Part shown: piece after piece, positions 1 to 64,000 of the stretch
How positions within the stretch are numbered: the stretch's first letter is position 1
Layout: the number at the start of each line of letters is the position of its first letter
Program-made: the position numbers and the translations under genes
Notes under the pieces: generated by a model
What the model was told of the DNA's origin: nothing
Seen by the model: only the letters and a program-made list of their open reading frames with translations
The model's database searches: none
Origin: Maribacter sp. 4G9
Lineage (GTDB): Bacteria; Bacteroidota; Bacteroidia; Flavobacteriales; Flavobacteriaceae
DNA: 64,000 nt
Direction: 5' to 3'
Assembly (NCBI RefSeq): GCF_002742265.1
Contig: NZ_MDGL01000179.1
Span: forward strand, 1-64,000

Positions 1-103
1 TAATGACACCAGCTTTGGCAAGATGGGCCAAAAGTGCCCTTGAACCGTTGTTCGGTGCTTTTGTAAGGCATCCAAGATTAGCGCTGCCAATCTAAGGCGG
101 ACC

Positions 104-127
104 AAAAAAAGCCCCGTAAAGAGGCTT
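104..127 (-). terminator. Rho-independent terminator, minus strand
   Basis: Read on the minus strand, an AGCCTC / GGGGCT stem (one G-T pair) with a short loop is followed by seven T residues. It lies downstream of the leftmost cassette gene and could end its transcript. The rest of 1-177 shows no gene. It contains a short GCACAAC...GTTGCAC motif near 160-184, unlike the long repeats to the right, so the first cassette has a different or truncated site at its left end. Confidence 0.55.
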
Positions 128-189
128 GTACGGATCCATTTTTTCACGGATTAATATCTTGTGCAACGGTTACCATTGTTGTGCTTTCG

Positions 190-954
190 TTATTTTTTTA
201 TTTCCAATTCAATGTCAACCAAAATTTCCTCTATTTGCTCTTTTATTCCACCAAAAAATCTTGGTCCATTAGTCGCCTGAATTGTTAAATAGTAATCTAA
301 AAGATTGTTTTCAAATTCAATTAAACCGAAAACTCCCTTATTGCTTGAATTGTCCGAAATTGATTCATACTCAAAATTAAGACCTCTGTTAGCTAAAACT
401 CTTCGTACACTTCCATTTTTATTTAATTGCTTTAGCATTATATCTTTCGTTGCAAGAGTATAGTTTTCTTGTATTTTTAAATAATCCAATGTGCTCTCGA
501 AAGATGCGATTTTTTGTCTTAATCCTTCATTTTGAATTAGATTAAGATTCCCAGAACTAATAATATCTGTCAAGACTCCTTTTGAAGGGGTGTATGTTGC
601 ATCTCCTTTAAAAACTGAATATATAATTTCAGACACTATTTTTTCACTAATGGTGTCGCGAATATTAGTATCAAATAATGATAGCATATTTTCAACTGAA
701 TTTATTAGATTTTTATTTTTTGTGAGACAATCATCAATTTTATTTAGGTTAGTTTTAAATTCAGATTTTAGTGATAATAAATAAGTTTGCTCTATTTTTC
801 TTTGCTGTCTATTATTATTGAGATTATTTATTTGTAATGCAATCAAAATCCCAATAACAACAAGTATTATTTCCCCAACTGCATATTTAAAATACTTTCC
901 AGTTTTGTTTTCCATAAGCAAGTTTTGGCGGATTTTTCTAAAGATTTTTATCAT
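190..954 (-). CDS. DUF6090 family membrane protein (cassette 1)
   Basis: This 254-residue protein starts with a short basic region and then the motif KYFKYAVGEIILVVIGILIA (residues about 21-40), which holds a single membrane segment and is the hallmark of the Bacteroidota family DUF6090. The rest is a hydrophilic, partly helical domain with a KIEQTYLLSLKSEF-type stretch just after the membrane helix. It is probably anchored in the inner membrane with the bulk outside the membrane. Its function is unknown. Start 954 lies 22 bp inside the right cassette boundary, and the stop is 3 bp from the left boundary, so the gene fills its cassette. DUF6090 genes are very common in flavobacterial genomes and often occur in accessory DNA (family knowledge). 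Confidence 0.85.
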   Translation of the reverse strand: MIKIFRKIRQNLLMENKTGKYFKYAVGEIILVVIGILIALQINNLNNNRQQRKIEQTYLLSLKSEFKTNLNKIDDCLTKNKNLINSVENMLSLFDTNIRDTISEKIVSEIIYSVFKGDATYTPSKGVLTDIISSGNLNLIQNEGLRQKIASFESTLDYLKIQENYTLATKDIMLKQLNKNGSVRRVLANRGLNFEYESISDNSSNKGVFGLIEFENNLLDYYLTIQATNGPRFFGGIKEQIEEILVDIELEIKK

Positions 955-978
955 TGGTTAGCGGTTGGTTATAATGAA

Positions 979-1391
979 GCACAACGCAGGGCTATGTGAA
1001 GCCACGTTACGGGTTTTAAATTTACGCAACTTGTTGGGATAAATTTACAAATACGTGTTGAACGTGGCCAGGTTGCATATAGCCGTTGATATGTACAGTT
1101 TTCCTCGATGGCGCCTAAAGGTGATAGGTTGGATGGTCCCTCATCCTACGGATTATGCAAACTGGCATGGCCCTGCGATGATGTACAAATCCCAAGGGGC
1201 GGGAATTGGAGCCTTTGGCGACAATGTAGCGACTTGGGTTCACCTTTAGGTGAATTGTACATCATCGTGATTGTATAAGATTAGTTGCGTGTACTAAATA
1301 TTAACTTTAAAAATAAGCAATACAAAAGAATCACGCAATTAGTTTCCAAAAAGGAAACAACTAGCAATTAATTTTATACTGTGTTGTGTGG
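979..1391. repeat. Composite attC-like repeat, copy 1
   Basis: The core is 981-1267, followed by a hairpin stem GTATAAGATTAGTTGCGTG (1273-1291) that pairs with an imperfect complement near 1358-1379, and then the next cassette end GTTGTGTG (1383-1390). Inside the core, 986-1010 and 1060-1088 form an imperfect attC-like stem (GCCACGTT / AACGTGGC, GGCTAT / ATAGCC) with extrahelical bases. It encloses a nested AAATTTA / TAAATTT hairpin. The second half of the core has perfect 13-bp arms CGATGATGTACAA (1176-1188) and TTGTACATCATCG (1255-1267). The variable loop (1292-1357) holds a GTTTCC / GGAAAC hairpin. This copy carries G at 1012 (CGGGTTTT), like copy 5. Confidence 0.85.
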
Positions 1392-1530
1392 CGTTTTTTA
1401 TGTTTAAGTCGGTTTGTAATTTTATTATTTCGGTTTTAAAGGCAGATAATTTTATTCCTTTTAGAATAGATTATAAGCGTGAGTTTAAATATTATAAGTT
1501 CTTTTTCATTACTATTGCTAAAATCATTCG

Positions 1531-1884
1531 TTAAGGTTCAACATTAGGAAGCGCAATGTTTAGGCTAAACTTTATTCTTGAAACTGATTCATTTATCTCT
1601 TTGTCAGATAATTTTCCACCAAGTTTTAACGAATAAACATTAATTCCGCCTTCTCCACCTGTTTCTTGTGAGCTTGATGTGGTTACAGCTATATCAAAAT
1701 CTATTTTAGATACAGCTCTTGCGCCTTCTTCGTTTCCGAAATATGTTGTTTGGTTTTTATCAAAATCCCACTTTCCGACATGAGGATTAATTCTCGCACC
1801 GTTTTCATTTGCGAAATCTTGCGATTCTTTAATTCCTTTTATAATTGATTTTAGTGTGTTTGAAATGAATACGTCGAGTTGCAT
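1531..1884 (-). CDS. Trypco2-like domain protein (cassette 2)
   Basis: This 117-residue soluble protein has no signal peptide. The C-terminal half contains KIDFDIAVTTSSSQETGGEGG followed by alternating strands and ends VSRIKFSLNIALP. That layout (a beta hairpin, a glycine-rich loop, and an SVSRIKF-x-(I/V)-x-LP ending) resembles the trypsin-co-occurring domain 2 (Trypco2) family, found in predicted conflict or signalling operons. The assignment is by eye from this pattern. The N-terminal residues VFISNTLKSIIKGIKESQ form an amphipathic helix, also typical of that family. The start codon lies only 5 bp from a small divergent frame at 1890. A gap of 140 bp separates the stop from the left cassette end and shows no gene. 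Confidence 0.55.
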   Translation of the reverse strand: MQLDVFISNTLKSIIKGIKESQDFANENGARINPHVGKWDFDKNQTTYFGNEEGARAVSKIDFDIAVTTSSSQETGGEGGINVYSLKLGGKLSDKEINESVSRIKFSLNIALPNVEP

Positions 1885-1889
1885 TTGGT

Positions 1890-2024
1890 ATGGATTTAGT
1901 ATTTGAAAAATTAAATAAAGCGAAACAAGTTCTTAATTTGTCTGATGATGAATTTAAAGGTGTTTGTTTAGCTATTGATGAAATGAAAAACAAGCAAAAA
2001 GTTAATCAAGGTCAGAAGGAATAA
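1890..2024 (+). CDS. Possible 44-aa small protein (cassette 2)
   Basis: An ATG-started frame encodes 44 residues (MDLVFEKLNKAKQVLNLSDD and onward, ending QGQKE). It is rich in Lys, Asp and Glu and looks like one or two short helices. It runs opposite to both minus-strand genes of the cassette: its start is 5 bp from the start of the 1884 gene, and its last 23 bp overlap the end of the 2202 gene. The composition is plausible for a real peptide and the frame fills an otherwise empty 117-bp gap. Chance occurrence in AT-rich DNA cannot be excluded. No family recognised. Confidence 0.3.
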   Translation: MDLVFEKLNKAKQVLNLSDDEFKGVCLAIDEMKNKQKVNQGQKE

Positions 2025-2202
2025 AATAATTTCCGTTTAGCTCGTATAGATTTTCTTTTATGTGTTTTAGTTTATCGACTTGTTCTTGTTCTAAATATGT
2101 ATATACTGAAATGTCAGATATATTAAATTTAGTAATATCATCAAGTCCGTTTACTTTAATAAATCGGTAAAGATTGGTTTCTTTGTCAAAATTGTTTTTC
2201 AT
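2002..2202 (-). CDS. Hypothetical 66-aa protein (cassette 2)
   Basis: A small acidic soluble protein of 66 residues (MKNNFDKETNLYRFIKVNGL and onward) with no membrane segment or signal peptide. It is rich in Asn, Asp, Leu and Tyr and would form a small helix/strand mix. It is not recognised. Its start is 36 bp inside the right cassette boundary, the usual distance here, so it is probably the first gene of cassette 2 on the minus strand, with the Trypco2-like gene second, 117 bp downstream. Confidence 0.5.
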   Translation of the reverse strand: MKNNFDKETNLYRFIKVNGLDDITKFNISDISVYTYLEQEQVDKLKHIKENLYELNGNYFIPSDLD

Positions 2203-2238
2203 AAGTCCAAAATATTATTATTAACGTGTATTAAATGA

Positions 2239-2653
2239 CACACAACGCAGGGCTATGTGAAGCCACGTTACGGATTTTAAATTTACGCAACTTGTTGGGA
2301 TAAATTTACAAATACGTGTTGAACGTGGCCAGGTTGCATATAGCCGTTGATATGTACAGTTTTCCTCGATGGCGCCTAAAGGTGATAGGTTGGATGGTCC
2401 CTCATCCTACGGATTATGCAAACTGGCATGGCCCTGCGATGATGTACAAATCCCAAGGGGCGGGAATTGGAGCCTTTGGCGACAATGTAGCGACTTGGGT
2501 TCACCTTTAGGTGAATTGTACATCATCGGTCTTGTATATGAAAAGTAGCGGGTTTTACAAACTAATTTTTCAGTTTAACAATGACCTATAATTTATTCAT
2601 TTTCTTTTGTTTAAGCGACTAATCCGCTATTTTTTATATACGTTGTTGGCAAC
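2239..2653. repeat. Composite attC-like repeat, copy 2
   Basis: The core 2242-2528 is identical to copy 1 except for one base (CGGATTTT instead of CGGGTTTT). It is followed by the stem GTATATGAAAAGTAGCGG (2534-2551), which pairs with CCGCTATTTTTTATATAC (2624-2641) around a variable loop of about 70 bp. The left end is CACACAAC (belonging to cassette 2), but the right end is GTTGGCAAC (belonging to cassette 3). The two ends of this site therefore do not match each other. Confidence 0.85.
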
Positions 2654-2665
2654 TGGCTTTTCTTT

Positions 2666-3391
2666 TCAGACGCTATGTTGCAATTCTATTTCTGGCATTT
2701 CGTCATAGGTTCGACCATTTAATTCTCTGCCATTTTTCTTTTTGTTTTTTCCGCCCCATTGTTTGAAGAAAAACGCAACGTCTGCCTTTTCACATTGTTC
2801 TTGAATATCAATTACCCAATCAGCATCCATTGGTCTTGGATTGTGTCCACTTTCTCCACCAACAATTACCCAATCAATTTTTTTCAAATTCAAATTCGGA
2901 AGTGCTCCAATTAATGGTTCAAGCGAGAGAAATTTTACTCTTGCATTAGTTTTTCTCAAATAGTCAATTCTATTTTCAACTTTTTGCTCCTCAACTGAAA
3001 CACCCATCCAAATATTATGACTCCATTTTAATTCTTTGTGCAATTCCAATAATCTTTCCGCTCTTTTTGTCAAGACTTGAAAAACGTGTTGCGGATTATC
3101 GTTCATTACCTTAAAAACCTTTTTTATAAATTCTAGTGGTATTTCTTCGTGAAATAAGTCACTCATCGAGTTTACAAAAACTACTTTTGACTTTTTCCAA
3201 GTATAAGGCACTTTTAAGGCAGATTCGTGTGTACGAACTTTGAAATTGTCTTTATATTTTTCAACTCCCATAGCTTGAAGTCGTTTAGACATAATTTCTG
3301 CATAACAGAATTTACAACCTTGGGAAACTTTAGTGCATCCAGTTGTAGGATTCCAAGTCATTTCTGTCCATTCTATACTTGATTGAGCCAT
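2666..3391 (-). CDS. DUF5131 (phage Gp37/Gp68-like) radical-SAM family protein (cassette 3)
   Basis: This 241-residue protein starts with SSIEWTEMTWNPTTGC and carries three clustered cysteines C19-x6-C26-x2-C29, followed by Tyr-Ala. This is the three-Cys motif of the DUF5131/Gp37-Gp68 family, thought to bind an iron-sulfur cluster as in radical-SAM enzymes. Later motifs match the family: VFVNSMSDLFHEEIP, VFQVLTKRAERL, WMGVSVEEQ, FLSLEPLIG, WVIVGGESGHNPRPMD. The substrate is unknown. It follows the TcmP gene with 2 bp between them, and such pairs are the reason for the name 'three-Cys-motif partner'. The length is normal for the family, so the gene looks intact. Confidence 0.9.
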   Translation of the reverse strand: MAQSSIEWTEMTWNPTTGCTKVSQGCKFCYAEIMSKRLQAMGVEKYKDNFKVRTHESALKVPYTWKKSKVVFVNSMSDLFHEEIPLEFIKKVFKVMNDNPQHVFQVLTKRAERLLELHKELKWSHNIWMGVSVEEQKVENRIDYLRKTNARVKFLSLEPLIGALPNLNLKKIDWVIVGGESGHNPRPMDADWVIDIQEQCEKADVAFFFKQWGGKNKKKNGRELNGRTYDEMPEIELQHSV

Positions 3392-3393
3392 AT

Positions 3394-4230
3394 TTATCTA
3401 TTATATTTTTTTACAATATCGTTAGCAATTTTCACTGCTGTTTTATTGTTGGAAGTTAAGAATAAATGATACATAACTGAATTACTCGAATTTTTTAATT
3501 CGTAAGGTTTAGAAACGTGTTCAAAAACTTCTTTTAATCTGTTTCCATATAATTCAGCCGATTTTTCAATTGCTTTATCTTCTTTTTGAATATGAGTAAA
3601 TTCCTCGAATAATGTTGGGCTTTTAGTGTAAAATAAATCTGTTATATCGTTTTTGCTTATCCCAAGAAATTTTTCGAGTCTAGTCAACCAAGCCTCTGAA
3701 ATTTGTCCATTCTTTTTTAGTAAACGATTAACGCCTAAACCTGTCGGGACTAATATCCACATATCAAGATTTAAACCTTTTAAAGATTCAATAGAACGCC
3801 ATTCAACTTGCATTCCGCAAGGGTCAATGTAGGCTAAAGTCCTTACTGATTTGTTTTTTTGGTCTCTTAAAAAGTTTGAAAGGTCTATTAGCTTTCTATT
3901 ACAATCTTCGTTAGCTAGAAATATTTGTTTTTGAGGAAATAAATCTTTTGTAACTTCTTTTAGACTCTCCAAATTTTCTTCGTCCTTTTCTACGAAGTAG
4001 TAGATATCGAAAGGTCTTGGATTGTCAATTTCAACAATTCTTTTAGCGGCACCAACGGTTATGTCAATATCTACTTTATCGTCTTTGATAATTGAGCCTG
4101 AACCAGCGAAACCGTCAAAATAGAGAAGCTCGAAGAAGTGTTTATCTTTCATTATTTGTAGATAAGCCTTTGCATATTCTACAAGAATCTCAATTTTTAT
4201 TTTAGTCCAATTTCCACCAAATTCATTCAT
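3394..4230 (-). CDS. tcmP: Three-Cys-motif partner protein TcmP (cassette 3)
   Basis: This 278-residue protein has a methyltransferase-like fold signature: the glycine-rich motif YFDGFAGSG (residues 37-45), an acidic second strand (YYFVEKDEENL, about 78-88) and the motif-IV-like sequence AYIDPCGMQVEW (134-145). The C-terminal part is helical and rich in charged residues. This matches TcmP, the partner of DUF5131 proteins. The molecular role of TcmP is unproven, although the fold suggests S-adenosylmethionine or nucleotide binding. The start is 22 bp inside the cassette boundary, and the DUF5131 gene follows after 2 bp, so both are co-transcribed and mobilised together. Confidence 0.85.
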   Translation of the reverse strand: MNEFGGNWTKIKIEILVEYAKAYLQIMKDKHFFELLYFDGFAGSGSIIKDDKVDIDITVGAAKRIVEIDNPRPFDIYYFVEKDEENLESLKEVTKDLFPQKQIFLANEDCNRKLIDLSNFLRDQKNKSVRTLAYIDPCGMQVEWRSIESLKGLNLDMWILVPTGLGVNRLLKKNGQISEAWLTRLEKFLGISKNDITDLFYTKSPTLFEEFTHIQKEDKAIEKSAELYGNRLKEVFEHVSKPYELKNSSNSVMYHLFLTSNNKTAVKIANDIVKKYNR

Positions 4231-4252
4231 TTTTCGGTTGTTTTATCAGCTT

Positions 4253-4666
4253 GTTGCCAACGCAGGGCTATGTGAAGCCACGTTACGGATTTTAAATTTA
4301 CGCAACTTGTTGGGATAAATTTACAAATACGTGTTGAACGTGGCCAGGTTGCATATAGCCGTTGATATGTACAGTTTTCCTCGATGGCGCCTAAAGGTGA
4401 TAGGTTGGATGGTCCCTCATCCTACGGATTATGCAAACTGGCATGGCCCTGCGATGATGTACAAATCCCAAGGGGCGGGAATTGGAGCCTTTGGCGACAA
4501 TGTAGCGACTTGGGTTCACCTTTAGGTGAATTGTACATCATCGGTCTCGTGTATGAGCAGTAAAGGTTTTTATTTACTGCCTTTTCGAGCTGTTGTTGTG
4601 ATTGTTTTTGCGACTACTTTAAGGATTGTCGTTTAGCCTTTATTGCTTATACACATTGTTGTGCTT
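4253..4666. repeat. Composite attC-like repeat, copy 3
   Basis: The core 4257-4543 has CGGATTTT as in copies 2 and 4. The distal stem GTGTATGAGCAGTAAAGG (4549-4566) pairs perfectly with CCTTTATTGCTTATACAC (4637-4654). The left end GTTGCCAAC belongs to cassette 3 and the right end GTTGTGCTT to cassette 4. The first four core bases differ from other copies because here the cassette end is of the GTTGGCAAC type. Confidence 0.85.
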
Positions 4667-4736
4667 TCGGCTTTTATTTGTGCGTTCTGTTTGTCAGTCA
4701 GAATTAGTTTGTTAAATTAGTCAAAAACTTTTTATT

Positions 4737-4940
4737 ATGAAACCGAAAGTTATTTTAAATGAGATTCCTTTTTCAGACGATTTTATAAAATCAATACCCA
4801 ATGAAGGTATAAACTCTCAAGGAAGAGACGCACAAAAAGATTTTAATTCTATGGATGTGTCTCAAACACTTGATGGGGAAAGTCCTTGGGTTATTATTGT
4901 TTGTACTCCTAATGGGCTTTTAATTGATAAAAATTTTTAG
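4737..4940 (+). CDS. Hypothetical 67-aa protein (cassette 4)
   Basis: A small soluble protein (MKPKVILNEIPFSDDFIKSI and onward, 67 residues) with no membrane segment. It contains a hydrophobic strand SPWVIIVCTPNGLLI near the C terminus. It is one of only two plus-strand candidates in the array and is convergent with the 89-aa gene, sharing 4 bp at the stops. It is not recognised. The start ATG lies 70 bp inside the left cassette end and is preceded by an AT-rich stretch that could hold its own promoter. Confidence 0.5.
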   Translation: MKPKVILNEIPFSDDFIKSIPNEGINSQGRDAQKDFNSMDVSQTLDGESPWVIIVCTPNGLLIDKNF

Positions 4941-5206
4941 TCACTTAAACTTGGTTTTATTTTTGGAAGGTTGTCCAAGTCAATTATCCAACCTATTCTT
5001 TTCTTACATACTTCTTTCAATCTGTTTATCTCATTGTCAAGACCTTTTTCTCCATTCCAACGTTTTTCCATTGTCTCATAAAGGTTAGCTAAAGCTGTTC
5101 TAAAATAAACACTTTTTATAGATTGGTCAACGACATCTAAATATGTATTACTTGGATTTTTATTAGGTATTTCTGATGGGAAATGATATTCTTTTTTTGT
5201 GTCCAT
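4937..5206 (-). CDS. Hypothetical 89-aa protein (cassette 4)
   Basis: A soluble protein of 89 residues (MDTKKEYHFPSEIPNKNPSN and onward) with a mid-region TALANLYETMEKRWNGEKGL that is probably helical and a C-terminal CKKRIGWIIDLDNLPKIKPS. It is not recognised. The start is 14 bp from the right cassette boundary, as for the other first genes. It is convergent with the 67-aa gene (4-bp overlap). A convergent toxin/immunity arrangement is possible but nothing in the sequence proves it. Confidence 0.5.
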   Translation of the reverse strand: MDTKKEYHFPSEIPNKNPSNTYLDVVDQSIKSVYFRTALANLYETMEKRWNGEKGLDNEINRLKEVCKKRIGWIIDLDNLPKIKPSLSD

Positions 5207-5220
5207 TTGTTTTTTAGCTG

Positions 5221-5638
5221 AAGCACAACGCAGGGCTATGTGAAGCCACGTTACGGATTTTAAATTTACGCAACTTGTTGGGATAAATTTACAAATACGT
5301 GTTGAACGTGGCCAGGTTGCATATAGCCGTTGATATGTACAGTTTTCCTCGATGGCGCCTAAAGGTGATAGGTTGGATGGTCCCTCATCCTACGGATTAT
5401 GCAAACTGGCATGGCCCTGCGATGATGTACAAATCCCAAGGGGCGGGAATTGGAGCCTTTGGCGACAATGTAGCGACTTGGGTTCACCTTTAGGTGAATT
5501 GTACATCATCGGTCTTGTGTATGAGCAGTAGCGGGTTTCAAGCGACTACTTTTCGGATAACAATATACTTTTTTAAAATGAAAAAACGGTTCAGGTTAGT
5601 ACCTAAACCGCTATTGCTTATACACCGTGTTGTGTGCC
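5221..5638. repeat. Composite attC-like repeat, copy 4
   Basis: The core is 5225-5511 (CGGATTTT variant). The distal stem GTGTATGAGCAGTAGCGG (5517-5534) pairs perfectly with CCGCTATTGCTTATACAC (5608-5625). The variable loop includes a second hairpin, CGGTTCAGGT / ACCTAAACCG (5587-5610). The left end AAGCACAAC belongs to cassette 4 and the right end GTTGTGTGCC to cassette 5. Confidence 0.85.
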
Positions 5639-5643
5639 GTTTT

Positions 5644-5997
5644 TTATTCATTTTCAAGTTCGTTCTGTATCTTTTTCGGTAGTCCCGAAACCACTAAGTC
5701 GTATGAATCTTTAATCCATTCTTCCATCTGTCCGTTCGTTATTTTTCCATTGGTCAAAATACTGTTCCAATGTTTTTTGTTCATATAATAGCCTGGGATT
5801 ACTTCTTCGTGCTTTTCTCGAAGCAACAGAGCCTTTTCGGGCTCGCATTTTACATTGATAAGTTCAAAGGTCTCAATGTTGGTCGAGGAAAACATTTTGC
5901 CTTTAACGGAAAATACCAAAGTCGTTTTGTCAAATGGCATTTTTTCTTCTGCACCTTTTAGGGAAAGGCAGTAGTTTCGGTAGGTTTCTATGTCCAT
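5644..5997 (-). CDS. MmcQ/YjbR family protein (cassette 5)
   Basis: This 117-residue protein begins MDIETYRNYCLSLKGAEEKM, with the typical continuation PFDKTTLVFSVKGKMFSSTN and then NVKCEPEKALLLREKHEEVIPGYYMNKKHWNSI. These are the conserved segments of the MmcQ/YjbR (CyaY-like fold) family, small cytoplasmic proteins often called DNA-binding although the evidence is thin. Length is normal. Its start overlaps the stop of the VOC gene by 1 nt (TAATG), implying translational coupling. The stop lies 5 bp from the cassette boundary. Confidence 0.85.
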   Translation of the reverse strand: MDIETYRNYCLSLKGAEEKMPFDKTTLVFSVKGKMFSSTNIETFELINVKCEPEKALLLREKHEEVIPGYYMNKKHWNSILTNGKITNGQMEEWIKDSYDLVVSGLPKKIQNELENE

Positions 5998-6419
5998 TAC
6001 TCACTTTTTTCTGCAAATCCAAGTATGTAGCCGTTATTGTCCTTTAAGTAAAATTCACGCATTCCGTACCAAGCCGTTTTCAGTTCGGTCGGGTTCAAGC
6101 CTTTGTCCTTTATTTGCTCGTAAAAGTTGTCAATTCCGTCAATTTCCATATAGAACGAAACACTCGCTCCCATTGAAAGTTCTTTTGCAAGACGAACATC
6201 TTCTTTAAAACTATCGGTTCTTTGGAACATCATTTCTACGCTGTCCTTGCTTACCAAGGCGTAAACGTATTCCTTTCCGTCCGTTAATGATTGTTCAATT
6301 CCGTCCTGTGTTTCGGGAACTGCCATTACCAACGAAAAACCTAAAGCATTTTGATAAAATTCTATGGTTTCCCTAATGTTCTTTACCTCAAAATTGGGCG
6401 TTAATTTGTTTGCTTTCAT
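5997..6419 (-). CDS. VOC family (glyoxalase/bleomycin resistance-like) protein (cassette 5)
   Basis: 140 residues when started at the ATG at 6419. The upstream in-frame extension to 6623 runs inside the AraC gene and shows no similarity to the fold. The sequence MKANKLTPNFEVKNIRETIE, FYQNALGF, SVEMMFQ, SVSFYMEIDGIDNFYEQIKD and EFYLKDNNGYILGFAE shows the two beta-alpha-beta-beta-beta modules of the vicinal oxygen chelate fold. The final E of the ILGFAE segment is in the usual metal-ligand position. It could bind or modify a small toxic molecule; the substrate is unknown. It lies between the AraC regulator gene (29 bp upstream) and the MmcQ gene. Confidence 0.85.
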   Translation of the reverse strand: MKANKLTPNFEVKNIRETIEFYQNALGFSLVMAVPETQDGIEQSLTDGKEYVYALVSKDSVEMMFQRTDSFKEDVRLAKELSMGASVSFYMEIDGIDNFYEQIKDKGLNPTELKTAWYGMREFYLKDNNGYILGFAEKSE

Positions 6420-6448
6420 TTCTCTGTTTTTTAATTGAAAGCACAAAT

Positions 6449-7195
6449 TTACGTTTCCTGAATGGTGGTCAATTGTAAAAATCGGTCGTTTTTGTTGAGG
6501 TACAGATTTGTTGGTGTCGAACCCGTGATTTGCTTTACTTGCTTGATAAAATGGGCTTGGTCGTAATAATCGTTTTCTGGGAAAAGTTTGCCGTTCGCAA
6601 TATGCTTTAACGAAGAATGACATTTTAGGATATTGCAGAATGTTTTGAGCGAAAATCCGAAACGGCTGTTGAAATATCTGTTAATTTGCCGACTGCTCCA
6701 AAAAATCCGCTCTGAAAGTTCTTGGACTGAAATTTCGCCTTTTCGTTCGTAAAGAATCTTGAAAAGTTCAAATTTTCTGCTGTCGATTTCTTTTAGGTTT
6801 TTGAGTCCGTATTGCAGTTTCTCGGTTATCGAATCGGTAAACTTCTCAAAACTGCAAAACTCAAAATTTTCGAAGCCAAAAAAAGTCAATGGTAGTTCCG
6901 TTTTTGTGTTTTTGATTTCTTTGATTGACTGTTTGAAAACATATTCGGCAGAAATCAGCTTAAAGCGAACTCCAATCAGTTTGGTGTTTTTTGGTATGGA
7001 AATTTGGATTTGTTTTGTCCAAACTCCTGTCAGCGAAACTTTAGTAATTTGCCCATTTTTGATTTCAATAATCAAGTCGAAAAATCCGTCTGGAAGTATT
7101 TCGTAGTTGCATTCATTTTCGCAAGTTTCAAACTCCCAAAAGCTTTTTATGAAGTTGGAAATAAATCCTTTGGTATGTTTTTCTTGGTAGTTCAC
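6449..7195 (-). CDS. AraC family transcriptional regulator (cassette 5)
   Basis: 248 residues. The N-terminal half (YEILPDGFFDLIIEIKNG, LIGVRFKLISAEYVF) resembles the DUF6597-type sensor domain. The C-terminal part from about residue 160 has the first helix-turn-helix ISVQELSERIFWSSRQINRY followed by FNSRFGFSLKTFCNILKCH. The second helix-turn-helix region AHFIKQVKQITGSTPTNLY is the AraC signature. It is the first gene of cassette 5, 15 bp inside the boundary, and probably controls the VOC and MmcQ genes behind it. The whole cassette thus looks like a self-contained regulated response unit. The inducer is unknown. Confidence 0.85.
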   Translation of the reverse strand: MNYQEKHTKGFISNFIKSFWEFETCENECNYEILPDGFFDLIIEIKNGQITKVSLTGVWTKQIQISIPKNTKLIGVRFKLISAEYVFKQSIKEIKNTKTELPLTFFGFENFEFCSFEKFTDSITEKLQYGLKNLKEIDSRKFELFKILYERKGEISVQELSERIFWSSRQINRYFNSRFGFSLKTFCNILKCHSSLKHIANGKLFPENDYYDQAHFIKQVKQITGSTPTNLYLNKNDRFLQLTTIQET

Positions 7196-7210
7196 GCGTT
7201 TTTTTCAAAT

Positions 7211-7628
7211 GGCACACAACGCAGGGCTATGTGAAGCCACGTTACGGGTTTTAAATTTACGCAACTTGTTGGGATAAATTTACAAATACGTGTTGAACGT
7301 GGCCAGGTTGCATATAGCCGTTGATATGTACAGTTTTCCTCGATGGCGCCTAAAGGTGATAGGTTGGATGGTCCCTCATCCTACGGATTATGCAAACTGG
7401 CATGGCCCTGCGATGATGTACAAATCCCAAGGGGCGGGAATTGGAGCCTTTGGCGACAATGTAGCGACTTGGGTTCACCTTTAGGTGAATTGTACATCAT
7501 CGTGATTGTATAAGATTAGTTGCGTGTTTAAGCACCTAATTTAGCAAATAAAAACCGAATAGAAAATCCACGTGGATTTTCGTAAGTAAGCTTGCACTAG
7601 CAATTAATTTTATACGGTGTTGTGTGCA
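7211..7628. repeat. Composite attC-like repeat, copy 5
   Basis: The core is 7216-7502 with CGGGTTTT, as in copy 1. The distal stem GTATAAGATTAGTTGCGTG (7508-7526), also identical to copy 1, pairs with CACTAGCAATTAATTTTATAC (7595-7615). The variable loop holds the perfect palindrome AAAATCCACGTGGATTTT (7563-7580). The left end GGCACACAAC belongs to cassette 5 and the right end GTTGTGTGCA to cassette 6. Confidence 0.85.
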
Positions 7629-8203
7629 GTGTTTTTTATTTTTTCATTAGTATCACTTTTCCAATTTACAGTTTTTGGCTTATATTTTTCTTTCCATTTG
7701 GCAATATAAAAATCAATATTCCTCATATCTTTTAGTACGAGTTCTGATAACTCTTTCAGCCTTTTATTAAATCCATTTTTCGTAAAATACCTTCCAATTT
7801 TATGTTCAGGTAAAAACAACATATAAAACAAAGGCATACAGTCATAAGTGTCCGAACGTAATCTCATTTCGGTCAAACTATTTGGTGGTAAATGGAATTT
7901 TAATCCGTCAGATTCTTTCAGTTCTTCAAGAGAATTGATTTCAGGTCTTATCTTGAAAATGTTTAATCTTATCTGAATCCAATTTTCATTTCTCAAAATA
8001 TGAGTTTCTATTTTTTGCAACTCATTTTCTTTTTTTAATCTGTACATTGTGTATGAGAAATCATTATGGTTTGTTCTTCCATACCAATCTGTATTAAATG
8101 GACTTTTTTCAAATCCTTGTTTTTTCAAGGCTACTATTCCTTTTTCAAGAAACAATTTATTCCTTAAATCCAGATTTTCTTTCGGTTTGAGTTTGTAGAA
8201 CAT
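7610..8203 (-). CDS. Hypothetical 197-aa protein (cassette 6)
   Basis: A soluble basic protein with no signal peptide or membrane segment. Recognisable stretches are PFNTDWYGRTNHNDFSYTMY, NENWIQIRLNIFKIRPEINS and LPEHKIGRYFTKNGFN. It is not assigned to a family. Its last codons (ACHNTV-like ending NTAHNTV) are read from the cassette-end motif GTTGTGTGCA and the adjoining hairpin arm, so the stop codon is supplied by the recombination site itself, as often happens in integron cassettes. The start is 48 bp inside the right boundary of the array. Confidence 0.65.
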   Translation of the reverse strand: MFYKLKPKENLDLRNKLFLEKGIVALKKQGFEKSPFNTDWYGRTNHNDFSYTMYRLKKENELQKIETHILRNENWIQIRLNIFKIRPEINSLEELKESDGLKFHLPPNSLTEMRLRSDTYDCMPLFYMLFLPEHKIGRYFTKNGFNKRLKELSELVLKDMRNIDFYIAKWKEKYKPKTVNWKSDTNEKIKNTAHNTV

Positions 8204-8251
8204 ATTCTATTTTGATACTCGATTTTTGTTTTTTTACGGTAGTTCCGACAT

Positions 8252-8284
8252 TGCACACAACACATAAATATCTCTGTATTTATG
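8252..8284. other. Right-hand end of the cassette array (candidate attI-like or terminal site)
   Basis: The cassette 6 end TGCACACAAC (8252-8261) is followed not by the 287-bp core but by a small hairpin CATAAATA / TATTTATG (8263-8270 and 8277-8284). On the minus strand this is the place where an integron attI site would be expected, yet the next gene to the right is chromosomal glycosyltransferase DNA, with no integrase. Confidence 0.4.
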
Positions 8285-8355
8285 CTATTTTTTTACAAGA
8301 TACCATTTATTGCGCATCCACTATATACAAAGGGGTGAATAATTTTTAGGGGTCA

Positions 8356-8408
8356 GGCATTTTATATATCAATTGGGTACTTTTCAAATTGTTGATATAC
8401 AAAATGCC
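8356..8408. repeat. Imperfect inverted repeat in the array flank
   Basis: Arms beginning GGCATTTTATATATCAA (8356-) and the complement of GGCATTTTGTATATCAAC (ending 8408) form a stem of about 20 bp with a short loop. The motif ATGCCCG recurs just after it (8403-8409 and 8417-8424). The 8285-8634 stretch otherwise shows no gene; it is AT-rich with a second small hairpin, GTGCGAAGTTTG...CCTCGCAC, near 8428-8453. It may be a relic of array-chromosome junction DNA. Confidence 0.5.
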
Positions 8409-8634
8409 CGTATATGGAATGCCCGCTGTGCGAAGTTTGCAAACCTCGCACTTCATCAATGCATCACCTACTTTAAAACTTCGAAGAGCGGGATGACCGA
8501 GCGTAGCTACCGATGAATACCTTTGAAAAACAATAAGAATTAAATGAATATTTGTACATCAACAATTGTGTTTAGATCATTAATAATCTATATTTCTTTT
8601 ACATGAATAATATAACCAATAATAACATAAGGGC

Positions 8635-8662
8635 ATAAAAAAGGACGGCCATCGCCGTCCTT
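8635..8662 (-). terminator. Rho-independent terminator of the GT2 operon
   Basis: AAGGACGGC / GCCGTCCTT arms around a short loop, with a run of T residues on the minus strand, lie 22 bp after the stop of the 8685 gene. A strong GC stem in AT-rich DNA. Confidence 0.85.
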
Positions 8663-8684
8663 TATATTTAAACAAATTTGTCTT

Positions 8685-10169
8685 TTATGCCCGGGCCGTT
8701 AAGCTTTTAAAGAATACAAAGCTAAAGCCTAGGAACAACATAAAGTGGAACGGGAAGAGTCCAAAATCGTTCAACGGAACTGCACTGTACATGCCAAAAA
8801 GGAAGTACAACATCAAGGCGAATTCCAAGATCATATTGGGGGACAATTTCTTGGCCAAATACTTGTTGCCCTTCCAACTCTGGGTCAGATTGTTTATATT
8901 GAATTTGGGCGTACGTACAAATTCACTGCGCTTGCCCATATGGCCTTCCAATACCGCAATGGAGTTGTGCAGGGAAAAGCCCAAGGCCACTGAGAAGAAG
9001 GTAAAGAACAATTTGATATAGTCTACAAATCCATCAAAACTACTGCCCTGTACGCTCTTATAGGTAAACCAATAACAGATAAAAAGAATGATGGTGCTTA
9101 CCACAAATAGATTCAACAGTGAGAATACCCAATCCAAGTGCCCAAAAGTGTTTTTGATATATAGCGCAGGGATGCTTAAAAGGGCTACCAAAAACACACA
9201 TAGGAACATACTACTGTTCAATAGGTGCATCACCCCATGGAATTTGGTCTTGAAAGGAATGTTCTTGGCGGTGATGACGCTCCAAACGGTCTTTCTAAAG
9301 TTTTCCGCACCGCCCTTGTTCCAACGGAACTGTTGGGAACGTGCCGCACTGATTACCACGGGAAGCTCGGCAGGGGTTTCTACATCCTCCAAGTATTTAA
9401 ATTTCCAGTTCTTTAACTGGGCACGGTAGCTAAGGTCCAAATCTTCGGTCAAGGTATCGCCCTCCCAGTTACCGGCATCCAAGATGGTCTCTTTTCTCCA
9501 AATACCTGCGGTACCGTTAAAATTGATAAAGTGTCCTTTGGCATTTCTACCTACTTGTTCCAAGGTAAAATGGGCGTCGAGGGCAAAAGCCTGTATTTTG
9601 GTCAAGGTGGAATAGTCACGGTTCAAGTGTCCCCAACGGGTCTGTACCACGCCAATTTCAGGATCTTTAAAATAGATGACGGTTTTCTTTAACCAATCGG
9701 AAGATGGCATAAAGTCGGCATCAAAGATGGCAATGAACTCGCCCTTGGCAATCTTTAGTCCTTCCTTGAGCGCTCCGGCCTTAAAGCCCGTTCTATCGGT
9801 CCTTCGAATATGTTGTATGTCCAACCCGGTTTCCTGTAGTTCTGAAATGCGTTGCGCGGTAACGGCAACCGAGTCATCGGTAGAATCGTCCAGTACCTGG
9901 ATTTCCAGTTTACTTTTTGGGTATTCTATTTTGGCAATGTTCTCCAAAAGGCGTTCCATGACATATTCCTCGTTGTACACGGGTAGCTGGATGGTCACAA
10001 ATGGAATTTCCTTGGGATCTAATAAATTGAATTTTGGTGCTGTCTGGTTCTTTCTTTTTTGGGTAAGGTAATTGACCAAAAGATTCAATTGGGCCAAACT
10101 GTAAAAGAAGATCAACAGCAGTGCAATACTATAGATTGCGATGATAATGTAAGAGATGGTAAGTGCCAT
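8685..10169 (-). CDS. Family 2 glycosyltransferase, cellulose synthase-like, membrane-bound
   Basis: 494 residues. An N-terminal membrane helix (about 1-25) is followed by a cytoplasmic GT-A domain with VTIQLPVYNEEYVMERLL, the nucleotide-binding DDSTDD, the DADF metal site, TEDLDLSYRAQ and QQFRWNKGGAENF. Those are the D,D,D,Q(Q/R)xRW catalytic set of processive-type GT2 enzymes. Four to five membrane helices follow in the C-terminal 200 residues. It likely transfers a sugar from a nucleotide sugar to a lipid or polysaccharide at the inner membrane; the product is unknown. It is co-transcribed with the smaller GT2 gene upstream (1-bp gap). Length is normal for the family. Confidence 0.9.
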   Translation of the reverse strand: MALTISYIIIAIYSIALLLIFFYSLAQLNLLVNYLTQKRKNQTAPKFNLLDPKEIPFVTIQLPVYNEEYVMERLLENIAKIEYPKSKLEIQVLDDSTDDSVAVTAQRISELQETGLDIQHIRRTDRTGFKAGALKEGLKIAKGEFIAIFDADFMPSSDWLKKTVIYFKDPEIGVVQTRWGHLNRDYSTLTKIQAFALDAHFTLEQVGRNAKGHFINFNGTAGIWRKETILDAGNWEGDTLTEDLDLSYRAQLKNWKFKYLEDVETPAELPVVISAARSQQFRWNKGGAENFRKTVWSVITAKNIPFKTKFHGVMHLLNSSMFLCVFLVALLSIPALYIKNTFGHLDWVFSLLNLFVVSTIILFICYWFTYKSVQGSSFDGFVDYIKLFFTFFSVALGFSLHNSIAVLEGHMGKRSEFVRTPKFNINNLTQSWKGNKYLAKKLSPNMILEFALMLYFLFGMYSAVPLNDFGLFPFHFMLFLGFSFVFFKSLTARA

Positions 10170-10170
10170 A

Positions 10171-10860
10171 TTATTTTAAACTGTATTTAAAGATCCAACC
10201 CAATATTTTTACTCCGGCAAAGATAGTACCTTTTACCGTACCGGACACTTTTGAAACGCCAATTCTTTTTTTGTAACGTACTGGTACTTCGGTATATGCC
10301 ATTTTTTTTCGCAAAATTTTCAATTGCATTTCCACCGTCCATCCGTACGTTTTGTCCTCCATTTTCAATTCTTTGAGACTTTCGTATTTTATCGCCCTAA
10401 AAGGTCCTAAATCCGTAAATTTCGACCCAAAAAACAAGCGCATTAAAAATGTGGCCAATTGGTTGCCAAAAACCTGTTGCGGGGTCATGGAACCCTCTTC
10501 CCGCAAACTTTTTTTTCTGGCCCCTACAACAAAATCAAGATCGTTTTCAATAATGGGAGCTACTAACTTGTCCAATTCCTCCGGATAGTCAGAATAGTCT
10601 CCATCGATAAATACGATAATATCCGGTTGTTTGGATTGTTTGGCGATGTAGTCCATACCACAAAGACAGGCATAGCCATAGCCTTTTTTGGTCTCGGTAA
10701 GGACTGTAGCCCCGGCTTTACGGGCGTTTTCTACCGTTGCATCCGTAGAGGCATTGTTAATAACTATTATTTCTGAAACCGATTTTGGGAGGTCCTTAAT
10801 GACATGCGCAATGGAATCTGCTTCATTAAAGGCGGGAATAATAACCTTAATGTCTGTCAT
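10171..10860 (-). CDS. Glycosyltransferase family 2, dolichyl-phosphate mannose synthase-like
   Basis: 229 residues with a GT-A fold: VIIPAFNEADSIAHVIKDLP at the start, NNASTDAT, then VFIDGDYSDYPEELDKL with the metal-binding DGD. RRxxS-like positions in the later part (GWTVEMQLKILRKK, PVRYKKRIGVSKVSG) match DPM1/DPG synthase-like enzymes. Only a weak hydrophobic end (FAGVKILGWIFKYSLK) could touch the membrane. It may make a polyprenyl-phosphate sugar used by the following GT2 enzyme; this is inference from the operon. Confidence 0.88.
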   Translation of the reverse strand: MTDIKVIIPAFNEADSIAHVIKDLPKSVSEIIVINNASTDATVENARKAGATVLTETKKGYGYACLCGMDYIAKQSKQPDIIVFIDGDYSDYPEELDKLVAPIIENDLDFVVGARKKSLREEGSMTPQQVFGNQLATFLMRLFFGSKFTDLGPFRAIKYESLKELKMEDKTYGWTVEMQLKILRKKMAYTEVPVRYKKRIGVSKVSGTVKGTIFAGVKILGWIFKYSLK

Positions 10861-10983
10861 TATCTTAAAGGGAAATAGCGGTTAGCCTTGTTAAAGTGAA
10901 ATCAGTCGCAAAAGTAACAATAACTTACAAGCTTTTGGAATACTTCTTATTAATGAGGTTGAAGTTTTGGTTGTATAAGCTGC

Positions 10984-11040
10984 GACCAGCTCAGCGTGAC
11001 ATTTCGGTTTTTATTTGTCAGTCCGAGCTGGTGGAGAACC
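10984..11040. repeat. REP-like palindrome, divergent copy
   Basis: The inverted arms ACCAGCTC and GAGCTGGT enclose CAGCGTGACATTTCGG...GTCAGTCCGA, the same inner motif (TCAGCGTGACA...TGTCAGTCCGAGC) as the two longer copies beyond the GIY-YIG gene. A fragment GGCTCAGCGTGACAA follows at 11079-11093. The 10861-11106 gap holds no other recognisable feature. Confidence 0.6.
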
Positions 11041-11106
11041 GATTACATATGCCTTTTGGACACCTTTTTGCGGTTGAATGGGCTCAGCGTGACAATTGGA
11101 AAGGAA

Positions 11107-11412
11107 TTATTCTCCTTTTCCAAACTGCGTGTAATTTTTAGAAAACTTAATAAGGTCGCTCCAGTTTTCATTTATCAAAGCCTGTTTCTTTCGGTGCGAC
11201 CAACCCTTTATCTGTTTTTCGATTTTTATCGCTTCGGATGGATTTTCACATTGAATCTGCCAAACCAATTTTACAGGTCTTCTTAAATAGGTATAACTAT
11301 CTTTTCTGAAGCCATTTTGATGCTGAATTACTCTTTTGTCCAAGTCATTGGTCACGCCAGTGTACAACGTGCCGTCCGAACATTTTAAAATGTATACGTA
11401 GTAGAATTTCAT
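11107..11412 (-). CDS. GIY-YIG nuclease family protein
   Basis: 101 residues: MKFYYVYILKCSDGTLYTGV with the paired Y-V-Y and Y-T-G motifs, then TNDLDKRVIQHQNG and EAIKIEKQIKGWSHRKKQAL, which is the single-domain URI/UvrC-type GIY-YIG family. The conserved Arg of the KR pair and Glu of KIEKQIK are present, so it may be active as an endonuclease. It sits between REP-like palindromes that contain TCAGCGTGACA, an arrangement seen in other Bacteroidota (recollection, not tested). It has no operon partner. Confidence 0.9.
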   Translation of the reverse strand: MKFYYVYILKCSDGTLYTGVTNDLDKRVIQHQNGFRKDSYTYLRRPVKLVWQIQCENPSEAIKIEKQIKGWSHRKKQALINENWSDLIKFSKNYTQFGKGE

Positions 11413-11426
11413 TCAATTGAATTAAT

Positions 11427-11514
11427 GCGCTTCGACAGGCTCAGCGTGACATTTATCATACGATTGTCAGTCCGAGCCCTTCGGCTACGCTCAGGACAGG
11501 CCTGTCGAGGACCT
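11427..11514. repeat. REP-like palindromic repeat, copy B
   Basis: About 88 bp: CTTCGACAGGCTCAGCGTGA...GTCAGTCCGAGCCCTTCGGC...AGGCCTGTCGAGGACC. The outer arms TTCGACAGG and CCTGTCGAGG are complementary, and an inner GAGC/GCTC plus CCTTCGG hairpin lies between them. It begins 15 bp upstream of the GIY-YIG start codon. Confidence 0.8.
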
Positions 11515-11550
11515 AAAACATAAAATTGTAGCCAACTTTTTTATTGACCT

Positions 11551-11639
11551 GCGCTTCGACAAGCTCAGCGTGACATTTCGTAATTCGATTGTCAGTCCGA
11601 GCCCTTCGGCTACGCTCAGGACAGGCCTGTCGAGGACCC
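11551..11639. repeat. REP-like palindromic repeat, copy C
   Basis: Nearly identical to the copy at 11427-11514, in the same orientation, with a small change in the central spacer and AAGCTC instead of AGGCTC in the left arm. It lies just downstream of the polyferredoxin stop (11660), so it may also act on that transcript end. Confidence 0.8.
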
Positions 11640-11659
11640 ATATACATACTTATTAAGAC

Positions 11660-13243
11660 CTACTTTCTATTCACCAACTCCATCAAATCAACATCATTGC
11701 CCAAAAGAACTTCAGTAGGGTTTATGCGACCTTCCTGTGGACCGTTTTCCAGTTTTAATACACCGCGGGGGCATACGGCGGAACAGATGCCGCAGCCTAC
11801 ACAGCTGGAACGTACTATGTTCTCGCCTTTTTGCGCGTAGGCACGTACGTCGATACCCATTTCGCAGTAGGTGGAACAATTGCCGCAGGAAATGCATTGG
11901 CCGCCATTCGTGGTAATCCTAAATTTGGAAAATAAGCGTTGCTGAAAGCCCAAGATGGCCGCCATGGGACATCCGAAGCGACACCAAACCCTGCTGCCAA
12001 AAATGGGATAGAAGCCCGTTCCAATAACACCCGAGAAGATGCTCCCTATTAAAAAGCTGTAGGTTGTTCTTAAGGTACTCGACTTGAAAAGGAAAATGTT
12101 CCCCTCCCCGCTAAAAAAGTGCATGCCCAAAAGCACCGCAATGATCGTGAAATAACCTAAGGCCCCATATTGGGCATCTTTTTGCAACTGATCTCTTTTA
12201 AAAATCATCGCCCAAGCAAAAACAGCCGTCAGTATAACCGCAACCCCAATTAGGAAGGATGTTTTGGTCAACCAGTACTTACTGGTGTCGTTCCCCAAAT
12301 AGGAGTAGATAACGGCCGTGGTCATTAAGGTTACAAAAACCACAACGCTATGAACGACCCATCTTTCTACCTTCCAGGCGAACTTGGATTTATCGCTCAA
12401 TTGTCTGAAAGGATCACCCACCGTTTCCGCCATGGCACCGCAACCGCAAACCCAGGAGCAATACCATCGTTTCCCGAATTTATAGGTCAATATGGGTGAA
12501 ATCACGAAAATGGAGAGGATGCCAAAGAGCAACATGGCCAAGCCAACATCCCCCGCATCAATAAACCCGTTGATTCGATAGCGTTCAAAATTGTAATAGT
12601 TCAAGGGCCACATATTCTTAAGGTCGTAATAGGGAAGGTCCCCGTTCAACCGTGCCATGATTTCCGGAATGATGAAGGCGAAGGCGGTCTGGAAGAACAT
12701 GACGCTGAGTGTCCGTAGCTGTTGATAGCCGTTATGCCGGTATTTCCACATAAATTTTATCCCAAAGGCCAAAATACCTACGGTGTACAGCGTTCCATAT
12801 ACGAACCACTGACTGGCCGGATTCCCGCTCAAAGCCCTGCTCAGCGGGTCAAAGAGGGCAATCAACCCCCGGTTATCACCGTCTTGGACCAAGCCCAAAT
12901 ACTCCGGATAGAAATAGAGGACAATGTAAAACCCAGTCAGTGCTATCCCGGTCAGCCAGCCCATAAGTCCCCTACTTGAAATGGATTTGAACCACACCCC
13001 GTCGTTTTTTATACCCTCGTGTTTATGGGCATAGGCTGCTTGGGAAAATAGGAACACGCCCAAGAAAATCAACAATAGGGAGATGCTCAACCAAAGGGCA
13101 CTGTTGCCCAATTGCAGGTTGAAGAGTTGCAGGACAAGAATGCCAAGACCGGTCATTCCGATCAACACGGATATTTTCTGGTTGGTGTTCAAGGCCTTTG
13201 GTGGTTCCCCGGATAGGGACATGCTTTTATCTAGAGTACTCAT
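11660..13243 (-). CDS. Membrane polyferredoxin (NosR/NapH/CcoG-like 4Fe-4S protein)
   Basis: 527 residues from the ATG at 13243; an upstream ATG at 13300 would overlap the neighbouring gene. Two N-terminal membrane helices are followed by several more, a CGCGAMAE motif and a WCRFGCPMAAILG motif (the Cx3CP of NapH/NosR proteins). Near the C terminus are two ferredoxin clusters, CISCGNCSTYCEMG and CVGCGICSAVCPRG. It probably passes electrons across or along the inner membrane. The gene immediately upstream is a FAD/NAD(P)H oxidoreductase, a plausible electron partner. No nitrous-oxide or nitrate reductase genes are nearby, so the acceptor is unknown. Confidence 0.85.
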   Translation of the reverse strand: MSTLDKSMSLSGEPPKALNTNQKISVLIGMTGLGILVLQLFNLQLGNSALWLSISLLLIFLGVFLFSQAAYAHKHEGIKNDGVWFKSISSRGLMGWLTGIALTGFYIVLYFYPEYLGLVQDGDNRGLIALFDPLSRALSGNPASQWFVYGTLYTVGILAFGIKFMWKYRHNGYQQLRTLSVMFFQTAFAFIIPEIMARLNGDLPYYDLKNMWPLNYYNFERYRINGFIDAGDVGLAMLLFGILSIFVISPILTYKFGKRWYCSWVCGCGAMAETVGDPFRQLSDKSKFAWKVERWVVHSVVVFVTLMTTAVIYSYLGNDTSKYWLTKTSFLIGVAVILTAVFAWAMIFKRDQLQKDAQYGALGYFTIIAVLLGMHFFSGEGNIFLFKSSTLRTTYSFLIGSIFSGVIGTGFYPIFGSRVWCRFGCPMAAILGFQQRLFSKFRITTNGGQCISCGNCSTYCEMGIDVRAYAQKGENIVRSSCVGCGICSAVCPRGVLKLENGPQEGRINPTEVLLGNDVDLMELVNRK

Positions 13244-13272
13244 GGTCGTTGTTTTTGAATGTCGGTCTGTGT

Positions 13273-14619
13273 CTAGTGAAGGTTTAGTATTCTTTTCCAA
13301 CTCTTGTTTTTAGGTTGGATGTTCTGGCCAAAATCTGCATTGAACTTTGAAACGATGGCGTCCTCATAGGTGGCATATAGTTCAGGGTCAAAATTGGCAT
13401 CCTTTAAATGTTCCAATACATATTCTACGGGTCGTTTTTCGTTCAGCCATCTATCGAACAGTTCATGCCGTAGACGGATGCCGAAGTTATTGATACCCAA
13501 AAAAGCATGACTTTCTTTATGAAAAGCCATGGTAATGCAAATTTTCTCCTTGGGGTGCCTCCAGTGAAAATGTTCTTCATATTCCTTTTTGTTTCGCTCG
13601 CTGAACACCCATCCATAGGTCTGATATTCGATGTCCAAGAATTTGGCCGAGTTGAACCAGTGCCCAGGATTGTATTCGGTGGGGTTGCCGCAAAGGGTCT
13701 GTGCCAAGGTTTCGCCCATCATGCGTCCGGTATACCAAACGGCCTCTATAGGTCTTCGCAGTCCAATCCCTTCGTGTTGTTCCGCACAGTCCCCAATGGC
13801 GTAGATATCTTTAATGTTGGTTTCCAGCAATCGGTTTACCTTGACCCCTTTGCCCAGTTCAATACCGGAATCCTTAAGGAAATCTATGTTGGGCGTTACG
13901 CCAGCAGTCAATCCTACCACATCACACGCAATAGTTTCTCCCTTATCCGTCACTACGGCTTTGGCTCTGCCATTTTCATCCGATATAATTTTCTCTAAAT
14001 TGGTATCCAACCGCAAATCAATATGGTGTTCCCTAATGTGCTCATTGATCATTTCCGATTCCCCATTGGGCAACACCCCGTTCCAAAAACTTGTCTCACG
14101 CACCAAAAAGGTCACCGGGATGTCCCTGCTTCGCAACATTTCTGCCATTTCGATGCCAATGAGCCCACCACCTACTATAACCGCTCGTTTACAAACATTC
14201 TTGTTGGGAGCGTTCTTTTCCAATTGCTCTAGGTCCTGTTTCGAATAAAGTCCCTGTACGCCTTCCAGATCTTGCCCGGGCCAGCCAAATTTATTGGGTT
14301 TGGAGCCTGTGGCGATAACCAGCGCATCGTAAGCAATTTTGCTTCCATTGGAAAGGGAAACCGTTTTTTTATCGGCTAGCACTTTTTCTACATAGCCCTT
14401 CAATAGTTCGATCCTATTTTTTTTCCAAAAGTTGTTTTCGTAGGGTTGCGTGTGTTCAAATTTCATGTGGCCCATGTACACGTACATAAGGGCCGTACGG
14501 GAGAAAAAATAATCGGATTCGGAAGAAATGATGGTGATTTTTTTGTCGGATAATTTCCGTACATGTCGGGCCAGGGTTACGCCCGATATTCCGTTTCCAA
14601 TAATGACAATGTGCTGCAT
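13273..14619 (-). CDS. FAD-dependent pyridine nucleotide-disulfide oxidoreductase
   Basis: 448 residues with an FAD dinucleotide motif at the very start (IVIIGNGISGVTLARHVRKL), ATGSKPNKF, an NAD(P) motif AVIVGGGLIGIEMAEMLRSR (about 148-167) and the second FAD motif DIYAIGDCAE. No redox-active CxxxxC pair is seen, so it belongs to the rubredoxin/ferredoxin or nitrite-reductase-like NAD(P)H oxidoreductase group rather than thioredoxin reductase. The polyferredoxin gene follows on the same strand. Joint action, NAD(P)H to FAD to FeS, is inferred. Confidence 0.88.
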   Translation of the reverse strand: MQHIVIIGNGISGVTLARHVRKLSDKKITIISSESDYFFSRTALMYVYMGHMKFEHTQPYENNFWKKNRIELLKGYVEKVLADKKTVSLSNGSKIAYDALVIATGSKPNKFGWPGQDLEGVQGLYSKQDLEQLEKNAPNKNVCKRAVIVGGGLIGIEMAEMLRSRDIPVTFLVRETSFWNGVLPNGESEMINEHIREHHIDLRLDTNLEKIISDENGRAKAVVTDKGETIACDVVGLTAGVTPNIDFLKDSGIELGKGVKVNRLLETNIKDIYAIGDCAEQHEGIGLRRPIEAVWYTGRMMGETLAQTLCGNPTEYNPGHWFNSAKFLDIEYQTYGWVFSERNKKEYEEHFHWRHPKEKICITMAFHKESHAFLGINNFGIRLRHELFDRWLNEKRPVEYVLEHLKDANFDPELYATYEDAIVSKFNADFGQNIQPKNKSWKRILNLH

Positions 14620-14871
14620 GGTTGCTATTTATAGTTGCTTGGTCGCAAATGTGATTTAAAACTTAATGGCGGCAAGGTAATTTAGAAAGATTACAAAAAA
14701 CTAACAAGAAAGCTTATAAAAACGTGATTATTCTGTGATTCTTTTCCTTGAATTTTGCTCCGTTGATAGAACACAGCTAAGCTTTTTAAATGATTTAGGA
14801 AGTTTTTGTAGGATATGTACCGAATATACGACCTAACCCAAAGCCAAGTGCAACTAAAAATTAAATTGATT

Positions 14872-15588
14872 ATGAAACTAAATGTCCCAACGATACTGCT
14901 TTTTTTGATACTAGCATACAACCTTCCGGCACAGGAATTGACCAATTTTTTTGATACGTCCGATGCTTTTTTTAAGTCCTATGTGGAAAATGGGCTCGTC
15001 AACTATAAGGCCATTAAGAAGAATCCTGAGGTTTTAAAGTCGATATTGAAGGATGCCGAAGATATTTCGGTACAAAAATCCAATGCAAGCAATTACCATG
15101 CTTTTTGGATCAATGCTTACAACTTACTGGTAATAGACGGTATCGTTACTGGGTATCCAATAAAATCGCCCTTGGACATTCGGGGTTTCTTTGACAAGAA
15201 AAAGCATAGTATTGGCGGAAAGTCGTTGACTTTGAACGATATAGAAAACAAAATGTTACGTGCAGAATTTCCAGGGGAGGCTAGATTCCACTTTGTATTG
15301 GTCTGTGCCGGATTGGGTTGTCCACCCATTATCGATATGGCCTATGTACCCGAAAAACTGGAAAGCCAGCTACAGGCCCAGACGGTACTCGCCCTGAACA
15401 ATCCGCAATTTATACAGATCAACAAGAACAAGGTCAAGATCTCACAAATTTTCGAGTGGTACAAAGGGGATTTTGAACAAAAAGGAAGTGTACTTGATTT
15501 TATAAACCGCTACCGAAATGAAAAACTGCCTTCGGATTCAAAGACCTCTTATTATGCCTATGATTGGGCCCTTAACGAAGTAAAATAA
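14872..15588 (+). CDS. DUF547 domain protein, exported
   Basis: 238 residues from the ATG at 14872, which places a clean signal peptide (MKLNVPTILLFLILAYNLPA, cut near AQ) at the N terminus; an upstream in-frame start adds only non-hydrophobic residues. The mature part has NYHAFWINAYNLLVIDGIV, KHSIGGKSLTLNDIENKML and FHFVLVCAGLGCPPI, the conserved core of DUF547, with Cys and His residues in the usual places. It is periplasmic; the function is unknown. It is followed after 16 bp by an outer-membrane protein gene in the same operon. Confidence 0.85.
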   Translation: MKLNVPTILLFLILAYNLPAQELTNFFDTSDAFFKSYVENGLVNYKAIKKNPEVLKSILKDAEDISVQKSNASNYHAFWINAYNLLVIDGIVTGYPIKSPLDIRGFFDKKKHSIGGKSLTLNDIENKMLRAEFPGEARFHFVLVCAGLGCPPIIDMAYVPEKLESQLQAQTVLALNNPQFIQINKNKVKISQIFEWYKGDFEQKGSVLDFINRYRNEKLPSDSKTSYYAYDWALNEVK

Positions 15589-15604
15589 AACTTAAAGAAC
15601 TGAA

Positions 15605-16480
15605 ATGACAATTAGGAAAGCAATCATTGCGCTCACATTATTTTTATGTGTCTTTCTTGGTCTAAATGCCCAAGATAGTGTGCAGACCAGAAGTAATATA
15701 CAACAGTATACCCCGTCCAAACTCATCGGTAAAGGACAATATGACCTTAAATGGTTCAATAATTTATATACGGAAACAGAAAGCACCTTTGCCGTGGGTA
15801 AGCAGCCTAGACAAACATTTTTTACGACTACTCTGGAAGCGTATACCGGTGTTGGAAACAACAAGAGATGGAACGTGGGGGCCATTTTTGAACTACGGTC
15901 CAATGTAGTGGGCGGAAGGGACGCCCTCGAGGTCTTTAAATTTGATGGCGAGGAAAATACGGCCCGTTCCGGTCTAACTTCCATAGCCCCTTCCATAAAA
16001 TTTGTACCAATTGCTTCCTTGAACAACTTTTCCATTCAAAGCTCCTTTTTTATACCCTTGGTAGATAACGAGGTGGAAAATGGGGTATTTTTGGACCAAA
16101 AGGGATATATCTGGCAAAATAGGTTCTTTTATGATTACACTTTCCCCGGGGATAAATGGCAACTTTTTAGCGAAATCAATTCCGAATTTAGTTTTGGCGA
16201 CCAAAACGAAAGTTTTGCAAATAATAGTTTGAACCTCACTCCCGGCCTGTTCCTAAGTTATTTTCCCTCCAGTAAATTTACGGTGTTGGTGCTGGCGCAA
16301 CATTCCCAACGCTTGGATTTGGGAAATAATTTTCCACAGGATTTCACCGCTTTGGGAGGTGGTGCCAAATATCAATTGACAAGAGCCTTAAATCTGGAAG
16401 TGTTGTATACCAATTTTGTGCGTGGAAGCAATACGGGTCTAGGGGAAACTTTTAATATTGGATTGAGAGGTATTTTTTAG
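15605..16480 (+). CDS. Outer membrane beta-barrel protein
   Basis: 291 residues with a signal peptide ending GLNAQ. The mature chain is made of alternating aromatic/polar beta strands and ends in an aromatic residue (NIGLRGIF), as expected for a barrel inserted by BAM. No known transporter family was recognised. It is the second gene after DUF547 (16-bp gap). Confidence 0.7.
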   Translation: MTIRKAIIALTLFLCVFLGLNAQDSVQTRSNIQQYTPSKLIGKGQYDLKWFNNLYTETESTFAVGKQPRQTFFTTTLEAYTGVGNNKRWNVGAIFELRSNVVGGRDALEVFKFDGEENTARSGLTSIAPSIKFVPIASLNNFSIQSSFFIPLVDNEVENGVFLDQKGYIWQNRFFYDYTFPGDKWQLFSEINSEFSFGDQNESFANNSLNLTPGLFLSYFPSSKFTVLVLAQHSQRLDLGNNFPQDFTALGGGAKYQLTRALNLEVLYTNFVRGSNTGLGETFNIGLRGIF

Positions 16481-16631
16481 ATGGAGTTTTATAGATTGTC
16501 CAAGGCCTTTTTTAATGTTAAACTAGGCCTATTTTGTTTTTTACCAGTACTTAAAATGTTGGTTACTATAATGTACTTTTATATTTAAATATAGCACCAA
16601 CCAACACCATGCAGTTAACCAAATTGAAAGA

Positions 16632-17894
16632 ATGAATAGTAGAATACAGGTGCTTTTCTTTCTATTTTGTTTTGTCGCTTTACATGGCCAACAATCCAAT
16701 GTAGTAAAATTGCAGTTCAAAGGAACCAAGCGTACCAAAGCATCGTTCATCGATAAATTTGTTGCACTTGGGCAGGGCATGGCGTTGGACTCCGCACTAA
16801 TGGAAAGCGATATGTTGCGTTTAAAGCGATTGCCTTCCGTGGCGAACGCTTATTATCTTGTTGTGCCGTCGGAAAATGGAAATTATCAGGTACAATACGT
16901 TATCGAGGAAAATTTCACGTTGATTCCTTTTGCCAATTTGTTCAGTTCTTCCAATGACGATTTTGCCTTTAGGGTGGGGCTTCAGGAATTCAATGCTTTT
17001 GGACAGAACATTACCTTGGGTGCATTTTATCAGTTGGATGTATATAATTCCTACGGCTTTGCCGTACGGGCTCCCTATCTCTTTTCCAATAAACTGGGCC
17101 TAGCGTTCAACTATAACAACTTCTCAACCTTGGAACCTGTATTTCTGGACAATGGTACGGCAGATTACCGATATGGGAACACAGGGGCGGAGCTTTTGGG
17201 ACTTTATGAATTCGACCTAAAAAATAGGATGGAACTTGGTTTTAGTTTCTTTGTGGAGGATTATGAATATCTATCCGGCGCCACAAGTCCTCAAGTGCCG
17301 TTGAACTTGAATGTGGACAAGCATTTGTTTAAACTTATTTTTGACCATGATGGGCTGGACTATTTCTATTATTATGTGGAAGGCTTTAGAAGCCAGTTGA
17401 ATTTTCAATACGTGGGAAGTTCAGATGTCAACCTCCCCGAATTCTTTATCGGCTTTAACGATTTTACCTATTACAAAAGAATTGGGAACAGGGGCAACTG
17501 GGCCAACCGACTCCGTTTGGGTTTGGCAAGTAATGTGAATAGTCCCTTCGCACCCTTTACCGTGGATAATAATTTGAATATTCGCGGGGTGGGCAATACC
17601 ATAGACAGGGGAACAGGGGCTATTGTCCTCAATACCGAATACAGACATACCATACTCGAAAAAAATAACTTTGCGGTCCAAGGTAATATTTTTGTGGATG
17701 GCGGTACCTGGAGAAACCCAGGGGGCGATTTCAATGATTTCCTTGATTCCAATAACCTGAGGGTATACCCTGGATTGGGTTTACGGTTTATACATAAGCG
17801 CATTTTCAATGCTATTTTTAGGATAGACTACGGATACGGAATTACACCGGACGGGGCCAACGGTATTGTCTTTGGCATCGGTCAATATTTTTAA
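16632..17894 (+). CDS. BamA/TamA-family (D15-like) outer membrane protein
   Basis: 420 residues. A signal peptide (LFFLFCFVALHGQ) is followed by a single POTRA-like segment (VKLQFKGTKRTKASFIDKF to YVIEENFTLIPF, about 20-97). A C-terminal barrel includes RGVGNTIDRGTGAIVLNTEY, the conserved (V/I)RG turn of Omp85 proteins, and ends IVFGIGQYF. Only one POTRA is seen, against five in BamA, so it is a short accessory Omp85 protein. The substrate is unknown. Confidence 0.75.
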   Translation: MNSRIQVLFFLFCFVALHGQQSNVVKLQFKGTKRTKASFIDKFVALGQGMALDSALMESDMLRLKRLPSVANAYYLVVPSENGNYQVQYVIEENFTLIPFANLFSSSNDDFAFRVGLQEFNAFGQNITLGAFYQLDVYNSYGFAVRAPYLFSNKLGLAFNYNNFSTLEPVFLDNGTADYRYGNTGAELLGLYEFDLKNRMELGFSFFVEDYEYLSGATSPQVPLNLNVDKHLFKLIFDHDGLDYFYYYVEGFRSQLNFQYVGSSDVNLPEFFIGFNDFTYYKRIGNRGNWANRLRLGLASNVNSPFAPFTVDNNLNIRGVGNTIDRGTGAIVLNTEYRHTILEKNNFAVQGNIFVDGGTWRNPGGDFNDFLDSNNLRVYPGLGLRFIHKRIFNAIFRIDYGYGITPDGANGIVFGIGQYF

Positions 17895-18036
17895 ATTCGT
17901 ATACATGAAAATAGCGTACCCCCTAAAGGTCCGCTTCCTTAGGATAATTACTTGATGTACTTTAACATAATATTTGGACTTCCCCATAGTGGGCAATACA
18001 TAAAATCCTCTAATTTAGTTTTCATAATCTTTAATT

Positions 18037-19044
18037 ATGAGGAACTTAGGCCTGCTATTACTCTGTTTTCTTCAGTTTTGCTGTACCAGTAAGGCACAAA
18101 AAAAGTTTAATGGTGTCAGTTTTGTCGCCTCAAGGGAAGAGGCGGCCCAGCCCCACGTGGACGAGATTATAAAGATCCATGCCAATAGTGCCGCAGTAAT
18201 GCCATTTGGTTTTATTCGCGACCTTACTTCCCCCAACATTATTTTTGATACGGAAAGACAGTGGTTCGGGGAAACCAGAAAAGGTGCCAAGCAATACATC
18301 GAACTGTTGAAAAAGAACGGCTTGCAGGTTATGGTAAAGCCACAGATTTGGATTGGGGGCGGACAGTTTACGGGCACCATCAACATGAAATCGCCTGAAG
18401 ATTGGAAAATCTTAGAGGCTTCCTACGATAAATTCATCCTTAATTATGCCGAGCTGGCCGAGGAAACCAAAACACCTATTTTTTGTATCGGTACGGAACT
18501 TGAAACCTTTGTGAAGAATCGGCCTGAATACTGGAACGAACTGATTGACAAAGTCCGAAAGGTCTATTCCGGTAAATTGACCTATGCGGCCAATTGGGAC
18601 GAATATGCCAGAACTCCCTTTTGGAAACAATTGGATTTTATAGGTATCGATGCCTATTTCCCCCTGTCCGAATCCAAAACACCTTCGGTGGAAGAACTGA
18701 AGTTAGGTTGGCAGCCTTGGAAACAGAAAATTTCCGAATTGGCCTTGCAGACCCAAAGACCTGTACTTTTCACGGAATACGGTTATCGAAGTATGGATTT
18801 TACGGCCAAGAAACCATGGCTGGTAGACCGTACCGAGGAAGGAGTGAACATGGATGGTCAGTCCAATGCCAAAAAGGCCATTTTTGAGGAATTTTGGAAT
18901 GAGGAATGGTTCGCCGGCGGCTTCGTCTGGAAATGGTTCATACAGCATGACCGCTCTGGGGGGGAAAAGGACAACCGATTTACGCCCCAAAACAAACCTT
19001 CCCAATCCATCATCGCCAATTACTATAGATTGCATAAGGATTAG
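18037..19044 (+). CDS. Glycoside hydrolase, GH113-like, exported
   Basis: 335 residues. The N terminus LLLLCFLQFCCTSKAQ gives a signal peptide, and a lipobox (LQFC) is possible. The TIM-barrel motifs GVSFVASREE, FGFIRDLTSPN, IWIGGGQF, FCIGTELETF (acid/base Glu), FIGIDAYFPL and LFTEYGYRS (nucleophile Glu) match the GH113 beta-mannanase family and its relatives. It would act on mannan-type oligosaccharides outside the cytoplasm; the substrate is inferred from the family. A monocistronic layout is likely. The 17895-18036 gap has no feature. Confidence 0.75.
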   Translation: MRNLGLLLLCFLQFCCTSKAQKKFNGVSFVASREEAAQPHVDEIIKIHANSAAVMPFGFIRDLTSPNIIFDTERQWFGETRKGAKQYIELLKKNGLQVMVKPQIWIGGGQFTGTINMKSPEDWKILEASYDKFILNYAELAEETKTPIFCIGTELETFVKNRPEYWNELIDKVRKVYSGKLTYAANWDEYARTPFWKQLDFIGIDAYFPLSESKTPSVEELKLGWQPWKQKISELALQTQRPVLFTEYGYRSMDFTAKKPWLVDRTEEGVNMDGQSNAKKAIFEEFWNEEWFAGGFVWKWFIQHDRSGGEKDNRFTPQNKPSQSIIANYYRLHKD

Positions 19045-19168
19045 TATGGTGTTTATGCCTGTTTTAATAAGTTATCCGTCCAAAACCACCTGTTTTTGAA
19101 ATAAGTTGTGCCGCCGCTTTGACAAGGCTATTATTTTTGATAATCTTTGTAGTAAGAACACTATCAAC

Positions 19169-20128
19169 ATGTACAGCCAAAAACCAACCTCCCTTTTAAG
19201 GATTTTATTCATTTGCTTTCTGTTTCTGACCAACCATACCACCTCGGCCCAAGCATCGACAAATACCATCGTGGCCAAAACGGGCGATGGCATTTTTTCC
19301 GTTTTGAGGAAATCAGGAATCCATCCCATTAAATATTATGAGCAGTTCCTAAAATTGAATGCCGATAACATCAAAAACGGAAGCGAGCTGATCGTGGGTA
19401 AGGAGTACATTCTTCCCGATGCCCCCGATTCGTTTAAGGGAACCGGAGTCCGAATTGACACGGGCGAAGGTGTGGAAGCGCCCATTTTCAATGAATCGCA
19501 GTTGTCCTTGATGGGCCAAAAGGATACCACCTTACAAAATATGGTCTATTACTTTTTGCATTCTGGCGGAAGGGAGTCTAAAAAACGATTTGATCAACTG
19601 ACCCTGCAATTGGCCAATGACCTCATGGTAAGAGGGGCCAGGGTGTATCTACTGGAAGACTCCAAAATAGGGGGGTTGGCATTGGATTCGCTTCCCAAGT
19701 TGGAAAAGAAGGAGCTCTACGGCAATTATTCCAGCGCAATCAACAAAAAGTATTTAAGGCACAACGGTGCTTACCAACGGGTGATTTTGATGGAGGACTC
19801 TTTTGGAACCCTCGAAAATTCTGTCGTTAGTATAAGTCACAACGCCAAAAGTAGGGAAGGGCGACAGCTGGCCTTCGTTTTGGAGAACGTACTTCGAAAA
19901 AATGGCGCGATACCCTTGAAGGATAATAAGGAGCCAAATCCCTTTAAGGATGATGCCAGTCTATACTTGGCCAACAACTTGATTCCGCCCATAGTCATTT
20001 TGAACTTTAACGATGGCTCCAAAACCCTGCAAGGCGGGTTCAGCCTAAAAGCTGGAAAGAAACCTTTGGTGGGTTTGTTGAACGATAGTATTTTGGAGGA
20101 TTACTCCCATTTGGACCTTGAAAACTAA
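19169..20128 (+). CDS. LysM/amidase-3-like exported protein, probably catalytically inactive
   Basis: 319 residues from the ATG at 19169, which gives a good signal peptide (SLLRILFICFLFLTNHTTSA); an upstream frame from 19106 has no signal sequence. A LysM-like segment, AKTGDGIFSVLRKSGIHP, is followed by a domain that parallels the next gene. Zinc ligand 1 is reduced to FLHSGGRESK, the ligand-3 region ISHNAKS remains, and the catalytic Glu region reads VILNFND (Asn in place of Glu). It is a degenerate tandem copy of the amidase that follows 39 bp later, perhaps a regulatory or binding partner. Confidence 0.75.
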   Translation: MYSQKPTSLLRILFICFLFLTNHTTSAQASTNTIVAKTGDGIFSVLRKSGIHPIKYYEQFLKLNADNIKNGSELIVGKEYILPDAPDSFKGTGVRIDTGEGVEAPIFNESQLSLMGQKDTTLQNMVYYFLHSGGRESKKRFDQLTLQLANDLMVRGARVYLLEDSKIGGLALDSLPKLEKKELYGNYSSAINKKYLRHNGAYQRVILMEDSFGTLENSVVSISHNAKSREGRQLAFVLENVLRKNGAIPLKDNKEPNPFKDDASLYLANNLIPPIVILNFNDGSKTLQGGFSLKAGKKPLVGLLNDSILEDYSHLDLEN

Positions 20129-20167
20129 GAGGTTTTTTACGGATTCTTCGGCACGGACTTTGATTTT

Positions 20168-21214
20168 ATGAAAGGTATGATGCGTAAGTCTTTCTTGTTT
20201 GTTTTTCTTTTTTTAGCACAATGCGTTCTTTTGTATGGGCAGGATACCTTGGCCACCGTTACCGCAGAAAAGGGCGATGGTATTTATTCCCTCTTGAGAA
20301 AACATGGGGTAAATCCCTATGAGTACTACCATGATTTCATAGACATCAACATGGATAACCTCCGGGACAGCCTACATCTTTTGGAAGGTAGAACCTACAT
20401 TATTCCCAAAATGGAACTTGACACGGTGCCCGTTGTGGATTCTATTCAAAAGCAAGCCAAGAAAGTGAAGGAAATAGCTTCTAAGACCTATGATATTTTT
20501 GGTGAGGACCATAAAACGGTAGTTTCTAAAAGTGAACGGTTGAAAGGGGCTATCTACTACTTGGTTTCCGGTCATGGTGGACCAGACCCCGGTGCGATGG
20601 CCGTATATGCTGGCAAATCCATATCTGAGGATGAATATGCCTATGATATCACCTTGCGTTTGGCCAAGGAACTTTTGGCCCATGGAGCTACGGTCTATAT
20701 TATCATCCGGGATGAAAACGATGGCATTCGTGACGAGCGTATTTTGGAAATGGACCGTGATGAGGTCGCCTATCCGGATACCGAAATCCCCTTGAACCAA
20801 TTAGACAGATTGCAACAGCGCGTGGATATCGTGAACGATCTGTACAAGCAGAACAAGGGCGCTTACCAGCGACTCATTGTTACCCATGTGGATAGCAGGA
20901 GCGAGGGGCAAAACATAGATGTTTTCTTTTACCATCACGAAAAGAGCCAAAACGGGAAGCGCTTGGCAGAAAGTATCCATAAGACCTTCGATGCGAAATA
21001 CAGGCAGTACCAGCCCAACAGAAACTATTCCGGTACTTTTGAGGACCGTACCTCGCTGTTTTTGGTAAAAAAGACGCATCCGGCCATGACCTTTATTGAA
21101 ATTGGGAACATACGCAATGAAAAGGACCAGCGACGTATTTTAGATCCTGATAATAGACAGGCTTTGGCCAAATGGATTTCCGAAGGCGTTATTTTGGACT
21201 TTGAGGAACGATAG
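20168..21214 (+). CDS. N-acetylmuramoyl-L-alanine amidase (Amidase_3) with LysM-like N-terminal module
   Basis: 348 residues. The signal peptide SFLFVFLFLAQCVLLYG is followed by AEKGDGIYSLLRKHGVNP (LysM-like) and then the zinc amidase domain: SGHGGPDPGAM (His ligand), ISEDEYAYDITL (Glu ligand), IVTHVDSRSEG (His ligand) and TFIEIGNIRNEKD (catalytic Glu). All four active-site positions are present, so it should cleave peptidoglycan stem peptides in the periplasm. It follows its degenerate paralogue in the same direction, and the two may be co-expressed. Confidence 0.88.
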   Translation: MKGMMRKSFLFVFLFLAQCVLLYGQDTLATVTAEKGDGIYSLLRKHGVNPYEYYHDFIDINMDNLRDSLHLLEGRTYIIPKMELDTVPVVDSIQKQAKKVKEIASKTYDIFGEDHKTVVSKSERLKGAIYYLVSGHGGPDPGAMAVYAGKSISEDEYAYDITLRLAKELLAHGATVYIIIRDENDGIRDERILEMDRDEVAYPDTEIPLNQLDRLQQRVDIVNDLYKQNKGAYQRLIVTHVDSRSEGQNIDVFFYHHEKSQNGKRLAESIHKTFDAKYRQYQPNRNYSGTFEDRTSLFLVKKTHPAMTFIEIGNIRNEKDQRRILDPDNRQALAKWISEGVILDFEER

Positions 21215-21934
21215 TTACAAGGCGATATTCCTCCTGTAATAATCGTACAAGGTGTCTGGACCCTTGCCCAAATAGTGTTTTAAGTGAATGACGGCAAAGT
21301 GGTATTGTAAACTTATCATACCTTTCTGCATGTACCTACGTGCCGAGGTTACCACATAATCGTTGATGATTTTGAACGAGGTCCTTTTATACAGACGCCC
21401 GATGAACTCGTTGTCCTCATAAACCTTATAGCTTAGATCAAATCCGCCCAGGGTTTCAAAAAGTTCCTTTCCAACATACAGGGATTGGTCCCCACCGCGA
21501 CAAATAGGCCGATTGATTTTGGTACACCATGCGAAAAACCCAAGAAAAAGACTGGGCGTATCAAAACGGAGCCTAAAGCATCCTGCCTTTTTCCCCTTGG
21601 TATAGGAATCGATGATCTTTTGGTCAAAACCAAAAGGAGGCAAGCTATCAACATGAATAAAATATAGGATTTCCCCTTGGGCCTTTTTGGCCCCCAAGTT
21701 CATTTGCCGGGCCCGTCCTTTGGGACTGGAGATTACAGGGACCCCCAATTTTTTGGCAAAGGAAACGGTTTGGTCCGTACTGCCACCGTCCACGACCAAA
21801 ATTTCCTTTATGCGGGTCGTGGTCGAATGCTCAAAAATTTTTCCCAATACCCTTTGTATATAATCTTCCTCGTTCAATACGGGGATGATGATACTGATAT
21901 TGGGAACCTCTTTTTGCATTTCTAACATCAACAT
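21215..21934 (-). CDS. TIGR04283 family glycosyltransferase (arsenosugar-type)
   Basis: 239 residues of GT2 type: ISIIIPVLNEEDYIQRVL, VVDGGSTDQTVSFAKK, GRARQMNLGAKKAQG, FIHVDSLPP, CFRLRFD and QSLYVGKELFETLGGFD. These make up the TIGR04283 family, often linked to arsenosugar synthesis genes. The sugar donor and acceptor are unproven. It is the last gene of a minus-strand operon (rhodanese, TIGR04282, purine nucleoside phosphorylase, this gene), 14 bp after the phosphorylase. Membrane segments are not evident. Confidence 0.85.
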   Translation of the reverse strand: MLMLEMQKEVPNISIIIPVLNEEDYIQRVLGKIFEHSTTTRIKEILVVDGGSTDQTVSFAKKLGVPVISSPKGRARQMNLGAKKAQGEILYFIHVDSLPPFGFDQKIIDSYTKGKKAGCFRLRFDTPSLFLGFFAWCTKINRPICRGGDQSLYVGKELFETLGGFDLSYKVYEDNEFIGRLYKRTSFKIINDYVVTSARRYMQKGMISLQYHFAVIHLKHYLGKGPDTLYDYYRRNIAL

Positions 21935-21948
21935 TTGGGGAACCCCTT

Positions 21949-22770
21949 TTACAATTGTTTGATAAGTTCCCTGAAGAGTTTTACCATTTTGGGCTCTGTC
22001 TTTTCGGCAATCGAGATTATTTCGGATATGTTTACAGGCTCCAAATGGTCCGGATCACATTCATCGGTCAAAACGGATACGGCCACAATGGGCAGTTCCA
22101 AGTGGTTGGCCACAATGACCTCCGGCACGGTGCTCATTCCCACGGCATCGGCCCCTAAAATTTTCAACATTCTGTATTCCGCCTTGGTCTCCAACTGCGG
22201 GCCCACCACGGAGACATAGACCCCTGTTTTTAACGATATGCCATGTTCGTTGGCAATGGCGAGCAATTTTTGCCCCATGTCCCTGTCATAGGGCTGCGAC
22301 ATGTCCACAAAACGGGGTCCAAATTCGGAAACGTTCTTAAAGGCAAGGGGAGATCCCCCCTGAAGATTGATGTGATCCTCGATCAACATCATATCGCCCT
22401 TTTTATAATCGAGGTTGATGGCCCCCGCCGCGTTGGAAATAAAGAGTTTGGTAATACCGAGCATGTGCATCACCCGGATGGGGTAGGTGATATCCAGGAA
22501 ATCATACCCTTCATAGAGGTGAAAACGGCCTTGCATGACCACTACTTTCTTATCCTCGATGGTTCCAAAAACCAATTTTCCCGTATGGAATTCTACCGTG
22601 GCCAAGGGAAAGAAAGGGATATGGTTATAGTGGGCCTCAATGGGGTCCTTGATTTCATCGACCAACCTCCCCAGTCCGGTGCCCAGTACAATTCCTATTT
22701 CAGGGTGGTCAAAACCCTTTGATCTCAAGTGCGCTACGGATTCTTCCAATTGCTTTTTTTGCATACTCAT
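21949..22770 (-). CDS. punA: Purine nucleoside phosphorylase (trimeric NP-I type)
   Basis: 273 residues. IGIVLGTGLGRL (phosphate loop), GRFHLYEGYDF, LFISNAAGAINLDYKKGD, YVSVVGPQLETKAEYRM and the purine-site sequence DAVGMSTVPEVIVANH identify the trimeric family that splits inosine and guanosine with phosphate. Length is typical. The start overlaps the stop of the TIGR04282 gene (ATGA), so translation is coupled. In known arsenosugar clusters this enzyme may free adenine from 5'-deoxyadenosine or process a nucleoside intermediate; here that is inference. Confidence 0.9.
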   Translation of the reverse strand: MSMQKKQLEESVAHLRSKGFDHPEIGIVLGTGLGRLVDEIKDPIEAHYNHIPFFPLATVEFHTGKLVFGTIEDKKVVVMQGRFHLYEGYDFLDITYPIRVMHMLGITKLFISNAAGAINLDYKKGDMMLIEDHINLQGGSPLAFKNVSEFGPRFVDMSQPYDRDMGQKLLAIANEHGISLKTGVYVSVVGPQLETKAEYRMLKILGADAVGMSTVPEVIVANHLELPIVAVSVLTDECDPDHLEPVNISEIISIAEKTEPKMVKLFRELIKQL

Positions 22771-23438
22771 CTATTTTTTAAAAATGGGGCAAAGGCCGGA
22801 TGGTCCTTTATATCCTCATAATGATCTACATCGTTTCTGATATCTAAAAGTTCTTTTTTTTCGTTTTTCAAATCGAAAAGGGTCGCTTCCAAAACGGTAT
22901 CCGTTCCCCAATCCTTATCCGTAAAAAGTTCGGGTTTCAGCTTTTTCATCCCTAACAAATAATATCCTCCGTCCGCTGCCGGGCCTATCACGAAATCGGT
23001 TTGCGATAAAATCCTAAAGGCATTTTCCAGGTCATCTTGGCTAAGGTCGTACATATCACTGCCAATGATTATTATCTTTTCATAACCGCTGCCAAACCCG
23101 TCCTGAAAGGCATGGAGCATCCGGGCACCTAAATCGGTACCTATTTGTCGTTTTTTAGTATAAATACTTTGGTCCCAAATGTCCTTTTCCCAGATTTCCT
23201 CTGAGTAGTAGACTATTTTTTCGGCATATAATCCAGAAGTGATCTTTACCGTATGGTCCAGCAGAAAGTTGTAAATGTCCAAGGCCGTTTGGTCGCCTAC
23301 CGTGGCCGCCAAGCGTCTTTTTCCCTTTCCAAGTTCTGGATTTCTGGTAAAGATTAGTAGCAAATTCTTGCTGTTCGCCAAGGTAAAGTCTATGGTTTTT
23401 TCGTCCTTTACGTTTTTATTGGTCTGTAGGATGCCCAA
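22767..23438 (-). CDS. TIGR04282 family glycosyltransferase (arsenosugar-type, DUF2064)
   Basis: 223 residues. LLLIFTRNPELGKGKRRLAA is the nucleotidyltransferase-like start, followed by GTDLGARMLHAFQDGF, IIIGSDMYDLSQDDL and VIGPAADGGYYLLGM, as in DUF2064/TIGR04282. The frame begins with TTG at 23438. The conserved region starts about 28 residues later and no in-frame ATG is found before it, so the real start is uncertain. It may activate a sugar for the TIGR04283 transferase two genes later. Confidence 0.83.
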   Translation of the reverse strand: MGILQTNKNVKDEKTIDFTLANSKNLLLIFTRNPELGKGKRRLAATVGDQTALDIYNFLLDHTVKITSGLYAEKIVYYSEEIWEKDIWDQSIYTKKRQIGTDLGARMLHAFQDGFGSGYEKIIIIGSDMYDLSQDDLENAFRILSQTDFVIGPAADGGYYLLGMKKLKPELFTDKDWGTDTVLEATLFDLKNEKKELLDIRNDVDHYEDIKDHPAFAPFLKNR

Positions 23439-23493
23439 GGGTCAGAAGTGTTTAATGTTGTTAAGGAAACAGCTATTTTAGGTCTTTGGTCGT

Positions 23494-24006
23494 TCAAGGT
23501 TGATACACCTTAACACCTTTCTTCAATAATCTTCCCCATAAGCGATTGTACGCGTGAACACTGTCCGTCGCAACGCCTTTGGGATTATAGACGGTTCCAT
23601 TTTGATTCTTCCATTCAAAGATGCCCCCGTAGAGATTCTTTACATTGGTGTAGCCTAATTCCTGTAGTTTTTCACCAATATCCTCGGAACGTACGCCTAT
23701 GGAGCAATACACTACAATGGGTTGGTCCTTTTCAGGAATCGTTTGCAGCACGTTGGCAGGGTCGAAATCTGAATTTCCTACCCAAATGGCATTTTTTAAG
23801 TGGCTTACCTCAAATTCGCCTAGTTCCCGTGCGTCCAATAGGACGATGGAATCATTCGTTTCCAAGTTCTCCGGTTGGATGTAGGGTACGGATTGCTTAT
23901 TCAACAATTTCAGGGTATTGTCCAAGCTGCGTTGAGCCATCATGGCATTGGTTTGCATAAGAAACAAGAAAGGGACCGGTAGAAAGGATAAAACTTTTTG
24001 TAACAT
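23494..24006 (-). CDS. Rhodanese-like domain protein, exported
   Basis: 170 residues. An N-terminal hydrophobic signal (VLSFLPVPFLFLMQTNAMMA) is followed by a rhodanese domain: SIVLLDARELGEFEVSHLKN, then the active-site loop VVYCSIGVRSEDI with the catalytic Cys, and LYGGIFEWKNQ. It could carry sulfur or bind arsenic/sulfur species in the periplasm. It heads the arsenosugar-like operon. It is divergent from the GH32 gene, with 63 bp between start codons that should hold both promoters. Confidence 0.85.
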   Translation of the reverse strand: MLQKVLSFLPVPFLFLMQTNAMMAQRSLDNTLKLLNKQSVPYIQPENLETNDSIVLLDARELGEFEVSHLKNAIWVGNSDFDPANVLQTIPEKDQPIVVYCSIGVRSEDIGEKLQELGYTNVKNLYGGIFEWKNQNGTVYNPKGVATDSVHAYNRLWGRLLKKGVKVYQP

Positions 24007-24069
24007 CCCTACAAAGGTAGTATTTTAGGCGCGAAGGCCGCAAACGACGGTATCATAAATTGTAAGGAA

Positions 24070-25632
24070 ATGCTAAAGTTCACCACCCCTATTTTTTCGC
24101 TTCTATTGTTATTGGGTTTCTGTAAGGATGCCCCCAAAAACGAAGTTCTGAAAAACACCGAAGGTACTCCCTATTATACGGAGCCCTACAGGCCGCAGTA
24201 TCATTTCTCTCCAGAGGAAAAATGGATGAACGACCCAAACGGTTTGGTATATCATAAGGGAATCTACCACTTGTTCTATCAATATTATCCTGATGATATC
24301 GTCTGGGGGCCCATGCATTGGGGGCACGCCACAAGTAAGGACTTGATACATTGGGAGCATAAACCCATAGCGTTGTTTCCTGATGTCCATGGCTATATTT
24401 TTTCAGGGTCCGCAGTGGTGGATACCAACAATACATCTGGGTTTGGCACGGAAGAAAATCCGCCCTTGGTGGCCATTTTCACCTACCATGACATGGAGGG
24501 CGAGAAAGCGGGCAAGAACGATTATCAGACACAAGGTATCGCCTATAGTTTGGATAACGGCGATAGCTGGACGAAGTACGACGGAAATCCGGTAGTTCCC
24601 AATGATGGTATGCGAGATTTTAGGGACCCCAAGGTTTTTTGGAACGAAATCAAAAACAACTGGACCATGCTTTTGGTAGCGGGGGACCACCTACAGATTT
24701 GGCAATCCAACGATTTAAAGGCATGGGAAAAGGTAAGCGAATTTGGGAAGGACAAAGGTGCCCATGGCGGGGTTTGGGAATGTCCGGATATGTTCAAATT
24801 GAACGTTGTGGGAACCGATACGGAAAAATGGGTTCTCCTTATCAGTATCAATCCAGGTGCGCCAAACGGGGGAAGCGGTACGCAATATTTTGTGGGTGAT
24901 TTTGACGGAACCACTTTTACAACGGACCAGGAAGTTGCAAAATGGGTCGATTTGGGCAGGGATAACTACGCAGGTGTCACCTACAATGAAGTGCCTGATA
25001 ACGAGCGGATTTTTATTGGCTGGATGAGCAACTGGGACTATGCGCGTGACACGCCTACTGAAGTCTGGCGAAGTGCCAACACGATACCCAGAAACCTTTC
25101 GCTCCATGAAAATATCGGAACCTTGGAATTGTATAGCTACCCCATTGCTAATTTTGATGAAATCGTGGAGCATTCCTATGCGGAGAAACCCGTGGCACTT
25201 AAACCGGGACAAAGGACCCAAATCCCTCTAAAATATGGTAACCAATCCGAAATCCGTTTTCATATGGAGGCCTTGGACAGCAAATGGATCTTTAGCAACC
25301 CTGAAGGCGATAGTTTGGTACTTCAAGTAAATCAAAAGGATAAAATATTTTCATTGGACCGTTCCAAATCTGGCAAGGTGGCTTTCAAACCCGAATTTGT
25401 CCTCGGAAAACAGCATATGCCCATTCCCAATGTACCGGATAGCGCCATAGAAGTTCGGATGCTCTTGGACAAGTCTTCCTTGGAAATCTTTTTGAACAAG
25501 GGTCAATATGTGATGACGAACCAAATCTTTCCCAATGCCGATTATACGGAACTCACCTTGGAGAATACATCGGACACCGAAATAAAAATCGACAGCCTAA
25601 AAGAGAGCAAAGTGATGCGGATTTGGGATTAG
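24070..25632 (+). CDS. Glycoside hydrolase family 32 (levanase/inulinase-type), exported
   Basis: 520 residues. A short hydrophobic leader ends LLGFCKDA, a likely lipoprotein signal. The five-bladed domain shows WMNDPNGLVYHKGIYHLFYQ (nucleophile Asp), FSGSAVVD, MRDFRDPKVFW (RDP motif) and GGVWECPDMF (acid/base Glu in ECP). A C-terminal beta-sandwich follows, with SSLEIFLNKGQYVMTNQIF. It should hydrolyse beta-fructans such as levan or inulin. Its stop overlaps by 4 bp the stop of the convergent ADP-ribosylglycohydrolase gene. No SusC/SusD pair is adjacent. Confidence 0.92.
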   Translation: MLKFTTPIFSLLLLLGFCKDAPKNEVLKNTEGTPYYTEPYRPQYHFSPEEKWMNDPNGLVYHKGIYHLFYQYYPDDIVWGPMHWGHATSKDLIHWEHKPIALFPDVHGYIFSGSAVVDTNNTSGFGTEENPPLVAIFTYHDMEGEKAGKNDYQTQGIAYSLDNGDSWTKYDGNPVVPNDGMRDFRDPKVFWNEIKNNWTMLLVAGDHLQIWQSNDLKAWEKVSEFGKDKGAHGGVWECPDMFKLNVVGTDTEKWVLLISINPGAPNGGSGTQYFVGDFDGTTFTTDQEVAKWVDLGRDNYAGVTYNEVPDNERIFIGWMSNWDYARDTPTEVWRSANTIPRNLSLHENIGTLELYSYPIANFDEIVEHSYAEKPVALKPGQRTQIPLKYGNQSEIRFHMEALDSKWIFSNPEGDSLVLQVNQKDKIFSLDRSKSGKVAFKPEFVLGKQHMPIPNVPDSAIEVRMLLDKSSLEIFLNKGQYVMTNQIFPNADYTELTLENTSDTEIKIDSLKESKVMRIWD

Positions 25633-26969
25633 GGGTATTTTAACTCCGTGATTTCCTGGGCCATGGCCTCAAGGTCTATACCCAAATTATCACGGTTTAC
25701 CTTCAAGACTTCTTCCTTAATATCCTTTGGTAGTTTGTTGTATCCTGTCTTGGCACCTAAAACCATACCGGCAATCGCAGCGACCGTGTCGTTATCCCTA
25801 CCATAATTTACGATATATTGTATGGTATTCAGGAAATCGCCTTCGCCAAAAGCCAGACCGGTAATCAGGATTTGCCAGATTTCCCCGGCATGAAAGGGAA
25901 TGGCTTTTTGCTCCCTTTCCAAAAAGGCATAGGACGTTTCCTGTTGTTCCCAATCCAAGGCAGATCCAGGATACTGTAGGGGCATCGTAGTCCTATGGGA
26001 TTTTTTTTCATTCAGCGTATCGCCGGCTTTGACCATCTTTTTTATACCCCGAATTTGATCGATGGAAGCCGTCCAAATATTGTAGGGTATACGGCCAACC
26101 AAACGGCTGTCTTGGTAACCTGCCGTATCGGAGAAGGGAACAACGTTTAAAATGGAATCCAAATCCTGTGTGCGAAGGGCCATATGGGTCATGGCCGATA
26201 CACTGGCGGTAATATCCTTGGCATAGCCAATGTCAAAGATGGAATGCTCATACCCTAGGGCATAGGCATCCTCGGTATTGTTGGCAATCAGCCCGAACAT
26301 GGGCGCATACAACTGTCCGGCACAGGACATTTCGCCACCATAAAATCGGTTTAGGGCTCGGGTATACTCGGTCATGCCATTTTGGTACGCCAGTGAGACC
26401 CGCGCCCACTCCTTGATCCAATCGATCTGTTCCATTTTTTCGTCCAGAAGGTCGGTTTGCGTGGCTATTCCGGTATCTGAAAGATTTTTGGTGAGTTGTT
26501 GGTAATACGCGTTTATAAATTGGGAAAAGCTATTAGGGTCTGGCTTCCCTATGTTTTGTGTGAAGTATTGGGTCATGAGGTACTTCCATCGGGTATCATC
26601 GGTGGTGGCGCCTTGAAGCAGGTTATTTTCCCACGTACCCTCTGGGGATTGCACGCGTTCCGCCGGGGTAAGTCCGGTGATATAACCGTATTTCAGCTGA
26701 ATGTCCTTTCGGTGCCACATTTCCGTACTTGCGCCCATGGCATCGCCAATGGCGGACCCCACCAAGGCTCCCAAAACCTTGTCGTAATAGATCTCCTTGG
26801 AAAGTTGAAGGGTGTCCGAGGTATATGCGGCATTTTTGGGTGCCGGGATGAGTGGTGTTTTCTTTTCTTTCTGATTACAGGAAAGGGCGAAAACCCAGAA
26901 AAGAACAAAAACGGCTTTCAAAAGGGTGTTTACAATAATTTTAAAGGACTTATCCATACAGATTTTCAT
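25629..26969 (-). CDS. ADP-ribosylglycohydrolase family protein, lipoprotein
   Basis: 446 residues. The N terminus VLFWVFALSCNQKEKKTP carries a lipobox (ALSC), so it is probably lipid-anchored. The enzyme domain has DKVLGALVGSAIGDAMGAST, ATTDDTRWKYLMTQYF (metal-binding TDDT) and YGRDNDTVAAIAGMVLGAKT, the Asp pair of DraG-type binuclear magnesium sites. Exported DraG-like enzymes of Bacteroidota have unknown substrates, perhaps nucleoside or sugar glycosides. The start overlaps the upstream kinase stop (ATGA), so the two genes are coupled. Confidence 0.88.
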   Translation of the reverse strand: MKICMDKSFKIIVNTLLKAVFVLFWVFALSCNQKEKKTPLIPAPKNAAYTSDTLQLSKEIYYDKVLGALVGSAIGDAMGASTEMWHRKDIQLKYGYITGLTPAERVQSPEGTWENNLLQGATTDDTRWKYLMTQYFTQNIGKPDPNSFSQFINAYYQQLTKNLSDTGIATQTDLLDEKMEQIDWIKEWARVSLAYQNGMTEYTRALNRFYGGEMSCAGQLYAPMFGLIANNTEDAYALGYEHSIFDIGYAKDITASVSAMTHMALRTQDLDSILNVVPFSDTAGYQDSRLVGRIPYNIWTASIDQIRGIKKMVKAGDTLNEKKSHRTTMPLQYPGSALDWEQQETSYAFLEREQKAIPFHAGEIWQILITGLAFGEGDFLNTIQYIVNYGRDNDTVAAIAGMVLGAKTGYNKLPKDIKEEVLKVNRDNLGIDLEAMAQEITELKYP

Positions 26970-27919
26970 TTAGAAAGAATCAATTCTTCGGCCATCGCCA
27001 AGAGCGCTTGCTTTTCTTGTATGCTGCGTTCCAAGGGGAGCTGTGCCAGACCTATAAGCCGTCGCATGATTTCCACGCCGGCCAGTTGAGCCACCAAGTG
27101 TTTGTCAAATGGACCGGGATAGGTCTTACCGAGGGTATCCAAGTAACGGCGTTCATGCGTAGCCATAATGAGGTGGGCGGCCATTACCCCCAAATCGAAC
27201 TCCGGGAAGCCTACAAAACCAAATTCAGGGTCTAGGACATAGACCTCCTCGTTTTTGGACATCCAGCTACCGGGATAATAATCCCCATGCAGTAAGGTGT
27301 CTCCTTGGCTGAGGTATTTATTTCCAAGTCCGGCAATGACCGACTTTAACGCTGTATTTCTTTTATAAGGCGCTGCCAAATCCTGTAATCCTTGTTGAAC
27401 GGTATCCAGTGAGAAGCCGTTGTCTTCTAGAAAAGGAAGCACAAAAATGTGCTGGTGGTTCAAGGTTCGCATTTCCATATTTTGGGGAAAATCACCGGGA
27501 GCCTCGCTCGTATGTATTTTGTAGAGCACTTTTACCAAGGCATCCAACTGATTTTTTGGGATGGTCCGTTGGTGGTATAAAAAGGTCATGTCCTTACAAT
27601 CGCCCAAATCTTCCATATAAAGTACATGGGCGTCTTTGTCATAACCCAAAATTCTTGGAAAATGCGCTTGCAGTTTTTTATTGCTTACCGCTATATAAAA
27701 GGCCTTTTCCACGGCAATCCGTTCAATGGGTGCTGGAATATCCTGATACTTTTGTACGTACTCCCGGGATTGCTTTAGAATGAAGGAACGTTGATCGGTT
27801 TGCACTTTTACGACTACGTTCATATTTCCCTCACCCGCTTTTGATAATTGTTCGATATTTTCCTTGGGTTGCAGCCATTGACGCTCGGCCAAAAATCCTT
27901 CCAGCGTTTCAACGGACAT
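26966..27919 (-). CDS. Aminoglycoside phosphotransferase (APH)-fold kinase
   Basis: 317 residues from the ATG at 27919 (MSVETLEGFLAERQWLQP); the open frame continues upstream to 28096 but that part looks non-coding. The kinase motifs are NVVVKVQTDQRSFILKQSRE (ATP-binding Lys), VEKAFYIAVSNK (Glu), LLHGDYYPGSWM (catalytic HGD) and VLDPEFGFVGFPEFDLGVMA (metal-binding DPE). This is close to S-methylthioribose or homoserine-type kinases. In the catalytic loop the usual Asn is a Ser. The substrate may be a sugar or nucleoside released by the coupled glycohydrolase; that is inference. Confidence 0.8.
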   Translation of the reverse strand: MSVETLEGFLAERQWLQPKENIEQLSKAGEGNMNVVVKVQTDQRSFILKQSREYVQKYQDIPAPIERIAVEKAFYIAVSNKKLQAHFPRILGYDKDAHVLYMEDLGDCKDMTFLYHQRTIPKNQLDALVKVLYKIHTSEAPGDFPQNMEMRTLNHQHIFVLPFLEDNGFSLDTVQQGLQDLAAPYKRNTALKSVIAGLGNKYLSQGDTLLHGDYYPGSWMSKNEEVYVLDPEFGFVGFPEFDLGVMAAHLIMATHERRYLDTLGKTYPGPFDKHLVAQLAGVEIMRRLIGLAQLPLERSIQEKQALLAMAEELILSK

Positions 27920-28108
27920 TTCATCATGTATCAGCATCAAAATAAATAGTGTGTTTAATGCATACAAGATACGGTTAATGTGTGGATGGTGGTAGATGGG
28001 GTCGGAATCCTTGGTAAACTTAAGGTTATTTAAGTATTTATCTCTCCATACCTCCAGGAGATAACTTCGCTCCGCTCGTTGTTCCTTTGTTCCCAAAAGT
28101 CAATACAC

Positions 28109-28141
28109 AAACCCAACAGCCTCAACGGCTGTTGTTTTTTT
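28109..28141 (+). terminator. Hairpin terminator, plus orientation
   Basis: AACAGCC / GGCTGTT arms (around TCAAC) are followed by a T run on the plus strand. It lies between the kinase gene and tRNA-Phe. No plus-strand gene precedes it, so it may block antisense transcription into the tRNA. Confidence 0.6.
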
Positions 28142-28184
28142 ATCTCCAAAACCTGTTAAGCGTAAACGCTTACGGTTTTTCCCA

Positions 28185-28218
28185 TAAAAAACCCATCTCA
28201 CTAAAGTGGATGGGTTTG
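28185..28218 (-). terminator. Terminator of tRNA-Phe, minus strand
   Basis: AAACCCATC / GATGGGTTT arms with a CACTTTAGTGA loop and a T run on the minus strand lie 10 bp after the tRNA 3' end. A third small hairpin (GTAAGCG / CGCTTAC) follows at 28150-28172. Confidence 0.8.
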
Positions 28219-28227
28219 TGTATATTG

Positions 28228-28300
<73 letters not shown>

Positions 28301-28303
28301 AAA

Positions 28304-28321
28304 TCCCGATAGCTATCGGGA
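28304..28321. repeat. CCCGATAGCTATCGGG palindrome
   Basis: Perfect 18-bp palindrome TCCCGATAGCTATCGGGA just upstream of the tRNA 5' end. This word is a dispersed repeat in many Bacteroidota genomes (family knowledge) and may act as a transcription barrier. Confidence 0.8.
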
Positions 28322-28473
28322 AGGCGGGTGCAAATATAATTTCAAATTTCACATATACCAACTAAAAAACAAAAAAAGCACCCTTTTGTTTTTTGGCCTT
28401 TTTCAATTTTCTGGTTCTGAGGTCGTTTTGACCAGATTCAGGGTGCCACAAGCCGCGACCAATCATTTTTCAT

Positions 28474-28541
28474 ATTCCCATTAAATTTTAGCTAATAATG
28501 GGAATTTCATAAAATGTTCTTAATAAAATCTAAATGGGAAT
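28474..28541. promoter_or_regulatory. Repeated ATTCCCATT boxes upstream of the TldD operon
   Basis: ATTCCCATTA (28474-28483), its inverted copy TAATGGGAAT (28496-28505) and a third inverted copy AATGGGAAT (28533-28541) lie 120-190 bp before the TldD-like start. They could be a regulator's operator or a hairpin in the leader. The rest of 28325-28662 shows no gene. Confidence 0.35.
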
Positions 28542-28662
28542 CGGACTTATATCTTTAATTCCCTATTTTTAAAGCTATTCCTAAAAGTAATGTGAAACTA
28601 AAATCACCATGATATATGGTTACTTATGGAATTCTGACTAAGAAAAAAATTAACTCAAACAG

Positions 28663-30304
28663 ATGAAACGAAGAAACTTTGTACAATTGTCCGGCATGGG
28701 TGCGGCCTCCTTATTGGTGCCTGCAAGTATGATGGGCAATGTAATTGAAACAGAAGCGCTTTTGGAACCGGGGATGGACGTCCTCCTAAAAAAGAAAATG
28801 GCGGACGTTGCCTTGAACACCGCTAAATCCTTAGGTGCTACGTATGCGGATGCCCGTATTGGCAGGTACCTGAACCAATATGTGTTCACTAGGGAGGATA
28901 AGGTGCAAAATGTTGTAAATACGGAATCTTTTGGTATTGGTGTACGTGTAATCGCCAATGGAACGTGGGGATTTGCCTCTACCAATAATGTAACGGAGGA
29001 CGGAATCCAAAAAAGCGACCCAGCAGGCCGTGGCCATTGCCAAGGCGAATTCCAAAATTCAAAAGGAACCCGTAAAATTGGCTCCGGTACAGGCCCATGG
29101 CGAAGTATCTTGGAAGACCCCGTTGACAAAGGACTTTAAGGATGTGCCGGTTTCGGAAAAAGTAGATCTGTTGTTAAGCGCTAATGCCGCGGCCATGGAA
29201 AATGGGGCCAACTTCGTGAACTCGGCTTTGTTCATGGTCAATGAACAAAAGTATTTCGCCTCCACAGATGGTTCTTATATCGACCAAGATGTACACCGTA
29301 TCTGGCCCACCTTTAGTGTGACGGCCGTAGATCGGGAAGCAGGGAAATTCAAGACCCGCCAGGCGATGAGTGCCCCAATGGGAATGGGCTATGAATATAT
29401 GGACGGACTGGCCTCCGAGAAAAAGGAAGGCTCCGCCGGAATTACACTCTACAGTAAAAGTTATGATATTGTGGAGGATGCCGTACAGGCGGCCAAACAG
29501 GCCAAGGAAATGCTCTCCGCAAAATCCGTGGATCCAGGAAAGTATGACTTGGTGTTAGAGCCCAATCATTTGGGACTAACCATACATGAATCCGTAGGGC
29601 ATCCCTTGGAGCTAGACCGCGTTCTTGGCTATGAGGCCAACTATGCGGGGACCAGTTTTGCCACGCTGGATAAATGGAAATCGGGTGACTTTAAATATGG
29701 AAGCGACCTGGTTAACCTGGTTGCGGATAAGACCCAGGAGGGCAGTTTGGGTGCAGTTGGATATGATGACGAAGGTGTGAAGACCAAGAAATGGGATTTG
29801 GTACGTAATGGAATCCTAGTTAATTATCAGGCCATTCGTGATCAGGTGAACATCATCGACCAAAACGAATCGCACGGATGTTGCTACGCCCAAAGTTGGA
29901 ACGATGTACAGTTTCAACGAATGCCAAACGTTTCCTTGGAGGCAGGAAAGGAAAAATATTCTATTAAGGACATGATCAAGGATGTGGAAAAAGGAATTTA
30001 TATAGCCGGGCGAGGTTCGTATTCCATTGACCAGCAACGATACAACTTCCAGTTTGGGGGTACGGTATTCTACGAAATTAAAAATGGTGAAATCGTGGGT
30101 ATGCTGAACGATGTGGCCTATCAATCCAATACCCAGGAATTTTGGAATTCCTGTTCCAAGATTTGTGATGAGGGGGATTACCGTATGTTCGGTTCCTTCT
30201 TTGATGGAAAAGGGCAACCTTCACAGGTGAGTGCCGTATCCCATGGTAGTTCTACTACAAGGTTTGACGATATCAATGTAATCAACACAGGTCGTACCAT
30301 TTAA
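28663..30304 (+). pseudogene. TldD-like metalloprotease, TAT-exported, frameshifted
   Basis: The N-terminal frame (28663-29139) begins MKRRNFVQLSGMGAASLLVP, a twin-arginine signal. The rest of the protein is read in another frame (to 30304) and carries TIHESVGHPLELD, the HExxxH zinc site of TldD. The frames meet at an A6 run (29009-29014): removing one A gives ...DGIQKATQQAVAIAKANSKI, a continuous family-like sequence of about 546 residues. So one base insertion breaks the gene here, by mutation or by sequencing/assembly error. The intact protein would form a heteromer with the PmbA-like product of the next gene, 26 bp later. Confidence 0.85.
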
Positions 30305-30330
30305 ACCAGACCTAATACAAAATTTCGAAA

Positions 30331-31647
30331 ATGGCAATATATACAGAAGAAGAGGCTAAAAAAATAATGGAAAAAGCGTTAAGCTTTTCCACGGCCGATA
30401 CATGTGAAATAAATTTAAGTGGAGAGGAGAGCGGTAATATCCGCTACGCCAGGAATACGGTTTCCACCGCAGGTCATAGATCCAATCAATCGCTAGTGGT
30501 GCAATCCAGTTTTGGTAAGCAATCTGGAACGGCGACCATCGATGAGTTTGATGATGCCTCCTTGGAAAAGGTGGTGAAAAGAGCTGAGGAATTGGCAAAA
30601 CTTTCCCCCGAGAATCCTGAGTTTATGGAGCCCTTGGAGCAACAAACGTACGACAAGGCCATAAATTTTGTGGAAGCAACGGCAAACATCACCCCAGAAT
30701 ACAGGGCATCGGTAGCAAATGACAGTATTGAACCCGCGGCTGCAAAGGATGTTACCGCTGCCGGATTTTTGGACGATTCCTATGGTTTTAACGCCATGCT
30801 GAATTCCAAGGGGCTTTTTGCCTACAACAAATCGTCCAATGTTGATTTTACGGTCACCATGCGTACCAATGACGGAACTGGCTCCGGATGGGTATCCAGG
30901 GATTATAACGATATTGGAAAGTTCGATGCGTCCGAAGCATCCAAGGTAGCTATCGACAAGGCGGTCTTGTCGAGGGAAGCAAAGGCTATAGAACCTGGAA
31001 AATACACGGTTATCTTGGAACCTGCCGCGGCAGAGGACCTGATCAGCAATATGGCCCGATCCCTAAATGCCCGTACAGCGGATGAAGGCCGAAGTTTCAT
31101 GTCCAAGGAAGGTGGCGGGACAAAATTGGGCGAGAAGATCGTGGACGAGAGAGTAAGTCTTTGGTCCGATCCGTTGCACCCCGAAGTTCCTACAAGTACA
31201 TGGAGCGGTGATGGGCAAGCATTGAGAAAAACAGTATGGATTGAAAACGGTGTGGTCAAAAATTTGGCCTATGATCGTTTTTGGGCCAAGGAACAGGGTG
31301 TGGAACCAGTACCGTTCCCCAATAACATTATTATGGGCGGGGGCGATGCTTCCTTGGAGGATTTGATTAAAAGTACCAAGAAAGGCATTTTGGTTACCCG
31401 TTTGTGGTACATCCGTACCGTAGACCCCCAAACTTTATTGTATACCGGACTTACCAGGGATGGAACGTTCTATATTGAAAACGGTCAAATAAAGTATCCG
31501 GTGAAGAACTTTCGCTTTAATGAAAGTCCGATCATTATGTTGAACAATTTGGAAACCTTGGGAGAGCAGGTCCGTATCAATGGTAATTTGATTCCCTACA
31601 TGAAAATCAGGGACTTTACCTTTACGAGCTTGTCAGATGCCGTATAA
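30331..31647 (+). CDS. PmbA/TldE-like metalloprotease subunit
   Basis: 438 residues. SGNIRYARNTVSTAGHRSNQ, SREAKAIEPGKYTVILEPAA and the C-terminal NFRFNESPIIMLNNLETLGE are typical of the TldD/PmbA family. It lacks the HExxxH motif present in the partner and so is the PmbA/TldE-type subunit. It has no signal peptide although the partner has a TAT signal, which raises the question whether the pair assembles in the cytoplasm and is exported together. Confidence 0.88.
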   Translation: MAIYTEEEAKKIMEKALSFSTADTCEINLSGEESGNIRYARNTVSTAGHRSNQSLVVQSSFGKQSGTATIDEFDDASLEKVVKRAEELAKLSPENPEFMEPLEQQTYDKAINFVEATANITPEYRASVANDSIEPAAAKDVTAAGFLDDSYGFNAMLNSKGLFAYNKSSNVDFTVTMRTNDGTGSGWVSRDYNDIGKFDASEASKVAIDKAVLSREAKAIEPGKYTVILEPAAAEDLISNMARSLNARTADEGRSFMSKEGGGTKLGEKIVDERVSLWSDPLHPEVPTSTWSGDGQALRKTVWIENGVVKNLAYDRFWAKEQGVEPVPFPNNIIMGGGDASLEDLIKSTKKGILVTRLWYIRTVDPQTLLYTGLTRDGTFYIENGQIKYPVKNFRFNESPIIMLNNLETLGEQVRINGNLIPYMKIRDFTFTSLSDAV

Positions 31648-31660
31648 AGCTTACAAGTTA

Positions 31661-31706
31661 AAAAGCTGGTTGCCTTATTTTATTAGAAGGCAGCCAGTTT
31701 TTTCTT
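31661..31706 (+). terminator. Terminator after the PmbA-like gene
   Basis: CTGGTTGCCTT / AAGGCAGCCAG arms and a T run 14 bp downstream of the PmbA stop. It separates the protease pair from the DUF4159-MoxR cluster. Confidence 0.8.
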
Positions 31707-31747
31707 TTTGCGAGTATTGGAATGAACCTTGAGGTAGTTTTTTAAAA

Positions 31748-32380
31748 GTGGAACCAAAGTTGAGCAACGATTTTTTCTTTACCCGACTACAATATGAATC
31801 CGGCGATTGGGACGTGGACCAACGAATGCCCTCCAACCTGCTCAATTCCTTGGTCGAGTATACGACCCTGCAGGTGAATACCGTAGAGAATATAGTTCCC
31901 TTGGCCAGTGATGATATTTTCAAATGTCCCTTTTGTTATCTATCGGGCCATAAATTGGTGCAGTTCTCAAAAAAGGAAGGGGAAAACTTTAAAAAGTATA
32001 TTGATAATGGCGGATTTGTTTTTGTGGACGATTGTAACCACGACATCGATGGGCTTTTTGCAAAATCCTTTGAGCGGCAAATGGGGGAGCTGTTCGGTAA
32101 CGATGCTTTGGTGAAACTTCCCAACGATCATGAACTGTACACCATCTTTTTTGATTTTGAGGATGGGCCTCCCACCACTTCCCAAGAATTGAACGGTTGG
32201 GGAGACGATTTGGTACATGAATACCTAAAGGCGATCGAGGTCAATGGAAGAATAGGCGTCTTGTATAGCAATAAGGATTATGGCTGTGAATGGGATTATG
32301 ATTTTAGAAATAAACGGTGGTACAAAAACGATAACACGCGCTTTGGGGTCAACATTGTAATGTATGCACTAACATCTTAA
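31748..32380 (+). CDS. DUF4159 domain protein
   Basis: 210 residues starting with GTG (no in-frame ATG in a suitable place). FFFTRLQYESGDWDVDQRMP, then LVEYTTLQV, CPFCYLSGHKLVQFS, GGFVFVDDCNHDID and a C-terminal GVNIVMYALT fit DUF4159, a Rossmann-like domain often found with MoxR ATPases and BatA proteins. No catalytic role is known. It leads the MoxR-DUF58-BatA run (9 bp to MoxR). Confidence 0.85.
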   Translation: MEPKLSNDFFFTRLQYESGDWDVDQRMPSNLLNSLVEYTTLQVNTVENIVPLASDDIFKCPFCYLSGHKLVQFSKKEGENFKKYIDNGGFVFVDDCNHDIDGLFAKSFERQMGELFGNDALVKLPNDHELYTIFFDFEDGPPTTSQELNGWGDDLVHEYLKAIEVNGRIGVLYSNKDYGCEWDYDFRNKRWYKNDNTRFGVNIVMYALTS

Positions 32381-32389
32381 GAAAAGTAC

Positions 32390-33394
32390 ATGGATAAAAA
32401 TTTAATGGCGGCGGAACAGGAAATAAAGAAATTGACGGATAAACTACCGTTGCTTAAAAAGGAAATAGGAAAGGTCATTGTGGGGCAAGAGGAAACCATA
32501 GAGAATATGCTGATCACTTTTTTGGCGGGAGGGCATGCCCTATTGGAAGGCGTACCCGGACTGGCCAAGACCCTCTTGATCAAAACAATTTCCCAGGCAA
32601 TCGACTTAAAGTTTAATAGAATTCAGTTTACGCCGGACCTTATGCCTTCTGATATTGTGGGTACTGAAATATTGGAGGAAGACCATACTACCGGAAACAA
32701 GTTCTTTAAATTCAACAAGGGCCCCATATTTGCGAATATTATCCTGGCGGATGAAATAAACCGGACCCCTCCAAAAACACAGGCCGCTTTGTTGGAGGCC
32801 ATGCAGGAATTTGAAGTGACGTACTCCGGGAAGACCTATGAAATGGACTGACCCTTTTTTATTCTGGCGACCCAGAATCCAATTGAACAATCGGGTACGT
32901 TCCCGCTTCCGGAAGCACAACAGGACCGCTTTCTTTTTTACATCAAAATTGGGTACCCATCTGCCAAGGAAGAAGAAACCATCTTGAAAAACACCACTGG
33001 GACCCATCGCCCAAAGGTGGAAAAAGTCATCAGCGGACCGGAAATTATCCGCTTACAGGAATTGGTACGCGAAGTTCACATAAGCGATGACCTTATTGGA
33101 TATGTGAGCCATCTGGTGCGCGCCACCCGTCCGGAAACTTCCAATTCCGAATTTGTAAAAAAATGGGTAGGTTGGGGCGCAGGTCCAAGGGCCGGCCAGG
33201 CAATGATCTTGACAGCCAAGGCCAGGGCCTTGCAGGAGGGCCGCTTTTCGGTTACCATACAGGACCTAAAACATGTTGCCTTCCCGGTATTGAGACATAG
33301 GGTCATCGTGAACTTTAGGGCAGAGGCCGAAGGCATAGATTCAGACAAGGTCACCCAAGAATTATTGGAACAAACTAAATTAAACCTCAAATAG
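32390..33394 (+). pseudogene. MoxR family AAA+ ATPase interrupted by an in-frame TGA
   Basis: One continuous frame of 335 codons (334 residues) contains a single stop codon TGA at 32849-32851. Before it stand Walker A ([10 protein letters not shown], about 52-61) and Walker B ([18 protein letters not shown]). After it, with no frame change, come PFFILATQNPIEQSGTFPLP (sensor 1) and GPRAGQAMILTAKARAL (sensor 2). The family usually has Arg here (DRPFF), so CGA to TGA is a one-base change. The downstream half is fully conserved, so the lesion is recent, an error, or read through. MoxR proteins act as chaperones for the VWA and DUF58 proteins encoded next to them. Confidence 0.88.
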
Positions 33395-33401
33395 CTTCTC
33401 T

Positions 33402-34298
33402 TTGAATACGGACTACAGGGAACTTTTTCAACCGCAAATAATCAACAGTGTATCTGGCTTGGCGTTGATCGCAAGGGTCATTGTTGATGGTTTTATGTCG
33501 GGTTCCCATCAGAGTAGGCGGGTAGGCCCTGGCCAGGAATTTAGCCAGTATCGCGGGTATCAACCGGGGGACGATATGCGCCTTTTGGACTGGAAAATGT
33601 TGGCCTGGTCTGGACGCTATTATATAAAAGAGGCCGATATTGACACCCAGGTCAACGTAAAGTTCATTGTAGATACCAGCGCCTCCATGCTGCACGAGGA
33701 AGCGGGCCTTAGGAAAATCGATTTTGTACGGGTCCTCGTCGCATCGCTGGCCTATCTTTCCCATAACCAAGGCGACATGGTGGGGCTTTATGCGCTTAAC
33801 AATTCAGGATTACGGAGTGTCTATCCGGCAGCGCACAAAAAACATTATAATCGGATTTTATATGAATTGATCGAAATGAAGGTGGGAGGAGCGTGGCCCG
33901 AAAATCTGGAAGATCTTGAAAAAGTCCATCAAAGAACCCAAAAGGAATTATTGTTCGTCATCACTGACATGCATGAATCGGGTACCGAATTGACCCATTG
34001 GATCCAAAACCTGAAGACTTCCAGAAACGAAGTGGTGGTATTGCAAATACTTGGTGAAAACGAACTGGAATTCCAGTATGCCGGGGCATTGGTTTTTGAG
34101 GATTTGGAAACTGGAAAAAAGGTGAAGGTTGATGCTAATAGTGCGAAAGATGCCTATCTAAAATCCTTGGAAGCAAATTTATCGGGAATTAAGAACGAAT
34201 TCCTTTCCCGCAATATCAGTTATGAATTGTTCAGCTTGAACAGTCCAATATCCCAGGCACTCCAATTATTTTTAAAGAAAAGAATCGCATTGAAATAA
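33402..34298 (+). CDS. DUF58 domain protein
   Basis: 298 residues starting with TTG at 33402 (8 bp after MoxR). The signature segments are GPGQEFSQYRGYQPGDDMRL, LDWKMLAWSGRYYIKE and a VWA-like metal site VKFIVDTSASM (DxSxS). This is the usual partner of MoxR, probably in assembly or maturation of an envelope complex. It is cytoplasmic or peripheral to the membrane, with no membrane helix. It is followed directly by the BatA-type gene (0-bp gap). Confidence 0.9.
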   Translation: MNTDYRELFQPQIINSVSGLALIARVIVDGFMSGSHQSRRVGPGQEFSQYRGYQPGDDMRLLDWKMLAWSGRYYIKEADIDTQVNVKFIVDTSASMLHEEAGLRKIDFVRVLVASLAYLSHNQGDMVGLYALNNSGLRSVYPAAHKKHYNRILYELIEMKVGGAWPENLEDLEKVHQRTQKELLFVITDMHESGTELTHWIQNLKTSRNEVVVLQILGENELEFQYAGALVFEDLETGKKVKVDANSAKDAYLKSLEANLSGIKNEFLSRNISYELFSLNSPISQALQLFLKKRIALK

Positions 34299-35585
34299 AT
34301 GACGTTCCTACAACCTACATATCTTTGGGCCCTTTTTTCCTTGGCAATTCCGTTGGTTATACACCTGTTGAACAGGGGGGACATAAGGACCATAAAAGTG
34401 GGAAGTGTCAAATTTCTTAAAGAGTTCGATACCAAGCAATCCAGAAAAATAAAACTCAATGAGTTGTTATTACTCCTTTTGAGAATGCTTTTATTGGGTC
34501 TGGTAATTTTATCCATGGCAGAACCTCAATGGAAAATAAATACCCCAAAAGCACCAATTTCCTATTTCATTGAACCTGCATTGGCAGATGAAGCAGGGTT
34601 TATGTCCTTTTTGGATTCCCTTCCCCAAAACAATATGAAATGGTTTTCCCAAGGTTTTCCAGAATTTGGGGTTGAGGTGAACCCACAGGAAACGGTTCAT
34701 TATTGGCAACTTGCCCAGAAGTTACACGAAGTTCCTTCCGATAGTTTTGTGGTCTTTACAAAAGGACTTGTTAAAGGCATACAAGGCGCCAGACCCTTGT
34801 TGGCCCAGAAGGTTCGTTGGGTCGTTGTAGAAAATGAACATAGGATTGACGAAACTATAGCGGCCAGGAACGTTGGGGATTCCGTTCAATGGTATCATGT
34901 CACGAGTAGTTCCCTTTTGACAGATTTGAAAATAGAGACCTTGGCCAATACGGATAGCCGGATAGTTTTCATGGACGGGGATAGCCTTGGGTTGATGGAA
35001 TCGGGTAGAACCTTTAAAATTCCAGCCCTAAAGAATGACACCCTTGACGTGCTCATAGCCTATGACGAGGCGCATATGCGGGAGATGCACTATTTTTCGG
35101 CCTCCTTAAAGGCCATTGGGCAATACGGTATGCAAGCGATCCGTCAGCAAAAACTGGAAAGCGCGGTGGAGTTTGAGGAACAAGAATCATTGGACCTATT
35201 GATTTGGTTGCGGAGCGATAAAGTGCCCAGTATAAAACAGCCCACGATAGCAATGGTAGAAGATTCCTTGGCCAGTTCATTATTGGAAAAAACGGAGTTC
35301 AAAAACAGGTACCACCTTACAAGAAAATTGAACATACAGAATAGCCTGGAAGGCAATCTGACCAATGCCTTGGCAAGTATACTGCTACCAAATGATACGG
35401 TATCGCAAAAAATGAACGCTTGGGATGGGCGTGTAGTGCCGGAGGCTGCAATGGCCACTAATTTTTCCAATGAAGAGATTGGACAACCACGCTCCAAAAA
35501 CATGGATATTTCCCCTTATATCTGGTTGTCCATTGTTCTGGTATTGGTAATGGAGAGAATACTTGCTAAACTAAGGAAGCAATGA
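34299..35585 (+). CDS. BatA domain membrane protein
   Basis: 428 residues. The N-terminal BatA module MTFLQPTYLWALFSLAIPLV with IHLLNRGDIRTIKVGSVKFL is followed by a second helix, LLLLLLRMLLLGLVILSMAE, and a C-terminal helix, ISPYIWLSIVLVLVMERIL. The periplasmic part is mixed alpha/beta (VWA-like fold) but lacks a clear DxSxS site. It belongs to the aerotolerance-like (Bat) cluster. The next gene begins 4 bp before its stop. Confidence 0.85.
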   Translation: MTFLQPTYLWALFSLAIPLVIHLLNRGDIRTIKVGSVKFLKEFDTKQSRKIKLNELLLLLLRMLLLGLVILSMAEPQWKINTPKAPISYFIEPALADEAGFMSFLDSLPQNNMKWFSQGFPEFGVEVNPQETVHYWQLAQKLHEVPSDSFVVFTKGLVKGIQGARPLLAQKVRWVVVENEHRIDETIAARNVGDSVQWYHVTSSSLLTDLKIETLANTDSRIVFMDGDSLGLMESGRTFKIPALKNDTLDVLIAYDEAHMREMHYFSASLKAIGQYGMQAIRQQKLESAVEFEEQESLDLLIWLRSDKVPSIKQPTIAMVEDSLASSLLEKTEFKNRYHLTRKLNIQNSLEGNLTNALASILLPNDTVSQKMNAWDGRVVPEAAMATNFSNEEIGQPRSKNMDISPYIWLSIVLVLVMERILAKLRKQ

Positions 35586-37786
35586 GGGAGCCTAAGGAAA
35601 TATTACGGAGGGCATTGAACACATGGCGGTTGATCAGGGGTGCCGAGGTGCTCGTAACGGGCTTGGCCGCCGGTATGTCCACGTATTTTCTCTTTTCAAA
35701 TGCAATGGTGGCAATGGCCTGTTTCGTAGGGGTGCTTTTGGTTGCGATGCTCTATGTAAAACCTTGGAAATACACCCTGGAGCATATCTGTTCCCGTGTA
35801 GATGAAACCATTGCGCCTATGGAACATAGTACGGCACTGATATTGGCAAATGAAAGCGAATCGCCCCTCTTGTCCAAAATTCAACGGATACGGGCCGGCG
35901 AAACCCTTAAAAGGCACCAAGGGGAGATCCGCTTCAAACATTCCCTCCTGCCTATAACCGGACTATCACTGATCGCTGTTTTGGGGGCTTGGTTGCTCCA
36001 TGTTTCGGGTGTTTTTCAGATAGGTCATTCAGCGACACAGATACCAGAGGCCGATGTGGTGAATTTTAAGAGATTGGATGCTGTCAATAATGAAATGACA
36101 CCACCAAAAATCAGCAAACAAGAAATTCGCATTGCCTATCCAAACTACACCCAAATGCCCGATGAATTTACGACCCAAATGAACTTGCGTGTCCTGGAGG
36201 GCTCCAGGGTATCTTGGAACATCGCCTTTGACCAGCCTTTGAAAGGGGTACAACTACAGATCGGTGAAGATTCGCTCCGCATGGATTTTAGAAATAATTC
36301 CTATTCAAAAACCATGGTGGTCGATTATGCCAATTTTTATGCCATCCAATTTGAGGATGCCCTTGACAAGGTCTATCTATCCGATTTATTTGCCATGGAG
36401 ACCTACAAGGATGAACCTCCGATAATTGAAATCGAAGGTCTGCCCCAGTTCAGTTCCTTCGAATTCGAAGGTCCCCAAAAACTCGCATTCACCACAAGTT
36501 TGAAGGATGATTTTGGCTTGACCGATGTCGCCATCGTTGCCACGGTGAGCAAGGGCAGCGGTGAGTCCGTCAAATTTAGGGAGGAACGGTTGGGATTTTA
36601 TACCAAGTTGATTCCTGGGACTAAAAATCAGGACTTTTCCAAGATCCTGAATTTAAGGGGGCTTAAAATGGAACCTGGGGATGAGCTTTACTTCTATGTG
36701 GAAGCGACTGACAACAAACGACCCAGACCCAATATTTCTAGAACGGAAACTTTTTTTTCTGTCATAAAGGATACCGTGACAGATCAATTTGCCATAGAAG
36801 GCACCTTGGGTGCCGATTTAATGCCCGATTATTTCAGGAGCCAACGTCAATTGATCATCGATACGGAAAAATTGATTGCGGATAAACCCACCATTGAAAA
36901 AAAGGAATTCAACTTTAGGAGCAACGAATTGGGTTTTGACCAAAAGGCCTTGCGCATAAAATATGGTGAGTTTATGGGCGACGAAAGTGAGGGAGGTCCC
37001 GTGGTTACTGAAGTAGAAACCGTGACGGCAGAAGATCCCTTAGCGGAGTACACCCATGACCATGATGGGTCCAATGAGCACAACCTAGTTGCCGAGGAAC
37101 ACGATCATGAAGTTCATGCCGATGAAGGCGACCAAGAAAACCCCTTGGAAGCCTATGTGCACAATCATGAGGACCCTGAGGCATCTACCCTGTTCGCCCA
37201 GTCCTTAAAGAGCAAATTAAAGCAGGCCATGGCAGAAATGTGGGATGCCGAACTATATTTGCGACTTTTTCAGCCGGAAAAATCCCTGACCTATCAGTAC
37301 AAAGCCCTCAAGCTTATACAGGAAATAAAGAACAGCGCGCGTATTTACGTGCATAGAATCGGGTTTGACCCGCCTCCTATAAAAGAGGACAAACGCTTGA
37401 CAGGTGACCTAAAGGAAATAGGGAATTTCACCAAGGACGAAACCCTGGAAATGGAAGACCTTTACGAAGGCATACGAAACGCGGTGGCACGCCTAGAAGT
37501 TTTGTTGGATACGGATTTGAGGATTAAAAAAGCAGATAAGGAATTGTTCAACAAAGCTGGAAACGAACTGGCGAGGAAGGCCATTGAGGAACCGGGCACG
37601 TATTTGGAGACCCTGCAAATGGTCAAATGGTTGTCCCAATCCGAAAACAGTACTGAACAGCAATTGAAAAGTACCCTAAAAGGCTTGTATCAGGCCCTGC
37701 CTAAAAGGCAAAGATTGCCACACAAGGATGGGCGTTTTGATAATCAATTGAACAATCTTTTTATAGAAGTGTTGAATGTGGAGTAA
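35582..37786 (+). CDS. DUF4175-like membrane protein with a His/Asp-rich insert
   Basis: 734 residues. Two N-terminal helices (about 20-65) and a further helix near 120-140 are followed by a long periplasmic region with GEVRFKHS-, YTQMPDEFTTQMNLRVLEGS- and DDFGLTDVAIVATV-type segments of DUF4175 proteins. Residues about 488-540 form an acidic, His-rich tract (EYTHDHDGSNEH, AEEHDHEVHADEG, YVHNHEDPEA) that could bind metal or be a flexible linker. The C-terminal part is helical. It is the largest member of the Bat-like cluster. Confidence 0.75.
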   Translation: MREPKEILRRALNTWRLIRGAEVLVTGLAAGMSTYFLFSNAMVAMACFVGVLLVAMLYVKPWKYTLEHICSRVDETIAPMEHSTALILANESESPLLSKIQRIRAGETLKRHQGEIRFKHSLLPITGLSLIAVLGAWLLHVSGVFQIGHSATQIPEADVVNFKRLDAVNNEMTPPKISKQEIRIAYPNYTQMPDEFTTQMNLRVLEGSRVSWNIAFDQPLKGVQLQIGEDSLRMDFRNNSYSKTMVVDYANFYAIQFEDALDKVYLSDLFAMETYKDEPPIIEIEGLPQFSSFEFEGPQKLAFTTSLKDDFGLTDVAIVATVSKGSGESVKFREERLGFYTKLIPGTKNQDFSKILNLRGLKMEPGDELYFYVEATDNKRPRPNISRTETFFSVIKDTVTDQFAIEGTLGADLMPDYFRSQRQLIIDTEKLIADKPTIEKKEFNFRSNELGFDQKALRIKYGEFMGDESEGGPVVTEVETVTAEDPLAEYTHDHDGSNEHNLVAEEHDHEVHADEGDQENPLEAYVHNHEDPEASTLFAQSLKSKLKQAMAEMWDAELYLRLFQPEKSLTYQYKALKLIQEIKNSARIYVHRIGFDPPPIKEDKRLTGDLKEIGNFTKDETLEMEDLYEGIRNAVARLEVLLDTDLRIKKADKELFNKAGNELARKAIEEPGTYLETLQMVKWLSQSENSTEQQLKSTLKGLYQALPKRQRLPHKDGRFDNQLNNLFIEVLNVE

Positions 37787-39506
37787 CTTGTCTTTTGAGA
37801 ATAGCGAATGGTTCACGGTCGTGGTATTAACGGCTCTATTACTTTGGGGCATATTTGTTTGGAAGACCTGGAACGGAAGGGCGGAAACGCGTTTCTATTT
37901 GAACGGTTTCGTTGGTTTTGTGGCTGTTCTGTGTTTATCACTGTTGTTTTTGAGACCTACCTTCCTGCAAAAAGCCAGGGGCGAGGCCATCTTGTTGACC
38001 AAAGGGTATCAAAAGGAGACCTTGGACAGTATAAAAAGAACCAACCGTAGGATTTCCGTTTTGGATTATAGACCGGGAATGGACCTTTCACCAACATTGG
38101 ATTCCATGGACCATGTATTCATTTTAGGTCATGGGGTCAGGGAGTATGATTTATGGCAATTTACAAGGGGCCACATTTCCTTTATCCCCTCAGAAGTTTC
38201 CGAAGGAATTGTTAGACTAAACTATAATCAGAGGGCTCAGGTGGGGGATGATTTAATGGTTGAAGGGATTTATAAAAATCAAGATCCGCAAACGAAATTG
38301 ATTCTAAAGGGGCCCGGGGGCGATGCATTGGATTCCGTAATGGTATCGGGTACAGGAAACCAACGATTTCAATTGAAAACAAACCTGAAGGCACGCGGAA
38401 AGTTTTTATACCATGTACAGTCGAACAATCCTGCTGATACCATCAAGACAAATCCATTGCCCGTATATGTAGATGGCAACACACCTTTAAATATTTTGAT
38501 TATCAATGAGTTTCCATCCTTTGAAACCAAGTATCTGAAGAATTTTTTGTCCCTGGAAGGGCATCGGGTAATCGTAAAAACAAAACTTACCAAACAGAAG
38601 TACAAGTTTGAATATTTTAATTCGGATAGGTTGCCCATCTATTCCCTGAACAGGGATAATATAGCATCCATTGATTTGATCGTTTTTGACGATCGATCCC
38701 TGAATAATCTTTCCAAAACGGAACAAGCAGTGTTGTCAGAAGCCGTAAACACGGAAGGATTGGGGCTTTTTGTGCAACAAACTGGAAATCGGTTTCAGAC
38801 TAAAAATGGTGTAGGGGATTTTGACGTGCTTCCCGTTGAAGAAAACACCCTTAAAATTGAAGCGGGAACAAAACCTCTTTTGGAGAAATATCAAGTAGAC
38901 TTTACCACCACCGGACTAACAGCAATGCGCTTTGGGAATTATGGATATTCCAAACAAATTGGGCATGGTCGTATTGGAACCACTACCTTAAAAAATACGT
39001 ACCAATTGGTCTTGGACGGGAAGCATTCGGAATACAAAGAAATATGGACAAGCATGATCAATGGAGTTCGAAAACTGTCCAGGAAAATGACCATGTTTCG
39101 TTCGGATTTCAATTGGGCCTTTGTCAACGTACCTTATGAATTTTGCTTGTTTACTTCGGAAGTGAATCCCAATGTAGGTTTTGGAAATCAATATCAGGTA
39201 CCGCTTATAAAAAATCCTGTTGTTTTTGAGGAATGGCAGGGTACGGTCTATCCTAAAAATAAGGGTTGGCATCAATTAGTGCCCCAATGGGATAGTATTC
39301 ATACCCAAAATTTTTATGTAATGGATGAAGGAAGGTGGAATGCTTTGACAAACCAAAACACCTTAAAACTGAACAAAAGATTCTTCAATTCCGCCGTTTC
39401 TAGTTACCAAGATAAATTTTTACCGCAAAGAATCCCTTCGATTTGGTTTTTTGTGGTTTTTTTATCGGCCATGGCGTATTTATGGCTAGTGCCCAAATTA
39501 AGGTAG
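37776..39506 (+). CDS. Large membrane protein of the Bat-like cluster
   Basis: 576 residues. Two N-terminal membrane helices (VVVLTALLLWGIFVW, FVGFVAVLCLSLLFLRP) and one at the C terminus (IPSIWFFVVFLSAMAYLWLV) frame a periplasmic domain of about 480 residues that includes a glutamine-amidotransferase-like fold segment (LNILIINEFPSFETKYLKNF, LIVFDDRSLNNLSKTEQAVL). This is the layout of the last gene in flavobacterial MoxR-BatA clusters. Its start overlaps the preceding gene by 11 bp. Confidence 0.7.
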   Translation: MWSNLSFENSEWFTVVVLTALLLWGIFVWKTWNGRAETRFYLNGFVGFVAVLCLSLLFLRPTFLQKARGEAILLTKGYQKETLDSIKRTNRRISVLDYRPGMDLSPTLDSMDHVFILGHGVREYDLWQFTRGHISFIPSEVSEGIVRLNYNQRAQVGDDLMVEGIYKNQDPQTKLILKGPGGDALDSVMVSGTGNQRFQLKTNLKARGKFLYHVQSNNPADTIKTNPLPVYVDGNTPLNILIINEFPSFETKYLKNFLSLEGHRVIVKTKLTKQKYKFEYFNSDRLPIYSLNRDNIASIDLIVFDDRSLNNLSKTEQAVLSEAVNTEGLGLFVQQTGNRFQTKNGVGDFDVLPVEENTLKIEAGTKPLLEKYQVDFTTTGLTAMRFGNYGYSKQIGHGRIGTTTLKNTYQLVLDGKHSEYKEIWTSMINGVRKLSRKMTMFRSDFNWAFVNVPYEFCLFTSEVNPNVGFGNQYQVPLIKNPVVFEEWQGTVYPKNKGWHQLVPQWDSIHTQNFYVMDEGRWNALTNQNTLKLNKRFFNSAVSSYQDKFLPQRIPSIWFFVVFLSAMAYLWLVPKLR

Positions 39507-39557
39507 TTCCATGCGTGTTTTTATTCATAAAGCCATTCCGTTTTATAACTTTACAGC

Positions 39558-40286
39558 ATGAATTTAGTCGTTGATATTGGAAATACCTTTGTAAAATTTG
39601 CTGTTTTCGACAATAGCACCCTTGTTTTTGATGAGCGCTTTAAGTTAGGGGAATTTACCACTAGGGTCAAAAAACTATTTAAGGGGTATCCTGGTATTGA
39701 AAGGGCGATTTATGCATCGGTAGGCGCTATGGACAAAAAATACTGGAACGTTCTGACCTTGTTCTGCAAGGTACATGTGCTGTCCCACCAGTCCAAAGTA
39801 CCGTTCAAAAACAGTTATGCAACGCCCCAGACCTTGGGTATAGATAGAATCGCCTTGGCTACGGGGGCATTTTATCATGCACCCCGTAGTAATACCTTGG
39901 TCATCGATGCCGGTACCTGTATCACCTATGATATGGTGAACGATTTTGGCGAGTATATTGGTGGGGCCATCTCACCGGGGTTGGAAATGCGATACAGGGC
40001 CATGCACCAACAGACTTCGGCCCTGCCACTTCTGCAAGTAGAGGCACCCTTGGACTTGATCGGGAATACCACGAATAGCAGTATGCACAGCGGAGTCGTC
40101 AACGGCGTCTGTGCCGAATTGGATGGAATTATTGATCAATATGCAACCCGATTTAAACATTTAACAGTTATTTTAACAGGGGGTGATACTCATTTTTTGT
40201 CTAAAAGACTAAAAAATACCATCTTTGCGGATTCCAAATTCCTACTAAAGGGACTTAATTATTTGCTGGAATACAACAAGCACTAA
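39558..40286 (+). CDS. coaX: Type III pantothenate kinase
   Basis: 242 residues. LVVDIGNTFVKFAVFD at the start (phosphate 1 motif DxGNT), TLGIDRIALATGAFYHAP, LVIDAGTCITYDMV (phosphate 2) and YIGGAISPGLEMRYRAMHQQ are the type III signature. It catalyses the first step of coenzyme A synthesis in the cytoplasm. It leads a conserved flavobacterial run, with the outer-membrane protein gene starting right after its stop. Confidence 0.95.
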   Translation: MNLVVDIGNTFVKFAVFDNSTLVFDERFKLGEFTTRVKKLFKGYPGIERAIYASVGAMDKKYWNVLTLFCKVHVLSHQSKVPFKNSYATPQTLGIDRIALATGAFYHAPRSNTLVIDAGTCITYDMVNDFGEYIGGAISPGLEMRYRAMHQQTSALPLLQVEAPLDLIGNTTNSSMHSGVVNGVCAELDGIIDQYATRFKHLTVILTGGDTHFLSKRLKNTIFADSKFLLKGLNYLLEYNKH

Positions 40287-41573
40287 ATGATCAAGAAAAT
40301 TGTAATTGCAATAGTGTGCATAGCCTCAGCGAGCATGTACGCTCAAAATGGTACTGTTTCTCCCTATTCGTTTTTCGGTATTGGTGACTTAAGGACTTCG
40401 GCAACGGTTGAAAACCAAATGATGGGTCATATAGGAGTGTATGCGGATAGCATTCACCTGAACTTACAAAACCCGGCGGCCTATGGTGAACTTGGACTCG
40501 ACGTCATGGACAAAGTAGGCTTAGTTGTTTATACGGCGGGCATTTCAAACAAACAGGTACGTCTTAAAAGTTTTACCGAAGAGCAAAGTAGCTCCTTGAC
40601 CACTTTGGATTATTTATCCTTGGGTTTCAGTTTGGGTAAAGGGCTTGGAATGGGCTTTGGGATTATGCCCTATTCTTCCGTAGGCTATAATTTTGTGGAT
40701 GAAGGTGCTAACAATGGCCAGGCCTTGACCAATATCTTTAGTGGCGAAGGCGATCTGACCAGGGTATATTATTCCATTGGATATCAAATAATCAAGGACC
40801 TAAGTTTAGGTGTGACCATAAATTACAACTATGGAACCTTGTCCAATGAAAGGCTCCAACAAATAGAGGATGTTCAGTTTGGCACCTTTGATAGAAGATC
40901 TTCGCAAATAAATGGGTTTGATTTCAATTACGCGCTCTTGTATACCCCACAGATCAAGGAAGATCATACCTTACATACCTCTGTGCGTGTAAATACCCAA
41001 GGAAATCTTGTTTCAAGGAACAATCGGAACATAGGTTCATTTTCAGTGGCCAACGGAGGCAACATAGAAAATATAGCTATTAATTTGGATGCCAATAACC
41101 TGAGGAATACAGAATTTAAAATACCTACTACTACAACATTGGGAGTGGGTTATGGTAAGGATTTCAAATGGTTTTTGGGTGCGGAATACAGCTTTCAAGG
41201 ATTGAGCGCCTTTGAAAATCCTTTTTTGGGGACAACCAACATACAATACAACGATGCCAGTTCAATAGCTTTGGGAGGTTTCCTTACGCCCGATGCGAGG
41301 TCGTTCGATAGCTATCTTAAAAGGATTACGTATAGGGCTGGGGTGCGTTTGGATAGGACCGGAATGGTGGTCAATGACGTGGACATAAATAATTTTGGCA
41401 TAACTTTTGGTTTAGGGTTACCACTAGGACGAAGTTTTTCCAATCTTAATGTTGGCTTTGAACTGGGAAGAAGGGGAACCACTAGGGCAGATTTGATAGA
41501 GGAGAGTTACTTTAAGGTCAATATAGGCCTATCCTTAAACGATCGATGGTTTCAAAAACGAAAGATTAATTGA
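40287..41573 (+). CDS. Outer membrane protein (barrel)
   Basis: 428 residues with the signal peptide IVIAIVCIASASMYA. The mature chain begins NGTVSPYSFFGIGDLRTSAT and is rich in beta strands; FGITFGLGLPLGR and FKVNIGLSLNDRWF stand near the end. The layout resembles OmpP1/FadL-like or PorV-like flavobacterial barrels, and the exact role is unknown. It starts directly after coaX. Confidence 0.75.
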   Translation: MIKKIVIAIVCIASASMYAQNGTVSPYSFFGIGDLRTSATVENQMMGHIGVYADSIHLNLQNPAAYGELGLDVMDKVGLVVYTAGISNKQVRLKSFTEEQSSSLTTLDYLSLGFSLGKGLGMGFGIMPYSSVGYNFVDEGANNGQALTNIFSGEGDLTRVYYSIGYQIIKDLSLGVTINYNYGTLSNERLQQIEDVQFGTFDRRSSQINGFDFNYALLYTPQIKEDHTLHTSVRVNTQGNLVSRNNRNIGSFSVANGGNIENIAINLDANNLRNTEFKIPTTTTLGVGYGKDFKWFLGAEYSFQGLSAFENPFLGTTNIQYNDASSIALGGFLTPDARSFDSYLKRITYRAGVRLDRTGMVVNDVDINNFGITFGLGLPLGRSFSNLNVGFELGRRGTTRADLIEESYFKVNIGLSLNDRWFQKRKIN

Positions 41574-41612
41574 TATATTTTTAGTACATTAACCACTTTT
41601 AAAATTAGAAAG

Positions 41613-42983
41613 ATGAAAACTAAACTTTACTTCACGGCAATTATGTTCCTTGGGATGATGGGAGTAAGTAATGCACAGGCGCAAAATCCTGAATGTATGA
41701 CGAACTTGTCCATATTTTCAGAGCATGCAAAGGTAAAAAACTATGAAGCGGCCTACGAGCCTTGGAAAAAGACATACGAGGCCTGTCCTCAATTGAATAA
41801 TGCCATCTATGTATATGGAGAGCGTATTCTGAATGATAAAATAGAAAAATCTTCAGGAGCGGAGAAAGAAGGCTATATCAATGAGCTTTTAGGGCTATAC
41901 GATAATAAGTTGGTTCATTTCTCTTCCAAAACCAGTAAAGGGGAAACCATGGTGGACAAAGCTATGGTTAAGTATGATAACAAAATGGCCGATGATTCTG
42001 AAATGTATGCAATGTTATCAGAAGCCTTTACCAAGGATAGGGACAATTTCACCAATCCAAAGGCTTTATACCTTTGTTTCTCAAGCTTGGTAGACTTGCA
42101 CGATGCAGGGAAAAAGGAATTACAGGAAGTTTTTGATGTTTACGATGAGGTAACGGCAAAAATCGACGAAGAAAATGATAAGTTAACGGATAATATTGCC
42201 AAATTACTTCCCAAGGAAGAAGCAGGTACTTTGACCTCTAAAGAGAAAAGATCGCTAAAGGTGTACAATTCGTATTCTGAAAATTACGGTAAAATTGCCG
42301 GTAGTATAGATTCCAAATTAGGTAAGTTGGCAGATTGTGAGAATCTGATTCCATTGTACGAAAAAAGTTTTGAGGAAAAGAAAGGTGATGTAAAATGGGT
42401 GAAGGCCGCCGTAGGTAGAATGTACAGTAAAGAATGTACCGAAGACCCAATGTTCAAAAAGTTGGTCGAGGTACAAGCACAACTTGACCCCTCTGCGGAT
42501 ACCTATGTTTACTTAGGTTCCCTAAAGAAATCCAGCGGAGACACCAGTGGTGCGGTTGCGGATTACAACAAAGCATTGGAGTTGGAAACAGATTCCAAGA
42601 AGAAATCGAACATCGCATACAAGATTGCGACCAGCTATACAAGATCTAGTAGATCCACAGCAAGAAGTTATGCACAAAAGGCTATTGATGCCAATCCGGC
42701 GAACGGTAAGGCCTATTTGTTGATTGCGAGTTTATATGCCGGTAGTGCCAATGAATGTGGAAGCACTCCTTTTGAGAAGCGTGCAATTTATTGGAAAGCT
42801 GCTGATATGGCCAGAAAAGCAGGTAGGGTAGACCCTGCTTTAAGTGGAAGGGCCAGTCAAGCTGCGGCAAGTTATGATGCAAAGGCCCCGACCAAGGAAA
42901 TGATTTTTAGTTCCAGCATGGCGGGACAAACAGTTTCCTTCTCTTGTTGGGTAGGTGGAAGCGTTAAGGTACCATCATTATAA
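41613..42983 (+). CDS. Exported tetratricopeptide repeat protein
   Basis: 456 residues. The signal peptide ends SNAQA. TPR-like helices run over most of the chain: KVKNYEAAYEPWKKTYEACP near the start, then TYVYLGSLKKSSGDTSGAVA (about 300-320) and KAYLLIASLYAGSANECG. It is a probable periplasmic scaffold of the cell envelope. In Flavobacteriia this gene often stands between the barrel gene and lptC. Confidence 0.82.
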   Translation: MKTKLYFTAIMFLGMMGVSNAQAQNPECMTNLSIFSEHAKVKNYEAAYEPWKKTYEACPQLNNAIYVYGERILNDKIEKSSGAEKEGYINELLGLYDNKLVHFSSKTSKGETMVDKAMVKYDNKMADDSEMYAMLSEAFTKDRDNFTNPKALYLCFSSLVDLHDAGKKELQEVFDVYDEVTAKIDEENDKLTDNIAKLLPKEEAGTLTSKEKRSLKVYNSYSENYGKIAGSIDSKLGKLADCENLIPLYEKSFEEKKGDVKWVKAAVGRMYSKECTEDPMFKKLVEVQAQLDPSADTYVYLGSLKKSSGDTSGAVADYNKALELETDSKKKSNIAYKIATSYTRSSRSTARSYAQKAIDANPANGKAYLLIASLYAGSANECGSTPFEKRAIYWKAADMARKAGRVDPALSGRASQAAASYDAKAPTKEMIFSSSMAGQTVSFSCWVGGSVKVPSL

Positions 42984-42985
42984 GA

Positions 42986-43591
42986 ATGACACTACATGCT
43001 GTAGATATTTTTAAGGGCATTGCCATGGTTTCCATGGCAATGCTTTTTTTTTCATGTAAGGATAATTACAAACGGGTAGGGGAAGAAGCCAAAAAAGAGG
43101 TTTTCCCACAGGGAGTCGCTGAAAATTTCGTCCTAACTTACACAGAGATGCAAGAGAACCTAAGTGCGGAGGATACAGGTGCTTCTAAGGTATTGGCCGT
43201 TATATCGGGGCCGTTGCGAAATGATTTTGAGAATTTGGCATTCCCCCATCAGACCTTTCCAGAAGGGCTATTGGTTGAAATTTTTAATGAACGGAATGAA
43301 AGAACGACCATTGAGGCAGATTACGGAATTTACTATACGGCAACGGCTATAATCGACCTTCAAGGTAATGTGATAATCAAGGGACAGGATGGTAAAAAAT
43401 TGGAAGCTCCACAGTTGTATTACGATCAGCAAAATGAGTGGGCATTTACCCAAGAAAAGTTTAAGTTTACAAACCCGGAGGATGGAACGGTTATGGACGG
43501 TGAGGGAATGGATATAAAGAAGGACCTTACCTTTTTGAACGCACATAAAACCTTTGGTCTAATGTTGATTAAAGAAGATAAAGATGATTAA
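42986..43591 (+). CDS. lptC: LPS export protein LptC
   Basis: 201 residues with a lipobox-like start (MAMLFFSCKDN). FPQGVAENFVLTYTEMQ, LLVEIFNERNERTTIEADYG and GTVMDGEGMDIKKDLTF show the jelly-roll strands of LptC, which passes lipopolysaccharide from the LptBFG transporter to LptA in the periplasm. The lipoprotein form is usual in Bacteroidota. The stop overlaps the next gene by 8 bp. Confidence 0.88.
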   Translation: MTLHAVDIFKGIAMVSMAMLFFSCKDNYKRVGEEAKKEVFPQGVAENFVLTYTEMQENLSAEDTGASKVLAVISGPLRNDFENLAFPHQTFPEGLLVEIFNERNERTTIEADYGIYYTATAIIDLQGNVIIKGQDGKKLEAPQLYYDQQNEWAFTQEKFKFTNPEDGTVMDGEGMDIKKDLTFLNAHKTFGLMLIKEDKDD

Positions 43592-43787
43592 AATTTTAAG
43601 ATATACGGAGTATTTGTATATAATCGTGGCTGCCTTTTCGATCTATAGGATTTTCACGGATTGGAATACCGATCGCAGCATGGCCTATCTTTTTATTTTT
43701 TTCGCGGTAATATCCATTGGAATGTTCTTTTTCCGAAGAAACTACCGCAAAAAGTTTGAACAACGCGCTAAGGATAATAATAAGTAG
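43584..43787 (+). CDS. Small membrane protein
   Basis: 67 residues with two probable membrane helices (LRYTEYLYIIVAAFSIYRIF and AYLFIFFAVISIGMFFFR) and a basic C-terminal tail. It is conserved in this position in related genomes (recollection). It overlaps the end of lptC and precedes the CNNM gene by 2 bp. Function unknown. Confidence 0.7.
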   Translation: MIKILRYTEYLYIIVAAFSIYRIFTDWNTDRSMAYLFIFFAVISIGMFFFRRNYRKKFEQRAKDNNK

Positions 43788-43789
43788 CG

Positions 43790-45076
43790 GTGGATAGTAG
43801 TATTGTAATTATTGTACTTTCCTTGGTATTTTCCGCTTTTTTCTCAGGAATGGAAATCGCTTTCGTTTCCGCGAACAAGATTCATATTGAAATTGAGAAG
43901 AAACAGGCCGGTTTTCTTGCAAAAGTGCTTACCCGCCTTACAAAAAGGCCTTCCAAATTTATAGCCACAATGCTCATTGGCAATAACATTGCCTTGGTCG
44001 TGTATGGACTTTTTATGGGAGAGGTGCTCATGAATTGGTTTTTGGGCATGAATACTCAAAATAAGGTTCTCAGGATTTTTTTAACGGATTTTAGCCTGTT
44101 GTCCCAAACCATTATTTCTACCTTGGTAATACTCATCACAGCAGAGTTCCTGCCCAAGGTTTTGTTCCAAATTTATGCCAACAGTCTTTTGAAAATGTTG
44201 GCCATACCTGCCTATATATTTTATTTGATATTTAGTATCGTTTCTGATTTTGTCATTTATATTTCTGACCTTATTCTAAAATATATTTTTCGCACATCTG
44301 GGGACGAGGTGCAACTGGCCTTTACCAAATTGGAATTGGGCGATTATATCACAGAGCAAATGGAAACCGTAGAGGCAGAAGACGAGGTGGATTCTGAAAT
44401 CCAGATTTTTCAGAATGCCCTTGAGTTTGCTGAGGTCAAGGCCCGTGAGGTTATGGTTCCAAGGACGGAAATTACCGCCGTGGAAATTCATGAAACACCT
44501 AAAAATTTGGCCAAGTTGTTCACGGAGACGGGATATTCCAAAATTCTTGTATTTAAGGATACCATTGATAATGTAATTGGTTATGTTCATTCTTATGAAC
44601 TTTTTAAAAAACCAAAAACGATCAAAAGTATACTCCTGCCTGTAGAGTTCGTTCCGGAAACCATGCTTATTCAGGATATTCTAAATGTCCTTATCAAAAA
44701 GCGAAAGAGTATGGCCGTGGTTTTGGACGAATATGGCGGAACTTCCGGTTTGATGACGGTAGAGGATATTGTAGAGGAGCTTTTTGGTGAAATTGAGGAT
44801 GAACATGATACTACCGATCTTAGGGAAGAACAAATAGATGAACGGAACTTTTTGTTTTCTGCACGATTGGAGGTTGATTATGTCAACGAAAACTATAAAT
44901 TGGAACTGCCCATTGGGGACGAATTCGAAACGTTGGGCGGACTTTTGGTCCATCAAATAGGGAAAATTCCGGAAAGGGACGCAGAAATTGTAGTTCAAAA
45001 CTACAAGTTTACCGTAATTGAGGTCTCCAACACCAAAATAGACTTGGTTTCCCTTGAAGTTTTGAAGGATGATTGA
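43790..45076 (+). CDS. CNNM/CorC family membrane protein (hemolysin-like)
   Basis: 428 residues starting with GTG at 43790. The DUF21/CNNM membrane part has SAFFSGMEIAFVSANKIHIE and ATMLIGNNIALVVYGLFM. Two CBS domains follow (REVMVPRTEITAVEIHET, MAVVLDEYGGTSGLMTVEDI), then a CorC C-terminal domain (GDEFETLGGLLVHQIGKIPE). It is likely a magnesium or sodium transporter or sensor; gliding protein GldE is a related family member. It is in the lptC operon. Confidence 0.88.
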   Translation: MDSSIVIIVLSLVFSAFFSGMEIAFVSANKIHIEIEKKQAGFLAKVLTRLTKRPSKFIATMLIGNNIALVVYGLFMGEVLMNWFLGMNTQNKVLRIFLTDFSLLSQTIISTLVILITAEFLPKVLFQIYANSLLKMLAIPAYIFYLIFSIVSDFVIYISDLILKYIFRTSGDEVQLAFTKLELGDYITEQMETVEAEDEVDSEIQIFQNALEFAEVKAREVMVPRTEITAVEIHETPKNLAKLFTETGYSKILVFKDTIDNVIGYVHSYELFKKPKTIKSILLPVEFVPETMLIQDILNVLIKKRKSMAVVLDEYGGTSGLMTVEDIVEELFGEIEDEHDTTDLREEQIDERNFLFSARLEVDYVNENYKLELPIGDEFETLGGLLVHQIGKIPERDAEIVVQNYKFTVIEVSNTKIDLVSLEVLKDD

Positions 45077-45220
45077 TTGAATTTTGGGATGGGCAGAGTA
45101 TAGACCCTATCAAATTATGGATTACCCGCCCTACCGCATTTTACCCACCATTATAGTTTTTATTATTTCAATTAAAAATGGTAATTTCGCCAACTGATTT
45201 TAATTTTTTGATTCGATAAG

Positions 45221-47341
45221 ATGGCAGTTTTAGAAAATATTAGAAAGCGGACCACGGTATTAATACTGATTATTGGTCTGGCACTTTTTGCCTTTGTGAT
45301 TTCAGGGGTATTTACAAGTAGCAATTTTGGAGCTGGGGGCAAAGTGGGATCTTCCGTAGCAGAAATTAATGGCAAGGAAATTTCCATCGATGAGTTCAGG
45401 CAGAGGGTAGAGACCGCCGCGCAAAGGATGGGACCTACTGTTTCTTCCATGCAGACTATGAACCAAGTTTGGGACCAAGAAGTTAGAAGAAGTATCTTGG
45501 AAGAGCAATTTGAGAATTTGGGCATCGGTATAGAGCAAGATCAAATTGTCGATTTTCTAAGAACGACGGGTTATGCCCAGAACCCTGAATTTCAAAATGA
45601 AAATGGGGTGTTCGACCCAAATAGGTTTCGGTCCACGGTTTTGGATTGGAAGAACAACAATCCTGCACAGTATGATTTTTGGTTGCAGACCGAAAATGAA
45701 ATAGTTCAAATGGCCAAGGAACAGACCTATTTTGATTTGATCAAGGCCGGAGTGGGAGCTACATTGAAAGAAGGTGAGTTTGATTATAAACTGGCCAATG
45801 AGAAAATGGATATTAAGTATGTAAGGGTACCCTATGCTTCAATTCCGGATAGTACCATAACCGTTACCAAAAGTGAGATTTCTGACTATGTCAACAAACA
45901 CAAGGAAGATTTTAAACAGGATCCTGCACGTGATATCCAGTTCGTCTATTTTAGCGAGAAGCCCTCTGAGGCGGATGATATGGCCATAAAGGAGGAAATA
46001 ACCAAATTGTTGGATGATACCGTTGAATACAATTCACAGACCGATAGAAATGACACCATAGCCGGCTTTAGGAACACAGAGGATATGGAAGCTTTTCTTG
46101 ATAGACATTCCGATGTTAAGTTCGATACTATTTATAAGGCCAAAAAGAACCTTCCCTCTAGTGTTGCAGATACTTTAATGACCTTGAACGTAGGTGAAAT
46201 TTTCGGTCCTTATAAAGATGCAGGTTCTTATAAAGTTTCCAAAATGATGGGAAGAAGGCCAAATGGCTCCGTAAAGGCAAGTCATATATTGATTGCCTAT
46301 GAAGGTGCCACCAGGGCCAATCCAGAGGTAACTAGAACGAAGGAAGAAGCAGAAAAGGAAGCAAGCAGATTATTGGCGGAAGCGAAGAAATCAGGTGTGG
46401 TATTTTCTGAATTGGCCAGGGATAATTCTGATGGTCCATCTGCACCAAATGGTGGGGATCTAGGATATTTCCAACAAGGCACCATGGTTCCCGCTTTCAA
46501 TGATTTTGCCTTTGGCAACGACATTGGAACGATTGGGATGGTCGAGACCGATTTTGGTTTTCACGTCATTAAAGTAGATGACAAGGAAGATTTGGTACAA
46601 ATAGCTACCTTGTCCAGGGAAATCGTTGCTTCCGAAGAAACAATCAACAAGCTTTTTACGGATGCTACAAAATTTGAAATGGAGACCATTGAGGATGAAG
46701 GTTCCTATACTGAAATCGCCCAAAAAAGCGAGTATTTGGTTAGGCCGGTCAATAAAATAAAACAATTGGACGAAAACCTTCCAGGGCTTGGAGCACAGCG
46801 AGTAATAGTTCAATGGGCATTCAACGAGGATACAGAGGTTGGCGATATTAAGCGTTTTAACATAAACGATGGCTATGCCGTAGTGCAATTGACCGGAATC
46901 TATAGGGAAGGGCTTATGAGCGCTGAAGATGCATCGGCAACAGTATTACCGATCATTAGAAAGGAAAGAAAGGCGGCGCAGATTATTGCTGCAAATCAAG
47001 GAAAAGCAATGGATGCTATTGCTTCGGATAATAACACGACGCTTTCTACGGCTAGTGCCTTAACCGTAAAATCCCCTACCATTCCAGGTGCAGGAAGCGA
47101 ACCAATTGTGGTGGGTACGGCATATGGGATGAAGGAAGGTGAAACTTCAGGCCTATTGGAAGGAAATACCGGTGTTTTTAAAATCGAAGTGACCAAAAGA
47201 ACGGAAGCGCCAAAATTGGACAACTATGCCACCTATGCGAACACCTTGAAGACCAATGCGGCCAACAGTGTGAATACCGATGTTTACAACGCGCTTAAGG
47301 AATCTTCTGAAATTGAGGACAAAAGAGCTACTTTCTACTAA
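45221..47341 (+). CDS. ppiD: Peptidyl-prolyl isomerase, PpiD/SurA type
   Basis: 706 residues. An N-terminal membrane anchor (TTVLILIIGLALFAFVISGV) is followed by a SurA-N-like chaperone region (GKEISIDEFRQRVETAAQRM) and a parvulin domain at about 350-450 (VKASHILIAYEGAT, SGVVFSELARDNSDGPSAPN, GGDLGYFQQGTMVPAF). It is an inner-membrane folding helper for exported proteins. Its own terminator lies 24 bp downstream, and a 144-bp gap upstream should hold a promoter. Confidence 0.9.
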   Translation: MAVLENIRKRTTVLILIIGLALFAFVISGVFTSSNFGAGGKVGSSVAEINGKEISIDEFRQRVETAAQRMGPTVSSMQTMNQVWDQEVRRSILEEQFENLGIGIEQDQIVDFLRTTGYAQNPEFQNENGVFDPNRFRSTVLDWKNNNPAQYDFWLQTENEIVQMAKEQTYFDLIKAGVGATLKEGEFDYKLANEKMDIKYVRVPYASIPDSTITVTKSEISDYVNKHKEDFKQDPARDIQFVYFSEKPSEADDMAIKEEITKLLDDTVEYNSQTDRNDTIAGFRNTEDMEAFLDRHSDVKFDTIYKAKKNLPSSVADTLMTLNVGEIFGPYKDAGSYKVSKMMGRRPNGSVKASHILIAYEGATRANPEVTRTKEEAEKEASRLLAEAKKSGVVFSELARDNSDGPSAPNGGDLGYFQQGTMVPAFNDFAFGNDIGTIGMVETDFGFHVIKVDDKEDLVQIATLSREIVASEETINKLFTDATKFEMETIEDEGSYTEIAQKSEYLVRPVNKIKQLDENLPGLGAQRVIVQWAFNEDTEVGDIKRFNINDGYAVVQLTGIYREGLMSAEDASATVLPIIRKERKAAQIIAANQGKAMDAIASDNNTTLSTASALTVKSPTIPGAGSEPIVVGTAYGMKEGETSGLLEGNTGVFKIEVTKRTEAPKLDNYATYANTLKTNAANSVNTDVYNALKESSEIEDKRATFY

Positions 47342-47365
47342 AACTTTTTCAAAAAAATTAACAAT

Positions 47366-47392
47366 AGGCTCTCCCAGCGGAGGGCCTTTTTT
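47366..47392 (+). terminator. Terminator of ppiD
   Basis: GGCTCTCC / GGAGGGCC arms (one G-T pair) with a CAGC loop and a run of T on the plus strand. It lies only 1 bp short of the stop of the convergent GHMP kinase gene. Confidence 0.85.
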
Positions 47393-48296
47393 ATAGGATT
47401 ATTTTGGCATAGGGAATGACAGTGGTATATCCCTTTTTACTGAAGTAGTCCATTTCTTCTTGCCTTCCCGTTGCCAATATAAAGTCACCGCCCCAGGCTC
47501 CTAGACTTTTGATACTGCCATGATAATCAGGGAACAATTGTTTCTTTATGGGAGGTGTATCTAATACTTCCGAGAGTAAATTTTCATGTTGATTCACCAA
47601 GGTCTCAAACCTCACAAGGTTCTTGGACTCGATCAATTGAGCGGTTAGGTCGTTTACTTTGCTAATGAGTGCTCCCTTATCTATAGCTAACTTGCGATAT
47701 TTTGCTATGGCCTCCCTGCTATTTTGTTTTTTGTTCAAGTAGATAAAGAAAAGCCGGTCTTTAAAAATGGGGTCAAAATCCACTTTTTTTACTTCGGGTT
47801 TGTCTTCGATCTTAAGATATACTATAGGAGAGTCATTTTGGGCACAGGCAATATCATAGCCGCTGCCGCCAAACGTGGCCTTCAAAAGTTCATAAGGGTC
47901 AATTTGGGCCCACTGCGCTATATTATTGATGAGGGTAGAGGAAGACCCTAGACCCCAATCTTTTGGAAAGGTTAGTTTGGTATCTACATACACCCCTTGG
48001 TATGCTTTTAAAAAGTCAGGATTTAATATCCTTGCTTCCTTGAAAATTTCAACTAATCGCTGCGCGGAAATGATATCGGAGGTATTTAGAATCAGGAAAT
48101 CTTTCAGGTCAATATCGGTAGTAAACCATGGTGTGTTTTTCTCGGTTAAACTTTGCCAATGGATTTGCCCTGTATTTGATTTTTTTACCGTTAAAAATTG
48201 ACCGAATTTGGTGGGCAGGGCAAGACCTCTTGCCCCATCGAGAATGGCATATTCCCCCGTGAGCAGCAATTTTCCGTTACTGTAGAATTCCTCCAT
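47391..48296 (-). CDS. GYDIA family GHMP kinase
   Basis: 301 residues. FYSNGKLLLTGEYAILDGAR at the start, the ATP loop PKDWGLGSSSTLINNIAQ and the name-giving FGGSGYDIACAQNDSPIVYL assign it to the GYDIA group of GHMP kinases (mevalonate or phosphomevalonate kinase relatives). It adjoins HMG-CoA reductase with no gap, so it probably phosphorylates mevalonate or its phosphate. Confidence 0.92.
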   Translation of the reverse strand: MEEFYSNGKLLLTGEYAILDGARGLALPTKFGQFLTVKKSNTGQIHWQSLTEKNTPWFTTDIDLKDFLILNTSDIISAQRLVEIFKEARILNPDFLKAYQGVYVDTKLTFPKDWGLGSSSTLINNIAQWAQIDPYELLKATFGGSGYDIACAQNDSPIVYLKIEDKPEVKKVDFDPIFKDRLFFIYLNKKQNSREAIAKYRKLAIDKGALISKVNDLTAQLIESKNLVRFETLVNQHENLLSEVLDTPPIKKQLFPDYHGSIKSLGAWGGDFILATGRQEEMDYFSKKGYTTVIPYAKIIL

Positions 48297-49613
48297 CTAT
48301 TTTCGAAGGTTTTCAAGGGCATTCAAGACCCCCCTGTGGGTAACCGTATGGGTCTTAAAGTATTCAATGAGGGTCGCTTTCTCTTGTTCCGTAGCGGCAT
48401 GTTGGTTGAGGATATTCATTAGGTGCATTTTCATGTGTCCCTTTTGGATGCCTGTGGTTACCAGTGAACTGACAGCCGCAAAATTCTGTGCCAATCCGGC
48501 CACGGCCACAATCTGCATTAAATCCTTGGCCGAAGGTTTTTGCAATATTTCAAGGTTTAGTTTTACTAAAGGATGAAGTTTCGTTAGTCCTCCAACCGTT
48601 CCAAGTGCAAGTGGAATCTCAATCCAGAAATGGAATATATCACCTTCAATTTTGGCATGGGTAAGACTGCTATAAGTCCCATTTTTTGCTGCATAGGCAT
48701 GCGCCCCGGCCTCAATGGCCCTAAAATCATTGCCCGTGGCCAAAACAACCGCATCTATCCCGTTCATGATGCCTTTATTGTGGGTGACCGCCCGGTAGGG
48801 CTCCACTTTGGCAATTTCTACCGCCCTGACCATTTTTTCCGCAAAATCCTTAGGTGATATTTCTTTTGAGATGTTCAGTTGGTCAATAGGGCAACTGACT
48901 TCAGCTTTTATCAGACAATTGGGCACATAGTTGGAAAGAATGCTCATAACAACTTCAATCTGCTTCTCCTGCTCGGAAAAACTGGAGTAGTTCAAGGCTT
49001 CGTTTTTAAGGGTTGCCGCAAACTGCTCCAAACAACTATTGATGAAGTTGGCTCCCATGGCATCTTGGGTTTCAAACGTACAGTGAAGCTGGTAGTAATC
49101 TTGCAGGTCACTGGATTTGTCCCGTAATTCTATTTGGGAGATGCCGCCACCACGCTTTTCCATACTTTCCGTTAGATGCTTTGCATCGGATATCAATGTC
49201 GACTTTATTTTGGTAAAAAAGGATTCCAGTTTGGAATAACTCCCTTTAAAAATGAAGTGGACCTGTCCTACTTTTTCGGTCCCTAGGACCTCGGTTTTAA
49301 ATCCGCCCCTACTGCCCCAAAACTTAGCTGCTTTACTGGCTGCGGCAACCACGGAACTCTCTTCAATGGCCATGGGAATGGCATATAATCTATCATTGAT
49401 CAAGAAATTTGGGGCAATGCCCATCGGCATATAAAAATTACTTATCGTATTTTCTATGAATTCGTCATGGAGCTGTTGCAACTTGGAATCGGCATTCCAA
49501 TACGTTTCAAGAATTTTTTTGGATTGAACGGGGTTTTGTGTGTAGTTGGTAGCAATCCATTCTATTTTTTCTGATTTGGAAAGCGTGGAAAAACCAGCAA
49601 TAGGCTTCTTCAT
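48297..49613 (-). CDS. mvaA: Hydroxymethylglutaryl-CoA reductase, class II
   Basis: 438 residues. ENTISNFYMPMGIAPNFLIN, MAIEESSVVAAASKAAKFW (catalytic Glu region), DAMGANFINSCLEQFA, ATGNDFRAIEAGAHAYAAKN and LGTVGGLTKLHPLVKLNLEI are the class II (Pseudomonas mevalonii type) motifs. It converts HMG-CoA to mevalonate in Flavobacteriaceae, or the reverse in degradative species. It shares an operon with the GYDIA kinase, which favours the biosynthetic direction. Confidence 0.95.
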   Translation of the reverse strand: MKKPIAGFSTLSKSEKIEWIATNYTQNPVQSKKILETYWNADSKLQQLHDEFIENTISNFYMPMGIAPNFLINDRLYAIPMAIEESSVVAAASKAAKFWGSRGGFKTEVLGTEKVGQVHFIFKGSYSKLESFFTKIKSTLISDAKHLTESMEKRGGGISQIELRDKSSDLQDYYQLHCTFETQDAMGANFINSCLEQFAATLKNEALNYSSFSEQEKQIEVVMSILSNYVPNCLIKAEVSCPIDQLNISKEISPKDFAEKMVRAVEIAKVEPYRAVTHNKGIMNGIDAVVLATGNDFRAIEAGAHAYAAKNGTYSSLTHAKIEGDIFHFWIEIPLALGTVGGLTKLHPLVKLNLEILQKPSAKDLMQIVAVAGLAQNFAAVSSLVTTGIQKGHMKMHLMNILNQHAATEQEKATLIEYFKTHTVTHRGVLNALENLRK

Positions 49614-49767
49614 TTTCTAGGGTTTCGTGGGTAAAGTCTGTCACTTTTACGGACAAAAAAAGTCCTTGAAATAGTTGTTTTAAGGGTAAAGATAATGATA
49701 TTGGACATAATCTAAACCAACGTGAAAGCATCGTTAAAAAATGGGTCTTTTTATGGGTAATCCGAGG

Positions 49768-49794
49768 TTTTTTAGAGAATTAGTGGTAAACTTG
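49768..49794 (+). promoter_or_regulatory. Candidate Bacteroidota-type promoter of the S9 peptidase gene
   Basis: A TTTTTT tract is followed about 19 bp later by TAAACTTG (49787-49794), near the Bacteroidota -7 consensus TAnnTTTG. The ATG lies 27 bp downstream. Weak by-eye evidence only. Confidence 0.3.
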
Positions 49795-49820
49795 GATAAT
49801 TTAACAAATTTCATCATTAC

Positions 49821-51986
49821 ATGCGAAAATTATACATTCTAGCACTTTGCTTGATTAGTTTTCAATCCGCGATTATTGCCCAACAAAAAAAGGTTACCGT
49901 AGAGGAAATTTATTCTGGAACATTCAGTACCCAAGGTCTTGATGTGCTTCGTTCCATGAACAATGGGAAACAATACACCGTTTTAAACTTTGACCGAAAT
50001 ACTGGAATATCCACCATAGACAAGTACGATTATAAGACCTTGGAAAAGGTGGAGACCATAGTTTCTTCGGCGAACTTGGAGGGAGTTGAGAACTTTTCCT
50101 CCTATGAATTTAGTAACGACGAGTCCAAGGTAATGTTGTCAACTGAAGTAGAATCAATTTTTAGGAGGTCTACCTTGGGTGTTTTTTATGTGTTTGATCT
50201 CGCTTCCAAGAAGTTAATCAAGATTAGCGATGAAAAAATCCAGGAACCCGCCTTGTCTCCCAATGGTAACAAAGTGGCCTATGTAAAGGAGAACAATCTT
50301 TATATCATGGATTTGCCCACGGGCGAAACCCAACAGATGACCATGGATGGTAAAAAGAATGAAATTATCAATGGAATAACGGATTGGGTCTACGAGGAAG
50401 AATTTGCTTTCGTGAGGGCCTTCGAATGGAACAGTGATGGTACTAAAATAGCGTTTTTAAGGTTTGATGAAACCAATGTACCGGAATTTTCCATGGACAT
50501 GTACGGTACGGAAAAATATCCTTCCCAAAACGTGTTTAAATACCCAAAGGCCGGGGAGGACAATGCTATTGTAAGTCTTCATATGTTGGACGTTGGTAGC
50601 GGTGCCATTTCCAAGGTAGATTTGGGAAATCCTTATTACATTCCACGTATCAAGTGGATGAACAACCCCAATTATTTGAGTGTACAGACCATAAATAGGC
50701 ACCAAAACGATGTTCGATTGCATGAAGTGAATGCCAATACGAAAATGGTAAGGCTGCTATTACAGGAAACAGATGATGCCTACGTGGATATTACGGACGA
50801 TCTTACCTTTTTGGCGGACGATAGTTTTATTTGGACGAGCGAGAAGGACGGTTGGCACCATATATATCTTTATAATTCCGATGGGGAATTGATGAACCAA
50901 ATCACCAAAGGGAATTGGGAAGTCACCCGCTATTATGGATATGACCAAAATGAGGATAAGGTATATTACCAATCTACGGAAAATGGCTCAATAAATCGGG
51001 GGGTTTATAGTGTGGAGAGCAGTGGCAAAAATAAGAGGGATTTGGCAGTGACATATGGAACCAATAGTGCGTCCTTCAGTGCTGATTTCAGCTATTTCAT
51101 AAATTCTTTCTCCAATGCGACCACGCCTCCTGTCTACACCTTACATAAGGCCTTAACTGGTAAGAAGCTTAAGGATATAAAAGAAAATACAGGGCTTTTG
51201 AAGAAATTGGAAGGATACATCATCAATCCAAGAGAGTTTTCGACCATCAATATCAATGGAAATGATTTAAATATGTACATCATAAAGCCCCAGGATTTTG
51301 ACGCTTCCAAAAAATATCCCATGTTGATGTACCAATATAGCGGCCCGGGTTCCCAAAGTGTCAGCAATACATGGTATAATGCCAGGGATTATTGGCATCA
51401 GACCCTAGTAGCTGAAGGTTATATCGTAGCCTGCGTGGACGGAAGGGGAACGGGATATAAGGGAAGGGATTTTAAAAAGGGCACGTATTTGAATTTAGTA
51501 AAGTATGAAACCGAAGATCAAATAGCTGCGGCCAAAAAGTTAAGTGAGAGACCCTACATTGATGAAAACAGAACGGGCATTTGGGGATGGAGCTTTGGAG
51601 GCCATATGGCCACAAACTCCCTGCTAAAAGGAAACGATACCTTTGAGATGGCCATCGCAGTGGCACCTGTTACCTCATGGCGATTCTATGATACGATCTA
51701 TACAGAACGCTTTATGCGTACACCGGATGAGAATCCTAGCGGATATGATGACAACTCACCCTTTAATTATCCTGAATTGCTGAAAGGGGATTTTTTGTTG
51801 ATCCATGGCTCAGGGGATGATAACGTACATGTACAAAACACGATGAGAATGGTGGAGGCGCTGGTTCAGGCCAACAAACAGTTTGAATGGGGTATTTATC
51901 CGGATAAGAACCACGGTATTTACGGTGGAAATACCCGAATTCATCTATTCAACAAAATGACCAATTTTGTAAAGGAAAACTTATAA
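49821..51986 (+). CDS. S9 family prolyl oligopeptidase (dipeptidyl peptidase IV type)
   Basis: 721 residues. The signal peptide ends AIIA(Q) and a beta-propeller follows (DPPIV-N: VYEEEFAFVRAFEWNSDGTK with the amino-binding EE pair at residues 194-195, WTSEKDGWHHIYLY). The alpha/beta-hydrolase has GWSFGGHMATN (Ser591), HGSGDDNVH (Asp667) and YPDKNHGIYG (His698). It is exported and cuts X-Pro dipeptides from peptides. The POT peptide transporter is encoded 26 bp later, so the two form a peptide-use unit. Confidence 0.93.
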   Translation: MRKLYILALCLISFQSAIIAQQKKVTVEEIYSGTFSTQGLDVLRSMNNGKQYTVLNFDRNTGISTIDKYDYKTLEKVETIVSSANLEGVENFSSYEFSNDESKVMLSTEVESIFRRSTLGVFYVFDLASKKLIKISDEKIQEPALSPNGNKVAYVKENNLYIMDLPTGETQQMTMDGKKNEIINGITDWVYEEEFAFVRAFEWNSDGTKIAFLRFDETNVPEFSMDMYGTEKYPSQNVFKYPKAGEDNAIVSLHMLDVGSGAISKVDLGNPYYIPRIKWMNNPNYLSVQTINRHQNDVRLHEVNANTKMVRLLLQETDDAYVDITDDLTFLADDSFIWTSEKDGWHHIYLYNSDGELMNQITKGNWEVTRYYGYDQNEDKVYYQSTENGSINRGVYSVESSGKNKRDLAVTYGTNSASFSADFSYFINSFSNATTPPVYTLHKALTGKKLKDIKENTGLLKKLEGYIINPREFSTININGNDLNMYIIKPQDFDASKKYPMLMYQYSGPGSQSVSNTWYNARDYWHQTLVAEGYIVACVDGRGTGYKGRDFKKGTYLNLVKYETEDQIAAAKKLSERPYIDENRTGIWGWSFGGHMATNSLLKGNDTFEMAIAVAPVTSWRFYDTIYTERFMRTPDENPSGYDDNSPFNYPELLKGDFLLIHGSGDDNVHVQNTMRMVEALVQANKQFEWGIYPDKNHGIYGGNTRIHLFNKMTNFVKENL

Positions 51987-52012
51987 GCAACCAATAAACC
52001 AAACAGAGATTT

Positions 52013-53512
52013 ATGGAAATTACTTCAAAACCTAGCGAGGGTAGTTTTAAACATCCAAAAGGATTGTACGTACTGTTCACCGCAGAAATGTGGGAACGTT
52101 TCAGCTATTATGGCATGCGTGCCATATTGATTCTTTTTATGACTACTGACGTGGCATTTGAAGGCTTGGGCTTGACCACAGAAACGGCGGGAGCTGTTTA
52201 CGGTCTTTATACTGCCTCTGTGTATTTGATGACATTACCCGGTGGATGGTTGGCCGATAATATATTCGGTCAAAGAAAGGCAGTTTTCTATGGAGGGGTG
52301 CTGATCATGATCGGTCATCTAATTCTTGCCATTCCAGGTTCTCCAATAATATTTTTTACCGGTCTGGCCTTTGTAGCGTTGGGTACCGGATTGTTGAAAG
52401 GGAATATTAGCACGTTGGTTGGAGAGCTGTATTCAAAGGACAGTGGTGCGAAAAGGGATGCCGGTTTTTCTATATTTTATATGGGAATAAATTTGGGATC
52501 CTTCTTGGGCCAAATTTTTGTGCCTTTATTGGCGGAGTATAACTGGCATCTTGGCTTTGGTCTCGCAGCGGTTGGAATGCTTTTTGGATTGATTGCCTTT
52601 AAGGTATATGCCCCAAAATACCTCGCCGATATTGGGGTAGAACCTAAAGTTAAAAGTACCGGTGAAGAAAAAACGTCCTCCAATTCTTCAATAACGATAT
52701 TCATTATTGCAATTGTTTTACTTTCATTATTTCTTTTACAGTTCTTTGGCTACATAGATGTTACTACGGCTACAGGTATTGCCCAGGCTCTTGGCCTTAT
52801 TATTGTATTGATAACCATGGGGTACTTCATAAACATTTTGTTTAATGGAGGACTTAACATCATGGAAAAAAAGCAGGTTGCTGTTATATTCATTCTTTTC
52901 GTAGGGATAGCCATATTTTGGTCTGGTTTTGAACAGGCCGCTTCTTCATTGAATTTGTTTGCCAGGGATTTTACCGACAGGTATATTGGAGGATGGGAAA
53001 TGCCGGCAGGTATGTTGCAGTCCGTAAATTCGGCGTTCATCATAATTTTCGCGCCCATAATTGGGGCCTTATGGGTAAAATTGGCCGCTAAGAACATTAA
53101 TATAAGGACGCCATTAAAATTTGCCATAGGCCTTGTAATGTTGGGTGCCGGTTTTTGGGTTATGGTAGAAGCCGCCAATGTTGCCGCTAGTGGTACCAAG
53201 GCAGGAATGTTTGCATTGATACTCACGTATTTTCTACATTCCATTGGGGAACTGACCATTAGTCCAGTTGGTCTGAGTGCAACGAGCAAGTTGTCCCCGG
53301 CCAAATATTTGGGTCAAATGATGGGCATCTGGTTTGTTGGTGCTGCATTGGGTAATTTGATTGCCGGACTCATCGGTGGAAATTTTGACCCTGAAAATGT
53401 GCTTGAGATGCCTAATATTTTCTTGAATGTTGTTTGGGTCTCCGTGGGTGCCGGAATAGTCTTTTTGGCAGCTAGTCCATTTATTAAAAAATGGATGGGG
53501 GATGTAAACTAA
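52013..53512 (+). CDS. POT family proton-dependent oligopeptide transporter
   Basis: 499 residues with 12-14 membrane helices. PKGLYVLFTAEMWERFSYYG (the ExxER-like start of POT proteins), GAVYGLYTASVYLMTLPGGW, GTGLLKGNISTLVGELYSKD and GFSIFYMGINLGSF (PTR2 signature) are present. It imports di- and tripeptides with protons, fitting the upstream dipeptidyl peptidase. It is convergent with comEC (2 bp between stops). Confidence 0.94.
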   Translation: MEITSKPSEGSFKHPKGLYVLFTAEMWERFSYYGMRAILILFMTTDVAFEGLGLTTETAGAVYGLYTASVYLMTLPGGWLADNIFGQRKAVFYGGVLIMIGHLILAIPGSPIIFFTGLAFVALGTGLLKGNISTLVGELYSKDSGAKRDAGFSIFYMGINLGSFLGQIFVPLLAEYNWHLGFGLAAVGMLFGLIAFKVYAPKYLADIGVEPKVKSTGEEKTSSNSSITIFIIAIVLLSLFLLQFFGYIDVTTATGIAQALGLIIVLITMGYFINILFNGGLNIMEKKQVAVIFILFVGIAIFWSGFEQAASSLNLFARDFTDRYIGGWEMPAGMLQSVNSAFIIIFAPIIGALWVKLAAKNINIRTPLKFAIGLVMLGAGFWVMVEAANVAASGTKAGMFALILTYFLHSIGELTISPVGLSATSKLSPAKYLGQMMGIWFVGAALGNLIAGLIGGNFDPENVLEMPNIFLNVVWVSVGAGIVFLAASPFIKKWMGDVN

Positions 53513-53514
53513 AC

Positions 53515-55533
53515 CTATTCAAAATCAAAGACATAATATCCCATTTCACCCGTATAGTGAAATGGGATATTATGTTTTAGACACGTTTGCTTCCATTTTT
53601 GAATAAAACTTGGGTAATTGCTACCATCAGCAATGATTTCATGTGGTTTGGCTTCACGAATGAACCGTTCCAGATTTATCTTAGGGGATTCCATAAGTAG
53701 GTATATGGTTTGGGAATCCTTGGGCATATAAATTCCAGAACTATCGATTACTTGAAAGGGCCTCCCTTTCAACATATAGCTGTTTTTTAGGGGAAGGTAT
53801 TTCGTTTGGTCGATGCGTTCTTGAACGCCATAACTATCTACCCATCTTTTCGCACCTGTTGTATCCTGAGCCAATACATCCAGTTTATTGCCATTTCTAT
53901 CAAACACTACCGAATTTTTTATTTGATGCAATATGATAGTTTCCTTCTTTCCACGTGATTCAAATTCTTGATACACCGTGTACACTTGGAACATCAGAAG
54001 AAGACCCAAAAAGAGCATAACACGTTTAAAGTTCGTTTTGGAGAACCCATAAATCAGGGAACCAATAAGAAGATAACCGAGGAGCAATTGCAGGTCATCG
54101 AAGGAAATGGATTTAAAAATAAAAGCCTCCTGCCGGGCTATCCAACCTATTATTTGGTTCATAAACCCGATAATTTCATTGTAGAGCGAAATCAATGGCG
54201 TTGGAGCAATGTCCAATAGGGATAATAGAATAATGCCAATGCCCATTCCCAAAATCAGTCCCAAAAAAGGAACAATCAATAAATTTGAAATAAAGAACAA
54301 TCCTGGAAATTGATGAAAATAAAACAAGCTTATCGGCAAAACGCCTAGTTGTGCCGCAATACTAACGGATAACAATTGGCATATATACCGAACTATTTTG
54401 TTTTTTGGGAACCACCATTTCTGTAAAAGGGGATATATCCAAACAATGGCGAAGACGGCGGCATAGCTCATTTGAAAGCCTACCTGGAACAATAAATTAG
54501 GATTAATGGCCAATAAAATAAAGAACATGGATAAGGCCAAAATATTAAAACTGTTCGAAGGTCTGTTTAGGTACATGGCGTATGCTACAAAGGTAAACAT
54601 GGCACAGGCCCTGATGATGGAAGGTGAAAGTCCCGCAATAAATGCGAACGTCCAAAGTAAAAACACCGTTAGGAACAAACCTATTTTTTTACCAAAAGGG
54701 ATACGATGCAATGGTTTTAACAGAAATTGTATCAAAAGCAATAGGATTCCTATATGGAGTCCGGAGACCGCCAAAATGTGCACGGCTCCAGCATCGATAT
54801 AATTGGAATATGTTTCCTCTGAAATATTGGCACGTTCGCCCAAAAGCAAGGCTTGAATGATGGAAAGTTGCTCTGCACCAAATTCCTTTTGCTCCAAGGT
54901 TTGTATGACATTGGTCCGTATTTGTTGGGCATAACCAAGGAAGGTCCTTGATGGATTAGACAAGCTGATAAAATTATCGCCCGACAGCTTTATAGAATGA
55001 TGCACTCCTATATGCCCCATGTATCCTTTAAAGTCAAACTGATGCGGATTTACGGGCGGTTTTATTTCCGATACCCTTGTTTTTACCAATAGTTCTTGGT
55101 CTACTTTGAAAGTATTGGAAGCACTATCTCTAGGCTGATTTACAAGGATTTTCCCAACGGTCTTCCTATCATCTACAGTTAAAACCGATGCCAGGTAGTT
55201 TTGGGAAAAGGCATTGGGCTTAAGCACATCCCGTATTTTAATTCGAAGAAGGGGAGACTCTGATGTGGTAATTTTACTAAAATGATAATCGTTCTGAATG
55301 GGCTGATTTTGGAGGTAGGTAAATAACCCTAGGATAATGACCGTAGCTCCTGCCGTAATTTCAAACTTTTGGCTTTTGTAGTCCTCCCGAATGAATACAT
55401 ACCCCAAGGTTGCCACGCTTGCAAACAATAGACCTAGGCAGAGGCCTATGGGTATTTCAAAAATATACCCGATTAAAATGCCCAATGTAAGCAGTAGCGT
55501 ACCCTTAATTGGGACAAACGCCAGTAATTTCAC
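53515..55533 (-). CDS. comEC: ComEC/Rec2 family DNA uptake membrane protein
   Basis: 672 residues. The N-terminal DUF4131-like region has three helices. The Competence domain shows ALLLGERANISEETYSNYID, GAVHILAVSGLHIGILLLLI and FIAGLSPSIIRACAMFTFVA. Several helices follow. The C-terminal beta-lactamase-like domain is short and lacks a visible HxHxDH zinc site, as in many Bacteroidota ComEC. It moves single-stranded DNA into the cytoplasm. Its last codons contain the long hairpin at 53531-53575. Confidence 0.9.
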   Translation of the reverse strand: MKLLAFVPIKGTLLLTLGILIGYIFEIPIGLCLGLLFASVATLGYVFIREDYKSQKFEITAGATVIILGLFTYLQNQPIQNDYHFSKITTSESPLLRIKIRDVLKPNAFSQNYLASVLTVDDRKTVGKILVNQPRDSASNTFKVDQELLVKTRVSEIKPPVNPHQFDFKGYMGHIGVHHSIKLSGDNFISLSNPSRTFLGYAQQIRTNVIQTLEQKEFGAEQLSIIQALLLGERANISEETYSNYIDAGAVHILAVSGLHIGILLLLIQFLLKPLHRIPFGKKIGLFLTVFLLWTFAFIAGLSPSIIRACAMFTFVAYAMYLNRPSNSFNILALSMFFILLAINPNLLFQVGFQMSYAAVFAIVWIYPLLQKWWFPKNKIVRYICQLLSVSIAAQLGVLPISLFYFHQFPGLFFISNLLIVPFLGLILGMGIGIILLSLLDIAPTPLISLYNEIIGFMNQIIGWIARQEAFIFKSISFDDLQLLLGYLLIGSLIYGFSKTNFKRVMLFLGLLLMFQVYTVYQEFESRGKKETIILHQIKNSVVFDRNGNKLDVLAQDTTGAKRWVDSYGVQERIDQTKYLPLKNSYMLKGRPFQVIDSSGIYMPKDSQTIYLLMESPKINLERFIREAKPHEIIADGSNYPSFIQKWKQTCLKHNIPFHYTGEMGYYVFDFE
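53531..53575. terminator. Perfect 19-bp inverted repeat inside the end of comEC
   Basis: Arms 53531-53549 (ACATAATATCCCATTTCAC) and 53557-53575 are exact complements with a 7-nt loop, followed by TTTT on the plus strand. It lies 19 bp after the POT transporter stop, so it may serve as its terminator although it is within the comEC coding sequence. Confidence 0.65.
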
Positions 55534-55623
55534 ACGTTCCCTTTTAGTTAACTTATTGAAAGTTAAACATTTATTTTCGTTGGACCTTTCGCACCGTCCA
55601 AAAAAACTTTTGTAGACTTTACG

Positions 55624-56208
55624 CTATAATATTCTGGTTGCTTTTACAAAGGCCTGGTTCCAAAAACCGTCCCGTAATGAGGAAACGGTTACGCCCCTTG
55701 AAGTAGAAGCGTGAATGAATTTAATTTCATCCTTCTCTACCGTTACTACCATACCTACATGGTTGATGCGTTTGGAACCTCTGGTTGTCTTAAAAAATAG
55801 AAGGTCGCCTTTCTCAATGTCCTTGACCCGGATTCTTTTTCCTCTTTCTGCCATGCGACTGGAGGTTCTAGGAAGCTCAACATCATGCTCACTGAAGGAA
55901 ACGTACAAAAGTCCGGAGCAGTCCATTCCCTTTCTGGTGGTACCGCCATATTTGTAACGGACTCCTGAGAAGGTCAACGCGGTATTTATAATATTATCGG
56001 CTTTTGAAGTATTGCTTTTTGGAACTTCAATAGGGTAGGAATCATTGGGGGAATCCTTTAGATCAATCTGGGTGTCGTCCCTTCGGGCCTTATCAGCTGC
56101 GGCAACCGATATGGTACGTTCTGTTAGGGTTCCCTTTTTTTTTGAACTACCACAACTGGCCAATAAAAAAACGAGCAGAAATATGGAAAAATAGCGCATG
56201 GATTTCAA
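55624..56208 (-). CDS. NlpC/P60 (C40) peptidase, lipoprotein
   Basis: 194 residues. The lipobox LLASCGS follows a hydrophobic leader, and the domain has YKYGGTTRKGMDCSGLLYVS (catalytic Cys), ELPRTSSRMAERGKRI and KRINHVGMVV (His). It cleaves peptidoglycan peptides in the envelope. It lies between comEC and lpxB on the same strand; the 60-90 bp gaps allow separate promoters. Confidence 0.92.
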   Translation of the reverse strand: MKSMRYFSIFLLVFLLASCGSSKKKGTLTERTISVAAADKARRDDTQIDLKDSPNDSYPIEVPKSNTSKADNIINTALTFSGVRYKYGGTTRKGMDCSGLLYVSFSEHDVELPRTSSRMAERGKRIRVKDIEKGDLLFFKTTRGSKRINHVGMVVTVEKDEIKFIHASTSRGVTVSSLRDGFWNQAFVKATRIL

Positions 56209-56268
56209 GTAGACTCTTTTACTTGAACATCAAAATTATAGAATTATTTTGTAATGGTCCGGTTTGTA

Positions 56269-57387
56269 CTAGGAATTGGCCATAGCCACTATTGACCGTG
56301 CCGCATTTTTACTCGCCCCGATACCTCCCAATTTTTGTCCAAGATCTTTATAATCCTTCAGAATTTCGTCCCTTTTCGTTCCGGCTAGGATGGCCAGCAA
56401 TTCCTTTTTCAGTCGATTGGTGTTTAAATCGTTCTGGATCAACTCGGTAACAACTTCCTTCTTCATGATAAGGTTCACCAAGGAAATATACTCCAAGGTA
56501 ATGATCCTTTTTGCGATCTGATAGGATACCCAATTAGCTTTGTAGCAGACTACTTGCGGTACCCCAAAAAGAGCCGTTTCCAATGTAGCCGTTCCACTGG
56601 TGACCAGGGCGGCATGGGAGATGGAAAGGAGATTGTAGGTTTGGTTTTTGACCAATTTTACATTGTTGCCCTTTAAAAAGGGTTGATAGAATTCAGTGTC
56701 CAGACTGGGAGCCCCCGCAATGACAAATACATAGCTGTTGAAGTCTTTTGTAATGGACAACATCACAGAAAGCATTTTTTGAACTTCCTGTTTCCTGCTT
56801 CCCGGTAGTAAGGCTATAATGGGTTTATGCGGATCGATTTCAAAAGTTTCCCTAAAAACAGGTTCCTTTACGTCTGGTCGATTGGAAATGGCATCGATCA
56901 AGGGGTGGCCTACAAAATTTACGGGGTAGTGATGTTTCTTTTCATAAAACTCCTTCTCAAAGGGAAGTATGACGTGCATGGCATCAATATCCCTTTTTAT
57001 CTTTTCGATTCTTCCTTCCCTAGAGGCCCATATTTGTGGAGAAATATAGTAATTGGTTTTGTAACCTTTTTCCTTGGCCCATTTGGCAATCCGTAGGTTA
57101 AAACCGGAATAATCAATAAAAACGATACTATCCGGATTAAAACTTTGAATGTCTTTTTTGCAAAAAGCAATGTTTCTGAAAATGGTATGTAGGTTCATCA
57201 ACACTTCAAGAAAGCCCATGAAGGCCATTTCTTTGTAGTGTTTTACAAGGGTCGCACCGGCTTCCTGCATTAGATCTCCGCCCCAACATCGCACTTGGGC
57301 ACTTGGATCTTCCTTCTTAAGTGCTTTGATCAAATTGGAGCCGTGCAAGTCTCCTGAGGCTTCCCCTGCAATGATGTAATATTTCAT
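56269..57387 (-). CDS. lpxB: Lipid-A-disaccharide synthase
   Basis: 372 residues, full length. MKYYIIAGEASGDLHGSNLI at the start, GGDLMQEAGATLVKHYKEMA, FIDYSGFNLRIAKWAK, ISPQIWASREGRIEKIKRDI, LPFEKEFYEKKHHYPVNFVG and ALLPGSRKQEVQKML are LpxB signatures (GT19). It joins UDP-diacylglucosamine and lipid X in lipid A synthesis. It is last in the surE-98aa-lpxB operon (1-bp gap). Confidence 0.96.
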   Translation of the reverse strand: MKYYIIAGEASGDLHGSNLIKALKKEDPSAQVRCWGGDLMQEAGATLVKHYKEMAFMGFLEVLMNLHTIFRNIAFCKKDIQSFNPDSIVFIDYSGFNLRIAKWAKEKGYKTNYYISPQIWASREGRIEKIKRDIDAMHVILPFEKEFYEKKHHYPVNFVGHPLIDAISNRPDVKEPVFRETFEIDPHKPIIALLPGSRKQEVQKMLSVMLSITKDFNSYVFVIAGAPSLDTEFYQPFLKGNNVKLVKNQTYNLLSISHAALVTSGTATLETALFGVPQVVCYKANWVSYQIAKRIITLEYISLVNLIMKKEVVTELIQNDLNTNRLKKELLAILAGTKRDEILKDYKDLGQKLGGIGASKNAARSIVAMANS

Positions 57388-57388
57388 T

Positions 57389-57685
57389 CTAAAAAACTTT
57401 GTAGTATAGAATCACCAAAGCCGTTAGAATGGTGGCAATTAGAACCCCCTTGGCCCTATTGTCCCTCTTTATCCGCAAAAATCCAAAAAAAGCGATCAAG
57501 TTTAAAATGGCACCTAGTGCCAACAGACTGCCTACATGACCTTGTGTAACAGCGGCAGTATAGGTCTCCATAATACTTAGGTCTGAGAATAATACGATAT
57601 AGGCCAAAGTTCCAGTGGTATTGGCAATGATGCCCACTAAAAACCCTATCAAAAGTTCTTTTTTAACGTTCATTTTAAGTTCCAA
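57389..57685 (-). CDS. Small membrane protein between surE and lpxB
   Basis: 98 residues with three hydrophobic segments (LLIGFLVGIIANTTGTLAYI, LLALGAILNLIAFFGFL, GVLIATILTALVILYYKVF). It is a predicted inner-membrane protein, unrecognised, whose start overlaps the end of surE by 16 bp. Related genomes keep a similar gene at this place (recollection). Confidence 0.8.
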   Translation of the reverse strand: MELKMNVKKELLIGFLVGIIANTTGTLAYIVLFSDLSIMETYTAAVTQGHVGSLLALGAILNLIAFFGFLRIKRDNRAKGVLIATILTALVILYYKVF

Positions 57686-58446
57686 TTATTGATGTCCTGT
57701 ATGACATGATGTGCCGTAAGGTCAAACTGGGTGGGCACTACTGAAATATACCCGTTTGCCAAGGCCCATTCGTCCGTATCTTCCCCTTTGTCCAAGAGTT
57801 CGAATTCGCCCGTCAACCAATAGTAATCCTTACCCATAGGGTTTGTCCTTTTATCAAACTTCTCCTTCCAATTCGCTTTTGCCTGCCTACAGACCTTAAT
57901 TCCCTTCAGGTCTTTTTTTGGCAGTTTGGGAATGTTTACGTTGAGAACCACCCCTTTTGGGATGCCAAACTTTAAGGCCTCACGGACAATGTTTTTTACA
58001 AAATCTTCGGAAGGTGCGAAATCTGCCTCCCAATTATAGTCGCACAGTGAAAATCCTATGGCCGGCACTCCCTCTATACCAGCTTCAATGGCAGCACTCA
58101 TAGTGCCGGAATAGATGACGTTGATGGAGGAATTTGATCCATGGTTGATACCGCTCACGCAAATATCCGGCTTCCTTTCCAAAAGTTCTTGAAGGCCTAA
58201 TTTCACGCAGTCGGCGGGGGTACCACTACAACTATATTCCTCCGTACCAGTATGACTGAGGTCCACCTGCATTTTTTTTGAATAGAGTGTACTGTCCAAG
58301 GTTATGGCGTGCCCCATTCCGGATTGGGGGCTATCGGGAGCTACCACCACAACATCCCCTATTTCTTTCATGTAGGAGACCAATGCACGAAGCCCAGGGG
58401 CCGTGATTCCATCATCATTGGTTACCAATATCAAAGGTTTTCCCAT
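57670..58446 (-). CDS. surE: 5'/3'-nucleotidase SurE
   Basis: 258 residues. LILVTNDDGITAPGLRALVS (metal-binding NDD), VVVAPDSPQSGMGHAITLDS, CSGTPADCVKLGLQELL, CVSGINHGSNSSINVIYSGT and MSAAIEAGIEGVPAIGFSL are the SurE hallmarks. It dephosphorylates nucleoside monophosphates and helps survival in stationary phase. First gene of the operon that ends with lpxB. Confidence 0.96.
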   Translation of the reverse strand: MGKPLILVTNDDGITAPGLRALVSYMKEIGDVVVVAPDSPQSGMGHAITLDSTLYSKKMQVDLSHTGTEEYSCSGTPADCVKLGLQELLERKPDICVSGINHGSNSSINVIYSGTMSAAIEAGIEGVPAIGFSLCDYNWEADFAPSEDFVKNIVREALKFGIPKGVVLNVNIPKLPKKDLKGIKVCRQAKANWKEKFDKRTNPMGKDYYWLTGEFELLDKGEDTDEWALANGYISVVPTQFDLTAHHVIQDINNWNLK

Positions 58447-58635
58447 GGTTTATACTTTCTGGGGTAAAAATACGTTTTTAAATAGGATTTGTCATTTGGC
58501 TCGTTTAACAAAAAATTAATCCCAAGCCCCCAAATTGGCATGGTATTTTCTTTATCTTAGAGGATTTCGACAAAAAAGTTGCTCGTATAATCTATAAACT
58601 CCTAGGTTTTGAAAATTAGATTTAAAAATATATTT

Positions 58636-60780
58636 ATGAAAAGAAATTTAGCTTATGTTCTTACGGTAATGCTGGTTGCGGTGGCATCCTGCAGTTTCAC
58701 CAATAAGTCTTTTGACAATGACGATAAGGATAAATTGTTATTGGACCTGATTACCTATGTTTTGGAAAAGGGACATTACGAGCCCAAGGAAATCGACGAT
58801 GATTTTTCGGTAAGCGTTTTTGAGGACTTTATAGATGTTCTCGATCCCACAAAACGCTATTTTTTGGCTTCAGATATAGCTGATTTTGAGCAATATAAGT
58901 TCCAAATCGATGATCAAATAAAAAATACGGATATCTCTTTTTTCAATTTGGTGTATGAAAGGCTGATGGAAAGAATGGGCGATGCGAAGGAAATCTACAA
59001 GGAAGTCCTTAAGAAACCTTTCGATTATTCGGAGAATGAAATTATAAGTATAAAATACGAGGACGAGCCATTCGCTTCCAACAGGCAGGAATTAATGGAA
59101 AGATGGAGGAAGCAACTCAAATATGCTACTTTGGGTACGTATGACTCCAAGATCGCACATGCTGAAAAGCCGGCTGACGAGGACATATCAGATGACCATG
59201 ACCATAGTGCCCATTCCCAGAAAGAGGCTGAAATAGAATCAAGGGAATCAACCGAAGCTACCTTGGATGAGTTTTTTGATTTCGTGGATGATTTGGAGCG
59301 AAAGGATTGGTTCGTGCAGTATATCAATACCATAGTGGACGAGTTTGATCCTCACACATTTTATTTTGCCCCGGACGACAAGGAGAAATTTGACATGAAT
59401 ATGTCCGGAAAATTTGAAGGTATAGGTGCCAGGCTACAGAAAAAACCGGAAGGTGCCAAAATTGTTGAAATCATTTCAGGGGGTCCGGTGTGGAGAGATC
59501 AACGGTTGGAAGTTGGCGACGAAATTATCAAGGTGGGCCAAAATGGCGAGGAACCTATCAACATAGTTGGTATGCGCTTGGATGATGCCATAAAGTTGAT
59601 CAAGGGCCCACAGGGAACGGTTGTTGACTTAACAGTACGAAAGGTAGATGGTTCCTTGGAGGAGATATCGTTGACTAGGGATGTTGTGGAATTGGAAGAG
59701 TCATATGCAAAATCTGCCAATATTATACGAGGTGATGAAAAATTCGGGATTATCAATCTTCCAAAATTCTATGTGGATTTTGAGGATTACAACGAAAGAA
59801 ATGCCGCTACAGATGTGGCCAAGGAAGTTGAGCGCCTAAAAGAAGAAGGTGTAGAAGGATTGATTTTGGACCTAAGGGACAACGGGGGAGGTTCCTTGAA
59901 GACAGTTGTTGAAATGGCTGGTCTATTCATTAAGGATGGTCCCATTGTGCAGGTTAGGTCTGGAAACAAGCAAAAAGAAGTTTATGATGATAAGGATGAA
60001 AGAATACAGTGGGAAGGACCTTTGGTGATACTCGTGAATGAGCTTTCTGCATCCGCATCCGAAATTTTGGCCGCTGCCATGCAGGATTATAAAAGGGCCA
60101 TCGTGATAGGAAGCAAGCAAACCTTTGGAAAGGGAACCGTACAAAACGTCATACCTTTGGACAACATCGTTAGAAGCAATGAGCATGGAGATTTGGGAGC
60201 CATTAAATTGACTACCCAAAAATTCTATAGAATCAATGGAGGTTCCACCCAATTGGAAGGTGTTAAAAGTGATGTTGTGGTACCGGATAAATACAGTTAT
60301 ATCGATTTGGGGGAACGCGATCAGGCGAATCCTTTAAAATGGGATAAAATTACTCCTGCCGACTATGAAATCTGGGATGGGTATCTTGATTATGAGCAAA
60401 CGGTGGCCAAGAGTAAAAAGAGAATGGAAAGCAACCCACAGATAAAACTTATTGAGGAGAATGCCAAATGGTTGAAGTCTGAACAGGACGAAACAGAGAT
60501 TTCCCTAAATTACAATACGTATAAAGAGGAAAAGGAAAAGGATAAGGAACAGTCCAATTATTTCAAAAATCTAATGGACTATGACTCTAAATTAACTTTT
60601 ACATCCTTGAAATATGAACAGGAATTATTTGCCCAAGATTCTGTATTAAGGGAAAAAAGGGATAGATGGCATAAGAGTTTGGCCAAGGATGTATATGTAG
60701 AAGAAGCCGTTAATGTTCTTGAGGATTTAAAAATGAACAATCTTAAGAACCTCAAACTCGCCAGTAGCGTAAAAAACTAA
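58636..60780 (+). CDS. Carboxy-terminal processing protease (Tsp/Prc, S41)
   Basis: 714 residues from the ATG at 58636, giving the lipobox VAVASCS; an upstream TTG (58609) is less likely. The N-terminal domain has FIDVLDPTKRYFLASDI. A His/Asp-rich stretch (DDHDHSAHSQKEAE, about 191-204) follows. The PDZ domain has EIISGGPVWRDQRLEVGDEI. The catalytic domain shows LRDNGGGSLKTVVEMAGLF, ELSASASEILAAAMQDY (Ser) and GSKQTFGKGTVQN (Lys). It trims the C-terminus of envelope proteins. A DUF3340-like C-terminal domain is present, so it is the full-size Prc type. Confidence 0.92.
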   Translation: MKRNLAYVLTVMLVAVASCSFTNKSFDNDDKDKLLLDLITYVLEKGHYEPKEIDDDFSVSVFEDFIDVLDPTKRYFLASDIADFEQYKFQIDDQIKNTDISFFNLVYERLMERMGDAKEIYKEVLKKPFDYSENEIISIKYEDEPFASNRQELMERWRKQLKYATLGTYDSKIAHAEKPADEDISDDHDHSAHSQKEAEIESRESTEATLDEFFDFVDDLERKDWFVQYINTIVDEFDPHTFYFAPDDKEKFDMNMSGKFEGIGARLQKKPEGAKIVEIISGGPVWRDQRLEVGDEIIKVGQNGEEPINIVGMRLDDAIKLIKGPQGTVVDLTVRKVDGSLEEISLTRDVVELEESYAKSANIIRGDEKFGIINLPKFYVDFEDYNERNAATDVAKEVERLKEEGVEGLILDLRDNGGGSLKTVVEMAGLFIKDGPIVQVRSGNKQKEVYDDKDERIQWEGPLVILVNELSASASEILAAAMQDYKRAIVIGSKQTFGKGTVQNVIPLDNIVRSNEHGDLGAIKLTTQKFYRINGGSTQLEGVKSDVVVPDKYSYIDLGERDQANPLKWDKITPADYEIWDGYLDYEQTVAKSKKRMESNPQIKLIEENAKWLKSEQDETEISLNYNTYKEEKEKDKEQSNYFKNLMDYDSKLTFTSLKYEQELFAQDSVLREKRDRWHKSLAKDVYVEEAVNVLEDLKMNNLKNLKLASSVKN

Positions 60781-60802
60781 CCCTTGGTATAAGGTATATA
60801 AT

Positions 60803-60834
60803 AAAAAAGGCCCCATTTAAACGGGGCCTTTTTT
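60803..60834. terminator. Bidirectional terminator between prc and msrA
   Basis: AAAAAAGGCCCC / GGGGCCTTTTTT symmetric hairpin with a TTTAAAC-type loop. It can serve both the plus-strand protease gene and the minus-strand msrB-msrA operon. Confidence 0.92.
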
Positions 60835-60835
60835 A

Positions 60836-61375
60836 TTATTTGATTTTAGTGGCATGCAACTTTCTTAGCTTGGCAAGTTTAGGATTAATGACCACTTGGC
60901 AATACCCTTGTGAGCCATTATTTTTATAGTAGTCTTGATGATAGTCCTCTGCCTCATAAAAAATGCCAATTGGGGATACTTCCGTTACAATGGGATTTTC
61001 ATAGAGTGGTGCTACATCTGCTAGTATATTTTCCGCAATTTTTTTCTGATAATCATCTCTATAGTAGATTACGGAGCGGTATTGTGTTCCTACGTCCGCC
61101 CCCTGCCTGTTCAAGGTGGTAGGGTCATGCGTGGTCATGAAGATTTGTAAAAGGTCGTACAGGGTAATTATGGTAGGGTCATAGGATATTTTTACAACTT
61201 CGGCATGACCGGTCAGACCGGAACATATTTCCCTATACGTGGGTTTGCCAGGTGCATTTCCACCCGTATATCCTGATATAACGGTTTGTACGCCCTTGAC
61301 TTCTTGAAATACGGCTTCGGTGCACCAAAAACATCCTCCGCCCACTGTGATGGAATCTAAATTTGTTTTATTCAT
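60836..61375 (-). CDS. msrA: Peptide methionine sulfoxide reductase MsrA
   Basis: 179 residues. ITVGGGCFWCTEAVFQEVKG has the catalytic Cys in GCFWC, with VISGYTGGNAPGKPTYREIC, GHAEVVKISYDP and GTQYRSVIYYRDD after it. It reduces the S-form of methionine sulfoxide. It has no signal peptide and is therefore cytoplasmic. It lies 4 bp after msrB in one operon. Confidence 0.97.
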   Translation of the reverse strand: MNKTNLDSITVGGGCFWCTEAVFQEVKGVQTVISGYTGGNAPGKPTYREICSGLTGHAEVVKISYDPTIITLYDLLQIFMTTHDPTTLNRQGADVGTQYRSVIYYRDDYQKKIAENILADVAPLYENPIVTEVSPIGIFYEAEDYHQDYYKNNGSQGYCQVVINPKLAKLRKLHATKIK

Positions 61376-61379
61376 TGAC

Positions 61380-61829
61380 CTACTCCTTTATCATTTTCAT
61401 AGATACGGAATTTATACAATATCGTAATCCGCTTGGAGGAGGACCATCAGGAAAGACATGCCCTAGATGGGCATCACATGTATTGCAAAGAACTTCTACC
61501 CGTACCATTCCAAAAGAGGAGTCCTTTATGTACTTTATGGCATTTTCTTTTATGGGCTGGGTAAAGCTTGGCCATCCTGTTCCAGATTCAAACTTAATGC
61601 TCGAGTCAAATAAAAGGGTACCACAACAAATGCATCCATATTTTCCCGCATCGTGAACACTACATAAGGCACCTGAATGGGGAGCTTCCGTTCCCTTCTT
61701 TCGGGTAATCCTAAATTGCTCTGGGGTCAATAGTTGTTTCCATTCACTTTCCGATTTTTCTACGCGCGTGTCCGGAGTGGGATTCCCTTTAACTGAAAAA
61801 TGAATTATATCTTTCCAAGTAAGTGCCAT
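61380..61829 (-). CDS. msrB: Peptide methionine sulfoxide reductase MsrB
   Basis: 149 residues. [68 protein letters not shown] and [12 protein letters not shown] contain the zinc-binding CxxC pairs and the catalytic Cys of RYCINS. It reduces the R-form. It is the first gene of the msrB-msrA operon and divergent from the nuclease gene. Confidence 0.97.
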
Positions 61830-61915
61830 AAGTGTCCTTTCTTTATTAATCGTTCGATATGTTATAGGTCGGTTTTAACCTGAAAATCTTACAAATTTGT
61901 GGTTACCTTTGAAGG

Positions 61916-62728
61916 ATGTCCAGATATCGTAAAAATAGCACTATTTACTCCATTTTAATAGTGATGTGTATCGTTGGGTTTTGGGTATTTGAGAACTTTT
62001 ACACTCCGGATACCTATTCAAAAAAGAATGATGAAAATAACGCAAGTTCTTTTCCTTTGGAGTATTTGCCCAGTTCCACTACCGGGGATATCGTGCATCA
62101 TTCCTATTTTTCATTATCGTATTATGAGCCGTTTGAACAAGCGGAATGGGTCGCTTATGAATTGGAAAAAAAACATTTGACTTACGATGATCGAAATAGA
62201 CCTTATTTCATTGAAGATCCTTATGTCAAGTCCAAGTCGGCAGACTGGCGAAACTACAGGGGTTCTGGGTATGACAGAGGACATTTATGCCCAGCTGGGG
62301 ACCGTAGGTTTTCGGAACAAGCCTATAATGAAACATTTTATACGAGTAATATCAGTCCGCAGGACAAGGATTTTAATGCCGGTGTTTGGAATCGGTTGGA
62401 GATACAAGTACGACAATGGGCAAAACGTTATGGAAAAGTGATCGTTATAACGGGCGGTGTTCTGGAACCGGGATTACAAGAAATAGGGGAGGAGGACGTG
62501 GATGTTCCCAAGAAATTTTTTAAGATAGTTGCCCGCGAGGAAGGGAAAAAATTCAAGGTTTTGGGCTTTTTACTTCCTGGAGTGGAACAGCAAAAACCGC
62601 TACAAGACTTTTGCATTCCTATAGATAGTATAGAAGCCCTAACCGGAATCGACTTTTTTGGGCAAATGGATGTTGGACTACAGAAAGAATTGGAAGGAAA
62701 TGTGGATACGGGAGATTGGAGGTTCTAA
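61916..62728 (+). CDS. DNA/RNA non-specific endonuclease (NUC1 type)
   Basis: 270 residues with an N-terminal hydrophobic helix (YSILIVMCIVGFWVF) that acts as a signal anchor. The nuclease core has YDRGHLCPAGDRRFSEQAYN (DRGH active site), FYTSNISPQDKDFNAGVWNR (Asn metal ligand) and VIVITGGVLEPGLQEIGEED. It is exported and degrades extracellular or periplasmic nucleic acid. The stop overlaps the convergent rodA stop by 4 bp. Confidence 0.92.
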   Translation: MSRYRKNSTIYSILIVMCIVGFWVFENFYTPDTYSKKNDENNASSFPLEYLPSSTTGDIVHHSYFSLSYYEPFEQAEWVAYELEKKHLTYDDRNRPYFIEDPYVKSKSADWRNYRGSGYDRGHLCPAGDRRFSEQAYNETFYTSNISPQDKDFNAGVWNRLEIQVRQWAKRYGKVIVITGGVLEPGLQEIGEEDVDVPKKFFKIVAREEGKKFKVLGFLLPGVEQQKPLQDFCIPIDSIEALTGIDFFGQMDVGLQKELEGNVDTGDWRF

Positions 62729-64000
62729 AAATTTTCCTTCAATCGATTTGTGTCCAATTTCAAAAAAACAAAAAGCAATAGGGTAAAGAAAAGTAGCCCT
62801 GAGCCGCCGTAGCTAAAAAAAGGTAAAGGGATCCCAATGGTAGGTAAAATTCCTATGACCATGCCTATATTAATAAAATAGTGGATCAGGAGGACAGATA
62901 TGACACCATAGCCATACATTCTTGAAAATGCATTTTTTTGACGTTCCGCCAGGTAAATCAATCTTAAAAAAAGAATGGAAAAAAGGATAATTACCGTAGC
63001 TGTTCCAATGAATCCCCATTCTTCTCCTATCGTTGTAAAAATATAATCGGTGTCCTGTTCAGGTACGAAATCTCCTTTGGTTCTGGTGCCTTCCAAAAAC
63101 CCCTTTCCGAAAAAACCTCCAGATTCTATAGCTTTCTCCGACTGGTAGGTATTATATCCGATAGTCTTTCTAATCTGTTCCAATTTTTCAGGGTCTTTTT
63201 CCAAACGAAGCCACAGGCTGAACCGATCCCGATGTCGTTGTTCAAAAAGATTGTTAAATACAAAATTCACCGATAGTGAGAAGAGAATTATGGCAATAGA
63301 GCCTATAGCGATTGGAAGTAAGGGAACCTTTAAGGACTTACGTTTTAGAAGAAAAAACAGGGCTATCAAAAGTAATAATCCAATTGTCAGCCAAATAGTT
63401 CCGAACATTAAAGTGGTTATAAAGATTAAAATCAAGGTAAAACCAATACCTAAGTAATATAAGGGCAACCCTTCCCTAAAAATCACGAATATCAAGGAAA
63501 AGAACACCAAAGCGCTTCCGGGATCAGGTTGAGGTATAATAAGCAGGGCAGGAATAAAGATGATCAATAAGGCGTAGAGTTGGTCTTTGATACGCCTTAG
63601 GTCTGTTTGTATATCGCTCAAGTATTTCGCAAGGGCCAGGGCAGTGGCTACCTTTGCCAATTCAGACGGTTGAAAGTTAAAAAAACCTAGGTCGTACCAA
63701 GATGTTGCTCCTGCTATAGTTTTACCAAACAGGTACAGTCCTATCAAAGAAAGTATGGTAAGTAGATAAAATAGGCTTGCAAAGCGTTCATAAAAGTTGG
63801 CTTCCAAGGCAAGAATTACAATTATAGTTACAAAGCTTACAATGATAAAAAAGAGCTGTTTTCCCGATCGCGTAGTTAAATCCAATAGCGAGGTTTGCTC
63901 ATCAGTAAACGTACTTGAATAAATATTGGTCCAACCTATGATAACCAGTGCCAAGTAAATAAGAATCGTAAGCCAATCTATGCGTCTTAGAACTTTACCA
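62725..64000 (-). CDS. rodA: RodA (FtsW/RodA/SpoVE) peptidoglycan polymerase, 5' end outside window
   Basis: The frame stays open to the window edge (an internal TTG lies at 63954), and the extra N-terminal codons read VLRRIDWLTILIYLALVIIG, the usual RodA start, so the gene is cut by the window. TSWYDLGFFNFQPSELAKVA, PALLIIPQPDPGSALVFFSL and the C-terminal GIPLPFFSYGGSGLLFFTLL are SEDS family motifs. Ten membrane helices are expected. It polymerises glycan strands for side-wall growth. mrdA (PBP2) would be expected upstream, outside the window. Confidence 0.94.
   Translation of the reverse strand, partial: GKVLRRIDWLTILIYLALVIIGWTNIYSSTFTDEQTSLLDLTTRSGKQLFFIIVSFVTIIVILALEANFYERFASLFYLLTILSLIGLYLFGKTIAGATSWYDLGFFNFQPSELAKVATALALAKYLSDIQTDLRRIKDQLYALLIIFIPALLIIPQPDPGSALVFFSLIFVIFREGLPLYYLGIGFTLILIFITTLMFGTIWLTIGLLLLIALFFLLKRKSLKVPLLPIAIGSIAIILFSLSVNFVFNNLFEQRHRDRFSLWLRLEKDPEKLEQIRKTIGYNTYQSEKAIESGGFFGKGFLEGTRTKGDFVPEQDTDYIFTTIGEEWGFIGTATVIILFSILFLRLIYLAERQKNAFSRMYGYGVISVLLIHYFINIGMVIGILPTIGIPLPFFSYGGSGLLFFTLLLFVFLKLDTNRLKENF

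Follow-up and report, generated by a model that had tools for sequence, protein, structure and literature searches.

Integron attC sites fold better on their bottom strand, and IS1111-attC elements take such sites as their targets. The locus described here lies at the start of a window of 64,000 nt (the whole stretch of DNA that was analysed, from Maribacter sp. 4G9) and is like the integrons and CALIN treated in the parts of the IntegronFinder 2.0 paper considered here (PMC9024848) in its attI-like end, divergent recombinase and cassette array, as well as in its attC-like hairpins, bottom-strand folding preference and GTT...AAC ends. It is unlike integrons in its recombinases: they reach 194-199 bits where the IntI model demands 265, and their matches to this model skip about positions 178-239. 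Between its gene cassettes stands a repeated element, here called E, that is gene-free, bounded by half-sites and located upstream of other cassettes, as are the gene-less cassettes of Vibrio superintegrons (Blanco et al. 2024, PMC11014356) and the ORF-less cassettes of oral metagenomes (PMC6557892) in the portions of those accounts used here. In contrast to what those portions describe, E is one structured unit that is repeated many times in alternation with the gene cassettes of the window, its hairpin loop measures ~170 nt or more, and its system works without a classical IntI. Specific insertion into attC is a trait that E shares with the IS1111-attC elements and with group II introns of integrons (PMC7923331), but E encodes neither a transposase nor a reverse transcriptase, matches no catalytic RNA and lacks inverted outer ends. 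We found no description of E or of such arrays in the part of the literature that our search covered.

The cassette array and element E

The window starts in a gene-cassette array with its larger ORFs on the minus strand (Table 1). GTT and a variable stretch open each cassette body, and the reverse complement of this arm, with AAC as its last letters, closes it; the full arm pairs are GTTGTGCTT/AAGCACAAC (two cassettes), GTTGTGTG/CACACAAC, GTTGGCAAC/GTTGCCAAC and GTTGTGTGCC/GGCACACAAC. Classical integron boxes are 7 nt long, with R' and R'' matched over a shorter core, whereas the cassette arms here are matched over 8-10 nt. An inverted arm of 9 nt was present within 3.5 kb at 119 of 857 AACG sites in 26 array loci, against 16 and 24 in complement-only and reverse-only controls. 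The attC-like hairpins between cassettes mostly measure ~115-120 or 180 nt, and the plus strand is the more stable one in 51 of the 58 intervals that hold an attC but no E, among which are a few overlaps or duplicates. One cassette protein has many flavobacterial relatives. At the far ends of arrays (L083 3028, L084 4423, L088 4909, L156 4953, L168 135 and, on the minus strand, L090 2936), (A/C)CTCAGTTCTTT stands directly before GTT, a motif that looks like a conserved terminal site closing the arrays of different genomes. Outside the array, the window also holds two nearly identical 56-nt repeats (11458-11513 and 11583-11638).

Six cassettes of the window end in AAC, and five of these ends are followed by E and then an attC-like hairpin, the sixth by the attI-like end; if the order were random, a strict alternation of five E and six gene cassettes would have a chance of 21/462, calculated by hand. 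E is a discrete unit of 281 nt from cut point to cut point, present in five copies, and it sits between AA and CG (AA^CG, plus strand) of attC-like sites, which is the equivalent of the integron cut point. The 284-nt stretches that start at 983, 2244, 4259, 5227 and 7218 have a single variable position, 1013 (G or A). The first-pass annotation had drawn attention to a fully conserved segment at 1089-1267, and this is indeed identical in all five copies, with its perfect arms CGATGATGTACAA (1176-1188) and TTGTACATCATCG (1255-1267), its local hairpin TTCACCTTTAGGTGAA (1239-1254) and the two putative pairing partners CCTAAAGGTGA (1114-1124) and TCACCTTTAGG (1240-1250) all in place. The segment is, however, the right part of E rather than a unit of its own, the natural limits being 985-1265. 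An 'attC-like stem' at 973-1088 that had been set apart from it belongs mostly to E, and the attC of each gene cassette is instead the variable hairpin to the right of E (1266-1382 in the first case), a hairpin that relatives carry without E.

Table 1. Features of the array in the window. H3 denotes the attC-like hairpin to the right of E, P1 and P4 the two hairpins of E; ^ marks a cut point.
Feature	Position	Strand	Basis or remark
Cassette body, DUF6090 protein	178-984	-	arms GTTGTGCTT / AAGCACAA^C; Pfam
E copy 1	985-1265	+ (better-folding strand)	empty homologous site in G023
P1 5' arm (L'-like)	986-996	+	pairs with 1166-1176; 93.2% of cells paired, double changes at 2 pairs
P1 3' arm (L''-like)	1166-1176	+	covariation table
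P4 5' arm (R''-like)	1177-1188	+	pairs with 1255-1266; 100% of cells paired, double changes at 3 pairs (figures count 11 of its 12 pairs)
P4 3' arm (R'-like), ends CAT^CG	1255-1266	+	covariation table, matched-arm scan
attC-like site (H3) of cassette 1383-2245	1266-1382	+	occurs without E in relatives
Cassette body	1383-2245	-	arms GTTGTGTG / CACACAA^C, matched-arm scan
E copy 2	2246-2526	+	base-by-base alignment
Cassette body, DUF5131 protein plus one protein lacking a Pfam match	2645-4260	-	arms GTTGGCAAC / GTTGCCAA^C
E copy 3	4261-4541	+	base-by-base alignment
Cassette body	4658-5228	-	arms GTTGTGCTT / AAGCACAA^C, matched-arm scan
E copy 4	5229-5509	+	base-by-base alignment
Cassette body, YjbR, glyoxalase-like and DUF6597 proteins	5629-7219	-	arms GTTGTGTGCC / GGCACACAA^C
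E copy 5	7220-7500	+	base-by-base alignment
H3 analogues	2527-2644, 4542-4657, 5510-5628, 7501-7618		
First cassette beside attI-like end	7619-8260	-	arms GTTGTGTGCA / TTGCACACAA^C, by eye
attI-like array end (putative)	8261-8420 (right limit approximate)	+	same sequence on C42
Remnant like right end of an E variant, GACCGAGCG...TTTGTACATCA	8494-8563	+	by eye against L088 12150-12240

The genome of the window (G000), a draft of 196 contigs, holds 19 full or partial repeat matches across 10 contigs; repeats probably break such an assembly, which affects both tandems of E and its total copy number. We collected 37 copies of E (26 distinct) from loci of G000, G001, G010, G014, G028 and G030, that is, from 6 of 36 genomes, of one genus (5 of the 36 by pattern, with G001 added by BLAST and reading). 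The copies come from selected loci rather than from every contig of each genome, the genome samples hold one genome per species, and the 0.3-kb BLAST scored at most 11 candidates per genome, so copies may have been missed. Anchors without a recognisable left end, L157 9080, L160 4911 and L166 133 (the last probably a chance match) are left out of the 37, and L081 279, L087 7179, L090 and L159, in which no right end was found, are left out of the right-end counts. All listed copies have AACG at their left, and of the 33 with a right end 32 end in CATCATC, L083 9641 being without the final C; a G follows in 29 of the 32, an attC-like start with A in two and a recombinase gene in one. The constancy of these end letters is partly built in, since the search patterns required an AACG-like left end (with at most two changes), the internal arm GATGA and the right end ACATCA. 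The internal arm of E starts with GAT and its right end reads ATC^G, against GTT and AAC^G in the gene cassettes here; E thus lacks the GTT/AAC core of the other cassettes of the array, and the AAC at its left junction belongs to the flanking cassette. No match to E was found in a plasmid collection, and viral contigs gave no exact match to one strict pattern. Across the order, a strict pattern found E in 1 of 395 genomes, the window's own; as this was the only genome of its genus in that sample, the absence of E outside the genus rests on the strict pattern.

Fold, covariation and empty sites

On the plus strand E forms two hairpins, P1 and P4. Against 200 dinucleotide shuffles, the E of the window folded as DNA with z = -9.3 (plus strand) and -6.5 (minus strand), and as RNA with z = -7.7 and -6.3, respectively; the plus strand, which is the bottom, non-gene strand, folds better in all 22 distinct E that have a right end. 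P1 encloses ~170 nt in type A, the type of the window, and ~255 nt in type B. Ordinary attCs here have an unpaired spacer, whereas P1 abuts the R arms directly. The left end of E, GCAGGGCTATG, pairs with an internal CATGGCCCTGC in the role of L'/L'', and its right end, TTGTACATCATC, pairs with a neighbouring internal GATGATGTACAA in the role of R'/R'', so that E carries complementary half-sites of its own, as an integron gene-less cassette would.

Both main helices covary. In a covariation table of eight distinct arm combinations, whose shuffles ignore relatedness, 96.6% of the cells of P1 and P4 together were paired (89.1% in shuffles), 13 cells were doubly changed (4.8 in shuffles) and the covariation score was 0.214 (0.073 in shuffles), and none of 500 shuffles was as high in any of the three. 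The number of pairs with a double change (5 against 3.4; 58 of 500 shuffles) and that of pair types (8 against 6.2; 93 of 500) were not outstanding. Sliding controls for P1 and P4 were paired at 53% at most. In P1, two pairs are broken in four chimeric copies, four in one copy and one in two copies; a further helix, P3, was placed by best match alone, and its placement is noisy. The local hairpin, as CACC-NNNN-GGTG, occurs in 10 of 26 distinct copies. A pseudoknot between 1114-1124 and 1240-1250 had also been proposed, and both partners are exact in 9 of 26 distinct copies; they are invariant there, so the pairing itself shows no covariation. Together with the covariation of both main helices, the recombination-site anatomy of the segment bears out part of the first-pass interpretation. 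It had named arrays lacking the segment, together with stems that do not covary, as observations that would speak against its proposal: such arrays exist, and the stems covary.

That the segment had inserted into an ancestral attC is well borne out. For 19 of the 33 E copies with a right end, the loci collected contain an attC relative in which AAC directly meets attC; copy 1 of the window has its empty homologue in G023 (96.8% identity over 125 nt), and empty and occupied attCs within one genome are 92.7% (L077/L161), 93.8% (L077/L078) and 93.4% (two sites of L156) identical. One and the same cassette tail occurs with and without E: that of the DUF6090 cassette is followed by E of type A (window, C7), type B (G030) or another variant (C170), and directly by attC in loci of G006 and G005. 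Among 14 type A copies of G000 (91 pairs), E has a median identity of 99.3% (lowest 93.0), against 63.5% (53.0-88.7; 91 pairs) for the attCs to their right. Given these empty sites, the shared cassette tail and the disparity in identity, E appears to move independently of both its neighbours. In G001 the interior of a recombinase gene, of the subfamily that serves the arrays, directly follows the right end of E, and this end thus behaves as a crossover point; in G030, by contrast, the junction with a recombinase gene falls inside E instead of at its end. At both array boundaries (G001 and G030; L091 ~4190 on the minus strand and L087 ~7460) the recombinase gene fused to E is truncated at its 5' end, and it looks as if recombination at or in E had removed the front of the gene. 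None of the 37 copies stands next to another E, although tandems may collapse in assembly or by recombination.

The recombinase and the attI-like end

No recombinase gene was seen beside the attI-like end of the window. On contig C42 of the same genome, an array ends in ACAAC-ACATAAATATCTCTGTATTTATG, with the same attI-like sequence, and abuts a divergent tyrosine recombinase at L161:1400-2467, so the window locus seems to have lost its own. We read the window sequence and its C42 copy as a putative attI. In G010, an array is bordered by a divergent tyrosine recombinase of 355 aa (L158 11041-12108), which is of the same subfamily as that of C42 (69% identity). At both loci the putative attI lies beside the divergent integrase gene and the cassettes are transcribed away from it; an exception at L158 is the cassette closest to the recombinase, whose ORF is on the opposite strand.

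Although the system works in the manner of an integron, its recombinase does not pass as an IntI. The IntI model gave 199 bits for the C42 protein and 194 for that of G010 (cut-off 265), and matched both in split stretches. None of 36 genomes (22 of the genus and 14 others) had a protein over the cut-off of TIGR02249. The XerA-type model NF040815 (cut-off 220) gave 197 and 209 bits, respectively, whereas other recombinases of the genus pass it with 227-236. In an alignment to the Vibrio IntI structure 2a3v, residues 208-246, which we take to be the IntI-specific domain, have no counterpart in the array recombinase. IntIs carry a specific domain around patch III, according to the part of PMC9668308 drawn on here. 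With the cut-off not reached and the IntI-specific region unmatched, a classical IntI was rejected as the recombinase of the array. The recombinase subfamily (at least 65% identity) occurs in G000, G001, G010, G028, G030 and G032; E and the subfamily are found together in five genomes, E only in one, the recombinase only in one and neither in 29 (Fisher p = 9e-5, ignoring relatedness). A member of the same broad family, a 298-aa tyrosine recombinase, is present on G007:C1 in eight copies of practically equal score and length (e.g., 3447931-3448773).

What element E might be

We suggest that E represents a small cassette without a gene, belonging to an integron-like system and presumably moved by the recombinase of the array, and would put the probability of this reading, which is drawn from sequence comparison, at roughly 0.6. 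No ORF of at least 80 aa lies inside any E copy of the window. Several observations speak against this reading: the right end ATC^G, the missing spacer beside P1, the absence of neighbouring E copies together with the strict alternation in the window, the copies with broken P1 pairs, the two unremarkable covariation measures, the G030 junction inside E and a recombinase that is no classical IntI. The plus strand (bottom, opposite the genes) would fold while single-stranded, the XerA/IntI-like recombinase would cut at CAT^CG and AA^CG, and E would leave as a circle and then insert at the R' side of another attC. The joined ends, whose junction would read TTGTACATCAT-CGCAGGGC, would form a continuous 23-bp stem (with one T.G pair) around a structured loop of ~170 nt; circular E would thus resemble a very long attC, laid out as an attC is when its cassette is circular. 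Each insertion places E directly upstream of the gene of the next cassette.

It could be argued that E is an accessory part of an extended attC, AAC-E-H3-GTT working as one large multi-hairpin site, with copies of E spread from array to array by gene conversion. In the minimum free energy fold of the plus strand, outer arms like CACAACG / CGTGTTGTG do close over the inner hairpins at three of the five window sites (1, 4 and 5), E is always single, and a G follows 29 of the 32 copies that end in CATCATC. However, homologous attCs without E are common, different types of E occur on one cassette tail, and unrelated flanks on both sides leave little homology at which conversion could start, all of which makes this explanation unlikely. 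The empty sites led us to abandon a giant attC (300 nt plus the variable hairpin) as the principal interpretation; it is retained here as a rival. The same precise, site-specific occupation of attC might instead point to a miniature element derived from a transposon, or to a retroelement, that targets attC in the manner of IS1111-attC or group II introns, and an array of this very genome contains a group II intron. Yet the outer ends GCAGGGCTATG / TTGTACATCATC are not inverted copies of each other, there is no Rfam match, the internal arms are cassette-like, and the junctions lie at the equivalent of a recombinase cut point; neither terminal inverted repeats nor a target duplication were found, and what separates an empty from a filled site is E, with no more than a shared CG. 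The first-pass term MITE is therefore not the most fitting, and any origin of this kind seems very improbable. The intron parts themselves (Rfam group-II-D1D4-3 and Intron_gpII; L084 5882-6343, contig C122 of G000) lie ~120 nt past the point at which an attC-like site of another array ends; judged by eye, the intron begins at this very point.

Its place immediately before each gene makes it conceivable that E acts in expression, as a promoter, leader or antisense RNA that is kept for its position upstream of the minus-strand genes. We counted matches to the Bacteroidota-type two-box promoter consensus. The exact two-box promoter was found in none of 26 distinct copies on either strand (expected 0.3 on plus and 0.0 on minus), and with one mismatch it occurred in 1 of 26 on the plus strand (expected 4.4) and in 5 of 26 on the minus, or gene, strand (expected 2.2), all five being one shared site. 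The single box TANNTTTG was exact in 6 of 26 copies on the plus strand (expected 3.9) and in 9 of 26 on the gene strand (expected 3.0), which might speak for such a role, but eight of these nine are one shared site of type B at the end far from the gene. The strand that folds better is antisense to the genes, and Rfam gave nothing for E up to an E-value of 1 near the array (900-8700), its only match in the window being a tRNA. The idea of a promoter or RNA element, raised as one option when the segment was first described, thus finds little support, and we regard it as distinctly unlikely. On the other hand, promoter activity is reported for most of the gene-less cassettes in Vibrio superintegrons (PMC11014356), and a section heading of that paper states that in silico identification of their promoters is not possible, so that our motif counts are weak evidence either way. 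Even less can be said for E as a fragment of a protein-coding gene, namely of the mini-ORF MYSFPRWR...WVHL (52 aa; plus strand, 1091-1249). This ORF is intact in the window copies, but it is open over at least 45 residues in just 9 of 26 distinct copies, is interrupted by frameshifts or stops in others and has no Pfam match; the broken frames largely refute it, in a comparison that concerned this ORF and no shorter ones, and a coding origin is scarcely credible.

Returning to E as a gene-less cassette, the simplest view is that it is a hitch-hiking, partly selfish one. We would put forward only tentatively, and with more doubt than belief, the further idea of a gene-free 'cassette parasite' that consists of little but recombination-site structure and copies itself into attCs, one per site, by means of the XerA/IntI-like recombinase. 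If true, such a parasite turns ordinary attCs into composite sites, and E would play the part of a MITE in an integron, with site-specific recombination as its mode of movement and its fold, not its sequence, as the feature recognised. Gene-less cassettes are already known; what differs here is that a single structured unit has come to occupy many attCs of one array. Its clean empty sites and several covarying types amount to a natural experiment, from which one may learn the features that a folded site must have for an integron-type recombinase. Moreover, since the adjoining recombinase scores below the usual IntI cut-off, integron-like arrays may be under-counted.
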